From assembly GCA_022790755.1 (NCBI GenBank), contig JAAVXR010000073.1, positions 1-64,000 on the forward strand: DNA of 64,000 bases. The letters run 5' to 3'. A program made the translations under genes and the position numbers. Numbering within the stretch: the stretch's first letter is position 1; every line of letters begins with the position of its first letter. Under the pieces are notes generated by a model that was given only the letters and a program-made list of their open reading frames with translations, was not told where the DNA came from and searched no databases. Positions 1 through 64,000 of the stretch are shown in pieces. The stretch comes from Hespellia sp. Its GTDB lineage: Bacteria; Bacillota; Clostridia; Lachnospirales; Lachnospiraceae.

Positions 1-752
1 AACTTTCGACTCCTCTTGGGAAGCCTGAGTGCATTTAGGGCTTTATCCTGTTTCTGTCGAATCGCACTCTGTGGCGCTCCTTCCGTCTCTCCCAGCTCTT
101 TCAATGTCTTCCCTTCTATGAACCTGCAGCGCAGTATCCTCCCCTGACCATCCGGCAGCGCATCCACTTCTTCCCATAACATCCGCTTCATGTTCTGGTG
201 ATCCAGATGACGAATACAATCCCCTTCCACATCTTCCCCGGAAGAAATGGTATCCAACAGATCAAGTCCCTCATCCTCACATGGTATTGGTGCGCTGAGG
301 CTGCCTATTTGCCCCATTCTTTCATCTTCCCTGATAACATGAAGCTTTTCCTCACTGATACTTAAAACAGCGCACAGGGCCGCGTCTGAGGGTTCCACTC
401 CATAATACGCTTGGTATTCTCTCACGGCTTTCCGATACTTCCTGATCCACTCTTTGGTATACACGGGAATCTTCACCACACCACAATAGTTGTCTATATA
501 CCGCCTCATAGCCTGCTTAATCCAAAATGCAGCATAATAGAGGAAGGGTATGCTTTGTTCTGGATCGTACTGCCGCACAGCCTCACACAGGCCCAAAAAT
601 CCTTCCTGCTGCAGGTCATCCATTTCGGCATATCCTCGATATTTCATAGCCAGCTTTGCAATAAATCCTTTGTTCTGTTTCCAAAGCAGCTCCATGTTCT
701 CGGCTTCTTCTTCCCCAGCCTGAATTCGGATAACGATCTGTTCATTGGTCAT
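1..752 (-). CDS. RNA polymerase sigma-70 family factor (partial, runs off left edge)
   Basis: Reverse-strand reading from ATG at 752 gives MTNEQIVIRIQAGEEEAENMELLWKQNKGFIAKLAMKYRGYAEMDDLQQEGFLGLCEAVRQYDPEQSIPFLYYAAFWIKQAMRRYI..., typical sigma-70 region 2, with a region 4-like C-terminal part. Confidence 0.85.
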   Translation of the reverse strand, partial: MTNEQIVIRIQAGEEEAENMELLWKQNKGFIAKLAMKYRGYAEMDDLQQEGFLGLCEAVRQYDPEQSIPFLYYAAFWIKQAMRRYIDNYCGVVKIPVYTKEWIRKYRKAVREYQAYYGVEPSDAALCAVLSISEEKLHVIREDERMGQIGSLSAPIPCEDEGLDLLDTISSGEDVEGDCIRHLDHQNMKRMLWEEVDALPDGQGRILRCRFIEGKTLKELGETEGAPQSAIRQKQDKALNALRLPKRSRK

Positions 753-756
753 TCTA

Positions 757-924
757 TCACCCACATATCCATTGTTTTGCTTCCTGGAATCCGGAAGCTT
801 CCCACAGATAATAGATCAGAGGTCTAGTGTTTCTTTTCCTCCTGATCTTCTTATGGCTCTGATCGGCGCGTCGGACGGCTTCACAGGCGGTCACATCCAT
901 ATAGCCTTCTTGATTTCTGTTCAT
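757..924 (-). CDS. small hypothetical protein between coat and sigma genes
   Basis: ORF from internal Met (MNRNQEGYMDV...), AAGGTGGG-like RBS upstream. Confidence 0.45.
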   Translation of the reverse strand: MNRNQEGYMDVTACEAVRRADQSHKKIRRKRNTRPLIYYLWEASGFQEAKQWICG

Positions 925-1003
925 TTGTCCCACCTTCCAAAAACACCCCAGATCATCCGTATGGAAAACCCAGGGTATTTTTATCATATTGTAACGGATT
1001 TAC

Positions 1004-1849
1004 TTATGCTATCGGTGTATTCTTCTGGTAGTAAATCGCTTTCTTCTTATTCTCCAGGACGAACGCATCATATACGATACGCCCTTCTACCAACTGACCA
1101 TTGATTCCCGGTGGATTGATGTGCGTGTTATAGCTTGCCAGCTTTTCCGGTGCAACGGTTGCACACGGATGACACACCATAAACCCGAAATTCTCTGGAA
1201 GTCTGGAGGCCGGTACTTTTAATACATCGGCTCCATCCAAATTGGAGACGACGCCTCGCAGCCGCAGATCATTGCCGATTTCTGTTTCCATCACGATATC
1301 CTTGCACTTCTTCATCAGAATGTAGGTATCTGGTGTCACGACAATGTATCGTCCTGTTTCAGGTACTTCCGAATTGTCCAATTCATTATTGGCTTTGATG
1401 ATTTCATCATAGATATTTTCTGCTGTCAGTGTTACGGCCGCAGGGTTTGTTCCGGCTCCATTCACCATCTTTGCATACACATGTTTGTCTACTTCCGGAA
1501 TCACTACCTCCCTCAATTGACGTGCAAGCGCTGTCGCTGCTTTCAATGTCTGTGCAGTTTCGTCTGCATCCAAGGTATCAATCGCAAAAGTGAATGAACG
1601 GTCTTTTGTCAATGTGAAATCCTCTGTCGTTGCATCAAGAGACTCCACCGCTCCATATCTGGACCAATTGGAGCCAGATGCGCCTGTACGCCCATAATCG
1701 TTCATGCTTCCCGTGCTGATTTTATATACCTTCACGGTATGCGCTCCGGTCCAGTCAAAATCTTGATTGGTCAGAAGCGACTTTTTGCTCTCTGTTGAGA
1801 ACTGTTCGTCCACATAAGGGAGGAACTTTGTAACTAATTCTATCGCCAT
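1004..1849 (-). CDS. phage major capsid/coat protein
   Basis: 281 aa; MAIELVTKFLPYVDEQFSTESKKSLL...GRYIVVTPDTYILMKK resembles coat proteins of the P22/gp5-like group; follows a DUF4355-like scaffold gene. Confidence 0.8.
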   Translation of the reverse strand: MAIELVTKFLPYVDEQFSTESKKSLLTNQDFDWTGAHTVKVYKISTGSMNDYGRTGASGSNWSRYGAVESLDATTEDFTLTKDRSFTFAIDTLDADETAQTLKAATALARQLREVVIPEVDKHVYAKMVNGAGTNPAAVTLTAENIYDEIIKANNELDNSEVPETGRYIVVTPDTYILMKKCKDIVMETEIGNDLRLRGVVSNLDGADVLKVPASRLPENFGFMVCHPCATVAPEKLASYNTHINPPGINGQLVEGRIVYDAFVLENKKKAIYYQKNTPIA

Positions 1850-1855
1850 GTTATC

Positions 1856-2281
1856 TTATCCTTTCTGATGGTCCAGCCCCATCGCTTTGCGGATTGGATC
1901 AGACTGCATTTTATGCCCGCCCATTCTCGCTCCCCACGCTTTTCCAACTGGACCTTGTTTTAGATTCTTAATTGCTTCAATTGCTTGTTCGATCGACTTC
2001 TCATCACTGTATCTGAGGATATCCGCAAGGCTCGTTGGTAGGCCGGCGTCCAAGAGTTTCTCTCGGGCAGTGACACGCAGTTCCCGCTCTTCCAGACTCT
2101 TTTCTCCATCCGGTTCCGATTCCTTTGCAGCTTCCAATTTCCTACGTTCTCTTGCAAGACGATTCTTTACGATATCGTCCACTTCTTCCTGTGTGAAAGT
2201 CTTGTTGTTCTGTTCCTGGTTTTCGCCTGTGTTTTGCAGATCGTTTTGTGTCTGTGTTTCCAATGTCGTATTGTTTTCCAT
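1856..2281 (-). CDS. phage scaffolding protein (DUF4355-like)
   Basis: Start at internal Met MENNTTLETQTQNDLQ with AGGAGGT RBS; acidic/coiled-coil protein immediately upstream of coat gene. Confidence 0.75.
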   Translation of the reverse strand: MENNTTLETQTQNDLQNTGENQEQNNKTFTQEEVDDIVKNRLARERRKLEAAKESEPDGEKSLEERELRVTAREKLLDAGLPTSLADILRYSDEKSIEQAIEAIKNLKQGPVGKAWGARMGGHKMQSDPIRKAMGLDHQKG

Positions 2282-2362
2282 AACTATACCTCCTGTTTTA
2301 CGTCCTGTAGACCTGTTTGCCGAGCTTATACTCGTTGATAAATTGAAAAAGAAAGAGATTTC

Positions 2363-2423
2363 AGCAAATAAAAAAGGCGCGGAAACAACTGGTGACAATC
2401 TGTCACTCCATGCTTCCCACGCC
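2363..2423 (-). terminator. Rho-independent terminator-like hairpin between early region and scaffold/coat genes
   Basis: Minus strand GGCGTGGGAA...TTTCCGCGCC (10 pairs, 2 wobble) followed by TTTTTT; nested GTGACA-GAT-TGTCAC hairpin. Confidence 0.7.
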
Positions 2424-2500
2424 ATAAGGCTTACACCGAAATACGCTCCAGTGCGGTACTTTATTATTCTATTTGCTGTATGATAATTATAACATACAGA

Positions 2501-2707
2501 TTAATATTCATCAACCGCATTTTCTCATTTCCCGTACTTCACCCGTGGTTCGATGGATTTCCGCCTTAAAATACATCAACCATATTTTGAATTTTCTCGG
2601 GGTTCGCTCGCTGTTCGATTCATGCGCATCTTAAAATATATCAATTACTTTCTACATTTCCCGGAGTTCGATCGGGGTTCAACTTCTTTTTGAATAAAAT
2701 ACATCAA
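2501..2707 (-). repeat. three tandem ~65-bp degenerate direct repeats plus partial fourth
   Basis: Units at 2645-2707, 2580-2644, 2515-2579, each starting TTGATRTATTTTA and carrying two GAACnnCGGG-type 11-mers. Confidence 0.7.
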
Positions 2708-2857
2708 TTTTTCTGAATCAATCTCCATATAGGCATTTCGGTATCTTCCTTTTTGGGTTCTGGATATCTTCCAGGATTTTACCAGTGGGAAGAGCTGCTG
2801 GATCACTCCGGCAAGCTCCTCTTCCGTGTTATATGAGATTTTTAGTTTTACACTCAT
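2645..2857 (-). CDS. hypothetical protein (mobile element)
   Basis: 70 aa ORF overlapping the stop of the preceding ORF. Confidence 0.55.
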   Translation of the reverse strand: MSVKLKISYNTEEELAGVIQQLFPLVKSWKISRTQKGRYRNAYMEIDSEKLMYFIQKEVEPRSNSGKCRK

Positions 2858-3054
2858 GATTCGGTTCCATTCTGAAGTATGGAATCAATGACCAGAAATA
2901 CCTTTTTGAGAAATCCTTCTGAGGTATCCGGCGCCGCCTTTAGTGTTTCTCGCTTCCACTCCTCATATTGCCAAGCCGGAAGTCTTCTACACGTAGCAGC
3001 CATTTCCAAGATCATGGGGATACATTCTATGTATAATTCTCTTTCTGTCATCAC
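2854..3054 (-). CDS. hypothetical protein (mobile element)
   Basis: 66 aa, 4-nt overlaps with neighbours in an operon. Confidence 0.55.
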   Translation of the reverse strand: MMTERELYIECIPMILEMAATCRRLPAWQYEEWKRETLKAAPDTSEGFLKKVFLVIDSILQNGTES

Positions 3055-3272
3055 ACAACGCCACCTTTCCGCACAAGATCCTTAAACTCCTTATTAGCTC
3101 TATTCATACCCGCTTCAATCTCAAACAACGCATTGCCGAGACTGTTCTCAGGTTCACCAGAAACTTCCACAACTTCCGATACATACATTTGAAGAATTCC
3201 GATCAGAGACTCCAAGCGTTCATATTTATAATGAATACAATCTAGTTCCAACAACAATTCGTTCATTTTCAT
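3051..3272 (-). CDS. hypothetical protein (mobile element)
   Basis: 73 aa, overlaps next ORF. Confidence 0.55.
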   Translation of the reverse strand: MKMNELLLELDCIHYKYERLESLIGILQMYVSEVVEVSGEPENSLGNALFEIEAGMNRANKEFKDLVRKGGVV

Positions 3273-3380
3273 AAGTTCCCTCTTTCCTTTCTGCTGGAAA
3301 CCATGCTATTATGTAAATGGTTTTTCTGGCATGGTTCCAACTGTGCTGCCCTGTAGATATTCGCGTATCTATGGGGCTTT

Positions 3381-3614
3381 TTAATAATTAGAATCATCTA
3401 AACTCTGTTTGATACCGGAAGGCAACAGAGCAATATTTTGCATATGGTCATTTAACACTTTCAGCTCTGAAACCATTACAATGCTAATTGCCTCACTGCC
3501 TGACAACCCCCGGTAGTCTTCCATAAGCTCTTTTGCTGTATCCATACATTCATCTTCCAATTCTCCAAACAATTGCAGATTCATATTCGTTGGTTTTGTT
3601 TTTTGTTTACTCAT
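3381..3614 (-). CDS. hypothetical protein (mobile element)
   Basis: 77 aa, RBS-like GGGAAAG upstream. Confidence 0.5.
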   Translation of the reverse strand: MSKQKTKPTNMNLQLFGELEDECMDTAKELMEDYRGLSGSEAISIVMVSELKVLNDHMQNIALLPSGIKQSLDDSNY

Positions 3615-3669
3615 ATCTTTCCCTCCATTTTGATACTTTCTCTATAGAGAAACTTTTATTAGCTGAAAT

Positions 3670-3840
3670 GTACGTAAAAACGTTGATTTTACGGGGTTTG
3701 TCCGTACTCTTCAATCTGATTAGTACGCAACATATATGAAAATTACATCAGTCCGTACTCTTCAAAATCACCGTACTTTTCATTTTGACAAGTACGTAAA
3801 AGCGTTGATTTTAAAGGATTTTTTCTGTACTTTTCACATT
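3670..3840. repeat. iteron-like repeat cluster, candidate replication origin of the element
   Basis: gtacgtaaaaacgttgatttta (3670) and gtacgtaaaagcgttgatttta (3792) direct repeats; ccgtactcttcaa at 3702 and 3753; ccgtacttttca 3771; related tgtacttttcac; next to RepA-like gene. Confidence 0.6.
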
Positions 3841-3860
3841 TAGAAGTTTGTCTATAGTGT

Positions 3861-5072
3861 TTAGTCTGTCTGCAAATCAAGTTCCTGCTGCACTGGTTCC
3901 GGTTCTTGTTCCTCTTCTTCATGTCCCGGAAGAATCCAAACGTTTTTTGGTGGAAACTCTTTCGTCTTTTTTGTAATGATTCCGAGTTCCTCTTTTGCTC
4001 TATACATTGCACTATCTGAAATCTTATTCGCCTTTGCCAGCTCATAAAGCTCTTTCGCAGGCCTATGTCCTTCTGGCATGTTATTTATAATGAGCAGCTT
4101 TGCTGCCTCTACTGCAGGCGCCGCTTTTGCTTTTTGTTTTCCCCGAATTGCGGTATAATCATCCATTGTCAATGAATTCTCCCCCAAGTAAACAATACCA
4201 CCATTATCTGGATCAATTTCAAACAAAATAGTCTTTCCTCTCTTGGCAAGGCTCGACTTTTCATGAGACATAAATTTTATATCGTCCTCTCCAGGGACAT
4301 TTCCTAAAGCAATATAACTTCTACACTTCCCCATGATGTCCGTCGATCCTAAAACCCTTGTAATAGCATCCCCTTTTTGATTCTTGTTAAAATGACAGAT
4401 CAGGACCACTGCTGTGCCATACTTTTCCGCCAAGTCTACGATATGGCCGACTCTTTCATTCGTCTTATTTGGTGCATTCATATCTATATCGCTCCCTATG
4501 TACGCCTGGAAGGGATCAAATATCATCAATGCCGGACTTGCTTGCTTCATATAGTCCTCTATTTCAGGGCTGTCAAACATGAGCTGAGTTTTATTGTCCA
4601 CCACAACAAAAACTCTGTCCATATCGGCGCCACACTCTCGCATTCGCTTTTTTATCGTGTCCCCGATTCCGTCCTCCGCAGTCAAATAAACCACATTTTG
4701 TGGAAGATTCCCTTCAAATGGCACGAGATTGAAAAACTGCTTCCCGTTGGTAACACACGCCGCCATATAACACAACAAATAGGTCTTTCCCACTCCTGGA
4801 TAAGCAGCGCAAAGTGTCACCTTCCCTCGTGGAACATATGGACAATACAACCAGTTGACGGACTCCTCTTCAATGTCAGCCAAACATACAAGAGAGACCA
4901 TCTCACGCGGTTTTTTTGCAGGTCTATATTTCCCATTATCGAACACGGCTACACAATCTTTTTCCTGACGTATCTCCTCCAGTCTTTCTTCTATCCTTTG
5001 AAGTTCCTCAGCATCAGAATCTCTTTTTTCCTCTGCAAAAGCTCCTCTTCTTCCAGGAGAAGATTCTTCCAT
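3861..5072 (-). CDS. RepA-like AAA/RecA-fold ATPase (replicative helicase-type)
   Basis: 403 aa with Walker A AAYPGVGKT and Walker B-like PALMIFDPF; RepA/DnaB-like domain order. Confidence 0.8.
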   Translation of the reverse strand: MEESSPGRRGAFAEEKRDSDAEELQRIEERLEEIRQEKDCVAVFDNGKYRPAKKPREMVSLVCLADIEEESVNWLYCPYVPRGKVTLCAAYPGVGKTYLLCYMAACVTNGKQFFNLVPFEGNLPQNVVYLTAEDGIGDTIKKRMRECGADMDRVFVVVDNKTQLMFDSPEIEDYMKQASPALMIFDPFQAYIGSDIDMNAPNKTNERVGHIVDLAEKYGTAVVLICHFNKNQKGDAITRVLGSTDIMGKCRSYIALGNVPGEDDIKFMSHEKSSLAKRGKTILFEIDPDNGGIVYLGENSLTMDDYTAIRGKQKAKAAPAVEAAKLLIINNMPEGHRPAKELYELAKANKISDSAMYRAKEELGIITKKTKEFPPKNVWILPGHEEEEQEPEPVQQELDLQTD

Positions 5073-5380
5073 TGTTCCGTTTCTCGCTCTTTCTTCCGTA
5101 ATTCTTCACCTTCTTTCTTTTTGCTGAAATCTTGCTTTATGTACCATTCAGCCACCCTTTTCATTTCTTCATCGCGCTTCTGCTCATAGGCAGAAACAAA
5201 CTGTTGATAATACTCCTCTGCCTTGCTGTATCCTAGAATTCTCAATCTGGCAATTGCTTCCTTGGAAAACCCTGGATATGATAATTCATAACTATACATT
5301 CTTTTAAAAAACTCCATCGACAAATGCATATCCGGCTTAATTAGTGCGAGAAATTCTTCTTTACTCGACGTGCGCACCAT
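4991..5380 (-). CDS. hypothetical protein (mobile element)
   Basis: Start at internal Met MVRTSSKEEFLALIKPD; overlaps repA start. Confidence 0.5.
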   Translation of the reverse strand: MVRTSSKEEFLALIKPDMHLSMEFFKRMYSYELSYPGFSKEAIARLRILGYSKAEEYYQQFVSAYEQKRDEEMKRVAEWYIKQDFSKKKEGEELRKKERETEQWKNLLLEEEELLQRKKEILMLRNFKG

Positions 5381-5615
5381 AGACTTTTTCCTCAAAATCC
5401 ATCCCCATATGCTTGTACAACTTCCGACGATAGATAATAAAAGTATCGCTCTTATTTCCAGTTTTAGATTTTGGTATACATTCTCCAAAAGTCCAGATAC
5501 CGAGACGGATACGCTCTCTCACTGCCTGTGGATTACAGCCTAAAATCTTTCCCGCTTCTTTTGCGGATATGGTTTCTCCTGAATTTCTCAATAGTTTCCT
5601 CCTTCCTTTGTGCAA
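5361..5615 (-). CDS. HTH/excisionase-like DNA-binding protein
   Basis: 84 aa; ISAKEAGKILGCNPQAVRERIRLGIW HTH-like. Confidence 0.6.
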   Translation of the reverse strand: MHKGRRKLLRNSGETISAKEAGKILGCNPQAVRERIRLGIWTFGECIPKSKTGNKSDTFIIYRRKLYKHMGMDFEEKVYGAHVE

Positions 5616-5653
5616 TGCTGCATAACCTTCTTTGCCCTCCCTGGCAATTACTT

Positions 5654-5854
5654 TTAGTTTTCAGTTTCAATAATTTCCGTTACATCCACGCCAAGCGCCT
5701 TTGCAATCTTGCCTGCCGCCTGTGGTGTAACTCGTTTCTGATTCAGGATCATACAGAAACGTTGTCTGCTGACATTTGCACGCTTAGCTGCTTCACCTAT
5801 TGAAAGCCCACTATTTGCGAGTGCAATATCAAATTTAGTATCGTTGATCGTCAT
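5654..5854 (-). CDS. XRE family HTH regulator (Cro-like)
   Basis: 66 aa; LSIGEAAKRANVSRQRFCMILNQKRVTPQAAGKIAKALGVDV. Confidence 0.85.
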   Translation of the reverse strand: MTINDTKFDIALANSGLSIGEAAKRANVSRQRFCMILNQKRVTPQAAGKIAKALGVDVTEIIETEN

Positions 5855-5885
5855 TGTCTCACCTCATTTCTTCGTTTATTTCGTT

Positions 5886-5914
5886 TTGTAATATTTCATT
5901 TCGCAATATTACAA
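5886..5914. promoter_or_regulatory. candidate operator between divergent XRE regulators
   Basis: Perfect 10-bp inverted repeat TTGTAATATT-N9-AATATTACAA in divergent intergenic region. Confidence 0.65.
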
Positions 5915-5996
5915 TAATATCATTTTGAAATAATGTCAAGTAATTATTGAAAAAAAAATTACATTTTGTTATTATTAACAATAAAGGGGGTGTATT

Positions 5997-6500
5997 ATGT
6001 CCAATATATCCAAAAACCTAAGAAACGCTCGTACGGATGCTGGATATACGCAGAGTCAACTTGCGAAAGAGCTAGGAGTATCGCAAACAGCAATTGCATT
6101 GTGGGAAAATGGAACCCGCGAACCTAATTCAGACACCATAGAAAAGCTCGCTGATATATTTTCTACCAAACCGTCCTATCTTATGGGGTGGCAAGATGAA
6201 GAAGTGGAAATAGATTCGAAAATAGAACAAATTATAGAACGCATAGAAAACGAAGATTTGGAACAAGCAGAAGTTTCTAGGCTTGTTCAAAAGATGAGCG
6301 ATTTAATGGATGAACAGCTTGATATTGAAAATAATATAAATGAACAAGATTCTAAATTTTATAAAAATCTTTCAGACAAATCTGTCTACTTTGATAGTGA
6401 TGAATATTCAGAATCAGAACTGGAAGAAATAAGGGATTTTGCGGAATTTATTAAAAGTAAAAGAAAGATGAATAGCCAAGATATCGAAAAAGATGAGTAG
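5997..6500 (+). CDS. XRE family repressor (CI-like)
   Basis: 167 aa; LRNARTDAGYTQSQLAKELGVSQTAIALWENGTREP. Confidence 0.85.
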   Translation: MSNISKNLRNARTDAGYTQSQLAKELGVSQTAIALWENGTREPNSDTIEKLADIFSTKPSYLMGWQDEEVEIDSKIEQIIERIENEDLEQAEVSRLVQKMSDLMDEQLDIENNINEQDSKFYKNLSDKSVYFDSDEYSESELEEIRDFAEFIKSKRKMNSQDIEKDE

Positions 6501-6765
6501 AGAGGAAATTTCCGCTCTACTCGATCGGACACTGAACCCAATTTAGCAGAATGCAAGGAATAAAACACGAGGTAACGATTCGTTAGGTCAGCGCAGTTTT
6601 GCGCTCTCCTCAATCCGAACCCCGGCTGAATTTTCAGCCCGGCTATTTCGTCCGCCCTGTCCAATTTTGGACTCAACAACAGCACCATGACAATATAATA
6701 TGCTTACCCAGGGAGCCGTTGAGGTGCTATGTCAACCGCCGGACGAAAGAAAGGGGGTTGGTGCT

Positions 6766-6855
6766 ATGGTTACATACTACGATCTATTCACGTTTGTAAT
6801 TATGCTTTGTTCTGTTATCGCCCTTGTATACACGATTTTCAGCAACAAAAAATAG
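6766..6855 (+). CDS. Hol-Tox-like type I toxin peptide, copy 1
   Basis: MVTYYDLFTFVIMLCSVIALVYTIFSNKK*, preceded by AAAGGGGG RBS; matches the short putative holin-like toxin pattern. Confidence 0.8.
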   Translation: MVTYYDLFTFVIMLCSVIALVYTIFSNKK

Positions 6856-6889
6856 CGCCCCTCGTCTGGTAAACTAAGGCGCTATTTTA
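6848..6889. terminator. bidirectional terminator shared by toxin mRNA and antisense RNA (copy 1)
   Basis: aaaatagcgcc...ggcgctatttt. Confidence 0.8.
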
Positions 6890-6940
6890 TAACACTTATT
6901 TGCCGGCGGTCAGGCTACATCTGACTAACGGCTCCCTTGT
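6850..6940 (-). ncRNA. candidate RNA antitoxin of copy 1
   Basis: Minus-strand promoter TTGACA-16-TATAAT (6975-6948), 5' motif GGGAGCCG...CCGCCGG, ends in shared terminator. Confidence 0.7.
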
Positions 6941-7014
6941 TAAGTATATTATATCAAATATACCGAATATGTCAAACCCTTTCATGCCCTCCCTGGCCGG
7001 AAGGAGTATAGACA

Positions 7015-8160
7015 TTGGCCAAAAGAAAGAAATATCCAAAGTTGCCAAATGGTTATGGCTCAATTAAATATCTGGGAAAAGGCCGCCGCAATCCTTATGC
7101 CGTGCATCCACCAACTACAGAGTTTACTCTCGACGGAATCCCCGTGATCCCAAAAGCAATATGTTATGTGGATGATTGGATGAAAGGGTTTGCCGTTCTG
7201 ACCGCCTACCATGCAGGTACTTATACCCCCGAATTGCTGCAGGAACTCTCTGAATTGCCTAATTCCGGAGATACAGCCATCATTCAGCGTATACTGACTG
7301 ATTATTCCTCTATGAAGGGAATCACCCCGGGAGCCTCAGAAAAGACATTCAGAGAGGTATATGAGGATTTCTACCAGTATAAATTTGAACGGGATAAATC
7401 GAAAAGCTATTCTAAAGCTTCCCGCTATTCCATTCAGGCGGCTTATAAGAATTGCACCGAATTGCATGACCGGCCGTTTCGCTCTTTGCGGCATGATGAT
7501 TTACAGAAAGTCGTGGACTGCTGCCCGCTGGGACATGGTAGTCTGGAGCTGATCGTAACGCTTTTGAATCAGATGTATGCATATGCTGACATTTACGATC
7601 TTTGTGACAAGGACTATTCTAAACACGTCAAGATCAACATACCAGACGATACGGAACATGGAAAAGCATTCACAGAAAAGGAACTAAAGACACTCTGGCA
7701 ACATCAGGATAACAAAATTATAGAGTTTCTTCTCATCATGTGTTACTCTGGTTACCGGATCAGCGCATATAAAACCTTGGAAATCCACTTGAAAGAGCGG
7801 TATTTTCTTGGAGGCGTGAAGACGGCCTCAGGCAAAAACCGAATCGTACCGATACATTCTGCAATTCTGCCACTGGTAAAGCGTCGCATTCGCCAGAACG
7901 GAACTATTCTTGTAGAATCCACCGGTACATTTCGCAAAGATATGTACATCACACTGGAAACAATCGGAATCAAACACCACACGCCGCACGATTGCCGTCA
8001 TACATTTTCTGCTTTATGTGAAAAATATGAAGTAAATGAAAACGATCGAAAACGGATGCTCGGGCATTCTTTCGGGGAAGATATCACCAATAAAGTATAT
8101 GGACACCGGGAAATTGAAGACCTCAGAAGAGAGATTGAGAAGATAAAAGTTTGTTACTAA
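7015..8160 (+). CDS. tyrosine-family site-specific integrase
   Basis: 381 aa from TTG with AAGGAG RBS; catalytic motifs YSGYRISAYKT, HTPHDCRHTF, LGHSF, KVYGHR. Confidence 0.9.
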   Translation: MAKRKKYPKLPNGYGSIKYLGKGRRNPYAVHPPTTEFTLDGIPVIPKAICYVDDWMKGFAVLTAYHAGTYTPELLQELSELPNSGDTAIIQRILTDYSSMKGITPGASEKTFREVYEDFYQYKFERDKSKSYSKASRYSIQAAYKNCTELHDRPFRSLRHDDLQKVVDCCPLGHGSLELIVTLLNQMYAYADIYDLCDKDYSKHVKINIPDDTEHGKAFTEKELKTLWQHQDNKIIEFLLIMCYSGYRISAYKTLEIHLKERYFLGGVKTASGKNRIVPIHSAILPLVKRRIRQNGTILVESTGTFRKDMYITLETIGIKHHTPHDCRHTFSALCEKYEVNENDRKRMLGHSFGEDITNKVYGHREIEDLRREIEKIKVCY

Positions 8161-8485
8161 TTTGTTACTAACCGAACCATTTTAATATTTTGAAAAGCAA
8201 TTAAAACATATATTAGAAGTCGCTGTATCCGGCATTTTTCAAGGGGTTCAGCGACTTTTGCTTTTATTTCTTGCATAACCTGAACAATGTTTTGATTTAA
8301 AATATTCTTAATATTGGAGTACGGGACTTCGACGGCATCAAATCTTAATTAAATAGTCTTTCCTTATCAATCATTGACAGATACATAAAACCTGTTATTT
8401 TCATTTTAAATATGTTATAGTGGTTTAAAGGGAGCTGAAGGGGCGATTACGTCAGCCGCCGGACGAAAGAAAGGGGGCTGGTGCT

Positions 8486-8566
8486 ATGGTTACATACAGT
8501 GACATGTTCACATTCGTAATTATGCTTTGCGCCGTTATAACTCTTGTTATCAACATCAAACGCTAA
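8486..8566 (+). CDS. Hol-Tox-like type I toxin peptide, copy 2
   Basis: MVTYSDMFTFVIMLCAVITLVINIKR*, identical AAAGGGGG...GGTGCT leader arrangement to copy 1. Confidence 0.8.
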   Translation: MVTYSDMFTFVIMLCAVITLVINIKR

Positions 8567-8569
8567 AAG

Positions 8570-8660
8570 TAGCGCCCTCGTCCTGGTAAGATAAGGCGCT
8601 ACTTCATGTAACAAATTATTTTCCGGCGGCTAGGTGTACTCTAGCTTTCGGCTCTCTTGT
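8570..8660 (-). ncRNA. candidate RNA antitoxin of copy 2
   Basis: TTGACA-16-TATAAT promoter at 8695-8668, GAGAGCCG...CCGCCGG 5' motif, shared terminator agtagcgcc..ggcgctact. Confidence 0.7.
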
Positions 8661-8689
8661 TAAGTATATTATACCAAATATGCCGGATA

Positions 8690-8804
8690 TGTCAAACCCT
8701 TTCATGACTGACCGTTTCGCTCTTTGCGGCATGATGCTATACAGAAAAACGTAGCCTACTATCCGCTGGAGACATTCTTTCGGTGAAGATATCCCCAATA
8801 AAGT
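8690..8804 (+). pseudogene. internally deleted integrase relic
   Basis: gtcaaaccctttcatg + tgaccgtttcgctctttgcggcatgatg...ctggagacattctttcggtgaagatatccccaataaagt align to separated parts of the 7015-8160 integrase. Confidence 0.8.
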
Positions 8805-8901
8805 GGTTTCGGTTCAAAATATTTATAATTTCATAATAAAAATTCGTTTTCTTTCATATTTTCAACATAGTTTGGACACATTTGCCCTTTATACTAAACG
8901 T

Positions 8902-9039
8902 CAGATAGTTGAACAAACAACTATCTCCCCCTCATAAAATGGCATTCGAAAATTGCTTTGGATGTCGCATTTTACTCTCATTCCTTTAGAATAATAAAAC
9001 AACAACGAAAACCCCCGCAGAAATGTGGGGGTTTTCGTT
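8902..9039 (+). ncRNA. structured C-rich sRNA candidate, copy 1
   Basis: TATACT -10 at 8890; AGATAGTTG/CAACTATCT stem; CCCCCTCA single-stranded motif; TAAAATG/CATTTTA stem; terminator AACGAAAACCCCC/GGGGGTTTTCGTT. Confidence 0.65.
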
Positions 9040-9053
9040 AAAATAATGCTTCT

Positions 9054-10028
9054 TTATCGAACCCGGATCGTATTTCCCGCATAAATCTGATTCGGATTAG
9101 ATATCCCGTTTAACCGCTGCAGGGTAGAAACCGTTGTTCCAAACTGCACAGCAATTTCCGAAAGAGTATCACCTGGCTGAATCGTATAAAACTGTGCCGA
9201 GGACGAATTATTTTCCGGAACCCGGATCGTCTGCCCCGCATAGATCACATTCGGATTGGAAATACTATTCAAAGTGGCCAACGTCTGATAAGTCGTACCA
9301 TAACGCGCTGCAATACCCGAAAGAGTATCGCCTGGCTGAATAACATAGGTAATATAATCTTCATCTGGAGTTGGTTCTGGCTCCGGCGTTGGTTTCCCAT
9401 CCAGATGATTCAGTCCCGCATTGCGGATGATCACCGGATAATTCTCAAAACCAAGATCGAGATCTACGGCACCGGATATCCCCGGAATACTACCGTTGTT
9501 CGAATACTGCCAGATTCCACAAGCGGTCCCATCAAATTGGCTCGTATACCGAGCATACCACAATGCATATTTATCTCTCAAAGAATCTTCCAGATAATTC
9601 GTCAGGAAATTCCGATTTGCATAGAACATTGTATAATAACCAAGCTCCTCCATACGATCACAAAATGCCGATACAATACTTGATGCAAGTGAACGTCCCA
9701 TATTTACACCATTGGATTCTGCATAATCCAGCGTTGCCTGTTCAATATCATAGGCAACCGGATATTCCAATCGAAAGTTTTCTATCGTTTTCGCACAAAA
9801 ATTTGCCTCACGAACCGCCTGCTCTGGATTTAATGCATAACATACCCAATATACGCCTATTGGAATTCCTATACGATTACATTCTTCCGCGTTTTGCCGA
9901 AAAGTCTCATCCACAGAATTATATCCATATCCAGCCCGCACCATAGCGAAACGAATTCCTGACTCTTTTACTAATTCCCAATCTATATTTCCCTGAAATT
10001 TACTGACATCAATACCTTCTACACTCAT
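9054..10028 (-). CDS. GH25 family lysozyme with two C-terminal LysM domains
   Basis: [35 protein letters not shown]; two LysM repeats [24 protein letters not shown] and [24 protein letters not shown]. Confidence 0.92.
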
Positions 10029-10233
10029 ATAAGCTCCTTCTTTGATAAAGTATTCCCAAATGAAACACTTTACCAATTCCTTAACCCATCGCTTTATTAT
10101 ATGCCCGGAAAGTAAACTCGGTGCACATTGATTTCTGGAAGAACAACAGCCAATTTAAGAATTTCATAATATTTTTTCGATTTCTTTCATAAAATCAACA
10201 TATTTTAGACACATTTGCACAGTATACTAAGGT

Positions 10234-10375
10234 CAGATAGTTGATAAACAACTATCTCCCCCCTCATAAAGTAGACGCAATCGGGGGAACCCGGTTGCCA
10301 CACTTTACTCTCATTCCTTTAGATAACTATAAAAACGACGAAAACCCGCAAACCGAAAGGTGAGCGGGTTTTCGC
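10234..10375 (+). ncRNA. structured C-rich sRNA candidate, copy 2
   Basis: Same upstream box and architecture as copy 1: AGATAGTTG/CAACTATCT, CCCCCCTCA, TAAAGT/ACTTTA stem, CGAAAACCCGC/GCGGGTTTTCG terminator. Confidence 0.65.
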
Positions 10376-10392
10376 TGTCTATTTATATTCGA

Positions 10393-11808
10393 CTATAATG
10401 CCAATGGAAGTATCACCTCTACCTGAAACTCCCCATTTTCACTCTGACAAGTACAACTCCCCTCGTGAAGCTGTACCATCTTTTTCACACTCTTGAGTCC
10501 AACTTGATTACTGGAGACTTTCGATAATTCCTGCTTTATCGCATTAGAAAGTTTTATCCGTAGTTTCCTGTCACAAATTTCCAATCCCAGCAATACTGCA
10601 CGCTTTTTATCCCCATATTTCAGAACATTAGAAAACAAATTATTAAATATTCGCTTCAACATACTCTCATCTCCATACAACGTGCCTTCTTTCGGGAAAT
10701 CCGGAACCGTTGTACAAAAACCGGCCAGACGAATAAATTCCAGATTATCCAACAGACATTCATTTACAAAAAGAAGTGGAAGCTCATGAAAAGTCGGCGA
10801 CTCTTCTATCTCATAGACAAGCGCATATTCGAACATCCGATCTGTCAATTCCTTGATATCCTTCGCTTTCCGCAGACAGCGTTCCAGATAATCAACTTCA
10901 ATCGTTTCGTCCTCCTCCAGCTTACGGATATGTTGCTCGGAAGATCTATCCTCCGGGATGTGCTTCGAGTCCTTCTTCGCATGTAATTTCAGAACTTCGA
11001 GATATCCATTCAAAATCGTAAGCGGCGTGCGCAGATCGTGGGATATCGCTGTAATCAAATCTTGATTCGCCTGCCTGGTCTCTGCTTCCTGCTGCATATA
11101 TTCTGACAAGGACAATCGAAGCTGATCCAGTTCCTGTGCAAGATATCCAATTTCGTCCGTCCCCATCGCTGGAACCGGATGTGTCAAATCTCCGGACGCC
11201 ATCAGCGACATTTCCTGATGAATGGCGAGAATCCCCTTCATCCTAGAGTTTATATACCACAGAACGGATGCCAGAAAAAGCCCGATACAAAGTATGGCCG
11301 AACCCACCACATACGGAACTACAAACCTGACTGGATGGTAATCTGTGACATAGAATTGCGCAGATCCATTTCGAAATACTGTCGGATAAAATTCTGTCTT
11401 GTTATCTATTGTATGATACTCGATATAATCCATCGCCAGCCCCTCGATCGAGTTATAACGGTATTCCCAGTTCCATACCTTCGCCGCATGACTGGCGCGA
11501 TAATACCCATCCGGTCCATAAAACCCAATCGCAGTGTATTCGTCACAAAGTGCGAATAGTGGTTCCAACGCCTCTCTTGCCTTCGTATCCTCCTCAGATT
11601 CCGGCAGCTCATATTGATAGGTCTCCCGCTGAATCTGCCTCACGAGCTCTTCACGTTCCCAATGAAACGGTGCGTGAGGCGCGACAAACTCCCAGGCATC
11701 CCAGATATGAATCATGAGAAAAACAAATAAAAGACCGGCAAGAATGCCGGAAACCAAAAGCAAGACAAGAAGCCTTGTACGGATCCTCGATCTTTTCCTC
11801 TTATTCAC
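10393..11808 (-). CDS. sensor histidine kinase (HAMP-HisKA-HATPase)
   Basis: 471 aa, two TM segments, ITAISHDLRTPLTILNGYL H-box, overlaps response regulator. Confidence 0.9.
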   Translation of the reverse strand: MNKRKRSRIRTRLLVLLLVSGILAGLLFVFLMIHIWDAWEFVAPHAPFHWEREELVRQIQRETYQYELPESEEDTKAREALEPLFALCDEYTAIGFYGPDGYYRASHAAKVWNWEYRYNSIEGLAMDYIEYHTIDNKTEFYPTVFRNGSAQFYVTDYHPVRFVVPYVVGSAILCIGLFLASVLWYINSRMKGILAIHQEMSLMASGDLTHPVPAMGTDEIGYLAQELDQLRLSLSEYMQQEAETRQANQDLITAISHDLRTPLTILNGYLEVLKLHAKKDSKHIPEDRSSEQHIRKLEEDETIEVDYLERCLRKAKDIKELTDRMFEYALVYEIEESPTFHELPLLFVNECLLDNLEFIRLAGFCTTVPDFPKEGTLYGDESMLKRIFNNLFSNVLKYGDKKRAVLLGLEICDRKLRIKLSNAIKQELSKVSSNQVGLKSVKKMVQLHEGSCTCQSENGEFQVEVILPLAL

Positions 11809-12523
11809 AGCGATACCCCTTTCCCCATACCGTCTTAATCATAAGCGGCTTCTGCGGATCTTTCTCGATCTTTTTCCGAAGATTTCGAATATGCACCATG
11901 ACCGTATTTGCAGCGCCATAATAATACGCTTCTTTCCAAACCGATTCATAGATATGTTCCGCGGAAAAAATCTGTCTTCGGTGCATTGCAAGCAATATCA
12001 GTACCTCGTACTCTGTGTCTGTAAGTTCCACTGACTTGCCGTCCACCTCCACCGTCGAGGTATCTATATGAATCGTCAGATTCCGAATACGCAGGATATC
12101 GTTATCCGTCCGCGACGACTCTTCCTGCTCTGCAAATGATTTCCCCTGATAGACCCGATACCTCCTGATCAATGCCTTCACACGCCCCACCAACTCACTG
12201 TAGGAAAACGGTTTGGCCAGATAATCATCTCCTCCACTGGAAAAACCCAGCATTTTATCGCCCTCCCCAGTACGCGCACTCAAAAACAATATCGGAGCAT
12301 TCGATCGCTCCCGAATCTTACCGCAAGTCTGGTAGCCGTTCAAATTAGGCATCATAATATCCAGAATCACCAAATCAAAAGCCGAAGATTCCACAGCTTC
12401 CACCGCAGCCACACCATCTTCCGCCTCTGTCACTGTAAACCCCTCCGCACTCAACAGAATCTGTATGATTTCCCGAATTTCAGGATTGTCATCCACGACC
12501 AAAATTTGTGCATTTTGTTCCAT
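11801..12523 (-). CDS. OmpR-family response regulator
   Basis: 240 aa; ILVVDDNPEIREII, VILDIMMPNLNGY, C-terminal winged helix. Confidence 0.93.
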   Translation of the reverse strand: MEQNAQILVVDDNPEIREIIQILLSAEGFTVTEAEDGVAAVEAVESSAFDLVILDIMMPNLNGYQTCGKIRERSNAPILFLSARTGEGDKMLGFSSGGDDYLAKPFSYSELVGRVKALIRRYRVYQGKSFAEQEESSRTDNDILRIRNLTIHIDTSTVEVDGKSVELTDTEYEVLILLAMHRRQIFSAEHIYESVWKEAYYYGAANTVMVHIRNLRKKIEKDPQKPLMIKTVWGKGYRCE

Positions 12524-12741
12524 CTCTCAGCAACTCCTCAATTATTCCTTCTGAAAATATCTTTTCTGGAAATTATAGCATATTCCTTCTTTATATGAAA
12601 AAAACTTAAGAATTCTTCAGATTCTCTTTTCTATTCATAATAATATTTTTAAATTATTTCAAATTTTCTTTTGCTGTAAGTTAAGAAATTTTATGTATAA
12701 AAAATACTAGAACTCGAACGCTAAGAAAAAGGAGGAACCTT

Positions 12742-15327
12742 ATGAACAAATTTTGGATGAAACGACAGCAATGGAAATATCCTCTGATTCTATTTCTTAT
12801 TTTTATATCCGTAATTGGTCTGAGTCTCCCAAAAGGGGCTCTGTATGGTTCTACCACAGACTGGTACTCACAACACGCAGCCCTGGCCGAAACTATCCGA
12901 ACCGCCTGTCTAGAACAAAAGACATTACTTCCGAAATATCTAGATCTCGGAGGCGGCAGCAACGGATTCCTGTTTTCTTACTATGGATATCTGCGGCCAG
13001 ATATTGTACTTGGATGTCTTTTTCCGCAAGTTCCCATGCAGTATTTTGTGATGGGATATATGTTGATCGGATATTTTGTATCCGTACTTCTTTTCTATCG
13101 ACTGCTTCTGGCTGAAAAAATGCCAAATTTTCAGGCATTCCTTGGAAGCGCACTTTTTCTGCTCTCCACTTGTTTTTTCCAGACGCACAGGCAAGTTATG
13201 TTTATCAATTATATGCCATTTCTGATTGCAGCCTTTCTTCTGATAAAAAAGAAAAAATATTGTTGGATTCCCTTGTTGCTAAGTCTGATCTATTGCAATA
13301 GTTTTTATTATGCAATTGCAGTTCTTGCCTCCATTGGCTGGTATTGGTACCGGGAAGAGGGGATTGCATTTTTCAAACATTATATCAAATCAACCCTATT
13401 GTCGATCGGGATGACGGCTGCATTACTCATTCCCACCGGATTGGTAATTTTAGAACATAAACGGTCCGGCACCGGCCCGGAGGGAATTTTTGCCTTCCAT
13501 TGGGATTTTGCTTCCCTTCTGTATTCACCTTATGGAATGGGGCTTACCGCTATATGCCTGTACACGTTGTTTCTTGGCCTAAGTTCCAAACGGTATCGCG
13601 TGGATAGTCTTTTCTATCTGTTCCTCACAGGAAGCGGGCTTGCCGCCTACGTTCTCAACGGCTTTCTCTATGCCAGAAGTAAGATTCTGATCCCGTTTGT
13701 ACCGCTGTTTTTACTGCATTGCGTACGGATTTTCCGAGAATTACAGACCAAGAAACTTACCTGGCGTTTCTGGCCATTTCTGCCACTTCTTGGAGTCTTG
13801 GCGTGTTATCGAAAGTCGGAGCTGTTCCTTGTTCTGATTGCAGATTGTCTCATTATATTTTTTGTTCTCTTGGTAAACAAATATTTTCCGCAACGAAACA
13901 TCGCCTTGCTCATCTTACTAATTCTACCTGCTTGTGCCTTTTTGAAAACGGCAGACACGGAAAAATATGTGAGTCTTGCTCAGGTAGAAGACATTGGAGT
14001 GGAGACATCCTTTCATCGAAATACTGGTCTTGCTCAGGTATATGCGAAAGAATCTTCGCCGATATCGGTCAAAACCTCCAAGTTCAGCCTAGCCCTTCAA
14101 AACGACCTCTATCGTTTCGATAGCATCTACGAACCACTCTCGACCGGCAATCGGGATGCATCCTCTAATCGAAAGAAAAGCACGATGTACTCCTCCATAA
14201 CTGATGAGTCTTATCGGCAAGTCTACTATGATTTACTAATGACGCCGATTCAGATTAACAATCGAATCGCCTTGCTCGCCGCCGACAATCCGTTCCTTTT
14301 GTATTTTATGGGAGTCCGCTATCTGGAAACCTCCTCCGAACACATTCCAGACGGATATCGTATCCTAAAACGGGAAGGAAATCGTGTCATTGCAGAAAAT
14401 GAAAATGTGCTTCCCCTCGCCTAACTTACGAAAAATGCGATCGAGGAAACAGATTTTGAAAAACTAGACGCCTATGCGAAATTAGAGACATTGATGCAGA
14501 CAACCGTAATCGACTCCAAAACCGACGTTCCTGATACTGCGCCCGCTTCTGTTGCAACCCTGCATACACCTGCAAAAAAGGACGCTGCCATAGCGGAAAA
14601 ACATAAATCACAGATTCAAGAATATGAACCACAATTTCAAACCTGTAATCTTCCGGATGGACTCGTGATAGAAAAGTTAGCGCCCGACAGCTATGAAGTC
14701 ACTGCAGACCAGCGCTATCAGTTCACACTGAACTTTACACAGAGTATCACCGACCAAATCCTCCTGCTATCCTTTGAGGTAGAAAGCCTGGATGGAAACC
14801 CTGTGGTTATTGAAATGGACCAAATTCGCAATAAACTTTCCGGGAAAACCGCACCCTATCCCAATGAAAACCATCAGTTTCATTATCAGTTTTCCACAAC
14901 GGATCGCGCGGAGGACTCCGGTCTTCAGATTTCCCTTTCCAAAGGGAAATACCGCATTTCCCGAATCCAATGGCACGTGTGTCCAAAAAATCTATTGCAG
15001 AGCAAAGAAATAACAAAAGTATCCACACTCCCCACCTCCGCAGATGAGATTTTTTCCTGCACAGCTCAAGCAGATACCGATGCGTATTTTATAACCTCTA
15101 TCCCCAGACAACACGGGATGAAACTATGGGTTGACGGCAAAAAAGTTCCCATGTTGACCGTCAACAAAGCATTCTGTGGTGCGATTGTACCAGAAGGACG
15201 ACATGCCATCCGCATCACATTTACCCCACCTGGCCTATATTGGGGATATACGATCAGTCTTCTGTCAGTCCTCGCCTTTCTTTTCAGCATTCGTCGACGC
15301 CTTGCATTTTCACTCGCTCGATGCTAA
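12742..15327 (+). pseudogene. YfhO-family membrane protein interrupted by in-frame TAA (14422-14424)
   Basis: ORF 12742-14424 and ORF 14491-15327 are in the same frame; ...NENVLPLA*LTKNAIEETDFEKLDAYAKLETLMQ... continuous apart from one stop. Confidence 0.8.
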
Positions 15328-15406
15328 AATAAAACCGCTAAACCTACATGCCGCCCAATGGCGGCGAACCTTCATAAATAAATTTGGCTCGACGAGGAGA
15401 GGTAAC

Positions 15407-16207
15407 ATGAAGCAAAGCTCGAAGATGATTGCACGCTTGACACCAATACTTTCTTTATTTATATGTGTACTTTTTATTGTTTGTAGTGTCAGCGGGTTTC
15501 GCTTTTTGAAAAATCCTTTTACAAAGACCAGATCAAGGCCCGCAATCACCACCGCACCGTTTATGCCGATAAAGCAGTCAGAAACGGCCGCCAGATCTGC
15601 ACTCACAGAATGTGTTCCACAAAAGATAGATTTTAAAGCATGGCAAAACGTCAATCCAGACGTTTATGCCTACATCGAAATTCCAGGCACCACGATCTCT
15701 TATCCTGTCTTGCAGAGTTCCACGCAGGAAGAAGATTATTACCTGAATACCACCGTTGAAAAGAAGGCTGGACTGCCGGGTTCCATTTACACCCGCATGA
15801 TAAATGATCGAAATTTCACCGATCCCAACACCATTATTTACGGGCACGACATGGCAGACGGTTCTTATTTCGGAAGCCTGAAAGCTTACGTTGACCGTTC
15901 CTTTTTTGACAGTCACCGAGACATTTATATATATCTGCCAAACTGGCAGTTACATTATCAAGTGATTGCAGAAGTGGTCTATGATGATCGGTATATTCCC
16001 ATGCTCTATGATTTCAAAAGCGCGGATTCTGTAATCCCCTATATGCAGGATCTACAGAATATCCAGGAACCGGAGAATCAGTTTGCAGCGGATATCTCTG
16101 TGACCACCGGCGACAAATTGATTACGCTGTGTACCTGTATCGGAAATAGAGAAAATAATCGTCGATTAATCGTTGCAAAGTTAATGGACAAAAAATTAGC
16201 CAGATGA
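15407..16207 (+). CDS. class B sortase
   Basis: From ATG 15407 with GAGGAGAGG RBS; N-terminal TM, IIYGHDM His, TLCTC active Cys, RRLIVAKL Arg. Confidence 0.9.
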   Translation: MKQSSKMIARLTPILSLFICVLFIVCSVSGFRFLKNPFTKTRSRPAITTAPFMPIKQSETAARSALTECVPQKIDFKAWQNVNPDVYAYIEIPGTTISYPVLQSSTQEEDYYLNTTVEKKAGLPGSIYTRMINDRNFTDPNTIIYGHDMADGSYFGSLKAYVDRSFFDSHRDIYIYLPNWQLHYQVIAEVVYDDRYIPMLYDFKSADSVIPYMQDLQNIQEPENQFAADISVTTGDKLITLCTCIGNRENNRRLIVAKLMDKKLAR

Positions 16208-16243
16208 GACTTGTATCACCCGCAAGTCTCATCTGACTTTTTT
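16203..16243 (+). terminator. Rho-independent terminator
   Basis: AGATGAGACTTG...CAAGTCTCATCT + T-run. Confidence 0.85.
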
Positions 16244-16292
16244 TGTATTTGATCTTCCAAATCTGTCCAAATCTCACTATACCTGTCAATCT

Positions 16293-17228
16293 TCAAGATG
16301 ACATTCTCTCTTCTATCCAATGATACAGGTCCTCATAGACCCTGTCACGATCCGTCTCATTAATCAATTCATGCCGATCTCCCGGGTATAACTGCAAGGT
16401 TACATCCCGCAATCCGGCGCGCTTATATTTCTCAAATACCTTGCGGACACCCTTTCCGAAATCTCCCACCGGATCATCACTTCCTGCCGCCATTAACACC
16501 GGAAGATTCTTGGGAATCATAAAAATCGCTTCTTTTCGTTTGATCTTCTGCATTCCCAGCATCATATTATAATAAGCATTGACCGTAAAAGTAAACGAAC
16601 ACAACGGATCTTTTACATATTCCTCCAGCTTCCGCATATCACTTGTCACCCAGTCTGCGCGGGTTTTCGCTGGTTTAAATTTCTTGTTGTATGCTCCAAT
16701 GGCCATTTTATCCACGAGCTTACTGCGATAATGCCAGCCTCGCAGAAGCGCTAGAAAACGACACAAGCCTCTCCCAAGCCGCAATGTTCCATTCGTGTGA
16801 TCTGCCGTAACCCCAAGCAGAATCACCCCCTGCAGCCCATTTCCATACAGTTGCATATATTGCCGGGACAACGCGGACCCCATACTATGTCCTAACAGAA
16901 AATAGGGCACATCCGAATACTTTTGGGAAGTTCTCTGCCGCAACATATGCATATCACCGATCAGACAGGTATTCCCATACCGATCACTGAAGTAACCATA
17001 TTCCGACTTACTTTGAATGGACTTCCCGTGTCCCAGGTGATCATTTCCTACCACATAAATGCCTTTCTCACACAGGAACTTCGCAAAGTCATCATATCGG
17101 TCGATATACTCTACCATGCCATGGCACAGTTGCACAACCGCTTTTACCTCGCCTTCTGGTTTCCATTCAATTGTATGAATCTCCGTATTTCCATCTTTGG
17201 AGGGATAATAAAATTCATCTTTTTTCAT
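16293..17228 (-). CDS. alpha/beta hydrolase (lysophospholipase/monoacylglycerol lipase-like)
   Basis: VVQLCHGMVEYIDRYDDFAKFL, GHSMGSALSR nucleophile elbow. Confidence 0.88.
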   Translation of the reverse strand: MKKDEFYYPSKDGNTEIHTIEWKPEGEVKAVVQLCHGMVEYIDRYDDFAKFLCEKGIYVVGNDHLGHGKSIQSKSEYGYFSDRYGNTCLIGDMHMLRQRTSQKYSDVPYFLLGHSMGSALSRQYMQLYGNGLQGVILLGVTADHTNGTLRLGRGLCRFLALLRGWHYRSKLVDKMAIGAYNKKFKPAKTRADWVTSDMRKLEEYVKDPLCSFTFTVNAYYNMMLGMQKIKRKEAIFMIPKNLPVLMAAGSDDPVGDFGKGVRKVFEKYKRAGLRDVTLQLYPGDRHELINETDRDRVYEDLYHWIEERMSS

Positions 17229-17244
17229 GACATAACGAGCCTCT

Positions 17245-18615
17245 TCATCTGTCTTCTAATTTCACATATTCCCTATATTCTGCAAGCGGCTTATAAGCCG
17301 GACGAATGATCTTATCGACGTTCTTCAACTCCTCCAGACGGTGCGCGCTCCAACCAACGATACGAGCCGTCGCAAAGATCGGTGTGTAAAGCTGCTGCGG
17401 CAAATTCAGCATGCTATATACCAAACCACTGTAGAAGTCCACGTTTGCATTTACCCCTTTATACATTTTACGCTTCTTTGCAATCACTTCCGGCGCCTTA
17501 CGCTCTACCATCTCATACAGTGCGTATTCCTTTTCGTATCCTTTCTCTTTGGCCAGCCGCTTTACAAACTTTTTGAAAATATCTGCACGCGGATCGGAGA
17601 TAGAATAGATTGCATGACCCATCCCGTAGATCAGCCCCTTCCGATCAAACACCTGCTTATCGAGCAATGCATTCAGGTATCTGCACACCTCGTCTTCGTC
17701 CTCCCAGTCTTTGACTGCCACCTTCATATCCTCGAACATCTGCGTCACCTTAATATTGGCACCGCCGTGCTTTGGTCCTTTCAGAGAAGCCATAGCCGCT
17801 GAAATCGTAGAATATGTATCCGTCCCGGAAGACGTCACCACGTGCGTCGTAAATGTAGAATTATTTCCACCGCCATGGTCCATGTGAAGCACCAGAGCCA
17901 TATCTAGAATCTGCGCCTCCAGCTTCGTATACTTCTGATTCTCCCTGAGCATCATCAAAATGTTTTCTGCGGTAGATTTCTCCGGCGTCGGTGCATATAT
18001 GTACAGATCCTGTCCTTTTCGGTAATTATATGCGTGATAACCATAAACCATCAGCATTGGAAACTGGCTGATCAGATTCAAGCACTGTCGAAGCACATTT
18101 GGAATCGAAGTGTCATCCGCCTTTTCATCATAGGAGTACAGATTCAAAATATATCGTGAAATATTATTCATCATATCTCGACTGGTAGCTTTCATAATGA
18201 CATCGCGCACAAATGTCGGCGGCAGTGAACGCCGTTCTGAGAGCATCTCGTTAAATTCTTTTAGCTGCGCTTCTGTGGGGAGTTCCCCAAACAAGAGTAA
18301 ATATGCCGTCTCCTCAAAGCCCGGATGTTTGGACGCCAAGAATCCCTTCACCAGATCCTTGATATTGTATCCGCGATAGTACAGATTCCCTTCACAAGGA
18401 ACCTCCTTCCCATTCACGACCTTCTTCGCGCAAACATCAGAAATATTGGTGAGTCCCGCAAGCACACCTTTTCCATTCAGATCCCGGAGTCCCCTGTTCA
18501 CTTCGTATTTGATAAATAATTCCTTATCTATCTCATTATTTTTCTCGCAAAGCGCCGCCAGTTCCTGAATCTTTGGCGTATTCTCAAACAAAATTCTTTC
18601 TCTTGATTCTGCCAT
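17245..18615 (-). CDS. citrate synthase
   Basis: 456 aa; YRGYNIKDLV, LDMALVLHMDHGGGNNSTFTTHVVTSSGTDTYS, GLIYGMGHAIYSISDPRA. Confidence 0.92.
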   Translation of the reverse strand: MAESRERILFENTPKIQELAALCEKNNEIDKELFIKYEVNRGLRDLNGKGVLAGLTNISDVCAKKVVNGKEVPCEGNLYYRGYNIKDLVKGFLASKHPGFEETAYLLLFGELPTEAQLKEFNEMLSERRSLPPTFVRDVIMKATSRDMMNNISRYILNLYSYDEKADDTSIPNVLRQCLNLISQFPMLMVYGYHAYNYRKGQDLYIYAPTPEKSTAENILMMLRENQKYTKLEAQILDMALVLHMDHGGGNNSTFTTHVVTSSGTDTYSTISAAMASLKGPKHGGANIKVTQMFEDMKVAVKDWEDEDEVCRYLNALLDKQVFDRKGLIYGMGHAIYSISDPRADIFKKFVKRLAKEKGYEKEYALYEMVERKAPEVIAKKRKMYKGVNANVDFYSGLVYSMLNLPQQLYTPIFATARIVGWSAHRLEELKNVDKIIRPAYKPLAEYREYVKLEDR

Positions 18616-18718
18616 ATATGCTCTCTCTTCCTCACCGTACTTTATTCATTCATTTCAGCCTGATTGTATTATTATACTAAAAAATACTGTTTTATACAAC
18701 TTGTCAAGTATTAAATCT

Positions 18719-19621
18719 TTATGAATAGCTCTCATTTCCAGCTTTCCCCTCAGAAATCCGCGACAAATAGTTGCTTAACAATGCAAATTCTTCCAACGAG
18801 AGCGTCTCTCCCCGCACGGATTCTCCCCGCCCAAGCGCTGCCACAGCCTGCTCAAGTACATCTTTATCAAAATCCAGTTCTGCAGAATTTTTCAACCCAT
18901 TTACCAGCGTCTTTCGCCTCTGATTAAAAGAAGCCCGGATAATCCGAAACAGAAGTGATTCGTCTTCCACTTGTACCAAAGGTCTATCGTGTCGCGTCAA
19001 ACGGATGACCGCCGATCCCACTTTCGGCCTGGGCATAAAACAATTCGGCGGGACATTCGCCACAATATATGGCTTCGCATAGTACTGCACCGCCAAAGAC
19101 AAAGCTCCATAGTCCTTGGTCCCCGGCCCCGTCTGCATCCGTTCTGCCACTTCCTTCTGTACCATCACCGTAATGCTTTCTATTGGCACATGCTTTTCAA
19201 ACAATCCCATGATAATTGGCGTTGTGATATAGTATGGCAGATTTGCCACAACTTTGATCGGGCGTCCGGCATTCTTCTCCTCTACCAACCGTGTGAGATC
19301 CACTTTCAACACATCCGCATGAATAATTTCCACGTTATCAAATCCCTCCAGCGTATCCTCCAACACAGGAATCAACGCCGAATCAACCTCGATCGCAACA
19401 ACCTTTCCCGCTGCACAGGCCAGGTACTGTGTCATCGTACCGATCCCCGGGCCGATCTCCAGCACCATATCCTCTTCCGTAATCTGTGCGGAAGCTATAA
19501 TTTTGTCCAGCACATGCGTGTCGATCAGAAAATTCTGTCCGTATTTCTTTTGAAAATTAAAATGATACTTCTGGAGCACCGCAATCGTATTCTGCGGATT
19601 TCCAAGCGTCGGCTTCTTCAT
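18719..19621 (-). CDS. rsmA: 16S rRNA (adenine1518-N6/adenine1519-N6)-dimethyltransferase
   Basis: KKYGQNFLIDTHVLDKI, VLEIGPGIGTMT, VVANLPYYITTPI. Confidence 0.95.
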   Translation of the reverse strand: MKKPTLGNPQNTIAVLQKYHFNFQKKYGQNFLIDTHVLDKIIASAQITEEDMVLEIGPGIGTMTQYLACAAGKVVAIEVDSALIPVLEDTLEGFDNVEIIHADVLKVDLTRLVEEKNAGRPIKVVANLPYYITTPIIMGLFEKHVPIESITVMVQKEVAERMQTGPGTKDYGALSLAVQYYAKPYIVANVPPNCFMPRPKVGSAVIRLTRHDRPLVQVEDESLLFRIIRASFNQRRKTLVNGLKNSAELDFDKDVLEQAVAALGRGESVRGETLSLEEFALLSNYLSRISEGKAGNESYS

Positions 19622-19708
19622 AGACTACATATCTCCCTATCCTCATCTTCTACATTAGGATTCGGATGCCAAAAGGTATTTTCTCAAAGCTCACTTCTCA
19701 GCTCTCTT

Positions 19709-20473
19709 TCAGACAATCCCATAAATGCTTTTTGCATTTTCCGTTGTCACCCGCTCCACTTCCTCCTCTGTCACATCTTTCAGCTTGGCAATAGCCTGTA
19801 CTACATATCTCAGATTCAGAGAGGAGTTTCTTTTTCCACGGTTGGGTTCCGGTGCCAGATAAGGACTGTCCGTCTCCAGCACAATATTTTGCAGCGGCAC
19901 CGCTTGTACCGTCTCCTTCAATTTCCTTGCGTTCTTAAAGGTAACGACACCTCCAATCCCAAGCAGATATCCCATCTTCACATATTCCTTCGCCATCTCA
20001 ACCGAATAAGAGTAGCAGTGAATAATCGCTTTCATACCTTTTCCATACTGCCTCATTATCTCCATCGTGTCCGCGGCCGCATCCCGACTGTGGATATTCA
20101 CCGGCATGTTCCATTTTCTGGCCAGTTCAAGCTGACGAACAAACCACCGCTTCTGCTGCTCATGACTCTCCTGGTCCCAATAATAATCCAAACCAATTTC
20201 CCCCACAGCCACGATCTTCTCACACCCTAACAATCTCTCCATACGTGCAAAATTCTCTTCATTCATAGCGCCCACTTCATCTGGATGCACGCCGATCATT
20301 CCATACAGAAACGGATATCGCTTTGTCATCTCCAATATTTGATCCCAAGATTCAACAGACGCCCCCGCATTGACAATCGCTCCTACTCCATTTTCTTCCA
20401 TAGATCGCAGCAAGGCTTCTCTATCGGCATCAAACTGCTCATCATCATAATGTGCATGCGTATCTATAATCAT
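19709..20473 (-). CDS. TatD family DNase
   Basis: MIIDTHAHYDDEQFDADR, VGEIGLDYYWD, PVNIHSRDA, LETDSPYLAP. Confidence 0.95.
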   Translation of the reverse strand: MIIDTHAHYDDEQFDADREALLRSMEENGVGAIVNAGASVESWDQILEMTKRYPFLYGMIGVHPDEVGAMNEENFARMERLLGCEKIVAVGEIGLDYYWDQESHEQQKRWFVRQLELARKWNMPVNIHSRDAAADTMEIMRQYGKGMKAIIHCYSYSVEMAKEYVKMGYLLGIGGVVTFKNARKLKETVQAVPLQNIVLETDSPYLAPEPNRGKRNSSLNLRYVVQAIAKLKDVTEEEVERVTTENAKSIYGIV

Positions 20474-20499
20474 AAGTTCCTCCCGACATTTATTATCTA

Positions 20500-22584
20500 C
20501 TATAGCACAAGATCATCTATTTTTTCAAATGTCTCCAAACTAAACGATTCGACCGCATTTCCCTCGGCCAGATATAACGTATCTCCAACATAAAGGCCGC
20601 GCAGATCATTTACATAGCCACCGAACACTTTATCCATCAGACATGTAAACCCTTTTTCTGAATCATAGGAATACAGATAATAATGCATCTGTTCCCCGTA
20701 TGCAGAAAATCCTATGAGATTCCGCTCAGAATCCACTAATACCGCCTTATAGTTATACGCAACATCCGTGCTATAAATCTGTTCCAATACTTCCTTCTGC
20801 ACTTCTCTGACATCCGCTGGATCTGTTATGTCAAACATAGACAGCTTCACTCCGTTGGTCACTCCCGCCATATCTGCATCCATCCCAATTCCGAGCAACA
20901 AACCATCTCCATACGGATGTAGATACTCTGAAAACCCTGGTATCTTCAAAGCGCCGAGAATCTTTGGCTTCTCCGGCTCCGACAAATCTACAGAAAACAG
21001 TGGGTCCACCTGCTGATAGGTGACAAAGTATCCCATATCCCCCATAAACCGCGCGGAATAAATGGTTTCTTCTGGAGCCAACTCCTCCACCTTTCCGATA
21101 ACCTCCAATTCATCATTCAGAACATACAACGCATTGGACGACGTCTGCATATCCGGTCCAGAATCCGAATCAAATAAAACAATCCTGTCATCATAATTTG
21201 CAATCGGTTCTACCGTCGTGACGATACGCAGATTTCCTTCGTATTCATCTATACAAAATGAATCTTTGACATATCCCCATATTTTTGCCTGCGCAATCCC
21301 TTTGAGTGTTCCTTTTTCATATCTAATTTTTCGGATAAATGTTTGATTGTACGCCTCTTTGTCGTCATAGACAGTCTCATAAATATAAATGTTATCTGGA
21401 CTAACATAACATGCACCGCCGGCGGAAAGAATCGCTTTGCTGTCCAACGCCTGATCTGGTTCCTCCATCGAAAAGGCCGTCACCACCAGAAACTGATTTC
21501 CCTTTGAAATCTTTGGCATATAAATGGAGTCCTTTTCCAGTGTCTTCCCCTGCACACAAGGAATATAACTATCTGTCGACTCCCGGGCAATTTCTCCACC
21601 TACATAATAGTTACTGAAAAGATACATAAAACCGTCCACAATCCGCACAGAGTCATAATTCCCACTTTGTCGGATCTTTCCGCAGTTCTTCGGACTGGCC
21701 GGATCGCTGATATCATATGTTTGAGCCACCGTATATTCCCGATACCCCGCGCCATATTCATCGTTGTTTGTCTCCAATTGCTCCGCTTCACTGTAGAAGA
21801 CTGTCAACCTTCCATCTTTGACATACAGTTCGTACACCTGCATTCCCGGTTCCAGCGAAATATTCCCGGACTCTTTCATTTTGGCTTCCCGAATGTCCAC
21901 GATTCGAATCCGATTTCCATTTAAAATATAAAGATAGTTTCCATCCGTTTTGACAATGTCCGCTTCTCCCACATCCTTTTCTCTCGTGTTCGTATCGGAA
22001 TAATCGTTTCCAGACTCCTTCGCCTCAGAAGCCACCTGTGCCATTTCCGGCGTCGCCTGAGAAGCCATATTTCCCCCGGTATCTGCTGAATCCATCGAGA
22101 ATTCCTCCGATGCAATGTCCTCTTTCACCGACTCACCCATAGCCTTCTCCAGCGCTTTGTCCCGGGTGCTATTTTGCTGTTCCCACATACGGCAAATAGC
22201 TTCATACACTTCATCATAGCTCTTTGCGGTTGAAAGCCCCGACTCTGCTACTTGATCCTCTGAAGCTTTTGCCACAGCTTGATCGGCCGACTCCTGACTG
22301 GCGCTTTCCGTCGATTTCCCATTTCCACCAAAACGGTTGATTCCAAGTATTGCCCCAAACACCAACACTACACTTGCCGCTATTGATGCGTATTTCAAAT
22401 ATCTCGCATGCGTTTTCTTTTTTTCATTCGACAGAACCGCTTCTATCCGATCTGGTTTCAGATTTTCCGGAATTTCCGCATCCTCCCATTCCTGTGAAAT
22501 CGCTTTCACAATCTGATCTTCTTCTTTTGTCAAATCTGATTCTATCCTTTTGTCTCTCATATTCTCCATATCTTTATGACTCAT
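20500..22584 (-). CDS. beta-propeller domain protein with N-terminal anti-sigma-like TM region
   Basis: 694 aa; single TM near residue 70, beta-propeller repeats; start overlaps the upstream sigma gene. Confidence 0.8.
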   Translation of the reverse strand: MSHKDMENMRDKRIESDLTKEEDQIVKAISQEWEDAEIPENLKPDRIEAVLSNEKKKTHARYLKYASIAASVVLVFGAILGINRFGGNGKSTESASQESADQAVAKASEDQVAESGLSTAKSYDEVYEAICRMWEQQNSTRDKALEKAMGESVKEDIASEEFSMDSADTGGNMASQATPEMAQVASEAKESGNDYSDTNTREKDVGEADIVKTDGNYLYILNGNRIRIVDIREAKMKESGNISLEPGMQVYELYVKDGRLTVFYSEAEQLETNNDEYGAGYREYTVAQTYDISDPASPKNCGKIRQSGNYDSVRIVDGFMYLFSNYYVGGEIARESTDSYIPCVQGKTLEKDSIYMPKISKGNQFLVVTAFSMEEPDQALDSKAILSAGGACYVSPDNIYIYETVYDDKEAYNQTFIRKIRYEKGTLKGIAQAKIWGYVKDSFCIDEYEGNLRIVTTVEPIANYDDRIVLFDSDSGPDMQTSSNALYVLNDELEVIGKVEELAPEETIYSARFMGDMGYFVTYQQVDPLFSVDLSEPEKPKILGALKIPGFSEYLHPYGDGLLLGIGMDADMAGVTNGVKLSMFDITDPADVREVQKEVLEQIYSTDVAYNYKAVLVDSERNLIGFSAYGEQMHYYLYSYDSEKGFTCLMDKVFGGYVNDLRGLYVGDTLYLAEGNAVESFSLETFEKIDDLVL

Positions 22585-23128
22585 GCAAACACTCCTTTCC
22601 CAGTCTTCCCTTCATTTTCTGAAGAGCTCTACTGCGTTTCGAACGCACTGTCGTTGGATTCAAAGACAATATTGTTCCGATTTCGTTGCTGTTGTATCCC
22701 CCGAATACAGAAAGCCCCACAATAGATCTTTCTTCCTCGGAAAGTTTCAAAAATGCATCCTGTACATCCTGATTTTCGGCATAATCTATTTCTGACGCTG
22801 AAATCTGATTTCCTGCCTCCTCCCAAGTCTGTCCGGAAAATTCTGCTTCCCTTTGGAGCGCTCTTAACCGCCTTTTACAACAATTGCTCAATATTTGAAA
22901 CATCCAGCTTCTAAAAGCCTCCTCTTTTCTGAGCTTTTTGATATTTCTGTATGCAGCAATCACCGCTTCGCTGACCATATCTTCCGCATCCTGTGGATGA
23001 CGCATCATGTAAAGTGCAAAGCGATACAAATCCTGATAAATCATGCTATACAGATGTGCAAATGCTTTTACATCTCCCCGACTGGCTTTTTGAATCCATA
23101 TTTTATCAGGCTCCTCATATCTGTACAT
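22574..23128 (-). CDS. ECF-type RNA polymerase sigma factor
   Basis: 184 aa; FALYMMRHPQDAEDMVSEAVIAAYRNIKKLR and LNPTTVRSKRSRALQKMK. Confidence 0.9.
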   Translation of the reverse strand: MYRYEEPDKIWIQKASRGDVKAFAHLYSMIYQDLYRFALYMMRHPQDAEDMVSEAVIAAYRNIKKLRKEEAFRSWMFQILSNCCKRRLRALQREAEFSGQTWEEAGNQISASEIDYAENQDVQDAFLKLSEEERSIVGLSVFGGYNSNEIGTILSLNPTTVRSKRSRALQKMKGRLGKECLHES

Positions 23129-23411
23129 CCGGGTCCCTCCCTTCTTAAGCCTTTTCCAGCTAAAATCCCTCTTTCACCGTTTAGAGCTCTATCACTATAT
23201 AGTCATATATAAGAGTACAAAAAAGAAAAAAGTGTTGCACTTATTTTATCATATCTTTATCGAGTCTGGTATAAATATACCCTGCAACGTACTCAAAAGC
23301 CAAAATACATGCTACGAAATAAGAGTTGCAGGAAATTGCATCATAACCTATAATCGTTTTATAAGGATTCAGTATCTTTTTTACACGAATTTTATGGAGG
23401 TGTTAAAGAAC

Positions 23412-24191
23412 ATGTCAGAACAAATGAAAGACAGAGTAGCCGTAATTACCGGAGGAAATCGCGGAATTGGAGAGGCCATCGCCAAAGCATTTGCCGAAGA
23501 AGGAGCAAAAATAGCGATTTTTGCCCGCAATGAAAAAGCTGGTTCCGAAGTGGTTCAGGCAATCACAGAAGCCGGCGGAGAAGCAAAGTTCTACAAAACA
23601 GACGTTTCCGATAAAACACAGATTGATCAGAATACAGAAATGGTTCTGAAAGATTTTGGGAAAATAGACGCCTGGGTAAATTCCGCGGGAATTTGTGATA
23701 TTGTTCCATTCCTGGACAGCGATGAGGCGCTGTGGGACAGAGCAATCAATGTGAATCTGAAAGGCGTGTTCCTTTGCTGTCAGGCTGCCGTAAAAGCGAT
23801 GCTCGAAAATGGAGGAACCATTGTAAATATTTCCTCCGTGTCTGGAAAGAAACCAAGTTCTTGGCAGACCGTATATTGTACAACAAAATTCGGAGTACAA
23901 GGACTTTCTCAGTCGATCGCCAAAGAATTTGCTGATACCAATATACGGATCAATAATATTTGTCCAAACGCAGTCTGGACAGAAATGTGGGACCAGAACA
24001 AATACGATTATGCCAGAAAAAGAAATATGAAACCGGAGGAAGTAAAACCTTACTTCGAAAATGCAACACCTATGAAGAGACTTGTGACGATGAAAGAACT
24101 CGCGGATGCCGCACTCTTCCTGTCAACGGATAAATCAAGCTACATGACGGGCCAGTCCCTAAATCTGAATGGTGGAGAAGTGATGGAATAA
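23412..24191 (+). CDS. SDR family oxidoreductase (3-oxoacyl-ACP reductase-like)
   Basis: VAVITGGNRGIGEAIAKAFAEEG, YCTTKFGVQGLSQS. Confidence 0.9.
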   Translation: MSEQMKDRVAVITGGNRGIGEAIAKAFAEEGAKIAIFARNEKAGSEVVQAITEAGGEAKFYKTDVSDKTQIDQNTEMVLKDFGKIDAWVNSAGICDIVPFLDSDEALWDRAINVNLKGVFLCCQAAVKAMLENGGTIVNISSVSGKKPSSWQTVYCTTKFGVQGLSQSIAKEFADTNIRINNICPNAVWTEMWDQNKYDYARKRNMKPEEVKPYFENATPMKRLVTMKELADAALFLSTDKSSYMTGQSLNLNGGEVME

Positions 24192-24213
24192 GCGCTCCAC
24201 TTGATCCCCTTTC

Positions 24214-25104
24214 TTAAAACAATACATGCAGCGCGTGATACTTAAGAGGAATCTCATATGACTTGTCTTTCGAACAGTCCATTCCCGTATCCCTCGCTGC
24301 ATGATCCATTCGAATCAGGATTCCATGAATCGCCCCTTCCAGATATGTTTCCAGATCGCCGCAATCCCCATAATATTCCAGCACAAATGCTTTTACAGTT
24401 TGCCTCACTGATCTCTCGATCTCGCACAATTCCGAATGTACAAAGATATCTTGTATTTTTTGATAGTCTTCTTCTTGAAATGCAACATCAGACAAAGGAA
24501 TTCCAGCTAACATGTGCCCAACAACGGATGTAAAAACAATTTCACATATATTTCCCATCTTCTCTCTGTATTGATCATCGTATCTGATCAATACCTTTAT
24601 TACATATGCAGTCGGAAACCTCTCTAAAAACATTTGCTCTAGTTCAATACATTTTAAAAACTCGTAAACCTTGTCGACTCCCCTATCATCAGAAATATCC
24701 TTCAGAACAGGATAATCCAGCGACACGATTTCATTTTGTGGATAAAATAAAACATCATACCATTTAAAAAACTCAGGCAATCCTTTCACAAAAGTATCGT
24801 ATAGACACTGATTTTCAAAATACCGAAAGCCCAGCAAAATTTTATGATATAAAGTCAGCGCTTTTTTCGTCTTTTCTTCCACATACATTTTGCCCCTCTC
24901 ATATGCCGCTTGCACAGAAAGCCCTTCTTTCGAAATCATGGAATTCTGGTGAAATTGTACCGACTCCTGTATACAGTACAGAACGGCTCCCATGAACTGC
25001 TCTGCTTTCTCATATGGGACCGAAGTGCTTTCCCCAGCAGTATATTTTTCCGCAAGTCTTCCCACAATTGGCAACAATGCTTCCATCTCGTAGTCCATCG
25101 CCAT
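24214..25104 (-). CDS. conserved Clostridia protein of unknown function (DUF6179-like)
   Basis: 296 aa; adjacent to DUF6323-like gene; family names from recall. Confidence 0.6.
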   Translation of the reverse strand: MAMDYEMEALLPIVGRLAEKYTAGESTSVPYEKAEQFMGAVLYCIQESVQFHQNSMISKEGLSVQAAYERGKMYVEEKTKKALTLYHKILLGFRYFENQCLYDTFVKGLPEFFKWYDVLFYPQNEIVSLDYPVLKDISDDRGVDKVYEFLKCIELEQMFLERFPTAYVIKVLIRYDDQYREKMGNICEIVFTSVVGHMLAGIPLSDVAFQEEDYQKIQDIFVHSELCEIERSVRQTVKAFVLEYYGDCGDLETYLEGAIHGILIRMDHAARDTGMDCSKDKSYEIPLKYHALHVLF

Positions 25105-25632
25105 CTACCTCCAGCAAAGATCTTTTAATGCTTCAAGATATAATTCATAATCCCATCTTTTTACTTCATCAAATGTTGCGTATTCTCCCCGCCCCTCTGT
25201 CTCCTTATAACCATCATATCCCGCACGAATCGCCTGCGCAAAAACAGAGAGACAGGTACTTTCAAGATATTCTAGATCTCCAAAACAAATCTGTTCAAAT
25301 TGTTCTTTCATGAAATGAAGCAATTCATCGTCCGAAATTTCATCCTGCATTTCATTTTTATACAAATAAAAAATCTCCTGTAGCTTTATAACGGTGTCAA
25401 CATAATTACTTTGATCAATAAAATCGGAATCGCAGAACCCGTAAATTATTTTTGGTGTAATCCCTTCTCCAAACTCGATTCTTCTCTGCTCCCGCAACGC
25501 ATGCCCACATTCTTCCAGAATTAACTGTGCCTCCTGTTCCGTTAACGTAAGGCCAAATTTTTCCGTTTCCTGGTTCGTTTTCACTATGCTTTTCAACTGA
25601 TTCTGTTTTTGTAATAAGATCAACCATTCCAT
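25105..25632 (-). CDS. conserved Clostridia protein of unknown function (DUF6323-like)
   Basis: Start at MEWLILLQKQNQ; abuts downstream gene (operon). Confidence 0.6.
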   Translation of the reverse strand: MEWLILLQKQNQLKSIVKTNQETEKFGLTLTEQEAQLILEECGHALREQRRIEFGEGITPKIIYGFCDSDFIDQSNYVDTVIKLQEIFYLYKNEMQDEISDDELLHFMKEQFEQICFGDLEYLESTCLSVFAQAIRAGYDGYKETEGRGEYATFDEVKRWDYELYLEALKDLCWR

Positions 25633-25733
25633 TCTTAATCCCCCGTCATTTTTGTTTTGGAAAATGATTATATCGTTTTCCAGAACCAATTACCAGTCTT
25701 GAGTTTTGGGCCATTTTGTGGTATTCTGATAAT

Positions 25734-25917
25734 GGAAAAAGGGAACGGATGAATGCTAACGCCATATTATAGAAATCATTTGAAAATACATCATCGTCAA
25801 ATGGCTAGATGGCGGCCATAAGGAAAACAACTAGCCTACTAGGTGCTTTGCCAGTATAAAAGACAAGAAGAATCCCCGGACTGTATTGCCGTACAGTTCG
25901 GGGATTTCATTCTTTGT
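25734..25917 (+). ncRNA. unassigned structured ncRNA candidate
   Basis: Promoter TTGAGT-17-TATTCT (25699-25727); stems CATTTGA/TCAAATG, CGCCAT/ATGGCG, GGCTAG/CTAGCC; terminator AATCCCCGGACTGTATTGCCGTACAGTTCGGGGATT. Confidence 0.6.
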
Positions 25918-26137
25918 CCTCATGGACTTATTATTACTTTTTTGTCTATCGACATTATAGCATATGTAAAAAAGTTATTCCATATACTTTTATTCAAAAA
26001 ATAATTCTTGTCGCCTGATCGGCGGTGAACTTTCAAGTTAAAAATGTTAAATATACAGAATTCTATATAGCTTTTTCAGAAATCTTCTGCTATAATAAAC
26101 CCATTCGCAATAAAACAAAAATAGGAGGTTGGTCATC

Positions 26138-26380
26138 ATGGAATATCAGCCAAAGGGTGTTTGTAGCAACAAAATTTCATTCGAAATTGAAGATCATAAA
26201 GTAAAATCTGTTAATTTTTCTGGCGGTTGCAGTGGAAATACACAGGGTATCGCTAGATTGGTGGAGGGCATGGATATTGATGAAGCCATCTCCCGTATGG
26301 AAGGCATCCGCTGCGGTTTTAAAAATACATCTTGTCCAGACCAACTTGCCCAAGCATTAAAAAAAGCAGTCGGGAACTAA
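26138..26380 (+). CDS. TSCPD domain protein (TIGR03905-like)
   Basis: MEYQPKGVCSNKISFEIEDHKVKSVNFSGGCSGNTQGIARLVEGM; AGGAGG RBS. Confidence 0.85.
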   Translation: MEYQPKGVCSNKISFEIEDHKVKSVNFSGGCSGNTQGIARLVEGMDIDEAISRMEGIRCGFKNTSCPDQLAQALKKAVGN

Positions 26381-26392
26381 TCTCAACTGCTT
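26358..26392 (+). terminator. Rho-independent terminator after TSCPD gene
   Basis: aaaaagcagt...actgctttttcatctttt. Confidence 0.8.
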
Positions 26393-26413
26393 TTTCATCT
26401 TTTGCATATAATC

Positions 26414-26561
26414 TACGAGAAGCTGTGACAGCCGTTTCAGCAAGGGTGGTTCTTGTTTTTTCGAACCGAAACGTGGTATTCTCAGATTCAGGTCTTTTCT
26501 TATTTTATTTTTTTTAATAGTTATCCTGATTGTGCTGAAACGGCTGTCACAGCTCCTCGTA
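26414..26561. mobile_element. MITE-like element, 29-bp terminal inverted repeats
   Basis: TACGAGAAGCTGTGACAGCCGTTTCAGCA (26414-26442) vs inverted TGCTGAAACGGCTGTCACAGCTCCTCGTA (26533-26561), 28/29; AATC on both flanks. Confidence 0.7.
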
Positions 26562-26615
26562 AATCCAAACACGTTTTTATGTTGTTTCTCTGTATCGTAT
26601 AAATATATATGCGGG

Positions 26616-27104
26616 CTAGTCCACTTTTATGCCATCTGTAGCAGAAACTCCAAAATCTTTTTGTCCATCCTCCGGCCCCGCTATATGATCCGCTCTTACA
26701 CGGTAGAAATAACCTCTCTCTACAAGTACGGTCTTAGAAGTACTCACATAATAAGTATCTGTATCTTCTACAGTCCAACAGTCAATCTGACCCCAACCCT
26801 CTGTCTCTTCATTATATTTTTCCACATAAACAACTACTCCGACATAGTCTACATCTTTGTTCGCTGTAGTGGAAGCATAAGCATATACACGCCCTCTTCC
26901 AGCCTTACTGACGGAACAATCACCTTCCATCAAATATGCCCCTCTTGTTATCAAGACAGCTTTTCCTACAGAAGATTCTTGATTAGTTAGATAGGAACCA
27001 TCAATCGCTTTTCCCTCAGCGGCATTTGCTTCTCTCCCTGCCATTAACACAACACCACATAACAATGTCACTGCACACAATATTGATAGTATCCTCTTCT
27101 TCAT
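26616..27104 (-). CDS. secreted small protein of unknown function (DUF6147-like)
   Basis: MKKRILSILCAVTLLCGVVLMAGREANA signal peptide. Confidence 0.6.
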   Translation of the reverse strand: MKKRILSILCAVTLLCGVVLMAGREANAAEGKAIDGSYLTNQESSVGKAVLITRGAYLMEGDCSVSKAGRGRVYAYASTTANKDVDYVGVVVYVEKYNEETEGWGQIDCWTVEDTDTYYVSTSKTVLVERGYFYRVRADHIAGPEDGQKDFGVSATDGIKVD

Positions 27105-27178
27105 AGCGCTTTTCGTCCTTCCTTCGTTTGTCCTTCTATTAAGTAAACAATCCAATTCGAAAAAACTTACGCACTATT

Positions 27179-28111
27179 TCAAAAATAATATAAATTTTTT
27201 AAAAGATCTTCAAATTCTTTCCGATCTATAATTCCCTTTATCCGATAAAAGATCCCATCATATTCAAAATTTGTAACATAACGATATTCTCCTGTTTGCT
27301 TAATCAAATATTCATAGACTGTAACGCTCTGTTTTTGCGTCTCCACCTCAAAAGTATCCGTCAGTTCATCTTCAATTCTTTCACTGTAAGAGGAATCCAT
27401 ACCATTTACATAAATGGCATATAGTATCTTCCGATCATTTATCTCGTAAAACACTTTAGCTATTTTTTGCTTTTCATCAATTTCGATAGCTTGAATTTCC
27501 ATTTCTGCAAATATATTTCTAGGATAAACTGGCGTTATTCCCAAAGCATCAATTATCTGTGAATACGCTTCTAACGCTACATCCCCACTTTCTTGAATTT
27601 CCATATCTTCCACATTAATCACAGTATTCTTCTGATCACCAACGACTCTGCGCCACAGGTCTTTCCAGTAACTCTTACTTCCTACACTCGTAATCCCGAA
27701 CGCCAGCAATAGAATCATAACTGCAACAAAAGACATCCAAACCCGCCTTTTCTTAGGAACATGAAGCAACTTCCTTTTCTCCGACAATTTCTGGCCGAGT
27801 TCAAGAGCTTCCCGCTCTTCTCTTGACAGATACCTTCTTGCATCACCACTGGACCCCACGATATCCGTAAGATCACCCGCGATCTCACCCGCAAATTCCT
27901 CTGTAAAGTCATTTGCCCGCTTCATATGCGAGGCTTTCAACTTTTTCTTCGCTTTTATTTCATCGAACTGGCGAATCAACTCAAAATGTTTGCGATCCAT
28001 TTCCTTGGTTACCCGAACAGAATTCAGTTCTTTTTTGGTCAGAACTTCCTCTTCTATTCTTTTTGCTTCATTATTCATCTCATCCAATAAAGACAATTCA
28101 TAAAAATCCAT
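27179..28111 (-). CDS. anti-sigma-factor-like membrane protein (DUF4367-like C-terminus)
   Basis: 310 aa; single central TM, extracytoplasmic C-terminal domain; near ECF sigma gene. Confidence 0.55.
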   Translation of the reverse strand: MDFYELSLLDEMNNEAKRIEEEVLTKKELNSVRVTKEMDRKHFELIRQFDEIKAKKKLKASHMKRANDFTEEFAGEIAGDLTDIVGSSGDARRYLSREEREALELGQKLSEKRKLLHVPKKRRVWMSFVAVMILLLAFGITSVGSKSYWKDLWRRVVGDQKNTVINVEDMEIQESGDVALEAYSQIIDALGITPVYPRNIFAEMEIQAIEIDEKQKIAKVFYEINDRKILYAIYVNGMDSSYSERIEDELTDTFEVETQKQSVTVYEYLIKQTGEYRYVTNFEYDGIFYRIKGIIDRKEFEDLLKNLYYF

Positions 28112-28248
28112 CGTGAAAATACTCCCTATTTAGAATCCTTGCATTAATATCTTGACTTTTTATCAAATAAGTTTAATATGAAACTAAGTTTGCCTGTTTA
28201 TATAAATTTGCAAAATCGAAGTGTATCGTTATTGGGAGGTTATTATAT

Positions 28249-29316
28249 ATGAAACGAATTATTCTCACCGGCGGTGGTACTGCCGGACATGTCACCCCGA
28301 ATATTGCTCTGCTTCCACGGCTCCAGGAGCTTGGTTACGATATTCAATATATCGGCTCCTACGAAGGAATTGAAAAGGAATTAATTGAACCTTTTAATAT
28401 CCCCTATCATGGCATTTCCTCCGGAAAATTACGCCGTTATTTCAGCCCAAAGAACTTTAGCGATCCTTTTCGTGTTCTGAAAGGTTTCAGTGAAGCAAAC
28501 AAACTGATTCGAAGCCTGAAACCCGATGTTATTTTCTCCAAAGGCGGATTCGTCTCCGTTCCTGTTGTCCTGGCAGGTAAAAAGAACAAAGTCCCTGTTG
28601 TGATCCATGAATCCGATATGACCCCGGGACTTGCAAACCGAATTTCTTTTCCCGCTGCGACAAAAGTCTGCTGCAATTTTCCGGAAACACTGGACTCCCT
28701 ACCAAAAGAAAAAGCCGTCCTCACCGGTTCCCCAATCCGGCAAGAACTGTTATCTGGCAATAAAATTGCCGCTATGGATCTATGTGGTTTCTCCGCTGAC
28801 AAACCGGTAATCCTGGTTATCGGTGGAAGCCTTGGTTCTGTTGTTGTAAATAATGCAGTCCGCCTTGCTCTCCCTGAACTCCTGGAAAAATTCCAAGTCA
28901 TTCATCTGTGTGGCAAGGATAAACTAGACCCCTCCCTGAATCGTTTAAAAGGTTATGCCCAATTTGAATACATCAAATCAGAACTGCGTAATATCTTTGC
29001 TCTGGCAGACATCGTTATCTCCCGTGCAGGAGCCAATGCAATCTGTGAACTCCTGGCATTGAGAAAACCCAATCTTTTGATTCCGCTCTCTGCCAATGCA
29101 AGCCGCGGCGATCAGATTCTCAACGCCCAATCATTTGAAAGGCAAGGTTTCAGTCTTGTAATCGAAGAAGAAGATTTGAGTAAAGAATACTTGTTAGAAT
29201 GTGTCAAAAAACTTTTTCAGAATCGGGATACATACATAAGCGCTATGCACAAATCTCAACTTCAAAATTCCATTCAAACGATTACAGATATCATTGAACA
29301 TGTTCGCCGTATTTAA
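28249..29316 (+). CDS. murG: UDP-N-acetylglucosamine--N-acetylmuramyl-(pentapeptide) pyrophosphoryl-undecaprenol GlcNAc transferase (MurG family)
   Basis: MKRIILTGGGTAGHVTPNIALLPRLQELGY; ISRAGANAICELLALRKPNLLIPLSANASRGDQILNA. Confidence 0.9.
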   Translation: MKRIILTGGGTAGHVTPNIALLPRLQELGYDIQYIGSYEGIEKELIEPFNIPYHGISSGKLRRYFSPKNFSDPFRVLKGFSEANKLIRSLKPDVIFSKGGFVSVPVVLAGKKNKVPVVIHESDMTPGLANRISFPAATKVCCNFPETLDSLPKEKAVLTGSPIRQELLSGNKIAAMDLCGFSADKPVILVIGGSLGSVVVNNAVRLALPELLEKFQVIHLCGKDKLDPSLNRLKGYAQFEYIKSELRNIFALADIVISRAGANAICELLALRKPNLLIPLSANASRGDQILNAQSFERQGFSLVIEEEDLSKEYLLECVKKLFQNRDTYISAMHKSQLQNSIQTITDIIEHVRRI

Positions 29317-29366
29317 TTTTTTACCCATGTTGCGTAATATGTCAAGAGCCTTTAAGACCCATTTAG

Positions 29367-29397
29367 AAAACAGGTGTCAAACCGACACCTGTTTTCA
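29367..29397. terminator. bidirectional terminator
   Basis: gaaaacaggtgtcaaaccgacacctgttttc. Confidence 0.85.
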
Positions 29398-29401
29398 TCT
29401 A

Positions 29402-29983
29402 TTATTCTCGGTTTATTTCCTGATACTCGACTCCATACTCTTTCCGAATCCATTCTTTGGCTCTGTGAAGCATACTATGTAGAACATTTATGGAAATTCC
29501 CATTTCTTCAGCTACTTTCGCCTGCGGGATCTCCATAAAATATACCATTACAATTGCTTCATACCAACGCGGATTCTTTTCAAGTATCTTTATCATAATC
29601 TTCTCATGCAATTGAGATAGATTCGCTTTCTTCATTTTGATAAAAATTTCCTCCTCTGCACTGTACGCGAAACTTCTCGTTGCGATCTCTGCATCTTCTT
29701 CGGACTCCTCACACAAAATCTCCCGTTCTACTTTCTTTCTATAATTTAATGCAGCATGTTTAGCCGTTGTATAAAGCCAAGCCTTAAGATTTTCCTGATG
29801 CATCTTGCCGAAATATGCATACAACTTCAAAAAAGTATTCTGCATAATATCTTCAGCAATACCATAGTCGCCCGAATAGTTATACGCTACTTTCAGCACA
29901 AGGTTCTTGTACTTTTTATAAACCTCATGATATGTCAGCTTCTCTGCCACGTCTTTTCTCCAGGTTCGTATCTCTGTTATCAA
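29402..29983 (-). CDS. ECF-type RNA polymerase sigma factor
   Basis: 193 aa; AYNYSGDYGIAEDIMQNTFLKLYAYF and MEIPQAKVAEEMGISINVLHSMLHRAKEWI. Confidence 0.85.
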   Translation of the reverse strand: MITEIRTWRKDVAEKLTYHEVYKKYKNLVLKVAYNYSGDYGIAEDIMQNTFLKLYAYFGKMHQENLKAWLYTTAKHAALNYRKKVEREILCEESEEDAEIATRSFAYSAEEEIFIKMKKANLSQLHEKIMIKILEKNPRWYEAIVMVYFMEIPQAKVAEEMGISINVLHSMLHRAKEWIRKEYGVEYQEINRE

Positions 29984-30000
29984 TCAATTTCATAGTTCTA

Positions 30001-30414
30001 TCATTGGAATCTTACTTTAGACAATATCTCATCCCGCTCTTCATCTGTCAGTTCATGCATATGCCATCCCAGTCCCACATGGTCATTGTCATACCGTGGA
30101 ATCAAATGTAAATGAAAATGGAATACTGTCTGTCCCGCAGGCTCTTCATTATTCTGCACAATATTATAGCCTGTACATCCTAAGATTACTCTCAAAGTAT
30201 TCACCATCTTCTTAGCAAGCACCAATACTTTGGCTGCCAAATCATCTTCCAGATCATACAAATTTCGATAATGCTCTTTTGGAATAATCAATGCATGACC
30301 TTTGGCCGCTGGATTTGTGTCCAATATTACTCGGAAATCATTGTCTTCATACAGTGTTGCCGTCGGGATCTCCCCATTTGCCAACTTGCAAAAAATACAA
30401 TCCGAATCTCTCAT
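30001..30414 (-). CDS. HIT family protein
   Basis: CIFCKLANGEIPTATLYED; VFHFHLHLIPR. Confidence 0.95.
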   Translation of the reverse strand: MRDSDCIFCKLANGEIPTATLYEDNDFRVILDTNPAAKGHALIIPKEHYRNLYDLEDDLAAKVLVLAKKMVNTLRVILGCTGYNIVQNNEEPAGQTVFHFHLHLIPRYDNDHVGLGWHMHELTDEERDEILSKVRFQ

Positions 30415-30696
30415 TCCTCCGCCTTCTTTCTTGTTTCTATTTCTTGTACTTCTAGTTTAGCATATCCTGTGAATGTGTTCAATGTCGAATCTTGTCGAGA
30501 CAACGCCATTGAACTCTTTTTTGAACAGTGCTACACTGAATTTAACATTGATAACATATATATACAAAATATTGAATAATTCGGACACAGCGAGGCCACA
30601 CTATTTTTACAAAATATACCACATTCCCAAAAGAATGTATCTGGTGCCCGTCCATGTTACACATAAAGACAAGATATATGAAATCGGAGGTTTATC

Positions 30697-31443
30697 ATGC
30701 TCAGTCATATTGATATTCACAAAATGAACGCATTAATGGAAGAAAATGCGGACGCGAAAACAATCATCCAACAGTTACTAGAAAACCATCAGATTACGAT
30801 CTCTACCATCGCACATGAAATCCGGAACCCTCTGACACTCGTCAGCTCCTCCCTCCAGATCATTGAACTACAACACCCTGAAGTCAAGGATTTTGACAGT
30901 TGGAATCAGACTATCGAAGATGTTACCTTTATGTGCCAATTACTAAATGAATTGTCCACGTTCAACAACGGCGGAACACTCCGCTATAATGTCTTTCCTC
31001 TAGGCAGACTTTTGAAAAACACTGCGATCTCGTTCGCTATGTCATTAGACAATGAAAAAATAGAATTTAAATCTCTGATTGATCCTACGATCGGCGATTA
31101 TACTGGTGATAAAAACAAGTTGAATGAGGTACTTTTAAATCTTCTGAAAAATGCAAAAGAAGCTATCAATGAAAACATGACACCCGAGAGCCCTGTTGGA
31201 CACATTAGTCTGGAGGCCCGAAGAAAGCATAACGGTATTATGATCTCTATTTCAGACAATGGCTGTGGCATTGACCCCGAAAAAATTTCTGACATTTTCC
31301 AGCCATTTCATACCACCAAAGCAGATGGCACCGGTCTTGGTCTGGCAATCTCCAAGCGTATTATTGAATCACACAAAGGACAACTCTCTGTAAAATCTAC
31401 TCCGGGAAAAGGCAGTACATTTATTATTGCCCTTCCATTTTGA
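30697..31443 (+). CDS. soluble sensor histidine kinase
   Basis: 248 aa; TISTIAHEIRNPLTLVSSSLQI H-box; NLLKNAKEAI, GTGLGLAISKRII; no TM. Confidence 0.88.
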   Translation: MLSHIDIHKMNALMEENADAKTIIQQLLENHQITISTIAHEIRNPLTLVSSSLQIIELQHPEVKDFDSWNQTIEDVTFMCQLLNELSTFNNGGTLRYNVFPLGRLLKNTAISFAMSLDNEKIEFKSLIDPTIGDYTGDKNKLNEVLLNLLKNAKEAINENMTPESPVGHISLEARRKHNGIMISISDNGCGIDPEKISDIFQPFHTTKADGTGLGLAISKRIIESHKGQLSVKSTPGKGSTFIIALPF

Positions 31444-32071
31444 TGCCTTGCGATTTTCGATACAACAGAACTGTGACGACAAATCCCACTATGAATCCTC
31501 CTGCATGCGCATAATTGTCTATACCGGTACTGATATATCCAAAATAGAACATCAAAAGAAGCATTACGCAAATTCTTTGTCCATAAATTCGCCCCAAATG
31601 GCCTCTATTACGCAGCACAACCCAAACCATTGCCCCAACCAGACCATATACAGCGCCTGATGCACCGGCCGATATAAATAGGCTGCCAACCCTCATATTC
31701 ATCCACATAGACAGGATATTTCCGCCCAAACCGCTAAGCAAATAAATAATCAATAGCTTGATGCTGCCCAATACGGGCTCCATATTTACCCCCAATGCCC
31801 CAAGCATAATCATATTATTCATCAAATGATAAAAGTCAAAATGTAGAAACATACTGGTAAACAGACGATAGAATTCTCCATCCGTCATAACATACGGCTC
31901 ATACATCGCACCATACTTTAACAAAAATTCCCCATCACTTGGATCTCCAAGTACGGATAAGCCTAAAAACACTACTATGTTTAAAACGATCAATATTGCA
32001 GTTATACTTTTATTTATATTTTTCTTTTCCATGTTTTGATTATATGATAGTCTTTGCTTCCTGTCCATCAC
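31424..32071 (-). CDS. rhomboid family intramembrane serine protease
   Basis: LHFDFYHLMNNMIMLGALG, ISAGASGAVYGLVGA, HAGGFIVG. Confidence 0.92.
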   Translation of the reverse strand: MMDRKQRLSYNQNMEKKNINKSITAILIVLNIVVFLGLSVLGDPSDGEFLLKYGAMYEPYVMTDGEFYRLFTSMFLHFDFYHLMNNMIMLGALGVNMEPVLGSIKLLIIYLLSGLGGNILSMWMNMRVGSLFISAGASGAVYGLVGAMVWVVLRNRGHLGRIYGQRICVMLLLMFYFGYISTGIDNYAHAGGFIVGFVVTVLLYRKSQGIKMEGQ

Positions 32072-32843
32072 TTTCCAAAATCAAATCCTGCCAACTTCCC
32101 CAACGTTTCTTTTTCATTCGACTCCTAACACGCTGAAACGAATTCTGAAATCCGCCGAGTTCACGCACAGCTTCCACATCACTGAAAGCTTCTTCTCTTT
32201 TGATTTCAATTTCTTCTTTCATAATAAAATCATCCCGCTCTTTATCTCTCTTCTTTAACTCTCTACGCACGGATGCCTCCGATTCATATTGTTGTAAAAT
32301 AGCATGAATATCGTACTGTTGTTCCATCGTCTCTCGATTCAATTTATGTGCAAGACAAATACATTCTGTATCTCCATAATCAATCTGGCGAACCCAAAAT
32401 TCTGTTAATTGATGAAATTGCTCTGACAAAGAAACACAACGAACCGGCAAGTAGCAAAATTGACACTGTTCATCCCTAAAGAAAATGTACTCAGGAGCCA
32501 ACCACAGACAATCCGGATTCAACATATATTGCCGCAAAAGTTCTATCGTACTCAAAAATTGTCGTAAAAACTGCTGCAACTCTTCCCTTCCAATCTTTCT
32601 ATTTTCATACTTTGTCTGCATGGACACCATATTTCCTATATTATACGAGAAACGTGTGATAGTTCCAATTCCATCCAACTCTATTTCCAAAAGGTTCGAC
32701 AATTGATTTTGCCGCAACATTGCTAGTTGGTAATCTTCCTCATAGTAATCCGTATATTCCACAATCATTCTGGAGCCAATCACTTCATGTTGTACAACAG
32801 AAGACAGGGCGTTCCCCTCGACCTCCTTTTTCTTCTGGATCAT
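32040..32843 (-). CDS. DUF6382-like protein of Tad locus
   Basis: 267 aa; first-of-cluster position next to tad genes; family by recall. Confidence 0.55.
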   Translation of the reverse strand: MIQKKKEVEGNALSSVVQHEVIGSRMIVEYTDYYEEDYQLAMLRQNQLSNLLEIELDGIGTITRFSYNIGNMVSMQTKYENRKIGREELQQFLRQFLSTIELLRQYMLNPDCLWLAPEYIFFRDEQCQFCYLPVRCVSLSEQFHQLTEFWVRQIDYGDTECICLAHKLNRETMEQQYDIHAILQQYESEASVRRELKKRDKERDDFIMKEEIEIKREEAFSDVEAVRELGGFQNSFQRVRSRMKKKRWGSWQDLILESDGQEAKTII

Positions 32844-33286
32844 TTTGCTAAACTCCTTTCATTTTCTGTCTCTGTATAATAGATATATTCCTCCGTACGC
32901 ATAAGCATGGCGCTTTGCTCCGTATGGATCTTCCAGCCCCTATGATATGCTTCCGCATGTATTTTCAGTCGTTCAATCCCTTTAGTAACAGACACATCCA
33001 CTCTGGAAAAAAAGATCAATTTCCCCTTTATTCTATCCTGAAAATGGACTTCCAAGTCGCTTTCAGAGTAATCATATTCTTGATGTTCTTTCTGTGCCCC
33101 TACGACGGCAGTTTCATACGCTGTTGCATATAAAACACATTTATCATGAAAGTAAAACACCACCTGTACAATAAGTAAAAAAATAAGAAGAAACAAGGGC
33201 ATAATAATAGCCATCTCCACAGTTGCGCTTCCTTTACATTCAACCGCTGCTCTTTGAACTCTATTATGATGCACCAGTTTCACCAT
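32840..33286 (-). CDS. TadE-like pilus assembly protein
   Basis: KGSATVEMAIIMPLFLLIFLLIVQVVFYFHDK from internal Met. Confidence 0.8.
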   Translation of the reverse strand: MVKLVHHNRVQRAAVECKGSATVEMAIIMPLFLLIFLLIVQVVFYFHDKCVLYATAYETAVVGAQKEHQEYDYSESDLEVHFQDRIKGKLIFFSRVDVSVTKGIERLKIHAEAYHRGWKIHTEQSAMLMRTEEYIYYTETENERSLAK

Positions 33287-33708
33287 TTCCAAAATACCAT
33301 CCCCACATACGAAATTGTCAGAAAAGGAATAAACGGAAATGCTAGTCTCCTGGAAAACCTGCCAATCAATAAGCCGCAAAAAGAAAATAGCGCTGCAAGC
33401 AAAAAAGCTACACTCAACAGTATAAACAAATCCCACACCCCCAGAAATACACCCAGAATCACTATCAGAATACTATCCGCATACCCGAAAGCTTCCCTCG
33501 TCACTTTACTGACAGCCAAAAAGCAACCTCCCACTGCAATCCCTGCCATAATTTCCATTATCGACACATCTCTCTGAATTATCTTGCAACCCATTGCTGC
33601 CATGAGCAGTCCAATCAACATCCAGATTGGCAATCTTTGATACCGGATATCCCATAAAGCGATCACAAATAGAATGATTATCCACATCATTTGTATCAGT
33701 GTGCACAC
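33280..33708 (-). CDS. A24 prepilin peptidase (TadV/CpaA-like)
   Basis: ALWDIRYQRLPIWMLIGLL, YADSILIVILGVFLG; start approximate (GTG or internal ATG). Confidence 0.8.
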   Translation of the reverse strand: MCTLIQMMWIIILFVIALWDIRYQRLPIWMLIGLLMAAMGCKIIQRDVSIMEIMAGIAVGGCFLAVSKVTREAFGYADSILIVILGVFLGVWDLFILLSVAFLLAALFSFCGLLIGRFSRRLAFPFIPFLTISYVGMVFWKW

Positions 33709-34496
33709 CTTGAGCACCTCCCTTTTCCTTCTACTTCTGATTTTGGCACCGCATAGACAGTGCGTTTCAATCCACCACACCAAATAGAGGTATGGTATTT
33801 GTTTCCATAATCAGTCACATAGACGCCTCCCATGGTGAGAAATCCAGTACATTTTTCACAGGCATGGTATCGCCCTCCATCGTAATTACGCATCCCTTTT
33901 AAACTTTCTGCTGGAACAAACTGAATCGACAATTGCAGATGGGAACATTGATAATCCGTGTGATATACCGTCGCCGTATCTGTTATATATACAATTGTTC
34001 CCTCTGTCTCGTCTGGCCCTCGTCCATTCTTCTCATAACCCGTCCATCCTTTTACCAAAAATGTCTCTTCACATCGAACCGGCGCACCGAGGAACTGTGG
34101 AAAAGGTAAACGAAGCTTATATTCTACACAAACTTCAATCTGATTTTGCGCATTTATTCTGGTCTTTCCACAGCAAATTCCACCGCTTCCACCCGATATG
34201 ATACTTCGATCCAATCTCTGTGTTCCAGCCGTGCGCAAAAACCTACTTCGGAATAGACTGGCTCCCATTTCCGGCACCACCGCCATCTGTTCTGCCGTCT
34301 GCTTCGCCGCAGTGTGCGCCGCCATTCTGACCGTTGCCTGAATCGCATGAATTTCCAACAAATAGATCAAACAAAGGGAAGCAAATAGAAACACTGGAAT
34401 CGCTAGGGCCGCCTCCACCGTCATACTACCGGATGAGGTGCGCGGTGTTGTCCTCTTGATGGATTGGTGAGTATATTTACATATGAATTGTGTCAA
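33696..34496 (-). CDS. TadE/TadG-like protein with duplicated C-terminal Cys-rich motif
   Basis: SGSMTVEAALAIPVFLFASLCLIYLLEIHA; C-terminus YHTDYQCSHLQL...HACEKC...YHTSIWCGGLKR...GRCSRC. Confidence 0.75.
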   Translation of the reverse strand: MTQFICKYTHQSIKRTTPRTSSGSMTVEAALAIPVFLFASLCLIYLLEIHAIQATVRMAAHTAAKQTAEQMAVVPEMGASLFRSRFLRTAGTQRLDRSIISGGSGGICCGKTRINAQNQIEVCVEYKLRLPFPQFLGAPVRCEETFLVKGWTGYEKNGRGPDETEGTIVYITDTATVYHTDYQCSHLQLSIQFVPAESLKGMRNYDGGRYHACEKCTGFLTMGGVYVTDYGNKYHTSIWCGGLKRTVYAVPKSEVEGKGRCSRCAH

Positions 34497-34617
34497 AGCC
34501 GTGCCTCCTTTCTTTTTTCTTTTCTATCGTTTCGCTTGTCCTCGTGGGATAATTCCGGCAAAAAGACGTATTTGCCGAATACACCATCAAAAGGACAACA
34601 CCGTGCACCCCATCCCT

Positions 34618-35979
34618 TTATCGGTAAGAAAATTCCGTTTGAAACTCATAGGTAAGTCCCTGCCTGAGTGTCGCCTTGCTCTTGATCTTCATTTTAGCAA
34701 CACAGTAATCTATGCGAAAAAAAGACAGCTTCCTTTTTACTTTTAATTCCGTTTCAATCATATCCAAACTGCGCATCGTACACTCTTCTTTTCCGCATAA
34801 GAATAATAAAATTCTCAGATAATCACCATAAGACAGCCCGTCTTCTGTACTACGATTCCCTCCAACAGCCGCATAATCACCTTTTCTCAAAATCCCGCTC
34901 AAAGGTACTTTCCAGGTATCGCTCGTCTTTGCCAAAGGTACTTTTCTGCCTGCGAGTAGATTCCTGACATCTTGAATACCTTCCTGATAAGCCCACACCA
35001 AAAGCAGAATATTCTTGACAATCTCAGATAATTCCGGCATCAGTAAAAGCAGACAAATTCCAAACGCCACCGTCTCGGCTTCGGCCTTCCGCCCCTCATC
35101 CGTCATCAAATAGATATAATCTGCTGCAAAGCGAAGAAGCGTCAGCCTCCCTGTAACCACTTCCAAATTTTCCCGATCGCTTTCCTTTCCACCTATGATG
35201 TATTCAAGCTCGTAGGAAAGCCCACTTTCTTCTGCCGGTTGCAGAGCGCTAGAGAAATTTTTCAGCAAATATTCCCCAAACATTAACTTCTGCACAGGAC
35301 CGGATGTGTCTCTTTGCATAAAACTTCCATATCCATGATTCAATGCACGACGAGAGGGCATTGATTCCAGCTTAATCGTTTGGGCAGATACCGCAAACTC
35401 CTTTGGCAATACCCGTTCCAGGAAAAAGGAACTCCCGGAATCCTTGATTTGTTCTATCGACTGTTCTGCCTTGTCAACTTCTTCCGCCAATTTAAGATCT
35501 TCTATAGCAGAATTTTTCTCCTCATAATATGCTTCTCCCTGGATCATCTGTTCTTCCCAGGAACCAGTCAGCCCAGTAAATTCTCTCACCAGACCAACAC
35601 CGTATTTACTTTCCATATAATACAGAACTTGTTCATAAAACGCTGCACCCTGATTATCTGACAAAAATTGCAAATCTGTGATATTATGTTCCATCTTCTC
35701 CGCTCCATAATACCGTAACCGTCCCGTAATCGCCTGTTCTGAATAGTTTCCCGTTTCATATCCCGCATCTATCCCGAATACATGATATTGTTCTAACAGC
35801 TCCTTCTGATACTCGCCAAACACAGAATAAATGGCTAAATCCATATTTGTTCTTTGTATGCATTTTTCCTCATGGAGAGATGCAATTTCTACAATCGAAC
35901 AGATAAATGCCGCAAGCAACACGAATATAATTGTTAAAAATGCTGTGATTTCACCGCGCAGCTTCTTCTCTACCAGCAT
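34618..35979 (-). CDS. DUF5702-like TadG-type protein
   Basis: 453 aa; MLVEKKLRGEITAFLTIIFVLLAAFICSIVEIASL. Confidence 0.7.
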   Translation of the reverse strand: MLVEKKLRGEITAFLTIIFVLLAAFICSIVEIASLHEEKCIQRTNMDLAIYSVFGEYQKELLEQYHVFGIDAGYETGNYSEQAITGRLRYYGAEKMEHNITDLQFLSDNQGAAFYEQVLYYMESKYGVGLVREFTGLTGSWEEQMIQGEAYYEEKNSAIEDLKLAEEVDKAEQSIEQIKDSGSSFFLERVLPKEFAVSAQTIKLESMPSRRALNHGYGSFMQRDTSGPVQKLMFGEYLLKNFSSALQPAEESGLSYELEYIIGGKESDRENLEVVTGRLTLLRFAADYIYLMTDEGRKAEAETVAFGICLLLLMPELSEIVKNILLLVWAYQEGIQDVRNLLAGRKVPLAKTSDTWKVPLSGILRKGDYAAVGGNRSTEDGLSYGDYLRILLFLCGKEECTMRSLDMIETELKVKRKLSFFRIDYCVAKMKIKSKATLRQGLTYEFQTEFSYR

Positions 35980-36191
35980 TAAATAGACGAACTTTCGCTG
36001 GTGATTTTCTGAAAAATAGTATTCACCAGACTAGTTAATTGCGATTTAAAAATAATCACCAGTCCAATCAACACAACCAGTATTAAAATCACTTCTACTA
36101 CGCTCACGCCATGAGTATCCGTTAAACTCTGTTTTCCTCTTCTCAAAAATCTCTGTATTCTACTTATCAACATATAAACATATTTCCACAT
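35979..36191 (-). CDS. Flp1-type IVb pilin
   Basis: 70 aa; GVSVVEVILILVVLIGLVIIFKSQLTSLVNTIFQKI. Confidence 0.85.
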   Translation of the reverse strand: MWKYVYMLISRIQRFLRRGKQSLTDTHGVSVVEVILILVVLIGLVIIFKSQLTSLVNTIFQKITSESSSI

Positions 36192-36251
36192 ATGGTACCT
36201 CTCTCCCTTTTCTTCATATCAAGTGTATTCTTTTCTGATCATCTTCCCTTT

Positions 36252-37583
36252 TCAAAGCTGAATGGACAGGAACGCCGGAATCACCACGATTATCAACACC
36301 ACTGACAGCATCAGAAACATAGGAAGTAATAATTTTGTTCCCGCCTCTTCTCCTAGTCTTCTTGCAAACGCTTTTCTTTCCTCGAACGCGTTTACAGCTT
36401 CCAGCCGGAGTAAGTCTGACAACCCTTTCGATCCTTTTCGTAAATTCTGCGCCAGAAGTGCCCCAAATTTTATGTAAGGCTGTAATTTACATCGACTTCC
36501 AAACCGTTCATAGCATTCCTTTTCACTCTCTCCATCCCCCAGTTCATGCCATGTTATTAGCATCTCCTCATACGCATAACGTTTTTCCTTTTTGCGCTGA
36601 TGTTCTTTGTAATCACTAATCATCTTACCCCAGGCATTCCGAACCGTCATTCCTGCACCAATGTAAACCGTAAATCTATTGACAATCCCAGGATAATCCA
36701 ATTGCATTTGCCTGTTTCTTGCCTCTTCTTTCTTTTTTATCGCCTCCCGTTCTTTCGAAAAAAGGAACCCAATTAATGCTAACCCCAACAATATTACTAT
36801 GATCCATCTTGACTCCCTCTGTCGTCGCCAAATCAGAGGTACCCCTTCGATCTCATCTGGCAGAACCACCTGGTTTGAGCTTCTCGTAGTTTGCTCTGTA
36901 TCCTCTATCGCATCAACCACCCTTTCCATAAACTTTTCTGACTTTGTTTTCTGACGCGGAAATATACAGACTGGAAATGTATGACGCACCATCTCTTTGT
37001 TGTATACCAATACTGCGGTAATTCCGATGATTGTCCCGTCATCTTTCAGATTTTCTTCATTTAGTTTGCCGGTCATATCCATTACAGTATAATCGCTCAA
37101 CTCCCATGCCACCTCGACAGATGAATCCGGGACACTATTTACCAATTCTAAATCTGTTCTTACATTTTCCAGGCTTTCATTTTCAGCCAATATCTGATCT
37201 TCTAATTTTACAGCCATTTCTTCCAGTATCTCTCGAAGCTCTTTCGGATTGTACTCCAACTCGCCGATGTCAAGATGGATGACTTCTTTATTTTGCTTTG
37301 TCCCATTACCATCTGTCCCTGATGTCTCAGTCTCTACCACAAGCACTTCTTCGCGATCACCTTCTCCATAGGAATTCCGTAATAAATACTGACTGCCGCT
37401 CTGTGCTATCGGCAACAGATTTTCCTGGTCGACAAAGAATACTCCGCCTGCTAATACGATCGTAACTCCAAACACAATCCCAGCCTTTTTCCATGTCTGA
37501 TTCAGAAACCGTTCTTTGAATTTCTGAACTTTTCTCTGGCCCCCATACATCTTTCCGCTTTCCTTCCCTTCGACTTTTGACAC
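36252..37583 (-). CDS. TadC-like T2SS-F protein with N-terminal extracytoplasmic extension
   Basis: 443 aa; C-terminal YIGAGMTVRNAW...FGALLAQNLRKGSKGLSDLLRLEA...; N-terminal ~230 aa between two TMs. Confidence 0.75.
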   Translation of the reverse strand: MSKVEGKESGKMYGGQRKVQKFKERFLNQTWKKAGIVFGVTIVLAGGVFFVDQENLLPIAQSGSQYLLRNSYGEGDREEVLVVETETSGTDGNGTKQNKEVIHLDIGELEYNPKELREILEEMAVKLEDQILAENESLENVRTDLELVNSVPDSSVEVAWELSDYTVMDMTGKLNEENLKDDGTIIGITAVLVYNKEMVRHTFPVCIFPRQKTKSEKFMERVVDAIEDTEQTTRSSNQVVLPDEIEGVPLIWRRQRESRWIIVILLGLALIGFLFSKEREAIKKKEEARNRQMQLDYPGIVNRFTVYIGAGMTVRNAWGKMISDYKEHQRKKEKRYAYEEMLITWHELGDGESEKECYERFGSRCKLQPYIKFGALLAQNLRKGSKGLSDLLRLEAVNAFEERKAFARRLGEEAGTKLLLPMFLMLSVVLIIVVIPAFLSIQL

Positions 37584-37591
37584 TTACTGTT

Positions 37592-38347
37592 TTATAATTC
37601 TATCTCTACGATCTTTTTTCCCAGACTCCATGCCGCCAGGTAGACGGCCAAACATCCCGTCATAATTGTAACTCCCAATAGATTCCCATAGAGCACCCTC
37701 ATAAAATCCCCAAAAGCAAGACGCATATATAAAATCATTCCAAACGGGACCCCCGACATTACGCGAAACTCCAATTGCTTCGCAGCGATCAATGTCTGAA
37801 TTTCCCGGTGTACTTCCATCTTATCATAGAGAATTTTTACCGTATTCTGTATAACTGCTATGCTATCTCCTCCGGCTTTACCTGCTGCCAGAAAAACTGT
37901 CACAAAACTCTCCACATCCTCCTGCGGCACACGTTCGGCAAAGCCGCGCATTGCCTCTTCCAGAGAAATATTCATGTTCAACTGCCTGAGAATCTGTAGA
38001 AATTCCCTTTGTATTCTTGCATCGTCTCCATATATCATTCTCATATCTCCAACCGTATCCCGCAACGCATTTTCTACGGAATAGCCTGCTCTGAGTGAAC
38101 CAGCCAGAGATCTCATACTATCCTGAAATTGCAAGCAAAATTGCGCTTCCTTCTTTCTACTGCATTCAGCTATCCAGATACGCAAATACCCAGCCAAATA
38201 TATAGGAAACAGTAAAAACGGTATCCAGGAATCATAAAATAACCACGCAATTGTGCCAAACACCAGTATTCCTTTCATCAATGCAATCAAATATTCTTTT
38301 TTCTCAATATCCTGCAGCCAACAATTTTTCTTGATAAAGCAGTTCAT
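37592..38347 (-). CDS. TadB-like T2SS-F protein
   Basis: 251 aa; QDSMRSLAGSLRAGYSVENALRDT. Confidence 0.85.
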   Translation of the reverse strand: MNCFIKKNCWLQDIEKKEYLIALMKGILVFGTIAWLFYDSWIPFLLFPIYLAGYLRIWIAECSRKKEAQFCLQFQDSMRSLAGSLRAGYSVENALRDTVGDMRMIYGDDARIQREFLQILRQLNMNISLEEAMRGFAERVPQEDVESFVTVFLAAGKAGGDSIAVIQNTVKILYDKMEVHREIQTLIAAKQLEFRVMSGVPFGMILYMRLAFGDFMRVLYGNLLGVTIMTGCLAVYLAAWSLGKKIVEIEL

Positions 38348-39530
38348 TTTCCTTCATAAGAATCCCTTGAATTTTCCCATGTTCTCTCCCCTCCTCTCTG
38401 AACTGATACAGTGTCTGCAACTGAATACTTCCTTTTTCATAGCCGATTACCTCCGCCACCTCCAGTACTCGTCGACTTTTGTCTGGCAGTCTACCTAAAT
38501 GAACAATGACATCAATTGCAGATGCAAGCTGCCGTTGCACCGCTGCAAGAGGAATATCCATCCCCATGAGAACCATTGTTTCCAGACGATTCAACATATC
38601 CTGTGGACTGTTTGCATGCCCCGTACTGAGTCCTCCGGCATGCCCTGTATTATAAGCCTGCAATAAATCTATTGCTTCTGGCCCCCGGACTTCACCTACA
38701 ATCAAACGATCTGGCCGCATTCGAAGCGCCGTTCGAATCAAATCTCGAATTGTAATTTCACCTTCCCCTTCCAAATTGGCATTTCTCGCCTCCAAGCGTA
38801 CCAGATTATCAATTCCTTGAATCTGTAACTCTGCGTTATCCTCGATACTGATAATCCGTTCGTCTGAGGGAATGAACTGCGAAAGTGCGTTTAAGAAAGT
38901 GGTTTTACCAGCACCAGTTCCTCCGCTGATAAAAATGTTATATTTACTGACCACCAATTTTTCCAAAAATAGTTTTAAATCTTCATCCATGCTCCCCAAT
39001 TCTACCAGCCGTTCCATGGTAATCCTCTCCTTCGGAAACTTTCGGATTGTAACCACCGGCCCATCCAAGGCCACCGGCGCCAACACAACATTAACACGGG
39101 ACCCGTCGGCAAGTCTGGCATCTACAATCGGTGATGATTCATTGACATACCGATTGACTCCCGATACCATCTGTTGAATCACATCTTCCAATTTCCCTGC
39201 CGATATAAAACGCTTTTCGGAGCGGTATATTCTTCCCTGCTTCTCCAAAAATATATTGGCAGTACCATTAATCATAATCTCTGTGATCTCTTCATCCTCC
39301 AGAAGTTCCTGTAACAAATCCAGTTTCCGGAATGCATTGAACAACTCCCGACTCAGACGAATCTTTTCCTCTAGTGGTAAATATTCATTCTCTTCCCCAT
39401 GAAGTAAAATCTCATGGATCAACTCTCTGAGTTCATCATCCTCTAATTCTCGACTTAAATCAATCTGCTCTAAAACCATTTTGTGAATGCGCTCATCCCT
39501 GTTCTGCGGATGTATTGCGATGCTTCTCAT
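38304..39530 (-). CDS. tadA: CpaF/TadA family ATPase
   Basis: 408 aa; FISGGTGAGKTTFLNALSQFIP, RPDRLIVGEVRGPEAIDLLQAYNTGHAGGLSTGHANS. Confidence 0.95.
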   Translation of the reverse strand: MRSIAIHPQNRDERIHKMVLEQIDLSRELEDDELRELIHEILLHGEENEYLPLEEKIRLSRELFNAFRKLDLLQELLEDEEITEIMINGTANIFLEKQGRIYRSEKRFISAGKLEDVIQQMVSGVNRYVNESSPIVDARLADGSRVNVVLAPVALDGPVVTIRKFPKERITMERLVELGSMDEDLKLFLEKLVVSKYNIFISGGTGAGKTTFLNALSQFIPSDERIISIEDNAELQIQGIDNLVRLEARNANLEGEGEITIRDLIRTALRMRPDRLIVGEVRGPEAIDLLQAYNTGHAGGLSTGHANSPQDMLNRLETMVLMGMDIPLAAVQRQLASAIDVIVHLGRLPDKSRRVLEVAEVIGYEKGSIQLQTLYQFREEGREHGKIQGILMKENELLYQEKLLAAGY

Positions 39531-40471
39531 CTACACACCTGTACTTTCTGTACCGTATGTTCCAAGACATCTTCATAACCAAGCTTTTGCAGATTATCCG
39601 TATACTGTTTCAACTTAGCCCTAGCCCCCGACTCTTCAATGTATAATGTGTATACCGTGTCGCAAATTCTTAAAATCTCATACAGCCCTTGTATACTTTC
39701 ACCCAAATCTAGAATCACAGATTTATAAATGCTGTTTTCCATAATTTGTCTCAGCAACTCCATCCATTCCTGTGGGTCTACGGCTCGAATATCCTTTGTT
39801 ACTGGAACTGGTTGTACATAATCCAAACCACCGAGTTGACTTACCATTGTACTCAACCGAAATCCAAAAGACTCTTGCTCCTGTTTTAAATAATAAAGCA
39901 GATCTCCCAAATGCCCTTCTTCCTGTATTGGTAAATAATATTCCAAACCTGCATATTCCTCCAGATTTAAGTAAAGCGCCGGTGCCTCCTTCCCCAGTTC
40001 CTCGCCTAATTCCAATGCAAATTTTGTTTTGCCAATTCGATGAACCGGTGAATAAACTCCGATAAGTTGTCTTCGTCCATCATCAAACAACCTTGTGTTT
40101 CTGCCTGATGAAAGCTCTCCGCAAGTCTGAAGTAATTGACGTAAAATCTGTTCTGCCGATTGATACTTTAATATCACGTTCTCCTGCTCGGAACTTCGTC
40201 GTGGCAATTCTCTGGCTAATAGAAACCGATTCTTGGCCGGTATCTTCCTGCGCATCTCCTCCGGATAAGAATCCTCCATCAAAAGTAAGTCTATCTTGTG
40301 TTTCTTTCCGAACTGAAATAATTGCCCTGCATCCGAGAAAACTCTCACCTGCAACTGAACATTTTTATTCAGACAAATACGCTCCATCAAATTTTTCGCA
40401 TACGCAGGTTCACTGTCACATATTGCTAAAATTCTCCTGCTCAAATCACTCCTTCTTTCGTCTGTTTTCAT
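39527..40471 (-). CDS. TadZ/CpaE-like receiver/MinD-type protein
   Basis: 314 aa; GVYSPVHRIGKTKFALELGEEL deviant Walker A. Confidence 0.75.
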   Translation of the reverse strand: MKTDERRSDLSRRILAICDSEPAYAKNLMERICLNKNVQLQVRVFSDAGQLFQFGKKHKIDLLLMEDSYPEEMRRKIPAKNRFLLARELPRRSSEQENVILKYQSAEQILRQLLQTCGELSSGRNTRLFDDGRRQLIGVYSPVHRIGKTKFALELGEELGKEAPALYLNLEEYAGLEYYLPIQEEGHLGDLLYYLKQEQESFGFRLSTMVSQLGGLDYVQPVPVTKDIRAVDPQEWMELLRQIMENSIYKSVILDLGESIQGLYEILRICDTVYTLYIEESGARAKLKQYTDNLQKLGYEDVLEHTVQKVQVCR

Positions 40472-40719
40472 TTTCGTTTGTTTTCATATTGTTATAATAT
40501 TTGATTGAATATTGCTGCGATCTGCAGCCGACCTTCTGTACATTCGTGTATGCCATGTATATACCCAAGATAGGGCTGTAATGATTCATGGCAAATGTCA
40601 GAAGTAAACTTGAAACGATAGATAAGATTTTCTGATTGAAATCTTGTGAATTGTATTATAAACAACGTTATATGCTTTGTCCAGACTATTTCTTTCAATT
40701 GCATTTTTTTGTGAAATCC

Positions 40720-40953
40720 TCACAAAAGATGAAAAAATTGTATCCCATACAGGACACAAACTCCCGGAACTCCCAATACTCCCGCTGTCAAAAACGTGAA
40801 AAGATTCAATCCTACTATCCAAGAACTCGTTGAATCCGCAATACATCCATTAATCAAGAAAATAAGTCCCAGTCCCAGAATTGCCCTCACCAAAAAGTTT
40901 ACCGTAAGTTGAAGAAATTTCTGATCCATTCTTTGTTTCCTTTCCAATTCCAC
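40720..40953 (-). CDS. bofA: pro-sigma-K processing inhibitor BofA family protein
   Basis: VNFLVRAILGLGLIFLINGCI...VGLNLFTFLTAGVLGVPGVCVLYGIQFF. Confidence 0.85.
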   Translation of the reverse strand: MELERKQRMDQKFLQLTVNFLVRAILGLGLIFLINGCIADSTSSWIVGLNLFTFLTAGVLGVPGVCVLYGIQFFHLL

Positions 40954-41089
40954 TGCTATATTTTACTTTAGATAGCAAAAAGACTTTACACCATAATATA
41001 TCACACAAAAAGGAATTATATTCCAGAAAAATGCTTATACTATCACAAAGATCAACTATAGAGCCAGAATACAGAAAGCGGGGATATTT

Positions 41090-41290
41090 ATGGACAAATT
41101 CCACCAGATACAAGATTTAGAATATTATAATATTTATGACGAGATTAGTCGGGTTAAGGATCAGATCGACACCGCCTACAGTAATTTTCAGTATGCAGTT
41201 GATCCCGATTTGATTGACTGTTATATTTACGAAGTAAATGCGGCCTGGAAAAAATATCAGTTTCTATTAAAAAAAGCGAAGGAAATCTAA
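41090..41290 (+). CDS. DUF2508 (YaaL-like) family protein
   Basis: 66 aa; DTAYSNFQYAVDPDLIDCYIYEVNAAWKKYQFLLKKAKE. Confidence 0.8.
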   Translation: MDKFHQIQDLEYYNIYDEISRVKDQIDTAYSNFQYAVDPDLIDCYIYEVNAAWKKYQFLLKKAKEI

Positions 41291-41300
41291 TCCTTCGCCT

Positions 41301-41789
41301 TTATAATTCTATCATAATTTCTTTGCCGGAACTGTGATATTGATGATAACGCACTCCGGACGCATCGAACATCCGCATAGATGCCTGCACAGATGGGGTA
41401 TCCTCGTACTTATTGCTGTCGTAAATGACTTCTTTAATCCCACTTTGAATAATCGCTTTCGCACATTCATTACAGGGAAACAATGAAACATACAGTTTCG
41501 ATCCTTCCAGACTGCCACCACGATAATTTAATATCGCATTCAATTCACTGTGTACCGTATAAACATATTTCGTCATTAGGGGATTCTCTCCCTCCCGTTC
41601 CCATGGAAATTCATCATCCGAACACCCACTAGGCAGGCCGTTATAACCCATAGACAATATTTTATTATCCTGACTTACAATACAACATCCCACCTGAGTA
41701 TTTGGGTCCTTAGAGCGCAGACCCGATAATTTTGCCACTCCCATAAAATATTCGTCCCAGGAGATATAATCCTCTCTTTTGTTTCCCAT
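41301..41789 (-). CDS. dCMP deaminase family protein (ComEB-like)
   Basis: SWDEYFMGVAKLSGLRSKDPNTQVGCCIV, HSELNAILN, LFPCNECAKAI. Confidence 0.92.
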   Translation of the reverse strand: MGNKREDYISWDEYFMGVAKLSGLRSKDPNTQVGCCIVSQDNKILSMGYNGLPSGCSDDEFPWEREGENPLMTKYVYTVHSELNAILNYRGGSLEGSKLYVSLFPCNECAKAIIQSGIKEVIYDSNKYEDTPSVQASMRMFDASGVRYHQYHSSGKEIMIEL

Positions 41790-41849
41790 TATAAAAATCT
41801 CCTTTTTTCAATCAACTTAATTCTTTTCTATCGAAACTTTTAAATTTCT

Positions 41850-43361
41850 TTACAACTCATTTAGCTTCTGAGTCAACTTTTTTATTAATCTCTCAATTGT
41901 TTCAAAACACTTTCCATATTCACTTAAAGGCTGCCCAATAGGATGTCCAATCTGTTCCTCCTCCTGAACAAACTCGCTGAGTGTATAGATATTCTCCTCA
42001 ATCCCACACTCACTCATCACTTTCTGTTTCTGCGACATATTCATAGCCAGAACCAAAGTATCTGCTTCTATCTCATCCGGATCAAACATTTTTGATTGAT
42101 AAGACGCCATACTCAATTTATGGCTCGCCATAATCGCTTCCGCTTTCTGATTGACCGGCTCAGGAAATAGCACAATCAGCCCTCTTGATATAATATCATA
42201 CTCTCGATTTAGCGTCTGGTTTCGCAAAATTTCCGCTGCCATCGGACCACGACTGGTATCCGACTCACTCAAAAACATGATCTGATGATATTTCTGCATG
42301 CGGACAATCTCTTCTGCCGATACTCTATGATGACCAGCGGCTTTCTCGAGACGATTCATAATGGCATCTCCCATTCCTTCCGCGGCAAAAGATTCGCTGT
42401 AAATCACAGATACTCCCTCTTCATCAAAAGCGCGAAGTATGGCATACAGATTACGGGCAATTGATTTTTCACTGTTTCTCGTCCCAATGCTCTTGATTAT
42501 TCCATGTGTATATCGTCCCACTGTCTCTGTCGTTCCGATGATACCAGGCACTTCTCCTTTGGAGACATGCTCATACGCAATCTGGCGAATCGCTTTCACC
42601 GCAAGCTTTGCAGGGCCATCCACGATAATCAATTCCGCCTTCGGCGCATAATGCCGGTATTTCATACCAGGAGCCTTCGGCGCAGTGTCACGATCCTCAC
42701 CATGAATCGACGGGTCCACCGCCACATAAGGCAACACCGTCGCTAACATCTCCCGCGTTATTGCACCCGGCCTCAGAATCATCGGAGGTGTCACCGTCAT
42801 ATCCAGAATCGTGGATTCAAGTCCAATCTCTACGCTACCCCCGTCTAAGATCATTGAAATTCTTCCATTCAAGTCTGTATAAACATGCTCTGCCGTCGTC
42901 GGACTGGGACGACCAGAAACATTTGCGCTTGGAGCAGATATATAGCCACCGGCCGCTAAGATTAACTCTCTGGCAATCAAATTCTCCGGCATACGCACCG
43001 CCACCGTATCCAAACCGCCTGTTGTCCCATATGGAACAACAGCACGCTTTTTAAAAATCATGGTCAACGGTCCCGGCCAAAAATGCTCCGCCAGTGCTTC
43101 CGCCAATGGTGGAATCTCTTCCACAATCTTGGGCAATGCCGAAAACTCTGCAATATGCACAATCAGTGGGTTATCAGATGGACGGCCTTTCGCTTCATAT
43201 GTCTTTACCGCAGCTTCCTCGTTCAATGCATCAGCGCCTAATCCGTAAACGGTCTCTGTCGGAAATGCTACAAGACCGCCTTCTTGCAGAATCCTACCCG
43301 CCTCCTGAATTGCCGCTTTTTCAATATTATTTTGGTCTATGGTTCGAATGATTGTTTTCAT
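41850..43361 (-). CDS. threonylcarbamoyl-AMP synthase (Sua5/YwlC) fused to degenerate LMW-PTP-like domain
   Basis: GGLVAFPTETVYGLGADA...SAPSANVSGRPSPT...APGMKYRHYAPKA; C-terminal IMFLSESDTSRGPMAAEIL. Confidence 0.9.
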   Translation of the reverse strand: MKTIIRTIDQNNIEKAAIQEAGRILQEGGLVAFPTETVYGLGADALNEEAAVKTYEAKGRPSDNPLIVHIAEFSALPKIVEEIPPLAEALAEHFWPGPLTMIFKKRAVVPYGTTGGLDTVAVRMPENLIARELILAAGGYISAPSANVSGRPSPTTAEHVYTDLNGRISMILDGGSVEIGLESTILDMTVTPPMILRPGAITREMLATVLPYVAVDPSIHGEDRDTAPKAPGMKYRHYAPKAELIIVDGPAKLAVKAIRQIAYEHVSKGEVPGIIGTTETVGRYTHGIIKSIGTRNSEKSIARNLYAILRAFDEEGVSVIYSESFAAEGMGDAIMNRLEKAAGHHRVSAEEIVRMQKYHQIMFLSESDTSRGPMAAEILRNQTLNREYDIISRGLIVLFPEPVNQKAEAIMASHKLSMASYQSKMFDPDEIEADTLVLAMNMSQKQKVMSECGIEENIYTLSEFVQEEEQIGHPIGQPLSEYGKCFETIERLIKKLTQKLNEL

Positions 43362-43397
43362 GTGGTTTATTATACCACTATCTTCCACAAAAACAAA

Positions 43398-44105
43398 CTA
43401 CTTTTCCTGAATTCCAAAATAGCGGTAAAGCCCTTCCACAATAGCCTGCGCAACTTTCTCTTGATATTCCTGTGTAACTAATTTATCTGCTTCCTCCGGG
43501 TTACTAAGGAAACCACATTCCACAATCACAACCGGCACTTCTGTTCGCTTTAATAAATAATATGTAGTATTCGCTTTCGCCTCTCTGTGATTATCTGTAT
43601 CCATCTCATTCATCGACTTTTGTATTAATTTTGCAGCTTTTTCACTTTCATCAGAATGTTCAAAATAGAAGACCTGTGCGCCCTTTACAGATGCATCACC
43701 ATAACTGTTCTGGTGAATACTCACTACCAGCTCCGGTTTCTCCTGGTTAATCTTTGTAACCCTCGCCTTGAGATCTTCCACGTTACTGTCTGCCATCCCG
43801 TCGGCACCTTCTCGCGTCATCGTAACCTGAAATTGCTTTTTTTCTAAATCTTCCTGCAGTAGTTTCGCGATTTTCAGATTGATATCACTTTCTTTTGCAT
43901 CATTCACCCCAATCTTTCCGCCATCCATTCCTCCGTGCCCGGCATCAACGATTATTTTTATGCGGGACTCTGTTTTCTTTCCGAACAGAGAAGAACTACT
44001 GATCACATAGCGGCTTAATTTTTGGCTTCCCCAGGTTAAAAAACATAGAAAGAAAAAGATAAACAGCCATCCTACTTTTTTACGCAAAAATACCCTCCGC
44101 AGCAT
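43398..44105 (-). CDS. cwlD: N-acetylmuramoyl-L-alanine amidase CwlD
   Basis: IIVDAGHGGMDGGKIG, VVSIHQNSY, VVIVECGFLSNPEEADKL, N-terminal TM. Confidence 0.9.
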   Translation of the reverse strand: MLRRVFLRKKVGWLFIFFFLCFLTWGSQKLSRYVISSSSLFGKKTESRIKIIVDAGHGGMDGGKIGVNDAKESDINLKIAKLLQEDLEKKQFQVTMTREGADGMADSNVEDLKARVTKINQEKPELVVSIHQNSYGDASVKGAQVFYFEHSDESEKAAKLIQKSMNEMDTDNHREAKANTTYYLLKRTEVPVVIVECGFLSNPEEADKLVTQEYQEKVAQAIVEGLYRYFGIQEK

Positions 44106-44161
44106 ATACTATTTACTACCCAATATATGCTATAGAGGGCATTTTATGAGGATAACCGATC

Positions 44162-46048
44162 TCAGTTTACATATTGAAGAATCAAATCCCAAATTGACGA
44201 TTTCTCATAACCAAGCCGCCACTCTGCAACTCCCGCCAAATCATGTTCTTTGATTAATTTTAATTTTTCTTCAATGGATTCCTCATCTTCTATCCATATT
44301 TTATATGTTCCTTCGTCGCCTTCCCATTGTGCATAATTCTGACGGACATTTTCTGCCCATTCTGCAGTAGCGCCTGCCTCTGAAACAGCCTCCGAAGCAT
44401 CCTCCATTCCCAATGCCTGGCTGGATATCTTCGTTGCATATTGCGCAGCCTCCGTCCCTTCCTGTTCTTTCAGTTCGGCTTCTGTCTTCTCTTCCTCCAG
44501 CCATAGTCTGGTGTAGAATGGAATCGCCGCGATCATCTTGTTATTTGGCACCTGCTCCAACATATTCTCAATTCCATCCTTCACATAACCATAGGAAGCA
44601 ACAGAACCCGCCTCATAGGAACTATTTGTATGCTCATCATACCCCATCATAACCACATAATCCACAAAAATACCCTGTTCATGGATATCATAATGCGCGT
44701 TATAAGGCATCGGAACATAATTATCTACCGATAAAACTAGACCATTCTGCCGACACTTTACACTCAATTCCCGTACAAATTGTATATAATGTTCTCCACA
44801 TTCCAAAGAAATCAATTCAAAATCCAAATTAATTCCATCAATTCCCGTCTGCAAAGCATCCGCTATCACCTGATTAATCAGTTTCGTCCGCTTTGAAGTA
44901 TAACTCATCACTTCATATACTTCCTCCGAGGAATCAATTCCTCCCTGAAAATCCCGCAGAACTGCCCACACTTCCAAATTCGACTGATGTGCATAGTTCA
45001 CATATTCCTGACTGGAAATAGATTGAAGATTCCCAGACGTATCTTCAATATTATACCACGTGGGAGCAATCGTTGTCAGTCCCTTCGTATTTGCAATGGT
45101 TTCCAGTACCGAAGCATTCGCCGTCGTGTTTGTTACATTATGCCATGCCAGATTGATCGTATAATCCTTGGATATATTTTTGTATTCCGGTTCCTGAAAA
45201 TCCCTGGAAAGCTTTACCGCTTTTTCATCTTTCAATGTCTTAGATTTGACATACCCAATCATTCCATCGCTGGTTCGGATTTTTTTCCAGTCATCCAGTT
45301 CTTCAATTACCGTAACCATCTCAGACTTCTCTACCGTTCTCAAGACAGGGCTCTTGACACCGGCCTGATAGCGGACTTGAGTCTTACTCCTCATCTCAGC
45401 CTGTGTTGCCTCACCCCATCTGCTGACAATCATGACTCGTGCAGGATTCTCATACACATTATACTCTATATTCGCATACTCCTGTATGAACGGGAGAGCT
45501 ATATACGCTGTCTGTCCTTCTGTCTTTATAATAACGAAATCTTCCGAACGCTTTTCAGAAACCACCGAAAATTCTTTACTGCCTACTTCCGCGGAAACAT
45601 TCCCTTCCGGAAGCGTATACAATAGTATATTTTCATTAGAATCCCAGTAAAATCTACTGTTAATGTTATCTCGGAGTACGGTATATTCTATATATGGTAC
45701 ACCATCTATGATTCTACCCCCAGCGCCCAACACCTGATTGTCTGCAATAATTGCCAGATCATCGTTTCCAGAAATTCCATAATATTCATTCAAATCCGCC
45801 ATTTCTTTCGATGGGCCAAATTTTATCCAAAACAATGTTCCGCCAATACCTATGATCACAGCACAAAGAACGAGAAGTATCGCTATCGTTCGATTCCGCT
45901 TTCTTCTCCGCAATCTGCTACTCTGTCGTGTATTCATACGCTGTCTGTCTCTGTTGTTCGCAGGGCGCCTGCCGCGATTCGGCCGGCTCGCTCGATTGGG
46001 CCGTCCATTCGGTCTGACACTTCTTCGCGCATTTCTTCTTTCGTCCAT
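44162..46048 (-). CDS. GH18 family protein with SH3 domain (SleL/YdhD-like)
   Basis: 628 aa; GIDGINLDFE catalytic motif, SH3-like RYQAGVKSPVLRTVEKSEMVTVIEELDDWKKIRTSDGMIGYV. Confidence 0.88.
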   Translation of the reverse strand: MDERRNARRSVRPNGRPNRASRPNRGRRPANNRDRQRMNTRQSSRLRRRKRNRTIAILLVLCAVIIGIGGTLFWIKFGPSKEMADLNEYYGISGNDDLAIIADNQVLGAGGRIIDGVPYIEYTVLRDNINSRFYWDSNENILLYTLPEGNVSAEVGSKEFSVVSEKRSEDFVIIKTEGQTAYIALPFIQEYANIEYNVYENPARVMIVSRWGEATQAEMRSKTQVRYQAGVKSPVLRTVEKSEMVTVIEELDDWKKIRTSDGMIGYVKSKTLKDEKAVKLSRDFQEPEYKNISKDYTINLAWHNVTNTTANASVLETIANTKGLTTIAPTWYNIEDTSGNLQSISSQEYVNYAHQSNLEVWAVLRDFQGGIDSSEEVYEVMSYTSKRTKLINQVIADALQTGIDGINLDFELISLECGEHYIQFVRELSVKCRQNGLVLSVDNYVPMPYNAHYDIHEQGIFVDYVVMMGYDEHTNSSYEAGSVASYGYVKDGIENMLEQVPNNKMIAAIPFYTRLWLEEEKTEAELKEQEGTEAAQYATKISSQALGMEDASEAVSEAGATAEWAENVRQNYAQWEGDEGTYKIWIEDEESIEEKLKLIKEHDLAGVAEWRLGYEKSSIWDLILQYVN

Positions 46049-46149
46049 GCCGCACCTCCTATTTCTAGCCCTTATTATACCATATTTTATTTATCCGTCA
46101 TTAACAATTTCATGTTTTTCACAGAAATACCGGCGCAGGGGGATTACAT

Positions 46150-46368
46150 TCAGCTTTCTGCGATATTATAAAATGATAATTCCTCGATATATCCACTGGG
46201 ATTCAATACATAATCCCGCATGTAACTGCCCCTTTCTTTCACTTCATAAGCAGCAATCACCTGCAATGGACTCACCTGGCTCCCATCCAGTTTGATACGA
46301 ACTCCTTTCTTTTCATAATTTTCCAGTTCCCGATACAAATCTTGCATCTCGGGATTTTCCGATTTCAT
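46150..46368 (-). CDS. small conserved hypothetical protein
   Basis: 72 aa with GGGAGG-type RBS. Confidence 0.6.
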   Translation of the reverse strand: MKSENPEMQDLYRELENYEKKGVRIKLDGSQVSPLQVIAAYEVKERGSYMRDYVLNPSGYIEELSFYNIAES

Positions 46369-46815
46369 ACCTACGCCTCCCTTATAGTTGCCCTGACATT
46401 GTACTATGACCTCATTCAGCCATTCATAAGGAATTTTTCGTGATGTAATTGCCCTTCCTATGGTTCATAAAGGTCACAAAAGAAGACAGCATTTCATCTG
46501 TACGACTTTTTGTAAAACAAACCACATATACTTTTATTGTCGTGAATTTGTGTCCCTGACTCTGGGACATTGAAATATCTGAATAGATAATAATGTAAGA
46601 AATGCCTTTGCATTTGAGGCCAACATTCGTTTATTTAGACACTCTTTCCTCCTTTCTGAAGTAAATTTGTCAGGGAACGCTGCCTTCTTGTATCTGGAAT
46701 TATAGTGAATCTCTATTTTTTTGCAAGTATTTTTAAATTCTCTTTACATATTTTTCGTTTTTGTTTATACTAATAGTGAGGAAGTGTATAAAGCTCATAT
46801 AAAGGATGTGATTAA

Positions 46816-47538
46816 ATGAAAATAGAAAAACTAAACGATAATCAGATCCGGTGCACATTGACACATGCAGATTTAGCAGATCGTCATTTAAAACTGAGTG
46901 AATTAGCTTATGGTACGGAGAAAGCAAAAGCACTCTTCCGTGATATGATGCAGCAAGCCTCCTTTGATTTTGGTTTTGAGGCGGAAGATATTCCACTTAT
47001 GATAGAAGCAATTCCAGCATCGGCAGATTCACTCGTTCTCATTATCACCAAGGTGGAGGACCCTGAAGAATTGGACACCAGGTTTTCCCGTTTTACTCCC
47101 CTGAATGACTCTGAATCGGGAGTAACGGAATCCCTTGAAAAATTAGAAGGCGCAGATGAATTTTTGAATCTTCTTGACAAAGTAAAAGAAGCAGCGAATG
47201 ATGCACATACCGCAGAAACTCCTACTAATAAAAAGCAGGATATCCCGCAGGTACGTCTGTTCTCCTTTGAACATATTGATGATGTCATTCGTGCTGCACA
47301 TTTGCTGTCATCACTTTATCACGGTGAAAATACTTTATATAAAGATCCGGCAAATGGATTCTTCATTCTGGCCCTTGTCCAGTCAGATCATACCACCAAT
47401 GACTTTAATAAAATCTGTAATATGCTATCGGAATACGGTACACTGGAAAAAGCTTCCGGCGTCACCATGGCTTTCCTGGAGGAACATTGTAACATCATGA
47501 TTCCTTCAAATGCTGTTCAAAATCTCGCAATTGTGTAA
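46816..47538 (+). CDS. mecA: adaptor protein MecA
   Basis: MKIEKLNDNQIRCTLTHADLADRHLKLSELAYGTEKAKALFRDMMQQA. Confidence 0.92.
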   Translation: MKIEKLNDNQIRCTLTHADLADRHLKLSELAYGTEKAKALFRDMMQQASFDFGFEAEDIPLMIEAIPASADSLVLIITKVEDPEELDTRFSRFTPLNDSESGVTESLEKLEGADEFLNLLDKVKEAANDAHTAETPTNKKQDIPQVRLFSFEHIDDVIRAAHLLSSLYHGENTLYKDPANGFFILALVQSDHTTNDFNKICNMLSEYGTLEKASGVTMAFLEEHCNIMIPSNAVQNLAIV

Positions 47539-47716
47539 TTTAATATTATCTGCCCGGAATAAAATTTCCTCATCTGAAATATTTAAAGACACTCAATAAA
47601 ACAGGACTGAATACCAAGCATTTCTGTACAGGATTCTCAGATAAAACACCTGGAATTCTGCTCCGTTTCCGCTTTGTATTCAGTCCCGTTTTTTCATGAA
47701 AACTTTCAATGTCAAA

Positions 47717-47917
47717 TTATTGTGCTGCTATCGCTGCGTTGATCTTTTCAACAAGCAATGTTGCATCAATACCATGAACCATTGCCGCCTCTGCAATGGA
47801 CTCCCCTTGTGCTGACGGACATCCCAGACAATGCATACCAATTTCCATAAGAATCGGCGCTGCGTCTGGATAATTCTGAAGTAATTCTCCAATCGTTGTA
47901 TTTCCAGAAATAGCCAT
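47717..47917 (-). CDS. DUF1858 domain protein
   Basis: [40 protein letters not shown]. Confidence 0.9.
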
Positions 47918-48194
47918 TTCTTCTCCTCCTTTACTATTTATCTGAGTATCAGATCGTTCTACGCCCACCTCAGTGTGCTTTTCTATTATAATCCGAAAAA
48001 AACAAATTATCAACCTGTTTATATAAAACCTATACCGTTGTTCAAATTATTCATACATTTTCATCAGTAATTTGAATACTTAAAAGTCAACAATTTTCGC
48101 GCTTTTTTTCGACATAATTCCAGATTCATGATAATTCAACAAAACGTTTGTTCTTTTTTTGTCCCGAATAATCCACCAAAATCGAGTGTTTTTA

Positions 48195-48265
48195 TGTGGA
48201 TAATGTGGATAACTTTAAAAAAATCTTCTGTTTTCCACGTTTTTTGCGTTTTTGTATGTGGATAA
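48195..48265. promoter_or_regulatory. cluster of three perfect DnaA boxes
   Basis: TGTGGATAA at 48195-48203, 48204-48212 and 48257-48265 (reverse complement TTATCCACA), in AT-rich intergenic DNA. Confidence 0.7.
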
Positions 48266-48429
48266 GTTGAAAACTCCTGTTCTTCCTTTTTCTACATATT
48301 TCTACATTTTTGTACATTTTGTCTAATCATTGTCTCCCTTTTTTCTACATTAAATTTCGGCAGGTTCATCTCCCCTGCCGAAACTGTCAATCATTAATTC
48401 TGTCTTCTTTTATTATACTCAGTCAATAA

Positions 48430-49542
48430 CTAGAACATTCTACGAATTGTGATGATATTTGTATATGTGGCACTTGAAATACCAATCCCATGTGCCTCAT
48501 CAATTGCATTCACAATGGTTCCATCTCCCATATACAGACCTACATGGCCATCATAACACATGATGTCACCCGGCATTGCATTCTCATAAGATACTTCATA
48601 GCCTGCACCTCGCATCTCTCCAGATGTTCTCGGAAGGTAGATTCCGAAATTCTGGTATACCGACTGTACAAAACCAGAACAATCTGCCCCGTCTGTCAGA
48701 CTCGTACCTCCCCATACATATGGATTCCCAATAAACTGACATGCAAAATCTATAATTGCCTGTCCACTCTCCACTTGCTCTACAGATACCTGAGCCTGTG
48801 CCGCCGCTTCCTGTATCGCTGCCTCCCGCGCCTGCGCTTCTGCTTCCTCAGCCTGCCTCTGCGCCTCTTCTGCAGCCAGTCTTGCTTCCTCTTCTTCTCT
48901 TGACTCAGCATATGTGAAGTCTGATTGGACTGTTATATACTTTCCAGAAACCCAGCCGGCAATGTCTCCAACTTGCACCGGATACCATCCATCTACGGGG
49001 TCCCCTGTAATCTCATACTGTTCATCCATCTCAATCTGAGTCAGAATATCTGCGTCTGTATTCTGCCCATTTCTCACATTTAAAACATACGCCGTCACTG
49101 TCGCTGTTTTCTTACTTGCCTGATATGCATATTCTTTTGCTGCACCTCCGGTGTACAACAAGTCTGTTAATACATACCCTGTCACATTTCCCGATTGAAT
49201 TTTGGTCCAGATACCTTCTGTTCCTATTACGGTAGCTGCCCCATCCTTATATAATTTTCCTACCCAATCGCTGAATTCGTTTGCCTCCGCGTGAACATAT
49301 AAATATTCGGATACATTTGCAAACGCTATATTTGAATACTCCTCCTTCTCTGTTGGTACTAAATACAATTCTATGGAATGTTCTCTGCCGGATAGATAAC
49401 ATTCACTCAGCACTGACTCGATTCCCGCAACTGGTAATATCCCTGTATCCTGGGCATTTACTACTAGCGCTCTCCCCGGAACCATGATCGCACTTGCTAA
49501 CGCAGAAACAATAATTTTCTTTCTAATACATTCTGATTTCAT
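48430..49542 (-). CDS. NlpC/P60 (C40) peptidase with SH3 domains
   Basis: FIGNPYVWGGTSLTDGADCSGFVQSVYQNFGIYLPRTSGEM, PGDIMCYDGHVGLYMGDG. Confidence 0.92.
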   Translation of the reverse strand: MKSECIRKKIIVSALASAIMVPGRALVVNAQDTGILPVAGIESVLSECYLSGREHSIELYLVPTEKEEYSNIAFANVSEYLYVHAEANEFSDWVGKLYKDGAATVIGTEGIWTKIQSGNVTGYVLTDLLYTGGAAKEYAYQASKKTATVTAYVLNVRNGQNTDADILTQIEMDEQYEITGDPVDGWYPVQVGDIAGWVSGKYITVQSDFTYAESREEEEARLAAEEAQRQAEEAEAQAREAAIQEAAAQAQVSVEQVESGQAIIDFACQFIGNPYVWGGTSLTDGADCSGFVQSVYQNFGIYLPRTSGEMRGAGYEVSYENAMPGDIMCYDGHVGLYMGDGTIVNAIDEAHGIGISSATYTNIITIRRMF

Positions 49543-49958
49543 CTTAAAACCTCCTTACTGTTTTTTTATCTTTTGTAGGAAGTTTTAAATTGTTACGTAA
49601 TTGTTAATTTTGTTACGGTGTCATTATAGCAATGTCACATTCCATTGTCAACCCTAATATGCTCTATTTTGTATGACAATATACGACTTTATATTACTTT
49701 TACAATTCGTTCATATAAGCTTTACGCATTTTATTTTGTTAACATTTATATTATATTTTGTAACATTTTATAGAAGAAACTCATTATCAAAATGCATTCA
49801 TTTTTTAAAATATGGAACACATATGCTACTGGAAAACTCTTACAGTTGAGGGAGGAATAACAAAAAAAATATTAATTATCGTATTGACAAAACACAGAAC
49901 TTCTATTATTCTAATTATAGTAATTATTATTGTTATTGATTTAAAAAGGAGGATTCCA

Positions 49959-50354
49959 TTGCCAACTATAAAATACAGCCGACAACGCGAATCCATCAAA
50001 AATTATTTGACAACCACCAAAACTCATCCAACTGCGGATAGTGTTTACCTTCATACCAAAGAAGTGTTTCCAAATATCAGTCTGGGAACTGTATATCGTA
50101 ATTTGAATCTTTTGGCTGATATGGGGGAAATCACAAAGATCGCAACACCGGATGGCGGAGATCGTTTTGACGGCCGTACAGAACCACACAATCATTTTTT
50201 CTGTACTTCCTGTAAACGTATCCTGGATTTGGATATGGATATGCGTCATATGGATCAGCTTAACCAACTTGCACAACAGAATTTTAATGGTGCTATTCAC
50301 TACAGCACCACTCTATTTTATGGGACTTGCAGTAAATGCAAGGAAAACTCTTAA
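49959..50354 (+). CDS. Fur family regulator (PerR-like)
   Basis: TTG start with AAGGAGG; SLGTVYRNLNLLADMGEI, PHNHFFCTSC...GTCSKC. Confidence 0.88.
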   Translation: MPTIKYSRQRESIKNYLTTTKTHPTADSVYLHTKEVFPNISLGTVYRNLNLLADMGEITKIATPDGGDRFDGRTEPHNHFFCTSCKRILDLDMDMRHMDQLNQLAQQNFNGAIHYSTTLFYGTCSKCKENS

Positions 50355-50441
50355 TAAGAATTTAATGCATATATATGCATTAAAATAAATTGCCAATTAT
50401 GGCACACAATCAATCAATTTTCAGAAAAGGAGAACAAAATT

Positions 50442-50984
50442 ATGAAAAAATTCGTATGTACCGTATGTGGTTATGTTCATGAAGGAGATGCAGCGCCGGC
50501 AGAATGTCCAATTTGTAAGGCATCCGCAGACAAGTTTAAAGAGCAGACTGGTGGCAGAGAGTGGGCTGCTGAACACGTTGTGGGCGTAGCAAAGGGCGTT
50601 AGCGAAGATATCGTTGCAGACCTGAGAGCTAATTTCGAAGGCGAGTGTTCCGAAGTTGGTATGTATCTTGCAATGGCAAGAGTTGCTCATAGAGAAGGAT
50701 ATCCTGAAATCGGTCTTTACTGGGAAAAAGCTGCTTTTGAAGAAGCAGAACATGCTGCTAAATTTGCAGAATTGTTAGGTGAAGTTGTAACAGACAGCAC
50801 CAAGAAGAATCTTGAGATGAGAGTTGACGCTGAAAACGGCGCTACTGCTGGTAAATTTGATCTTGCAAAACGTGCAAAAGCTGCAAACTTGGATGCAATC
50901 CACGATACCGTTCATGAGATGGCTCGTGATGAGGCAAGACACGGAAAAGCATTCGAGGGACTTCTGAAAAGATATTTCGGCTAA
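50442..50984 (+). CDS. reverse rubrerythrin
   Basis: N-terminal rubredoxin [22 protein letters not shown] followed by diiron ferritin-like domain. Confidence 0.93.
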
Positions 50985-51014
50985 AAAGAAGACAAATTCT
51001 TTCTTGTATTCAGA

Positions 51015-51052
51015 CCTGAAGGGAGACAAGCCCTTCAGGTCTGATTCTTTTA
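51015..51052 (+). terminator. Rho-independent terminator after rubrerythrin
   Basis: agacctgaagggagacaagcccttcaggtctgattctttt. Confidence 0.85.
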
Positions 51053-51295
51053 CTCTTGTTTTGAAATCAACGCCAGTTTTTGCTCTCTACTCAGGTGCTT
51101 AAGCGCATATTCCCTCTTCATTGCCTCTTCCTTTGTAGAAAAGCTTTCGTAATATACTAATTTTACTGGCCTTCGGTGTTTTGTATACTTCGCACCTTTT
51201 CCATCGTTGTGCGCCTTCACTCGTCTTTCCAGATCATTGGTCCAACCTGTATATAATGTACCATCACAACATTTTAAAATATATGTATAATTCAT
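51050..51295 (-). CDS. GIY-YIG nuclease superfamily protein (UPF0213-like)
   Basis: MNYTYILKCCDGTLYTGWTNDLERRVKAHNDGKGAKYTKHRRPVKLVYYE. Confidence 0.92.
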   Translation of the reverse strand: MNYTYILKCCDGTLYTGWTNDLERRVKAHNDGKGAKYTKHRRPVKLVYYESFSTKEEAMKREYALKHLSREQKLALISKQE

Positions 51296-51462
51296 CTTTC
51301 TCCTCTTGCCGGAAAGAAATTCCAGACGACTCGTTTCCCAGACTCTATTCTCTGCATATTGTATCATTATTTTATCCACACTGCAAAATAAACCTGCATA
51401 CGTCCACAAAGGATAAAACACCATGCATAAAAGTTGTGCGGGCGCAATTTGTGAAGCCAATA

Positions 51463-51543
51463 TGAGGGACTGGCCCTCAAAATTTTAGGCCATAAAAAGG
51501 GACTGTCCCTCGCATTGTCACGCAAATAAGAGGGACTGCCCCA
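51463..51543. repeat. three small REP-like palindromes
   Basis: TGAGGGACTGGCCCTCA, AGGGACTGTCCCT, AGGGACTGCCCC. Confidence 0.55.
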
Positions 51544-51547
51544 GGAT

Positions 51548-52309
51548 TTACTCCATATAATCCATCGGGTTTACCGATTCTCCATCTTTACGAACTTCAA
51601 AATAAAGATTTGTTCCTTCCAAGCTGTAATATTTTGTTGGTTGGCTGAGATATCCGATCAGATCGCCTTTTGCCAGATACTGGCCTTCTGAGATCGGAAG
51701 TTCTTGTAATTGACCATAAGTTGCTTCATAACCATTTCCCATATCGAGAGTTACTGTGATTCCCGTCTGAGCTAACTGGTCTATGCTTTTTACCGTACCT
51801 GCAGCCGCTGCATAAATCGGCTCGGCCTCCTCACCCGAAATAATCAAAGCAGGATTATACCGATATTGATCCAGCGTCGTAAAATACGTTGTCTGATCCA
51901 TACTATAATTAATCAGAATATTGCCGCTGGCTGGCCAATCCAAAAGGCTGTCCTCTGTAAAAGCAGCCGAGGATGCCGAATTACCGGAAGTACTAACATT
52001 CTCATTCGTTGTTTCTGCAGGAGTTGATGTATCATCTGCACTGTCTTCCTCCTCCACTTCTGGCTCAGGTTCTTCTTTTTCAATTTCAGGCAGCACGATA
52101 TCTTCTGTATTTGCCTGCTCACTTTCTTCATTCAGGGCACGTTCCATCTCTTCGGATTTTGCAAGCTGCTCTTCCAGATTTTTCTGGTAATTTTTAAATG
52201 TATATACTCCCATGATTGCAATCACGGCCGCAACGCAGATTACAGCTCCAACTGTAGCACCCTTTCCTTTCATTTGAAATGGACTTTCCTTTTTATTCAT
52301 ATTCATCAC
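51548..52309 (-). CDS. M23 family metallopeptidase-like protein (SpoIIQ-like)
   Basis: N-terminal TM, PIYAAAAGTVKSI, YGQLQELPISEGQYLAKGDLIGYL; beside SpoIID. Confidence 0.8.
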   Translation of the reverse strand: MMNMNKKESPFQMKGKGATVGAVICVAAVIAIMGVYTFKNYQKNLEEQLAKSEEMERALNEESEQANTEDIVLPEIEKEEPEPEVEEEDSADDTSTPAETTNENVSTSGNSASSAAFTEDSLLDWPASGNILINYSMDQTTYFTTLDQYRYNPALIISGEEAEPIYAAAAGTVKSIDQLAQTGITVTLDMGNGYEATYGQLQELPISEGQYLAKGDLIGYLSQPTKYYSLEGTNLYFEVRKDGESVNPMDYME

Positions 52310-52342
52310 CTCTGGTCATATTTTTACCAGAAAGTAATGGTG

Positions 52343-53317
52343 TTATTCTAGTTTTGTAAATATTTCTCCGGCATCTTCGAGGATTGTTCCTTCAAAAAAA
52401 TATGCAAGGATATCGCTGTAATGATTTCCTTTTTCTGCCATTTTATTAGCGGACCACTGGCTCATTCCAAGACCATGTCCATTGCCAGTCGCGGTCAATA
52501 CCAGCTCATCGTCCTCCCCATCTTTGATCGAAAATGCACTGGAAGCCAGCGCCAGTGACTGTCGGAATTGCTCTCCACTGAGTATGGTATTACGTATCCG
52601 CAATTTTGTCACATACCCTGCGGAATCCACTTCTTTAATCTCGAAATCTGCAAAGGTAAGTGGCCTCTTTGCTGTCTCTTCCTCGACTGCCACAAAGTCT
52701 GCCTGACATTTTTCCTGAATTTCTTGATACGGCAAGCGATATATATGCAACTCCTCTTCCGCTTCTTTGTCCTCCGGACATTCCTTCATGGTCAAATATG
52801 GATATTCCTGTGTTCCCCATACCTCAGACGCATTTCTTGTGGTTCCATTACTCGACTGATGAAATGGCACCATCGCATAGCTACCGTTAAACATCAGCAC
52901 TTCCCCCGCCGTATCCCGAATCGCCTTCTGAAATTTATCATAGTATTCTGCATAATTGATTCCCCATTTTTTTTCCAGCTCTTCCTTGCTCCAGTATTCC
53001 ATGCTCACTTCATTTCCCTTTGTCTGTTCCAACTCCTGGTACAACGATGTTCGCAAAATGACAGCTTGAGCTTTTAATGCTTCCAATTCTATATCCGCCG
53101 CAATCTCCTTTGCCAACACCCCCACAAAATATTCTTCCCACAATACCTGCTGTTGACGCTCCCCATTATTAAAATAAATATATGCCGCTTTTACGTTTCC
53201 GGCCGATGTTATTTTTGAGCCATTCATAAAAACAGTCACTACATAAGGAAGTAACACCAAAATACACAAAAAAGACAGTAAGGATTTCACCTTCTGTCTG
53301 AAAATATATTTTTCCAT
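52343..53317 (-). CDS. spoIID: stage II sporulation protein D
   Basis: EEYFVGVLAKEIAADIELEALKAQAVILRTSL, GHGLGMSQWSANKMAEKG. Confidence 0.9.
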   Translation of the reverse strand: MEKYIFRQKVKSLLSFLCILVLLPYVVTVFMNGSKITSAGNVKAAYIYFNNGERQQQVLWEEYFVGVLAKEIAADIELEALKAQAVILRTSLYQELEQTKGNEVSMEYWSKEELEKKWGINYAEYYDKFQKAIRDTAGEVLMFNGSYAMVPFHQSSNGTTRNASEVWGTQEYPYLTMKECPEDKEAEEELHIYRLPYQEIQEKCQADFVAVEEETAKRPLTFADFEIKEVDSAGYVTKLRIRNTILSGEQFRQSLALASSAFSIKDGEDDELVLTATGNGHGLGMSQWSANKMAEKGNHYSDILAYFFEGTILEDAGEIFTKLE

Positions 53318-53364
53318 AAAAAGAATAACCCTCCATATTGCAGTATATGAAGGGTTATTCTTTC

Positions 53365-54222
53365 CTATTCGGGTTTGTTATCTGTAGACGAGGTATCGTA
53401 TCCTTCCTCACCTGTGAAATCCTGGTATACATATGGAATGTTTTCCGTCTGCGCTTCCTGCTCATTTACATGATCCACTTTTTGATCGGATGTATTCTCT
53501 GGCTCATCATGTCTCACAAAGTTATTTTCATCATGATCTAACGGAAGAATAGGCGGTATGATTTCCGGTGTTTTTGGCAGATCCGGCTCCATTCCTGCAT
53601 TATAACTCTTATTGCGATACACCAACAGGCAAATCGCTTCGTACAACGGAACGGTGACACTGAGAATCGAATGCACGATCGCTGTCGTTTCCGTCGTAAA
53701 TTTGTGGAAAATCTGATAGTCCACCAATACACATAGCACTTTATAAACTGCTGTATATGCCAACGCCAGCAAACAGAATACTACAATGAGAAAGATCAGC
53801 ATAACAAGCGCAAAACCGTACCCTCCTCCGGCCGTTCCGATGGCAATCACTGTACCCATTCCAATCCCCCAGAGGACAGCGCCGAGTACACCAAATACAA
53901 GATTCTTCATAATCGGCAATACAATCATCCAGATTCCCGGACTGCGAACAGTACGTTTTTGAAACTTAATATCCCCGGATAATTCCCCTTGCAGGTAATA
54001 TCTTGCAAAAGGAATAAACGCCAGCCATGGATATTCCATGCCTTCTCTCTGCGCCATGCGATGCATCGCAAACGCTTTGAGCAGATAATTTACCAGCTTT
54101 ACCACAAGTACGATCAAAATCGCTGCCAGATATATGAGAAAAATTGTCATTATTATGCTTTCCTCCGATGGTCCGACATACTCATACGCATACTCTCGAA
54201 AATAATCTTCATTATATCCCAT
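53365..54222 (-). CDS. multi-pass membrane protein of unknown function
   Basis: 285 aa, several hydrophobic segments. Confidence 0.6.
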   Translation of the reverse strand: MGYNEDYFREYAYEYVGPSEESIIMTIFLIYLAAILIVLVVKLVNYLLKAFAMHRMAQREGMEYPWLAFIPFARYYLQGELSGDIKFQKRTVRSPGIWMIVLPIMKNLVFGVLGAVLWGIGMGTVIAIGTAGGGYGFALVMLIFLIVVFCLLALAYTAVYKVLCVLVDYQIFHKFTTETTAIVHSILSVTVPLYEAICLLVYRNKSYNAGMEPDLPKTPEIIPPILPLDHDENNFVRHDEPENTSDQKVDHVNEQEAQTENIPYVYQDFTGEEGYDTSSTDNKPE

Positions 54223-54264
54223 ATCGTTCTCCTTTGCTATTCTGTAAGCAACACTCCGTATCCA

Positions 54265-56730
54265 TTAGTCTTCTGGCGATATTGTAATTTTTTCAAGATG
54301 CCAGATATCTCTGACATACTCTTCTATTGTCCGGTCTGACGTAAATTTCCCACTGCTCGCGGTATTCAAAAGTGCCATTCTTGCCCATCTTTTACGGTCA
54401 CGGTATGTCTCCTCAACCTTTTTCTGCGCCTCCGCATAGGCTCGGAAATCTTTCAATATAAAATACATGTCCGCGCGTGGTGTCACATGCCGGTTCAGGA
54501 GAGAATTATACAAATTTTTGTACATGCCGCGATCTCCGTTTGCATAGGTTCCGTCGATCAGTTGATCAACAACCCGTTTCAGCTCCCAATCATTGATATA
54601 AATGTCCGTCGGATTGTAACCACCATTATTCTCATAGTTGATGACTTCTTCAGAACTCATACCAAAAATAAATGCATTCTCAATTCCCACTTCTTCCACA
54701 ATCTCTACGTTTGCGCCATCCATGGTTCCAAGAGTTGGTGCTCCATTCAACATAAATTTCATGTTGCTGGTTCCGGAAGCTTCCTTGGACGCCGTAGAAA
54801 TCTGTTCGCTGACATCTGCTGCCGCAAAAATCAGCTCAGCATTGGATACACGATAATCCTCTATAAATACGACCTTCAGCTTTCCATTGATGCTGCGGTC
54901 ATTGTTCACCACATCCGCCACAGAATTGATCAGTTTGATGGTCTCTTTCGCCCGCAGATAACCAGCTGCTGCTTTTGCACCAAAAATAAACGTTCTCGGA
55001 TAAAACGCCATTTCCGGATGTTCTTTGATCTGATTGTACAGATACATAACATGAAGTATATTCAAGAATTGCCGTTTATACTCATGCAAGCGTTTTACCT
55101 GTACGTCAAAAATGGATCTCGGATCTACTTCAATTCCATTGTGTTCCAGAATATATTTTGCAAGCCGCTCTTTATTTTTATACTTGATCTCCATAAATTC
55201 TTCACACGCAGTTTCATCGTCTACAAACGGCTTCAAACGGCTGATCTGAGATAAATCTGTAATCCAACCGTCTCCAATCTTAGCACTCACCCAATCAGCC
55301 AGACGAGGATTCCCGTGAAGCAAGAAACGGCGCTGTGTAATTCCGTTCGTTTTGTTATTAAATTTCTCAGGCATCATCTGATAGAAATCTTTCAATTCCT
55401 GATTCTTTAAAATATTTGTGTGCAGCCTTGCTACACCATTCACAGAAAATCCAGCTACAATCGCCAAATGTGCCATTTTTACCTGTCCATCCATCAAAAT
55501 AGCCATTTTACGGACTTTGTTCTCGTCTCCTGGATACAATCTCCGAATCTCTGCAATAAAACGACGATCAATTTCCTGGACAATCTGATAAATACGAGGC
55601 AGAAGACGGGAAAACAGATCAATCGGCCATTTTTCCAGCGCTTCCGACATAATCGTATGATTCGTGTATGCACACGTTTTTGTTGTGACGTCCCACGCAT
55701 CTTCCCAACTCAGTCCTTCTTCGTCGATCAAAAGACGCATCAGTTCCGCAACTGCAACGGTAGGATGTGTATCATTCATTTGGATGACTACTTTTTCATA
55801 AAGCTTACGCAGGTCGCCATCCGTCTCTCTTTTATATTTTGCAATCAATGTCTGAACACTGGCTGAAATAAAGAAATATTGCTGTTTCAGACGAAGCTCT
55901 TTTCCAGCGTAATGATTATCATTTGGATACAAGACTTCTACAATATTTTTCGCCAGATTTTCTTGTTCTACAGCTTTGTGATAATCTCCCCTGTCAAAAG
56001 AATCCAGTTTAAAGTCAACAATCGCTTTTGCATCCCAGATACGCAGCGTATTTACCATATGATTGCCGTATCCGATGATTGGCATATCATATGGAATAGC
56101 CAGAACGGATTCATAATTTTCCTGGATAAAGTTCTCTTTTCCAGTCTCCGGATCTCTCTCGAAGCGAATATTTCCGCCAAAACGAACTTCTTTCGTGTAT
56201 TCTTCCCGGCGAATTTCAAAGGGATTTCCATCTTTCAGCCAGTCATCCGGTGTTTCAACCTGATAGCCATTTTCGATCTTTTGTTTGAACATCCCATATT
56301 TATACCGTATCCCACATCCATAAGCCGGATATCCTAACGTCGTCAATGAATCCAAAAAGCAGGATGCCAGTCGTCCAAGACCACCGTTACCGAGCGCTGG
56401 ATCTGGCTCTTCATCTTCCACGACATTCATGTCGATTCCCAGCTCTTCCAGAGCCTCTTTTACCGCTTTATATGCAGTCAAATTGATCAGATTATTGCCT
56501 AGAGCACGCCCCATCAAAAATTCCATGGACATATAGTAAACGGTTTTCACGCCACTTTTAAATTCCTTCTGTGTTGCAACCCAATCATCCATGATCGCAT
56601 CTTTCACAGCATATGATACCGCCTGAAAGATCTGCTGTGTTGTCGCCTCATCCAGATTCTTTCGAAACAGTCTTCTCACATTATCTTGTACTTCTTGTTT
56701 AAATGTTTCCTTTTCAAATATCTTGTTCAC
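54265..56730 (-). CDS. glgP: glycogen/starch/alpha-glucan phosphorylase
   Basis: 821 aa; EDEEPDPALGNGGLGRLASCFLDSLTTLGYPAYGCGIRY, KEASGTSNMKFMLNGAPTLGTMDGANVEI. Confidence 0.96.
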   Translation of the reverse strand: MNKIFEKETFKQEVQDNVRRLFRKNLDEATTQQIFQAVSYAVKDAIMDDWVATQKEFKSGVKTVYYMSMEFLMGRALGNNLINLTAYKAVKEALEELGIDMNVVEDEEPDPALGNGGLGRLASCFLDSLTTLGYPAYGCGIRYKYGMFKQKIENGYQVETPDDWLKDGNPFEIRREEYTKEVRFGGNIRFERDPETGKENFIQENYESVLAIPYDMPIIGYGNHMVNTLRIWDAKAIVDFKLDSFDRGDYHKAVEQENLAKNIVEVLYPNDNHYAGKELRLKQQYFFISASVQTLIAKYKRETDGDLRKLYEKVVIQMNDTHPTVAVAELMRLLIDEEGLSWEDAWDVTTKTCAYTNHTIMSEALEKWPIDLFSRLLPRIYQIVQEIDRRFIAEIRRLYPGDENKVRKMAILMDGQVKMAHLAIVAGFSVNGVARLHTNILKNQELKDFYQMMPEKFNNKTNGITQRRFLLHGNPRLADWVSAKIGDGWITDLSQISRLKPFVDDETACEEFMEIKYKNKERLAKYILEHNGIEVDPRSIFDVQVKRLHEYKRQFLNILHVMYLYNQIKEHPEMAFYPRTFIFGAKAAAGYLRAKETIKLINSVADVVNNDRSINGKLKVVFIEDYRVSNAELIFAAADVSEQISTASKEASGTSNMKFMLNGAPTLGTMDGANVEIVEEVGIENAFIFGMSSEEVINYENNGGYNPTDIYINDWELKRVVDQLIDGTYANGDRGMYKNLYNSLLNRHVTPRADMYFILKDFRAYAEAQKKVEETYRDRKRWARMALLNTASSGKFTSDRTIEEYVRDIWHLEKITISPED

Positions 56731-59700
56731 TATTTCACCTCTCTCGCTACACCCATTGTAACCTTTTCACCATTAATATTCCATTCTTTTACGTATCCTT
56801 CTGGAGTAACCTTTTGCAGGCGATTAGCAAGCACCTCACTTCCGATCAGGCTTTGCTGCTTTTCAAAAATATTTTCTGCTTTCTGACTTCCCTGATAGGT
56901 AACGCAGATTTTATCGGTCACTTCAAATCCAGCCTCTTTTCTCATCGTCTGAATCTTACTGATCAATTCTCTGACAAATCCTTCTTCCAGCAATTCTTCC
57001 GTCAGATTGGTATCTAAAACTAGCGTAATTCCATTATCATCTTCTGAAACATACCCTTCCATTTGAGCAGTATCAATCAAAAGGTCTTCTTTAAACAATG
57101 TGATTTCCTGGCCATTTACATCCAGTTTCAGCGCTCCAGTCTCGTTCACTTCATCCATTGCCGCATTGCCATCCACAGCATTCAATGCCGCCTTAATACC
57201 GCCCAAAAGCTTCCCATACTTTGGTCCCACCGTCTTCAGTTGCGGTTTAAACGTATAGGATGTGAAATCACGGACATCTTCTGTAAACGTTACCTTCTTT
57301 ACGTTTAACTCTTCCAATACAATCTGTTGATAAAAATCTGGCAGTGAAAACGCTGCTTTTATAAACATCTGGCCAATTGGCTGACGATTTTTAATATTTG
57401 CCGTATTTCTGCATGCACGACCCATAACAACCAATTTCAATACGTTTTCCATGTTAGCTTCCAGCTCTTTGTCAATATAGCTTTCCTCAACCTCAGGATA
57501 TTTACACAGATGAATGCTTTCCGGTGCAGACGCATCCAGCCCTCTTACCAGATTCTGGTAAATCTGCTCCGTCATGAATGGAATCATCGGAGCCGCCAAC
57601 TTGGAAACCGTTACAAGAGCCGTGTACAACGTCATATATGCGTTGATCTTGTCCTGCTCCATCCCTTTGGCCCAAAAGCGCTCTCGGCTTCTTCTAACAT
57701 ACCAGTTACTCATATCATCCACAAAGTCCTGCAATGCTCTGGCAGTTTCTGGGATTTTGTAATCATTCAAAGACTCATCCACCGTCTTTACCAATGTATT
57801 CAGTTTGGACAGCAACCATTTATCCATGACGGATAATTTCTCATATTCCAGCGTATATTTCGTCGCATCAAATGCATCAATGTTTGCATAAAGCACAAAA
57901 AACGCATACGTATTCCAAAGTGTGCCCATAAATTTGCGTTGTCCTTCCACCACCGCTTTTCCATGGAAACGGTTAGGCAGCCACGGTGCGGAATTGCTGT
58001 AGAAATACCAACGGATTGCATCTGCACCATACTTCTCCAGCGCATCAAACGGATCGACTGCATTTCCTTTGGATTTGCTCATCTTCTGTCCATTTTCATC
58101 CTGCACATGCCCCAATACAATGACATTCTTATAAGGAGACTTATTAAAAATCAAGGTAGATATTGCAAGCAGCGAATAGAACCAACCACGCGTCTGATCC
58201 ACGGCTTCCGAAATAAAATCTGCCGGAAACTGCTGCTCAAATAGAGCCTGATTTTCAAACGGATAATGATGCTGTGCAAAAGGCATCGAACCAGAATCAA
58301 ACCAACAGTCAATCACTTCCGGAACCCGATGCATTTCTTTCCCACATTTCGGACAATGAATGGTCACGTCGTCGATATAGGGACGATGCAGCTCGATATC
58401 TTCCGGACAATTATCAGACATAGACTTTAATTCTTCAATGCTTCCGATGGAATGCTGATGTCCGCATTCACATTCCCAGATGTTTAGAGGCGTTCCCCAA
58501 TATCTGTTACGGCTAATTCCCCAATCCTGTACATTTTCAAGCCAGTCCCCAAACCGACCTTTTCCGATATTTTCCGGAATCCAGTGAATCGTGTTATTAT
58601 TCGCAATCAGATCATCCTTCACTTCCGTCATTTTAACGAACCAGGATTCCCGTGCATAATAGATCAGCGGGGTATCACATCTCCAACAATGTGGATAACT
58701 ATGCTCAAATTTGGGAGCGTCAAACAGCATTTCTCTGGCTTCCAGATCTTTGAGTACTTCCGGGTCTGCTTTCTTGACGAATAATCCTGCAAATGGTGTG
58801 GACTGCGCCATATTCCCTTTGTCATCTACAAGCTGAACAAACGGCATGTCGTATTTCCGGCAGACATTCGCATCATCCTCACCAAACGCCGGCGCAATAT
58901 GCACCACTCCAGTACCGTCTGTCAAGGTGACATAGTTGTCGCAGGTGATATAAAATGCTTTTTTATTCTGTCCCTTGATACCGTCCGCCGCACACTGATA
59001 CAACGGCTCATATTCTTTGTACTCTAAGTCTTTTCCAACATACGTTTCCAAGACCTCATAAGCAGCATTTCCATCCGTCGCCAAAGGCCCTAGAACCGTA
59101 TCCAGAAGCGCCTCAGCCATATAATAGGTATATCCGTCTATACATTTTACTTTCGCATAAGTTTCCTTTGGATTGACACAAAGACCTAAGTTGGACGGCA
59201 GCGTCCATGGAGTCGTGGTCCACGCCAGAATATACGCGTCCTCCCCTTTTGCTTTGAATCTTACAATCGCGGAACGTTCTTTGATATCCTTATACCCCTG
59301 TGCAACCTCCTGCGCAGAAAGTGGTGTTCCACATCTTGGGCAATATGGTACAATCTTAAATCCTTTATACAGCAGGTCCTTTTCCCAGATTTGCTTCAGC
59401 GCCCACCATTCCGACTCGATAAAGTCGTTGTCATAAGTGACATAAGGATGGTCCATATCCGCCCAGAATCCAACGGTGCCAGAAAAGTCTTCCCACATTC
59501 CCTTATATTTCCAGACACTCTCCTTACACTTATCAATAAAGGGCTCCAGACCATATTCCTCAATCTGTTCCTTCCCATCCAAACCAAGTGCTCTCTCCAC
59601 TTCCAGCTCAACTGGAAGACCATGCGTATCCCAACCCGCTTTGCGCGGAACCCGATATCCCTTCATCGTGCGATATCGCGGAATCATATCTTTGATGACA

Positions 59701-59885
59701 CGCGTCAGCACATGTCCAATGTGTGGTTTCCCATTTGCAGTCGGCGGTCCGTCATAAAATGTATATTCTGGACAACCTTCCCGTTCATCCATACTCTTCT
59801 GGAAAATATCATGCTCTTCCCAGAACTTTTCAACCTCTTTCTCCCGATCTACAAACCGTAAATCAGTCGATACTTTCTGATACAT
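56730..59885 (-). CDS. ileS: isoleucine--tRNA ligase
   Basis: 1051 aa; [32 protein letters not shown]; T-box upstream. Confidence 0.97.
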   Translation of the reverse strand: [1051 protein letters not shown]

Positions 59886-59979
59886 ATCCTCTCCTCCATC
59901 TTTGAAATTCGATCTTCACCAAAAAACAAAGTACGCATTCCCCGAAGGGCTTTTACTCTATAGGGATAACAGAGTCATT

Positions 59980-60255
59980 TCCTTATAGAATAAAAAAACT
60001 TTCGTCCTTGTAAAAGGACGAAAGCTAAACTATCGTTATACCACCTGTTACACCGCACAGTCATGCGTGTTCCCTTTAACGGCGGAACACCGTCAGAGAC
60101 TACTCCGAATCCGTTTCATCCACTGCTGCTCGGAAGTGATATTCAGATATATCCTACTCGTACCGGACTCGCACCATCTCCGACTCGCTTACACTTTAAA
60201 ATATATCCTACTACCTTCGTCATGGCATTTCGTATTTTCCGTACTATTATAGTAA
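59980..60255 (-). promoter_or_regulatory. T-box leader of ileS (Ile-specific)
   Basis: Minus strand ACAGGTGGTATAACGATAG T-box sequence, terminator CTTTCGTCCTTTTACAAGGACGAAAG-TTTTTTT, stem I with GAATATCACT specifier (AUC). Confidence 0.88.
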
Positions 60256-60310
60256 GAAAAATGAAATTCGTCAAGGATTTTCGACCCGATTCCTATTATT
60301 TCCCCTTTTA

Positions 60311-61738
60311 TCAAGCCAGTTCTTTCAATAATTCTTGCAGATACTGCCACATGTGGGAAATGGACTCTTTCGACACTTTCTCTTTGGTGGAATGCACGTC
60401 ATACAGATTCGGTCCCGTGGAGATGATATCCAATCCTGGCTTTTTGCCGTCCCAATAACCACACTCAAGTCCTGCATGTATTGCAGCGACTTCTGCTTTC
60501 TTCCCAAACATTTTTTCGTACAATGCGATTGCCTTGTCTCTCAATGGCGACTCCGAACGATACTGCCATCCAGGATAATCAAACTCAAATATACACGCAT
60601 CGCTGTAGCTGTCGCCAATAACCTGTAGTTTGTTTCTCAACATTTGCTTCCGTGATTCCACAGAACTTCTCAGCGACATCAAGAGCGTCAATGTCTTATC
60701 CTCACAAGTGAGAGCGCCCAAATTCATAGAAGTCTCTATCAGATCATCCACTGCAAAAGAGTAACCGGACACTCCATCTGGAATCAGTATCAACGCATTC
60801 ATGATATTTTCCTGATATTTTTTCGTATATACTTCCGCATCTTTCGTCGGTTTTCCCTCTGTCAGTGCAAAGGAAATGGTATCCGTATACTGTAATTCCG
60901 CCTGGAATATGGCTTCTGTATCGGATATTTTTGCCTTGATATCTTTCAGCTCTTCCGGCGCTACATACAATACAATGCTGGCATCTTTCGCAATTGCATT
61001 TGCCTTCCCCGGCGCATCAATGCTGCCAATCCAGACCTGCATGTCGCGCAGTTCATACAAAAGCCTTCCCAGTAACACGATTGCATTGCCCAGACCATTT
61101 CCAATATTGATCCCGGAATGTCCTCCTGCAAGCCCCTGAAAATCAATCTGTAGCGGAACCACCGGCTGTTGCAACCTCTGCGTCTCTATATTCCAGATCA
61201 TACGGCTTCTCACGCCGCCAGCGCAGCTCGTGTAGAATACACCTTCCTCTTCCGAATCCAAATTAATAAATCTAGTTCCTTTTAAAGAAGAAATGTCAAT
61301 CGTCTCCGCACCGCTTAATCCTGTTTCCTCCTGGACCGTGAAGATCACTTCCAAATCCGGATGAGCAATCGAATCACTATCCAAGATTGCCAGACAGAAC
61401 GCTACCGCAATTCCATTATCGGACCCCAACGAAGTGCCTTCCGCGTAGTAGTATTTCTCATCTTCTTTCACTTCGATTCCATTTTCATAGACATGATCAC
61501 ATCCGTTGTCTTTGACATACACCATGTCCAAATGTCCCTGCAGAATCACTGCATCTCCTGCATTCGGTACTGTCGCCGGTTTACGGATAATTACATTATA
61601 ATACTCGTCCTGCGTCACATCCAAACCACGCTCTTTTGCAAAAGAAACAATATAATCGCTGATTGCTTTCTCATCACCGGATGCCCGCGGAATTGAGCAC
61701 ACTTTTTTAAAATAGGAAACCACTTTCTGTTCATCCAT
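60311..61738 (-). CDS. pepD: aminoacyl-histidine dipeptidase (M20, PepD-like)
   Basis: 475 aa; VSYFKKVCSIPRASGDEKAISDYIVSFAKERGL, ILQGHLDMVYVKDNG, TVQEETGLSGAETID. Confidence 0.93.
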   Translation of the reverse strand: MDEQKVVSYFKKVCSIPRASGDEKAISDYIVSFAKERGLDVTQDEYYNVIIRKPATVPNAGDAVILQGHLDMVYVKDNGCDHVYENGIEVKEDEKYYYAEGTSLGSDNGIAVAFCLAILDSDSIAHPDLEVIFTVQEETGLSGAETIDISSLKGTRFINLDSEEEGVFYTSCAGGVRSRMIWNIETQRLQQPVVPLQIDFQGLAGGHSGINIGNGLGNAIVLLGRLLYELRDMQVWIGSIDAPGKANAIAKDASIVLYVAPEELKDIKAKISDTEAIFQAELQYTDTISFALTEGKPTKDAEVYTKKYQENIMNALILIPDGVSGYSFAVDDLIETSMNLGALTCEDKTLTLLMSLRSSVESRKQMLRNKLQVIGDSYSDACIFEFDYPGWQYRSESPLRDKAIALYEKMFGKKAEVAAIHAGLECGYWDGKKPGLDIISTGPNLYDVHSTKEKVSKESISHMWQYLQELLKELA

Positions 61739-61779
61739 ATTTTCTTACCTGTCCTCCTGATATTTTCGCAGTTTTGTTC

Positions 61780-62844
61780 CTAATATCCTGCGACACCCAT
61801 ACGTTTACAGATATCAACGAGTTCAGGATCTACGTACTTACCATTTTCCTCGATTGCTTTTCCATCCAGAATAATGGAAGGCTTCGAAACCACTCCATCC
61901 GTATGGGATGCTGCCGTCCAATAGCTACCGCGAATCATCTTGCCCTGGCTTCCGATTCCAAATTCCATACAGCCAAAGATTCTTTCATCTTCTACAATAC
62001 GACCGGTTGCCTTTGTCACGCCCGGATTAAACCCGAGTGAATAGTGCGCCAGACGGAACATATTCGGATCATCAAAGGAATGCAGCCATGCGCTATATCT
62101 TTCTGCATCTTTGCCACCCTCGATCTTCACAACTCGTCCATCTTCCAGAGTCAATTCAACTTTGTCAGAGAGAATTCCCATGTCTGTCGGTGGGAAAATC
62201 GCCGCATCAAACACCAGTTTTCCATTGATGGTCTCCTCGATCGGACACCAACTGATCTGTCCACACATCATAAATGGATAACCTTTGAAGGTGGCAAGTT
62301 GTCCAGAATGACGCACCGGTCTTCCTTCATTTCTAGCCGTCAAGTTGGTTCCATTGGCATCTTTGATGATAATTTCATTGCCAAACTCCATCTTTGCCTT
62401 CAACGCCTCGCCGAGTTCCACAACCAGCTCGACATTTACCTTACCGATACAATTGACGATCATTGTCACATCCATACCGGTTAGATTGATATAACGGCAA
62501 CCAAAATCTATCGCTTTACGCCAGGATTCGCATAACATGATGGATGCATAAGAAAGTTCAATCCATACATCGGCCACTGCCACTGCATTTCCCAGCGGCG
62601 CAACTGGTTCTGCATATGCCGCATCCGATGTCGGACAATATACCAGTACCGGGTTCGCCCCTACTATATATGCTGCATTCATGATCGCATCCAGTACTCG
62701 CTTATCCGTAGAGGTGTCTCCTGTTACCACCACATTTTCTCCCGGTTTTACCAGCATCACATCATGTACCAGCTTATAAGCTGCCTTGCTCACCTCATAT
62801 GATAAATACTCCGGTGCCATCTCGATTCCAATTGGATATTCCAT
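61780..62844 (-). CDS. aminopeptidase M29/NicX-like protein, paralog 1
   Basis: 354 aa; GRIVEDERIFGCMEFGIGSQG, SHTDGVVSKPSIILDG. Confidence 0.8.
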   Translation of the reverse strand: MEYPIGIEMAPEYLSYEVSKAAYKLVHDVMLVKPGENVVVTGDTSTDKRVLDAIMNAAYIVGANPVLVYCPTSDAAYAEPVAPLGNAVAVADVWIELSYASIMLCESWRKAIDFGCRYINLTGMDVTMIVNCIGKVNVELVVELGEALKAKMEFGNEIIIKDANGTNLTARNEGRPVRHSGQLATFKGYPFMMCGQISWCPIEETINGKLVFDAAIFPPTDMGILSDKVELTLEDGRVVKIEGGKDAERYSAWLHSFDDPNMFRLAHYSLGFNPGVTKATGRIVEDERIFGCMEFGIGSQGKMIRGSYWTAASHTDGVVSKPSIILDGKAIEENGKYVDPELVDICKRMGVAGY

Positions 62845-62860
62845 AGGTCAATTCCTCCTT

Positions 62861-63928
62861 TTACAAATATTCTGCAATTCCAAGTTTCTTACAGTAATCC
62901 ACACAAACCGGATCTTTGTATATTCCGTTCTCCTCCAGAACCTCTCCATCCAAGATAATGGTAGGTTTGGATACTACCCCATCCGTATGGGCCGCTGCAT
63001 CCCAAAATGCGCCCATCAAGCTCTCTCCTTGGCTTCCCAGGCCAAATTCGATACAACCGAAAATTCTTTCATCTTCCACAATACGGCCGGTTGCCTTGCG
63101 CACTCCCGGATTGAATCCGATCGAATAATGAGCCAAACGATACATATTCGGATCATCAAAAGAGGCCATCCATTTGCTGAAAATGTCAGCTTCCGTATTA
63201 CCCGTAATCTCTGTTACTCGCCCTTCTTTCAGCGTAATCTTAACGGGATCTTTGACCAGGCCAATTTCACTCGGCGGGAAAATCGCTGCATCAAATACGA
63301 TCGTTCCCTCAATGGTTTCCTCCACCGGACACCAGCTCACCTGACCCCCTAGCATGATCGGATAGCCTTTTTTGGTCGCAAGCTGCCCGGAATGCTTTAC
63401 ACGACGGCCCTGATTGTACGCTTTCAAATTGGTTCCATTTGCATCCTTGATAATCACTTCATTCGATGCTTGTACCTTCTGTGTCAAGTATTCGCCAAAC
63501 TCAACCAATGTTTTGTAATCCACTTTTCCAACCGTATTGGTCAGCATGATTGTATCCATACCACACAGACAGGTATATCTTGCCCCATTTGCCAATGCCT
63601 TCTGGAAACATGGAGTGTGCATAACACAGTAGTATGCAAATTCAATCCAAACATCCGCTGCTGCCACCGCGTTTGCGATCGGCAATGCAGGCTCCTCAAA
63701 CGCTTTGTATGTCGTAGGATATTTAATCATCACCGGATTGGCGCCGATCGTATAAGCCGCGCTCATCACCGCATCCACTACCCGCATATCCGTTGAAGTA
63801 TCCGCAGTTACTACTACAGATTCACCGGGTTGTACCAACATTACGTCTCTGACCAGCTTCATTGCTGCTTTCTGCACTTCGTATGACAAATAATCGTCCG
63901 TCATTTCAATGCCAATAGGATATTCCAT
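62861..63928 (-). CDS. aminopeptidase M29/NicX-like protein, paralog 2
   Basis: Start MEYPIGIEMTDDYLSYEVQKAA; closely similar to neighbour. Confidence 0.8.
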   Translation of the reverse strand: MEYPIGIEMTDDYLSYEVQKAAMKLVRDVMLVQPGESVVVTADTSTDMRVVDAVMSAAYTIGANPVMIKYPTTYKAFEEPALPIANAVAAADVWIEFAYYCVMHTPCFQKALANGARYTCLCGMDTIMLTNTVGKVDYKTLVEFGEYLTQKVQASNEVIIKDANGTNLKAYNQGRRVKHSGQLATKKGYPIMLGGQVSWCPVEETIEGTIVFDAAIFPPSEIGLVKDPVKITLKEGRVTEITGNTEADIFSKWMASFDDPNMYRLAHYSIGFNPGVRKATGRIVEDERIFGCIEFGLGSQGESLMGAFWDAAAHTDGVVSKPTIILDGEVLEENGIYKDPVCVDYCKKLGIAEYL

Positions 63929-64000
63929 GATACATCTCTCCAATCTAATATTATATTTGCTCCGAATCAAGCCCCCAGGAGCCAAAAACAGACGGTGCAC

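Follow-up and report, generated by a model that had tools for sequence, protein, structure and literature searches.

Does the window, the whole 64,000-nt stretch of DNA analyzed here, carry a second copy of a toxin-antitoxin (TA) module whose RNA stems have changed by compensation, and is that copy still a working module? The original prediction described a copy 2 in which the outer motif and terminator are kept while both 5' stems change as pairs, the sense stem from GTTGA/TCAAC to GCTGA/TCAGC and the antisense stem from GTCAG/CTGAC to GCTAG/CTAGC. Copy 2 is indeed a repeat of copy 1 at the expected place (8428-8700), with 78.7% identity across 258 nt and with the outer motif and terminator retained.

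The features on which the analysis turns are as follows.

6766-6855, + strand: copy 1 toxin ORF, MVTYYDLFTFVIMLCSVIALVYTIFSNKK
6847-6941, - strand: copy 1 predicted antisense RNA, with its promoter at 6975-6948 (12/12 consensus)
8428-8607, + strand: copy 2 predicted toxin mRNA, from the start of homology at 8428 to the shared terminator; may extend beyond
8430-8439, + strand: leader inverted repeat, left arm GGGAGCTGAA; pairs with 8647-8656 on the + strand
8440-8450, + strand: copy 2 leader segment GGGGCGATTAC; predicted partner of 8569-8578 at the 5' arm of the terminator
8452-8481, + strand: copy 2 Shine-Dalgarno (SD) hairpin, anti-SD TCAGCC (8452-8457) and SD GGCTGG (8476-8481)
8486-8566, + strand: copy 2 toxin ORF, MVTYSDMFTFVIMLCAVITLVINIKR; 26 aa, single hydrophobic segment
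8565-8661, - strand: copy 2 predicted antisense RNA (antitoxin), about 97 nt, with putative ends
8569-8602, both strands: copy 2 two-way intrinsic terminator, arms 8569-8576 and 8595-8602, 18-nt loop
8629-8645, - strand: copy 2 antisense 5' hairpin, arms 8629-8633 and 8641-8645, with covariation
8647-8656, + strand: leader inverted repeat, right arm; on the - strand, the antisense RNA 5' leader
8668-8695, - strand: copy 2 antisense promoter TTGACA-16-TATAAT (12/12 consensus; TG precedes the second hexamer)
8700-8804, + strand: two integrase gene fragments matching 7462-7531 (82.9%) and 8065-8096 (93.8%), one with an in-frame stop

A peptide family with a coding signature, probably on Lachnospiraceae mobile elements

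Genes for phage major head and scaffolding proteins (phrog_422, phrog_172) at 1004-2425 mark the left part of the window as a prophage, and copy 1 lies between the prophage repressor and integrase; an att repeat was sought in the window and none was found. Each copy has a convergent antisense promoter with all 12 consensus bases and a 16-nt spacer, directly upstream of the predicted antisense RNA, and this promoter is kept in nearly all of the homologs listed. A scan for sense promoters gave no good candidate, and Rfam gave no match at gathering score anywhere in the window.

Relatives of the peptide occur in 83 of 397 Lachnospiraceae family genomes (E up to 0.01), while the one same-genus genome searched yielded none; a profile match was obtained in 22 of 399 genomes sampled across the phylum. 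At the DNA level, a sequence pattern hit at least 118 contigs from genomes, most of those listed being labelled as Lachnospiraceae or as one of its genera; cultured carriers include Parablautia intestinalis and Roseburia inulinivorans. The stricter first version of this pattern had no match on viral contigs, a looser one matched 7 viral contigs, and comparison of the module DNA with phage and plasmid records gave no match. We extracted 188 distinct loci, 119 of them close, and 110 of these 119 had the whole layout and entered the covariation alignment; a stricter complete-locus filter, which kept 38, was replaced before any covariation test. Differences among the relatives fall at codon positions 1, 2, and 3 in the ratio 1324/296/3694, a third-position bias from which we judge the ORF to be translated.

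The window peptides are 26-29 aa long with a hydrophobic core and a basic tail. Against the Hol_Tox model (PF16935; cut-off 23.3), some diverged relatives that share the layout reach 26 bits, whereas close peptides of the window type come to about 15 bits and both window peptides go unreported. The best NCBIfam match among the relatives is PepG1 (E = 3.4e-4), a marginal peptide similarity. Our literature search found no description of an antitoxin for the Hol_Tox family. Judged by its sequence, the module appears to be a variant of type I TA system not seen before, near Hol_Tox. The family name, together with the annotation of one relative as phrog_3488 holin, suggests another reading, in which the peptide is a holin-like phage lysis protein and not the toxin of an antitoxin pair; the placement of copy 1 between repressor and integrase and the conservation of a convergent antisense promoter and of RNA structures speak against it, and we regard it as very improbable. 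We consider it likely that the locus is a type I TA module on Lachnospiraceae mobile elements, represented by an apparently intact copy 1 in the prophage and a decayed copy 2, and acting by the mechanism proposed here.

In this mechanism, a small membrane peptide would be made from an mRNA whose SD is held in a short hairpin, for which there is covariation, so that the mRNA is kept off. A strong promoter on the opposite strand would give an antisense RNA of about 95 nt, with a hairpin at its 5' end and a segment complementary to the terminator. The two RNAs probably meet at their complementary terminator loops, whereupon the antisense RNA would silence the mRNA or pass it to RNase III. Upon loss of the element, supply of the labile antisense RNA would stop and the toxin would be freed.

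In other genomes, the toxin gene is found in two or three copies a few hundred bases apart (L074, L077, L145; G720:C43).

Covariation supports the antisense stem and an SD hairpin

Covariation was assessed over the 110 homologous loci with our own R-scape-like implementation, not R-scape itself, using a G-test with average product correction and, as the null, 40 alignments evolved on a FastTree tree. The column pairs scoring above all 40 nulls were 207-221 and 208-220 of the antisense hairpin, 147-180 and 159-169 of the terminator, and 17-225 and 18-224 of the leader inverted repeat. The adjacent antisense pair 209-219 (E = 1.6) and the SD pair 35-54 (E = 5.7) miss a threshold set across all column pairs, and we count them solely because they belong to helices specified in advance. 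In 43 diverse loci, 93.7% of cells are paired and 19 of 30 pairs show two-sided changes, values as high being reached in 0 of 500 shuffles. Because these helices had been identified for the most part in those very loci, we read the count as descriptive rather than as independent replication.

The antisense stem behaves as proposed. The change from GTCAG/CTGAC in copy 1 (6909-6913/6921-6925) to GCTAG/CTAGC in copy 2 (8629-8633/8641-8645) involves two genuine double substitutions, both at positions that are homologous between the copies; two of its column pairs exceed every tree-based null, and across the 43 diverse loci 97.6% of cells are paired, with two-sided changes in 5/5 pairs.

The sense stem does not. 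GTTGA occupies leader nt 8-12 in copy 1 (GGGAGCCGTTGA) and GCTGA occupies nt 5-9 in copy 2 (GGGAGCTGA); because the two are offset by 3 nt, they do not correspond as homologs, and the substitution does not count as compensation. In the 43 diverse loci, the copy 1 register pairs in 74.8% of cells (shuffled, 74.1%) and the copy 2 register in 63.3% (shuffled, 64.8%). Since the covariation score is no higher than in shuffles in either register, the sense stem was rejected. The case teaches that apparent compensation between two copies needs a register check.

The change from TCAAC to TCAGC is compensated elsewhere, where GGTTG of the ribosome-binding site becomes GGCTG, as part of a hairpin that reads TCAACC/GGTTGG in copy 1. 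This SD hairpin is paired in 95.3% of cells in the 43 diverse loci, with two-sided changes present, and in a cis swap test among divergent classes own pairings exceed swapped ones (z = -5.2, p = 5e-5). Folding gives it a probability of 0.82 before the terminator is made and 0.76 after. By these sequence comparisons, the actual sense-side structure is a hairpin predicted to sequester the toxin ribosome-binding site. On sequence evidence, the general claim of a type I module with conserved RNA structure is well supported, by the coding signature, the convergent antisense promoter, the shared terminator, and covariation in many loci; of the two proposed stems, the antisense stem was upheld by covariation over about 110 homologs, and the sense stem stayed at the level of shuffles in the 43 diverse loci.

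Predicted pairing of the leader with the terminator

The shared terminator is paired in 94.4% of cells with two-sided changes in 6 of 8 pairs, a value that none of 500 shuffles reached. The leader segment GGGGCGAT is complementary to the terminator 5' arm GCGCCC and tracks its changes, for example GAGGGCGG/CCGCCCT and AGGATGATAC/GTAGCATCCT. Over 19 divergent classes, own leader-terminator pairing beats swapped pairing (z = -4.3, p = 5e-5), and folding predicts the helix with a mean probability of 0.63 before the terminator 3' arm is made and 0.18 after it (63 of the 110 loci were scorable). This co-change supports a leader-terminator pairing that the original prediction had overlooked. The helix would form before the 3' arm and be transient, and it may act like an antiterminator or protect the 5' end.

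Near-identical leaders on opposite strands

The toxin mRNA and antisense RNA have nearly the same 5' sequence, and, as these starts lie on opposite strands, the locus is bounded by an inverted repeat. Its arms are paired in 96.5% of cells in the 43 diverse loci, and own arms pair better than swapped ones (z = -3.9, p = 1.5e-4). The original prediction had overlooked this repeat too. Such covarying, nearly identical leaders are unexplained by standard type I schemes. Mismatches between the arms are more often of the kind that a G-U pair on the sense strand allows than of the antisense-strand kind (510:142, 139:40, and 54:19 in three groups); counted as independent events, the bias is 48 vs 24 in the transcribed part (p = 0.006) and 56 vs 40 at arm positions -10 to -8, which covary upstream of the likely start (p = 0.13), all of these tallies being post hoc comparisons made once the inverted repeat had been seen.

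As an addition to the type I reading, the toxin mRNA may read through the terminator and across the antisense gene, its leader pairing with the 3' part of the same molecule in the manner of AapA or Hok; the antisense 5' end would then equal the mRNA leader because both bind the same 3' segment. The covariation of the repeat, the sense-strand G-U bias in its transcribed part, a predicted helix probability of 0.87 in the read-through RNA, and the poor U-run that the copy 2 terminator has in the sense direction are consistent with this addition, but most loci do carry a U-run after the terminator, the covariation reaches upstream of the likely start site and so suggests a cause at the DNA level, and masking the 3' segment does not alter the SD accessibility predicted for the near group. 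We hold read-through to be rather unlikely. A model in which the antisense RNA acts as competitor and read-through frees the SD was not adopted as the main reading: predicted accessibility was 0.45 vs 0.47 in the near group, unchanged in the mid group, and slightly changed in the distant group.

Alternatively, the repeat may have no RNA function and be kept by a DNA process such as template switching between inverted repeats, or through the binding of one protein to the two promoters. The covariation of positions -10 to -8, before the likely start, and the nonsignificant sense G-U bias there point this way. Homogenization should, however, erase the fixed arm differences that survive between covarying blocks, and the arms differ among loci, unlike the fixed sites of a global regulator; on balance we regard such a cause as less likely than not. 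Returning to the type I reading, one could picture a clade-wide module in which both RNAs start with the same leader because they are rivals for a single 3' stretch of a toxin mRNA that reads through, the leader acting also on the terminator, so that control would work through RNA identity and not only complementarity; we put this forward as an unlikely, speculative extension.

At 6693-6720 and 6927-6954, the bases just after the -10 hexamers covary between both promoters across the 110 loci, and no RNA explanation simply fits this covariation upstream of the likely starts.

Specificity and apparent decay of copy 2

The loops of copy 2 had been said to lack the clear loop-loop complementarity of copy 1, so that specificity might differ. 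The poorer match is roughly right, but loops alone do not predict specificity, because the copy 1 antisense leader is predicted to pair equally with the copy 2 start region and its own. Pairing of the antisense leaders with their own start regions has predicted energies of -26.0 and -21.6 kcal/mol in the two copies, so that the contact may extend that far, and a cognate swap test of this pairing gave p = 0.026 in the near group and p = 0.12 over all groups; the pairing is thus strong in energy without being clearly cognate, and it appears to be a weak candidate for the source of specificity. Between full-length RNAs, copy 2 antisense is predicted to pair with its own mRNA at -83.8 kcal/mol, against -54.3 and -54.6 kcal/mol across copies, and weak cross-talk of copy 2 antisense with copy 1 is predicted from these models (-54.3 vs -77.5 kcal/mol).

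That a second copy exists is borne out, but the description needs a qualifier, for copy 2 no longer has its native sense promoter, its peptide ends two lysines short, and integrase debris lies behind it. It is about 96% identical to loci from other Lachnospiraceae, and this homology begins at 8428 with unrelated sequence upstream, so the native sense promoter has been replaced. The peptides of relatives end in KRKK, and an AAA to TAA change in copy 2 drops the terminal KK, which is kept in 110 of the 119 close peptides. We infer that copy 2 is the remains of a second, related element. Its open ORF, its intact SD hairpin, terminator, and antisense promoter, and the stronger predicted full-RNA pairing with its own mRNA would fit a second module that works fully and has a specificity of its own; set against the swapped promoter region, the nonsense change, and the adjoining integrase debris, such a module seems improbable to us. 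From its sequence, copy 2 most likely survives as an orphan antitoxin, which the intact antisense promoter would permit, or as an inert relic. Three other loci (L107, L190, and L193) have an intact antisense side and a sense leader replaced by unrelated sequence, which goes beyond the promoter loss of copy 2; these are possibly orphan antitoxins.

Relation to known type I systems

In par of pAD1 (Fst, RNA I-RNA II), convergent RNAs share a two-way terminator, a 5' stem-loop sequesters the SD, the peptide is small and hydrophobic, and the 5' end of the mRNA lies in an intramolecular helix (PMC7472228). The present module resembles par in its convergent RNAs with a shared two-way terminator, as judged by sequence, and in an SD-sequestering 5' stem-loop, as judged by covariation; it also has a small hydrophobic peptide and an mRNA 5' end predicted to take part in a helix within the molecule. 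It differs in that its peptides are without the Fst PXXXG(C) motif, the window peptides having no P or G, and we therefore do not file it as par/Fst; moreover, the leader helix here goes to a terminator arm and the RNA leaders are inverted repeats. Of the DRa/DRb repeats of par, a counterpart in the SD region is here only an imperfect direct repeat (GGGGGCTGGTG vs GGCGGCTAGGTG).

With txpA/RatA, bsrG/SR4, and sprG/SprF, the module would share a prophage-borne hydrophobic toxin and an antitoxin RNA meeting the 3' end of the mRNA, but the certain overlap here is the terminator only (about 40 nt), as compared with 75-120 nt. SR4 binding at the 3' end of bsrG mRNA lengthens the SD stem (PMC4147584), and in aapA/IsoA the 5' and 3' ends of the toxin mRNA pair (PMC6733600). 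A 5'-3' helix as in aapA/IsoA and hok/Sok is predicted in our toxin mRNA if it reads through, although the peptides are unrelated and in our module the antisense gene lies on the 3' side. By analogy, bsrG/SR4 and AapA appear to be the closest mechanisms. Diverged relatives above the Hol_Tox cut-off have the layout of the module, whereas the Pfam model is silent on antisense RNA. Hol_Tox peptides are annotated across gut Firmicutes, and an RNA anatomy with mutable base pairs is now defined for a module of 83 of the 397 sampled family genomes.

Downstream of copy 2, a GH25/LysM lysozyme gene (9054-10076) is bracketed by two direct repeats, imperfect and 76 and 55 nt long, within 8822-9014 and 10155-10347, spaced 1333 nt.
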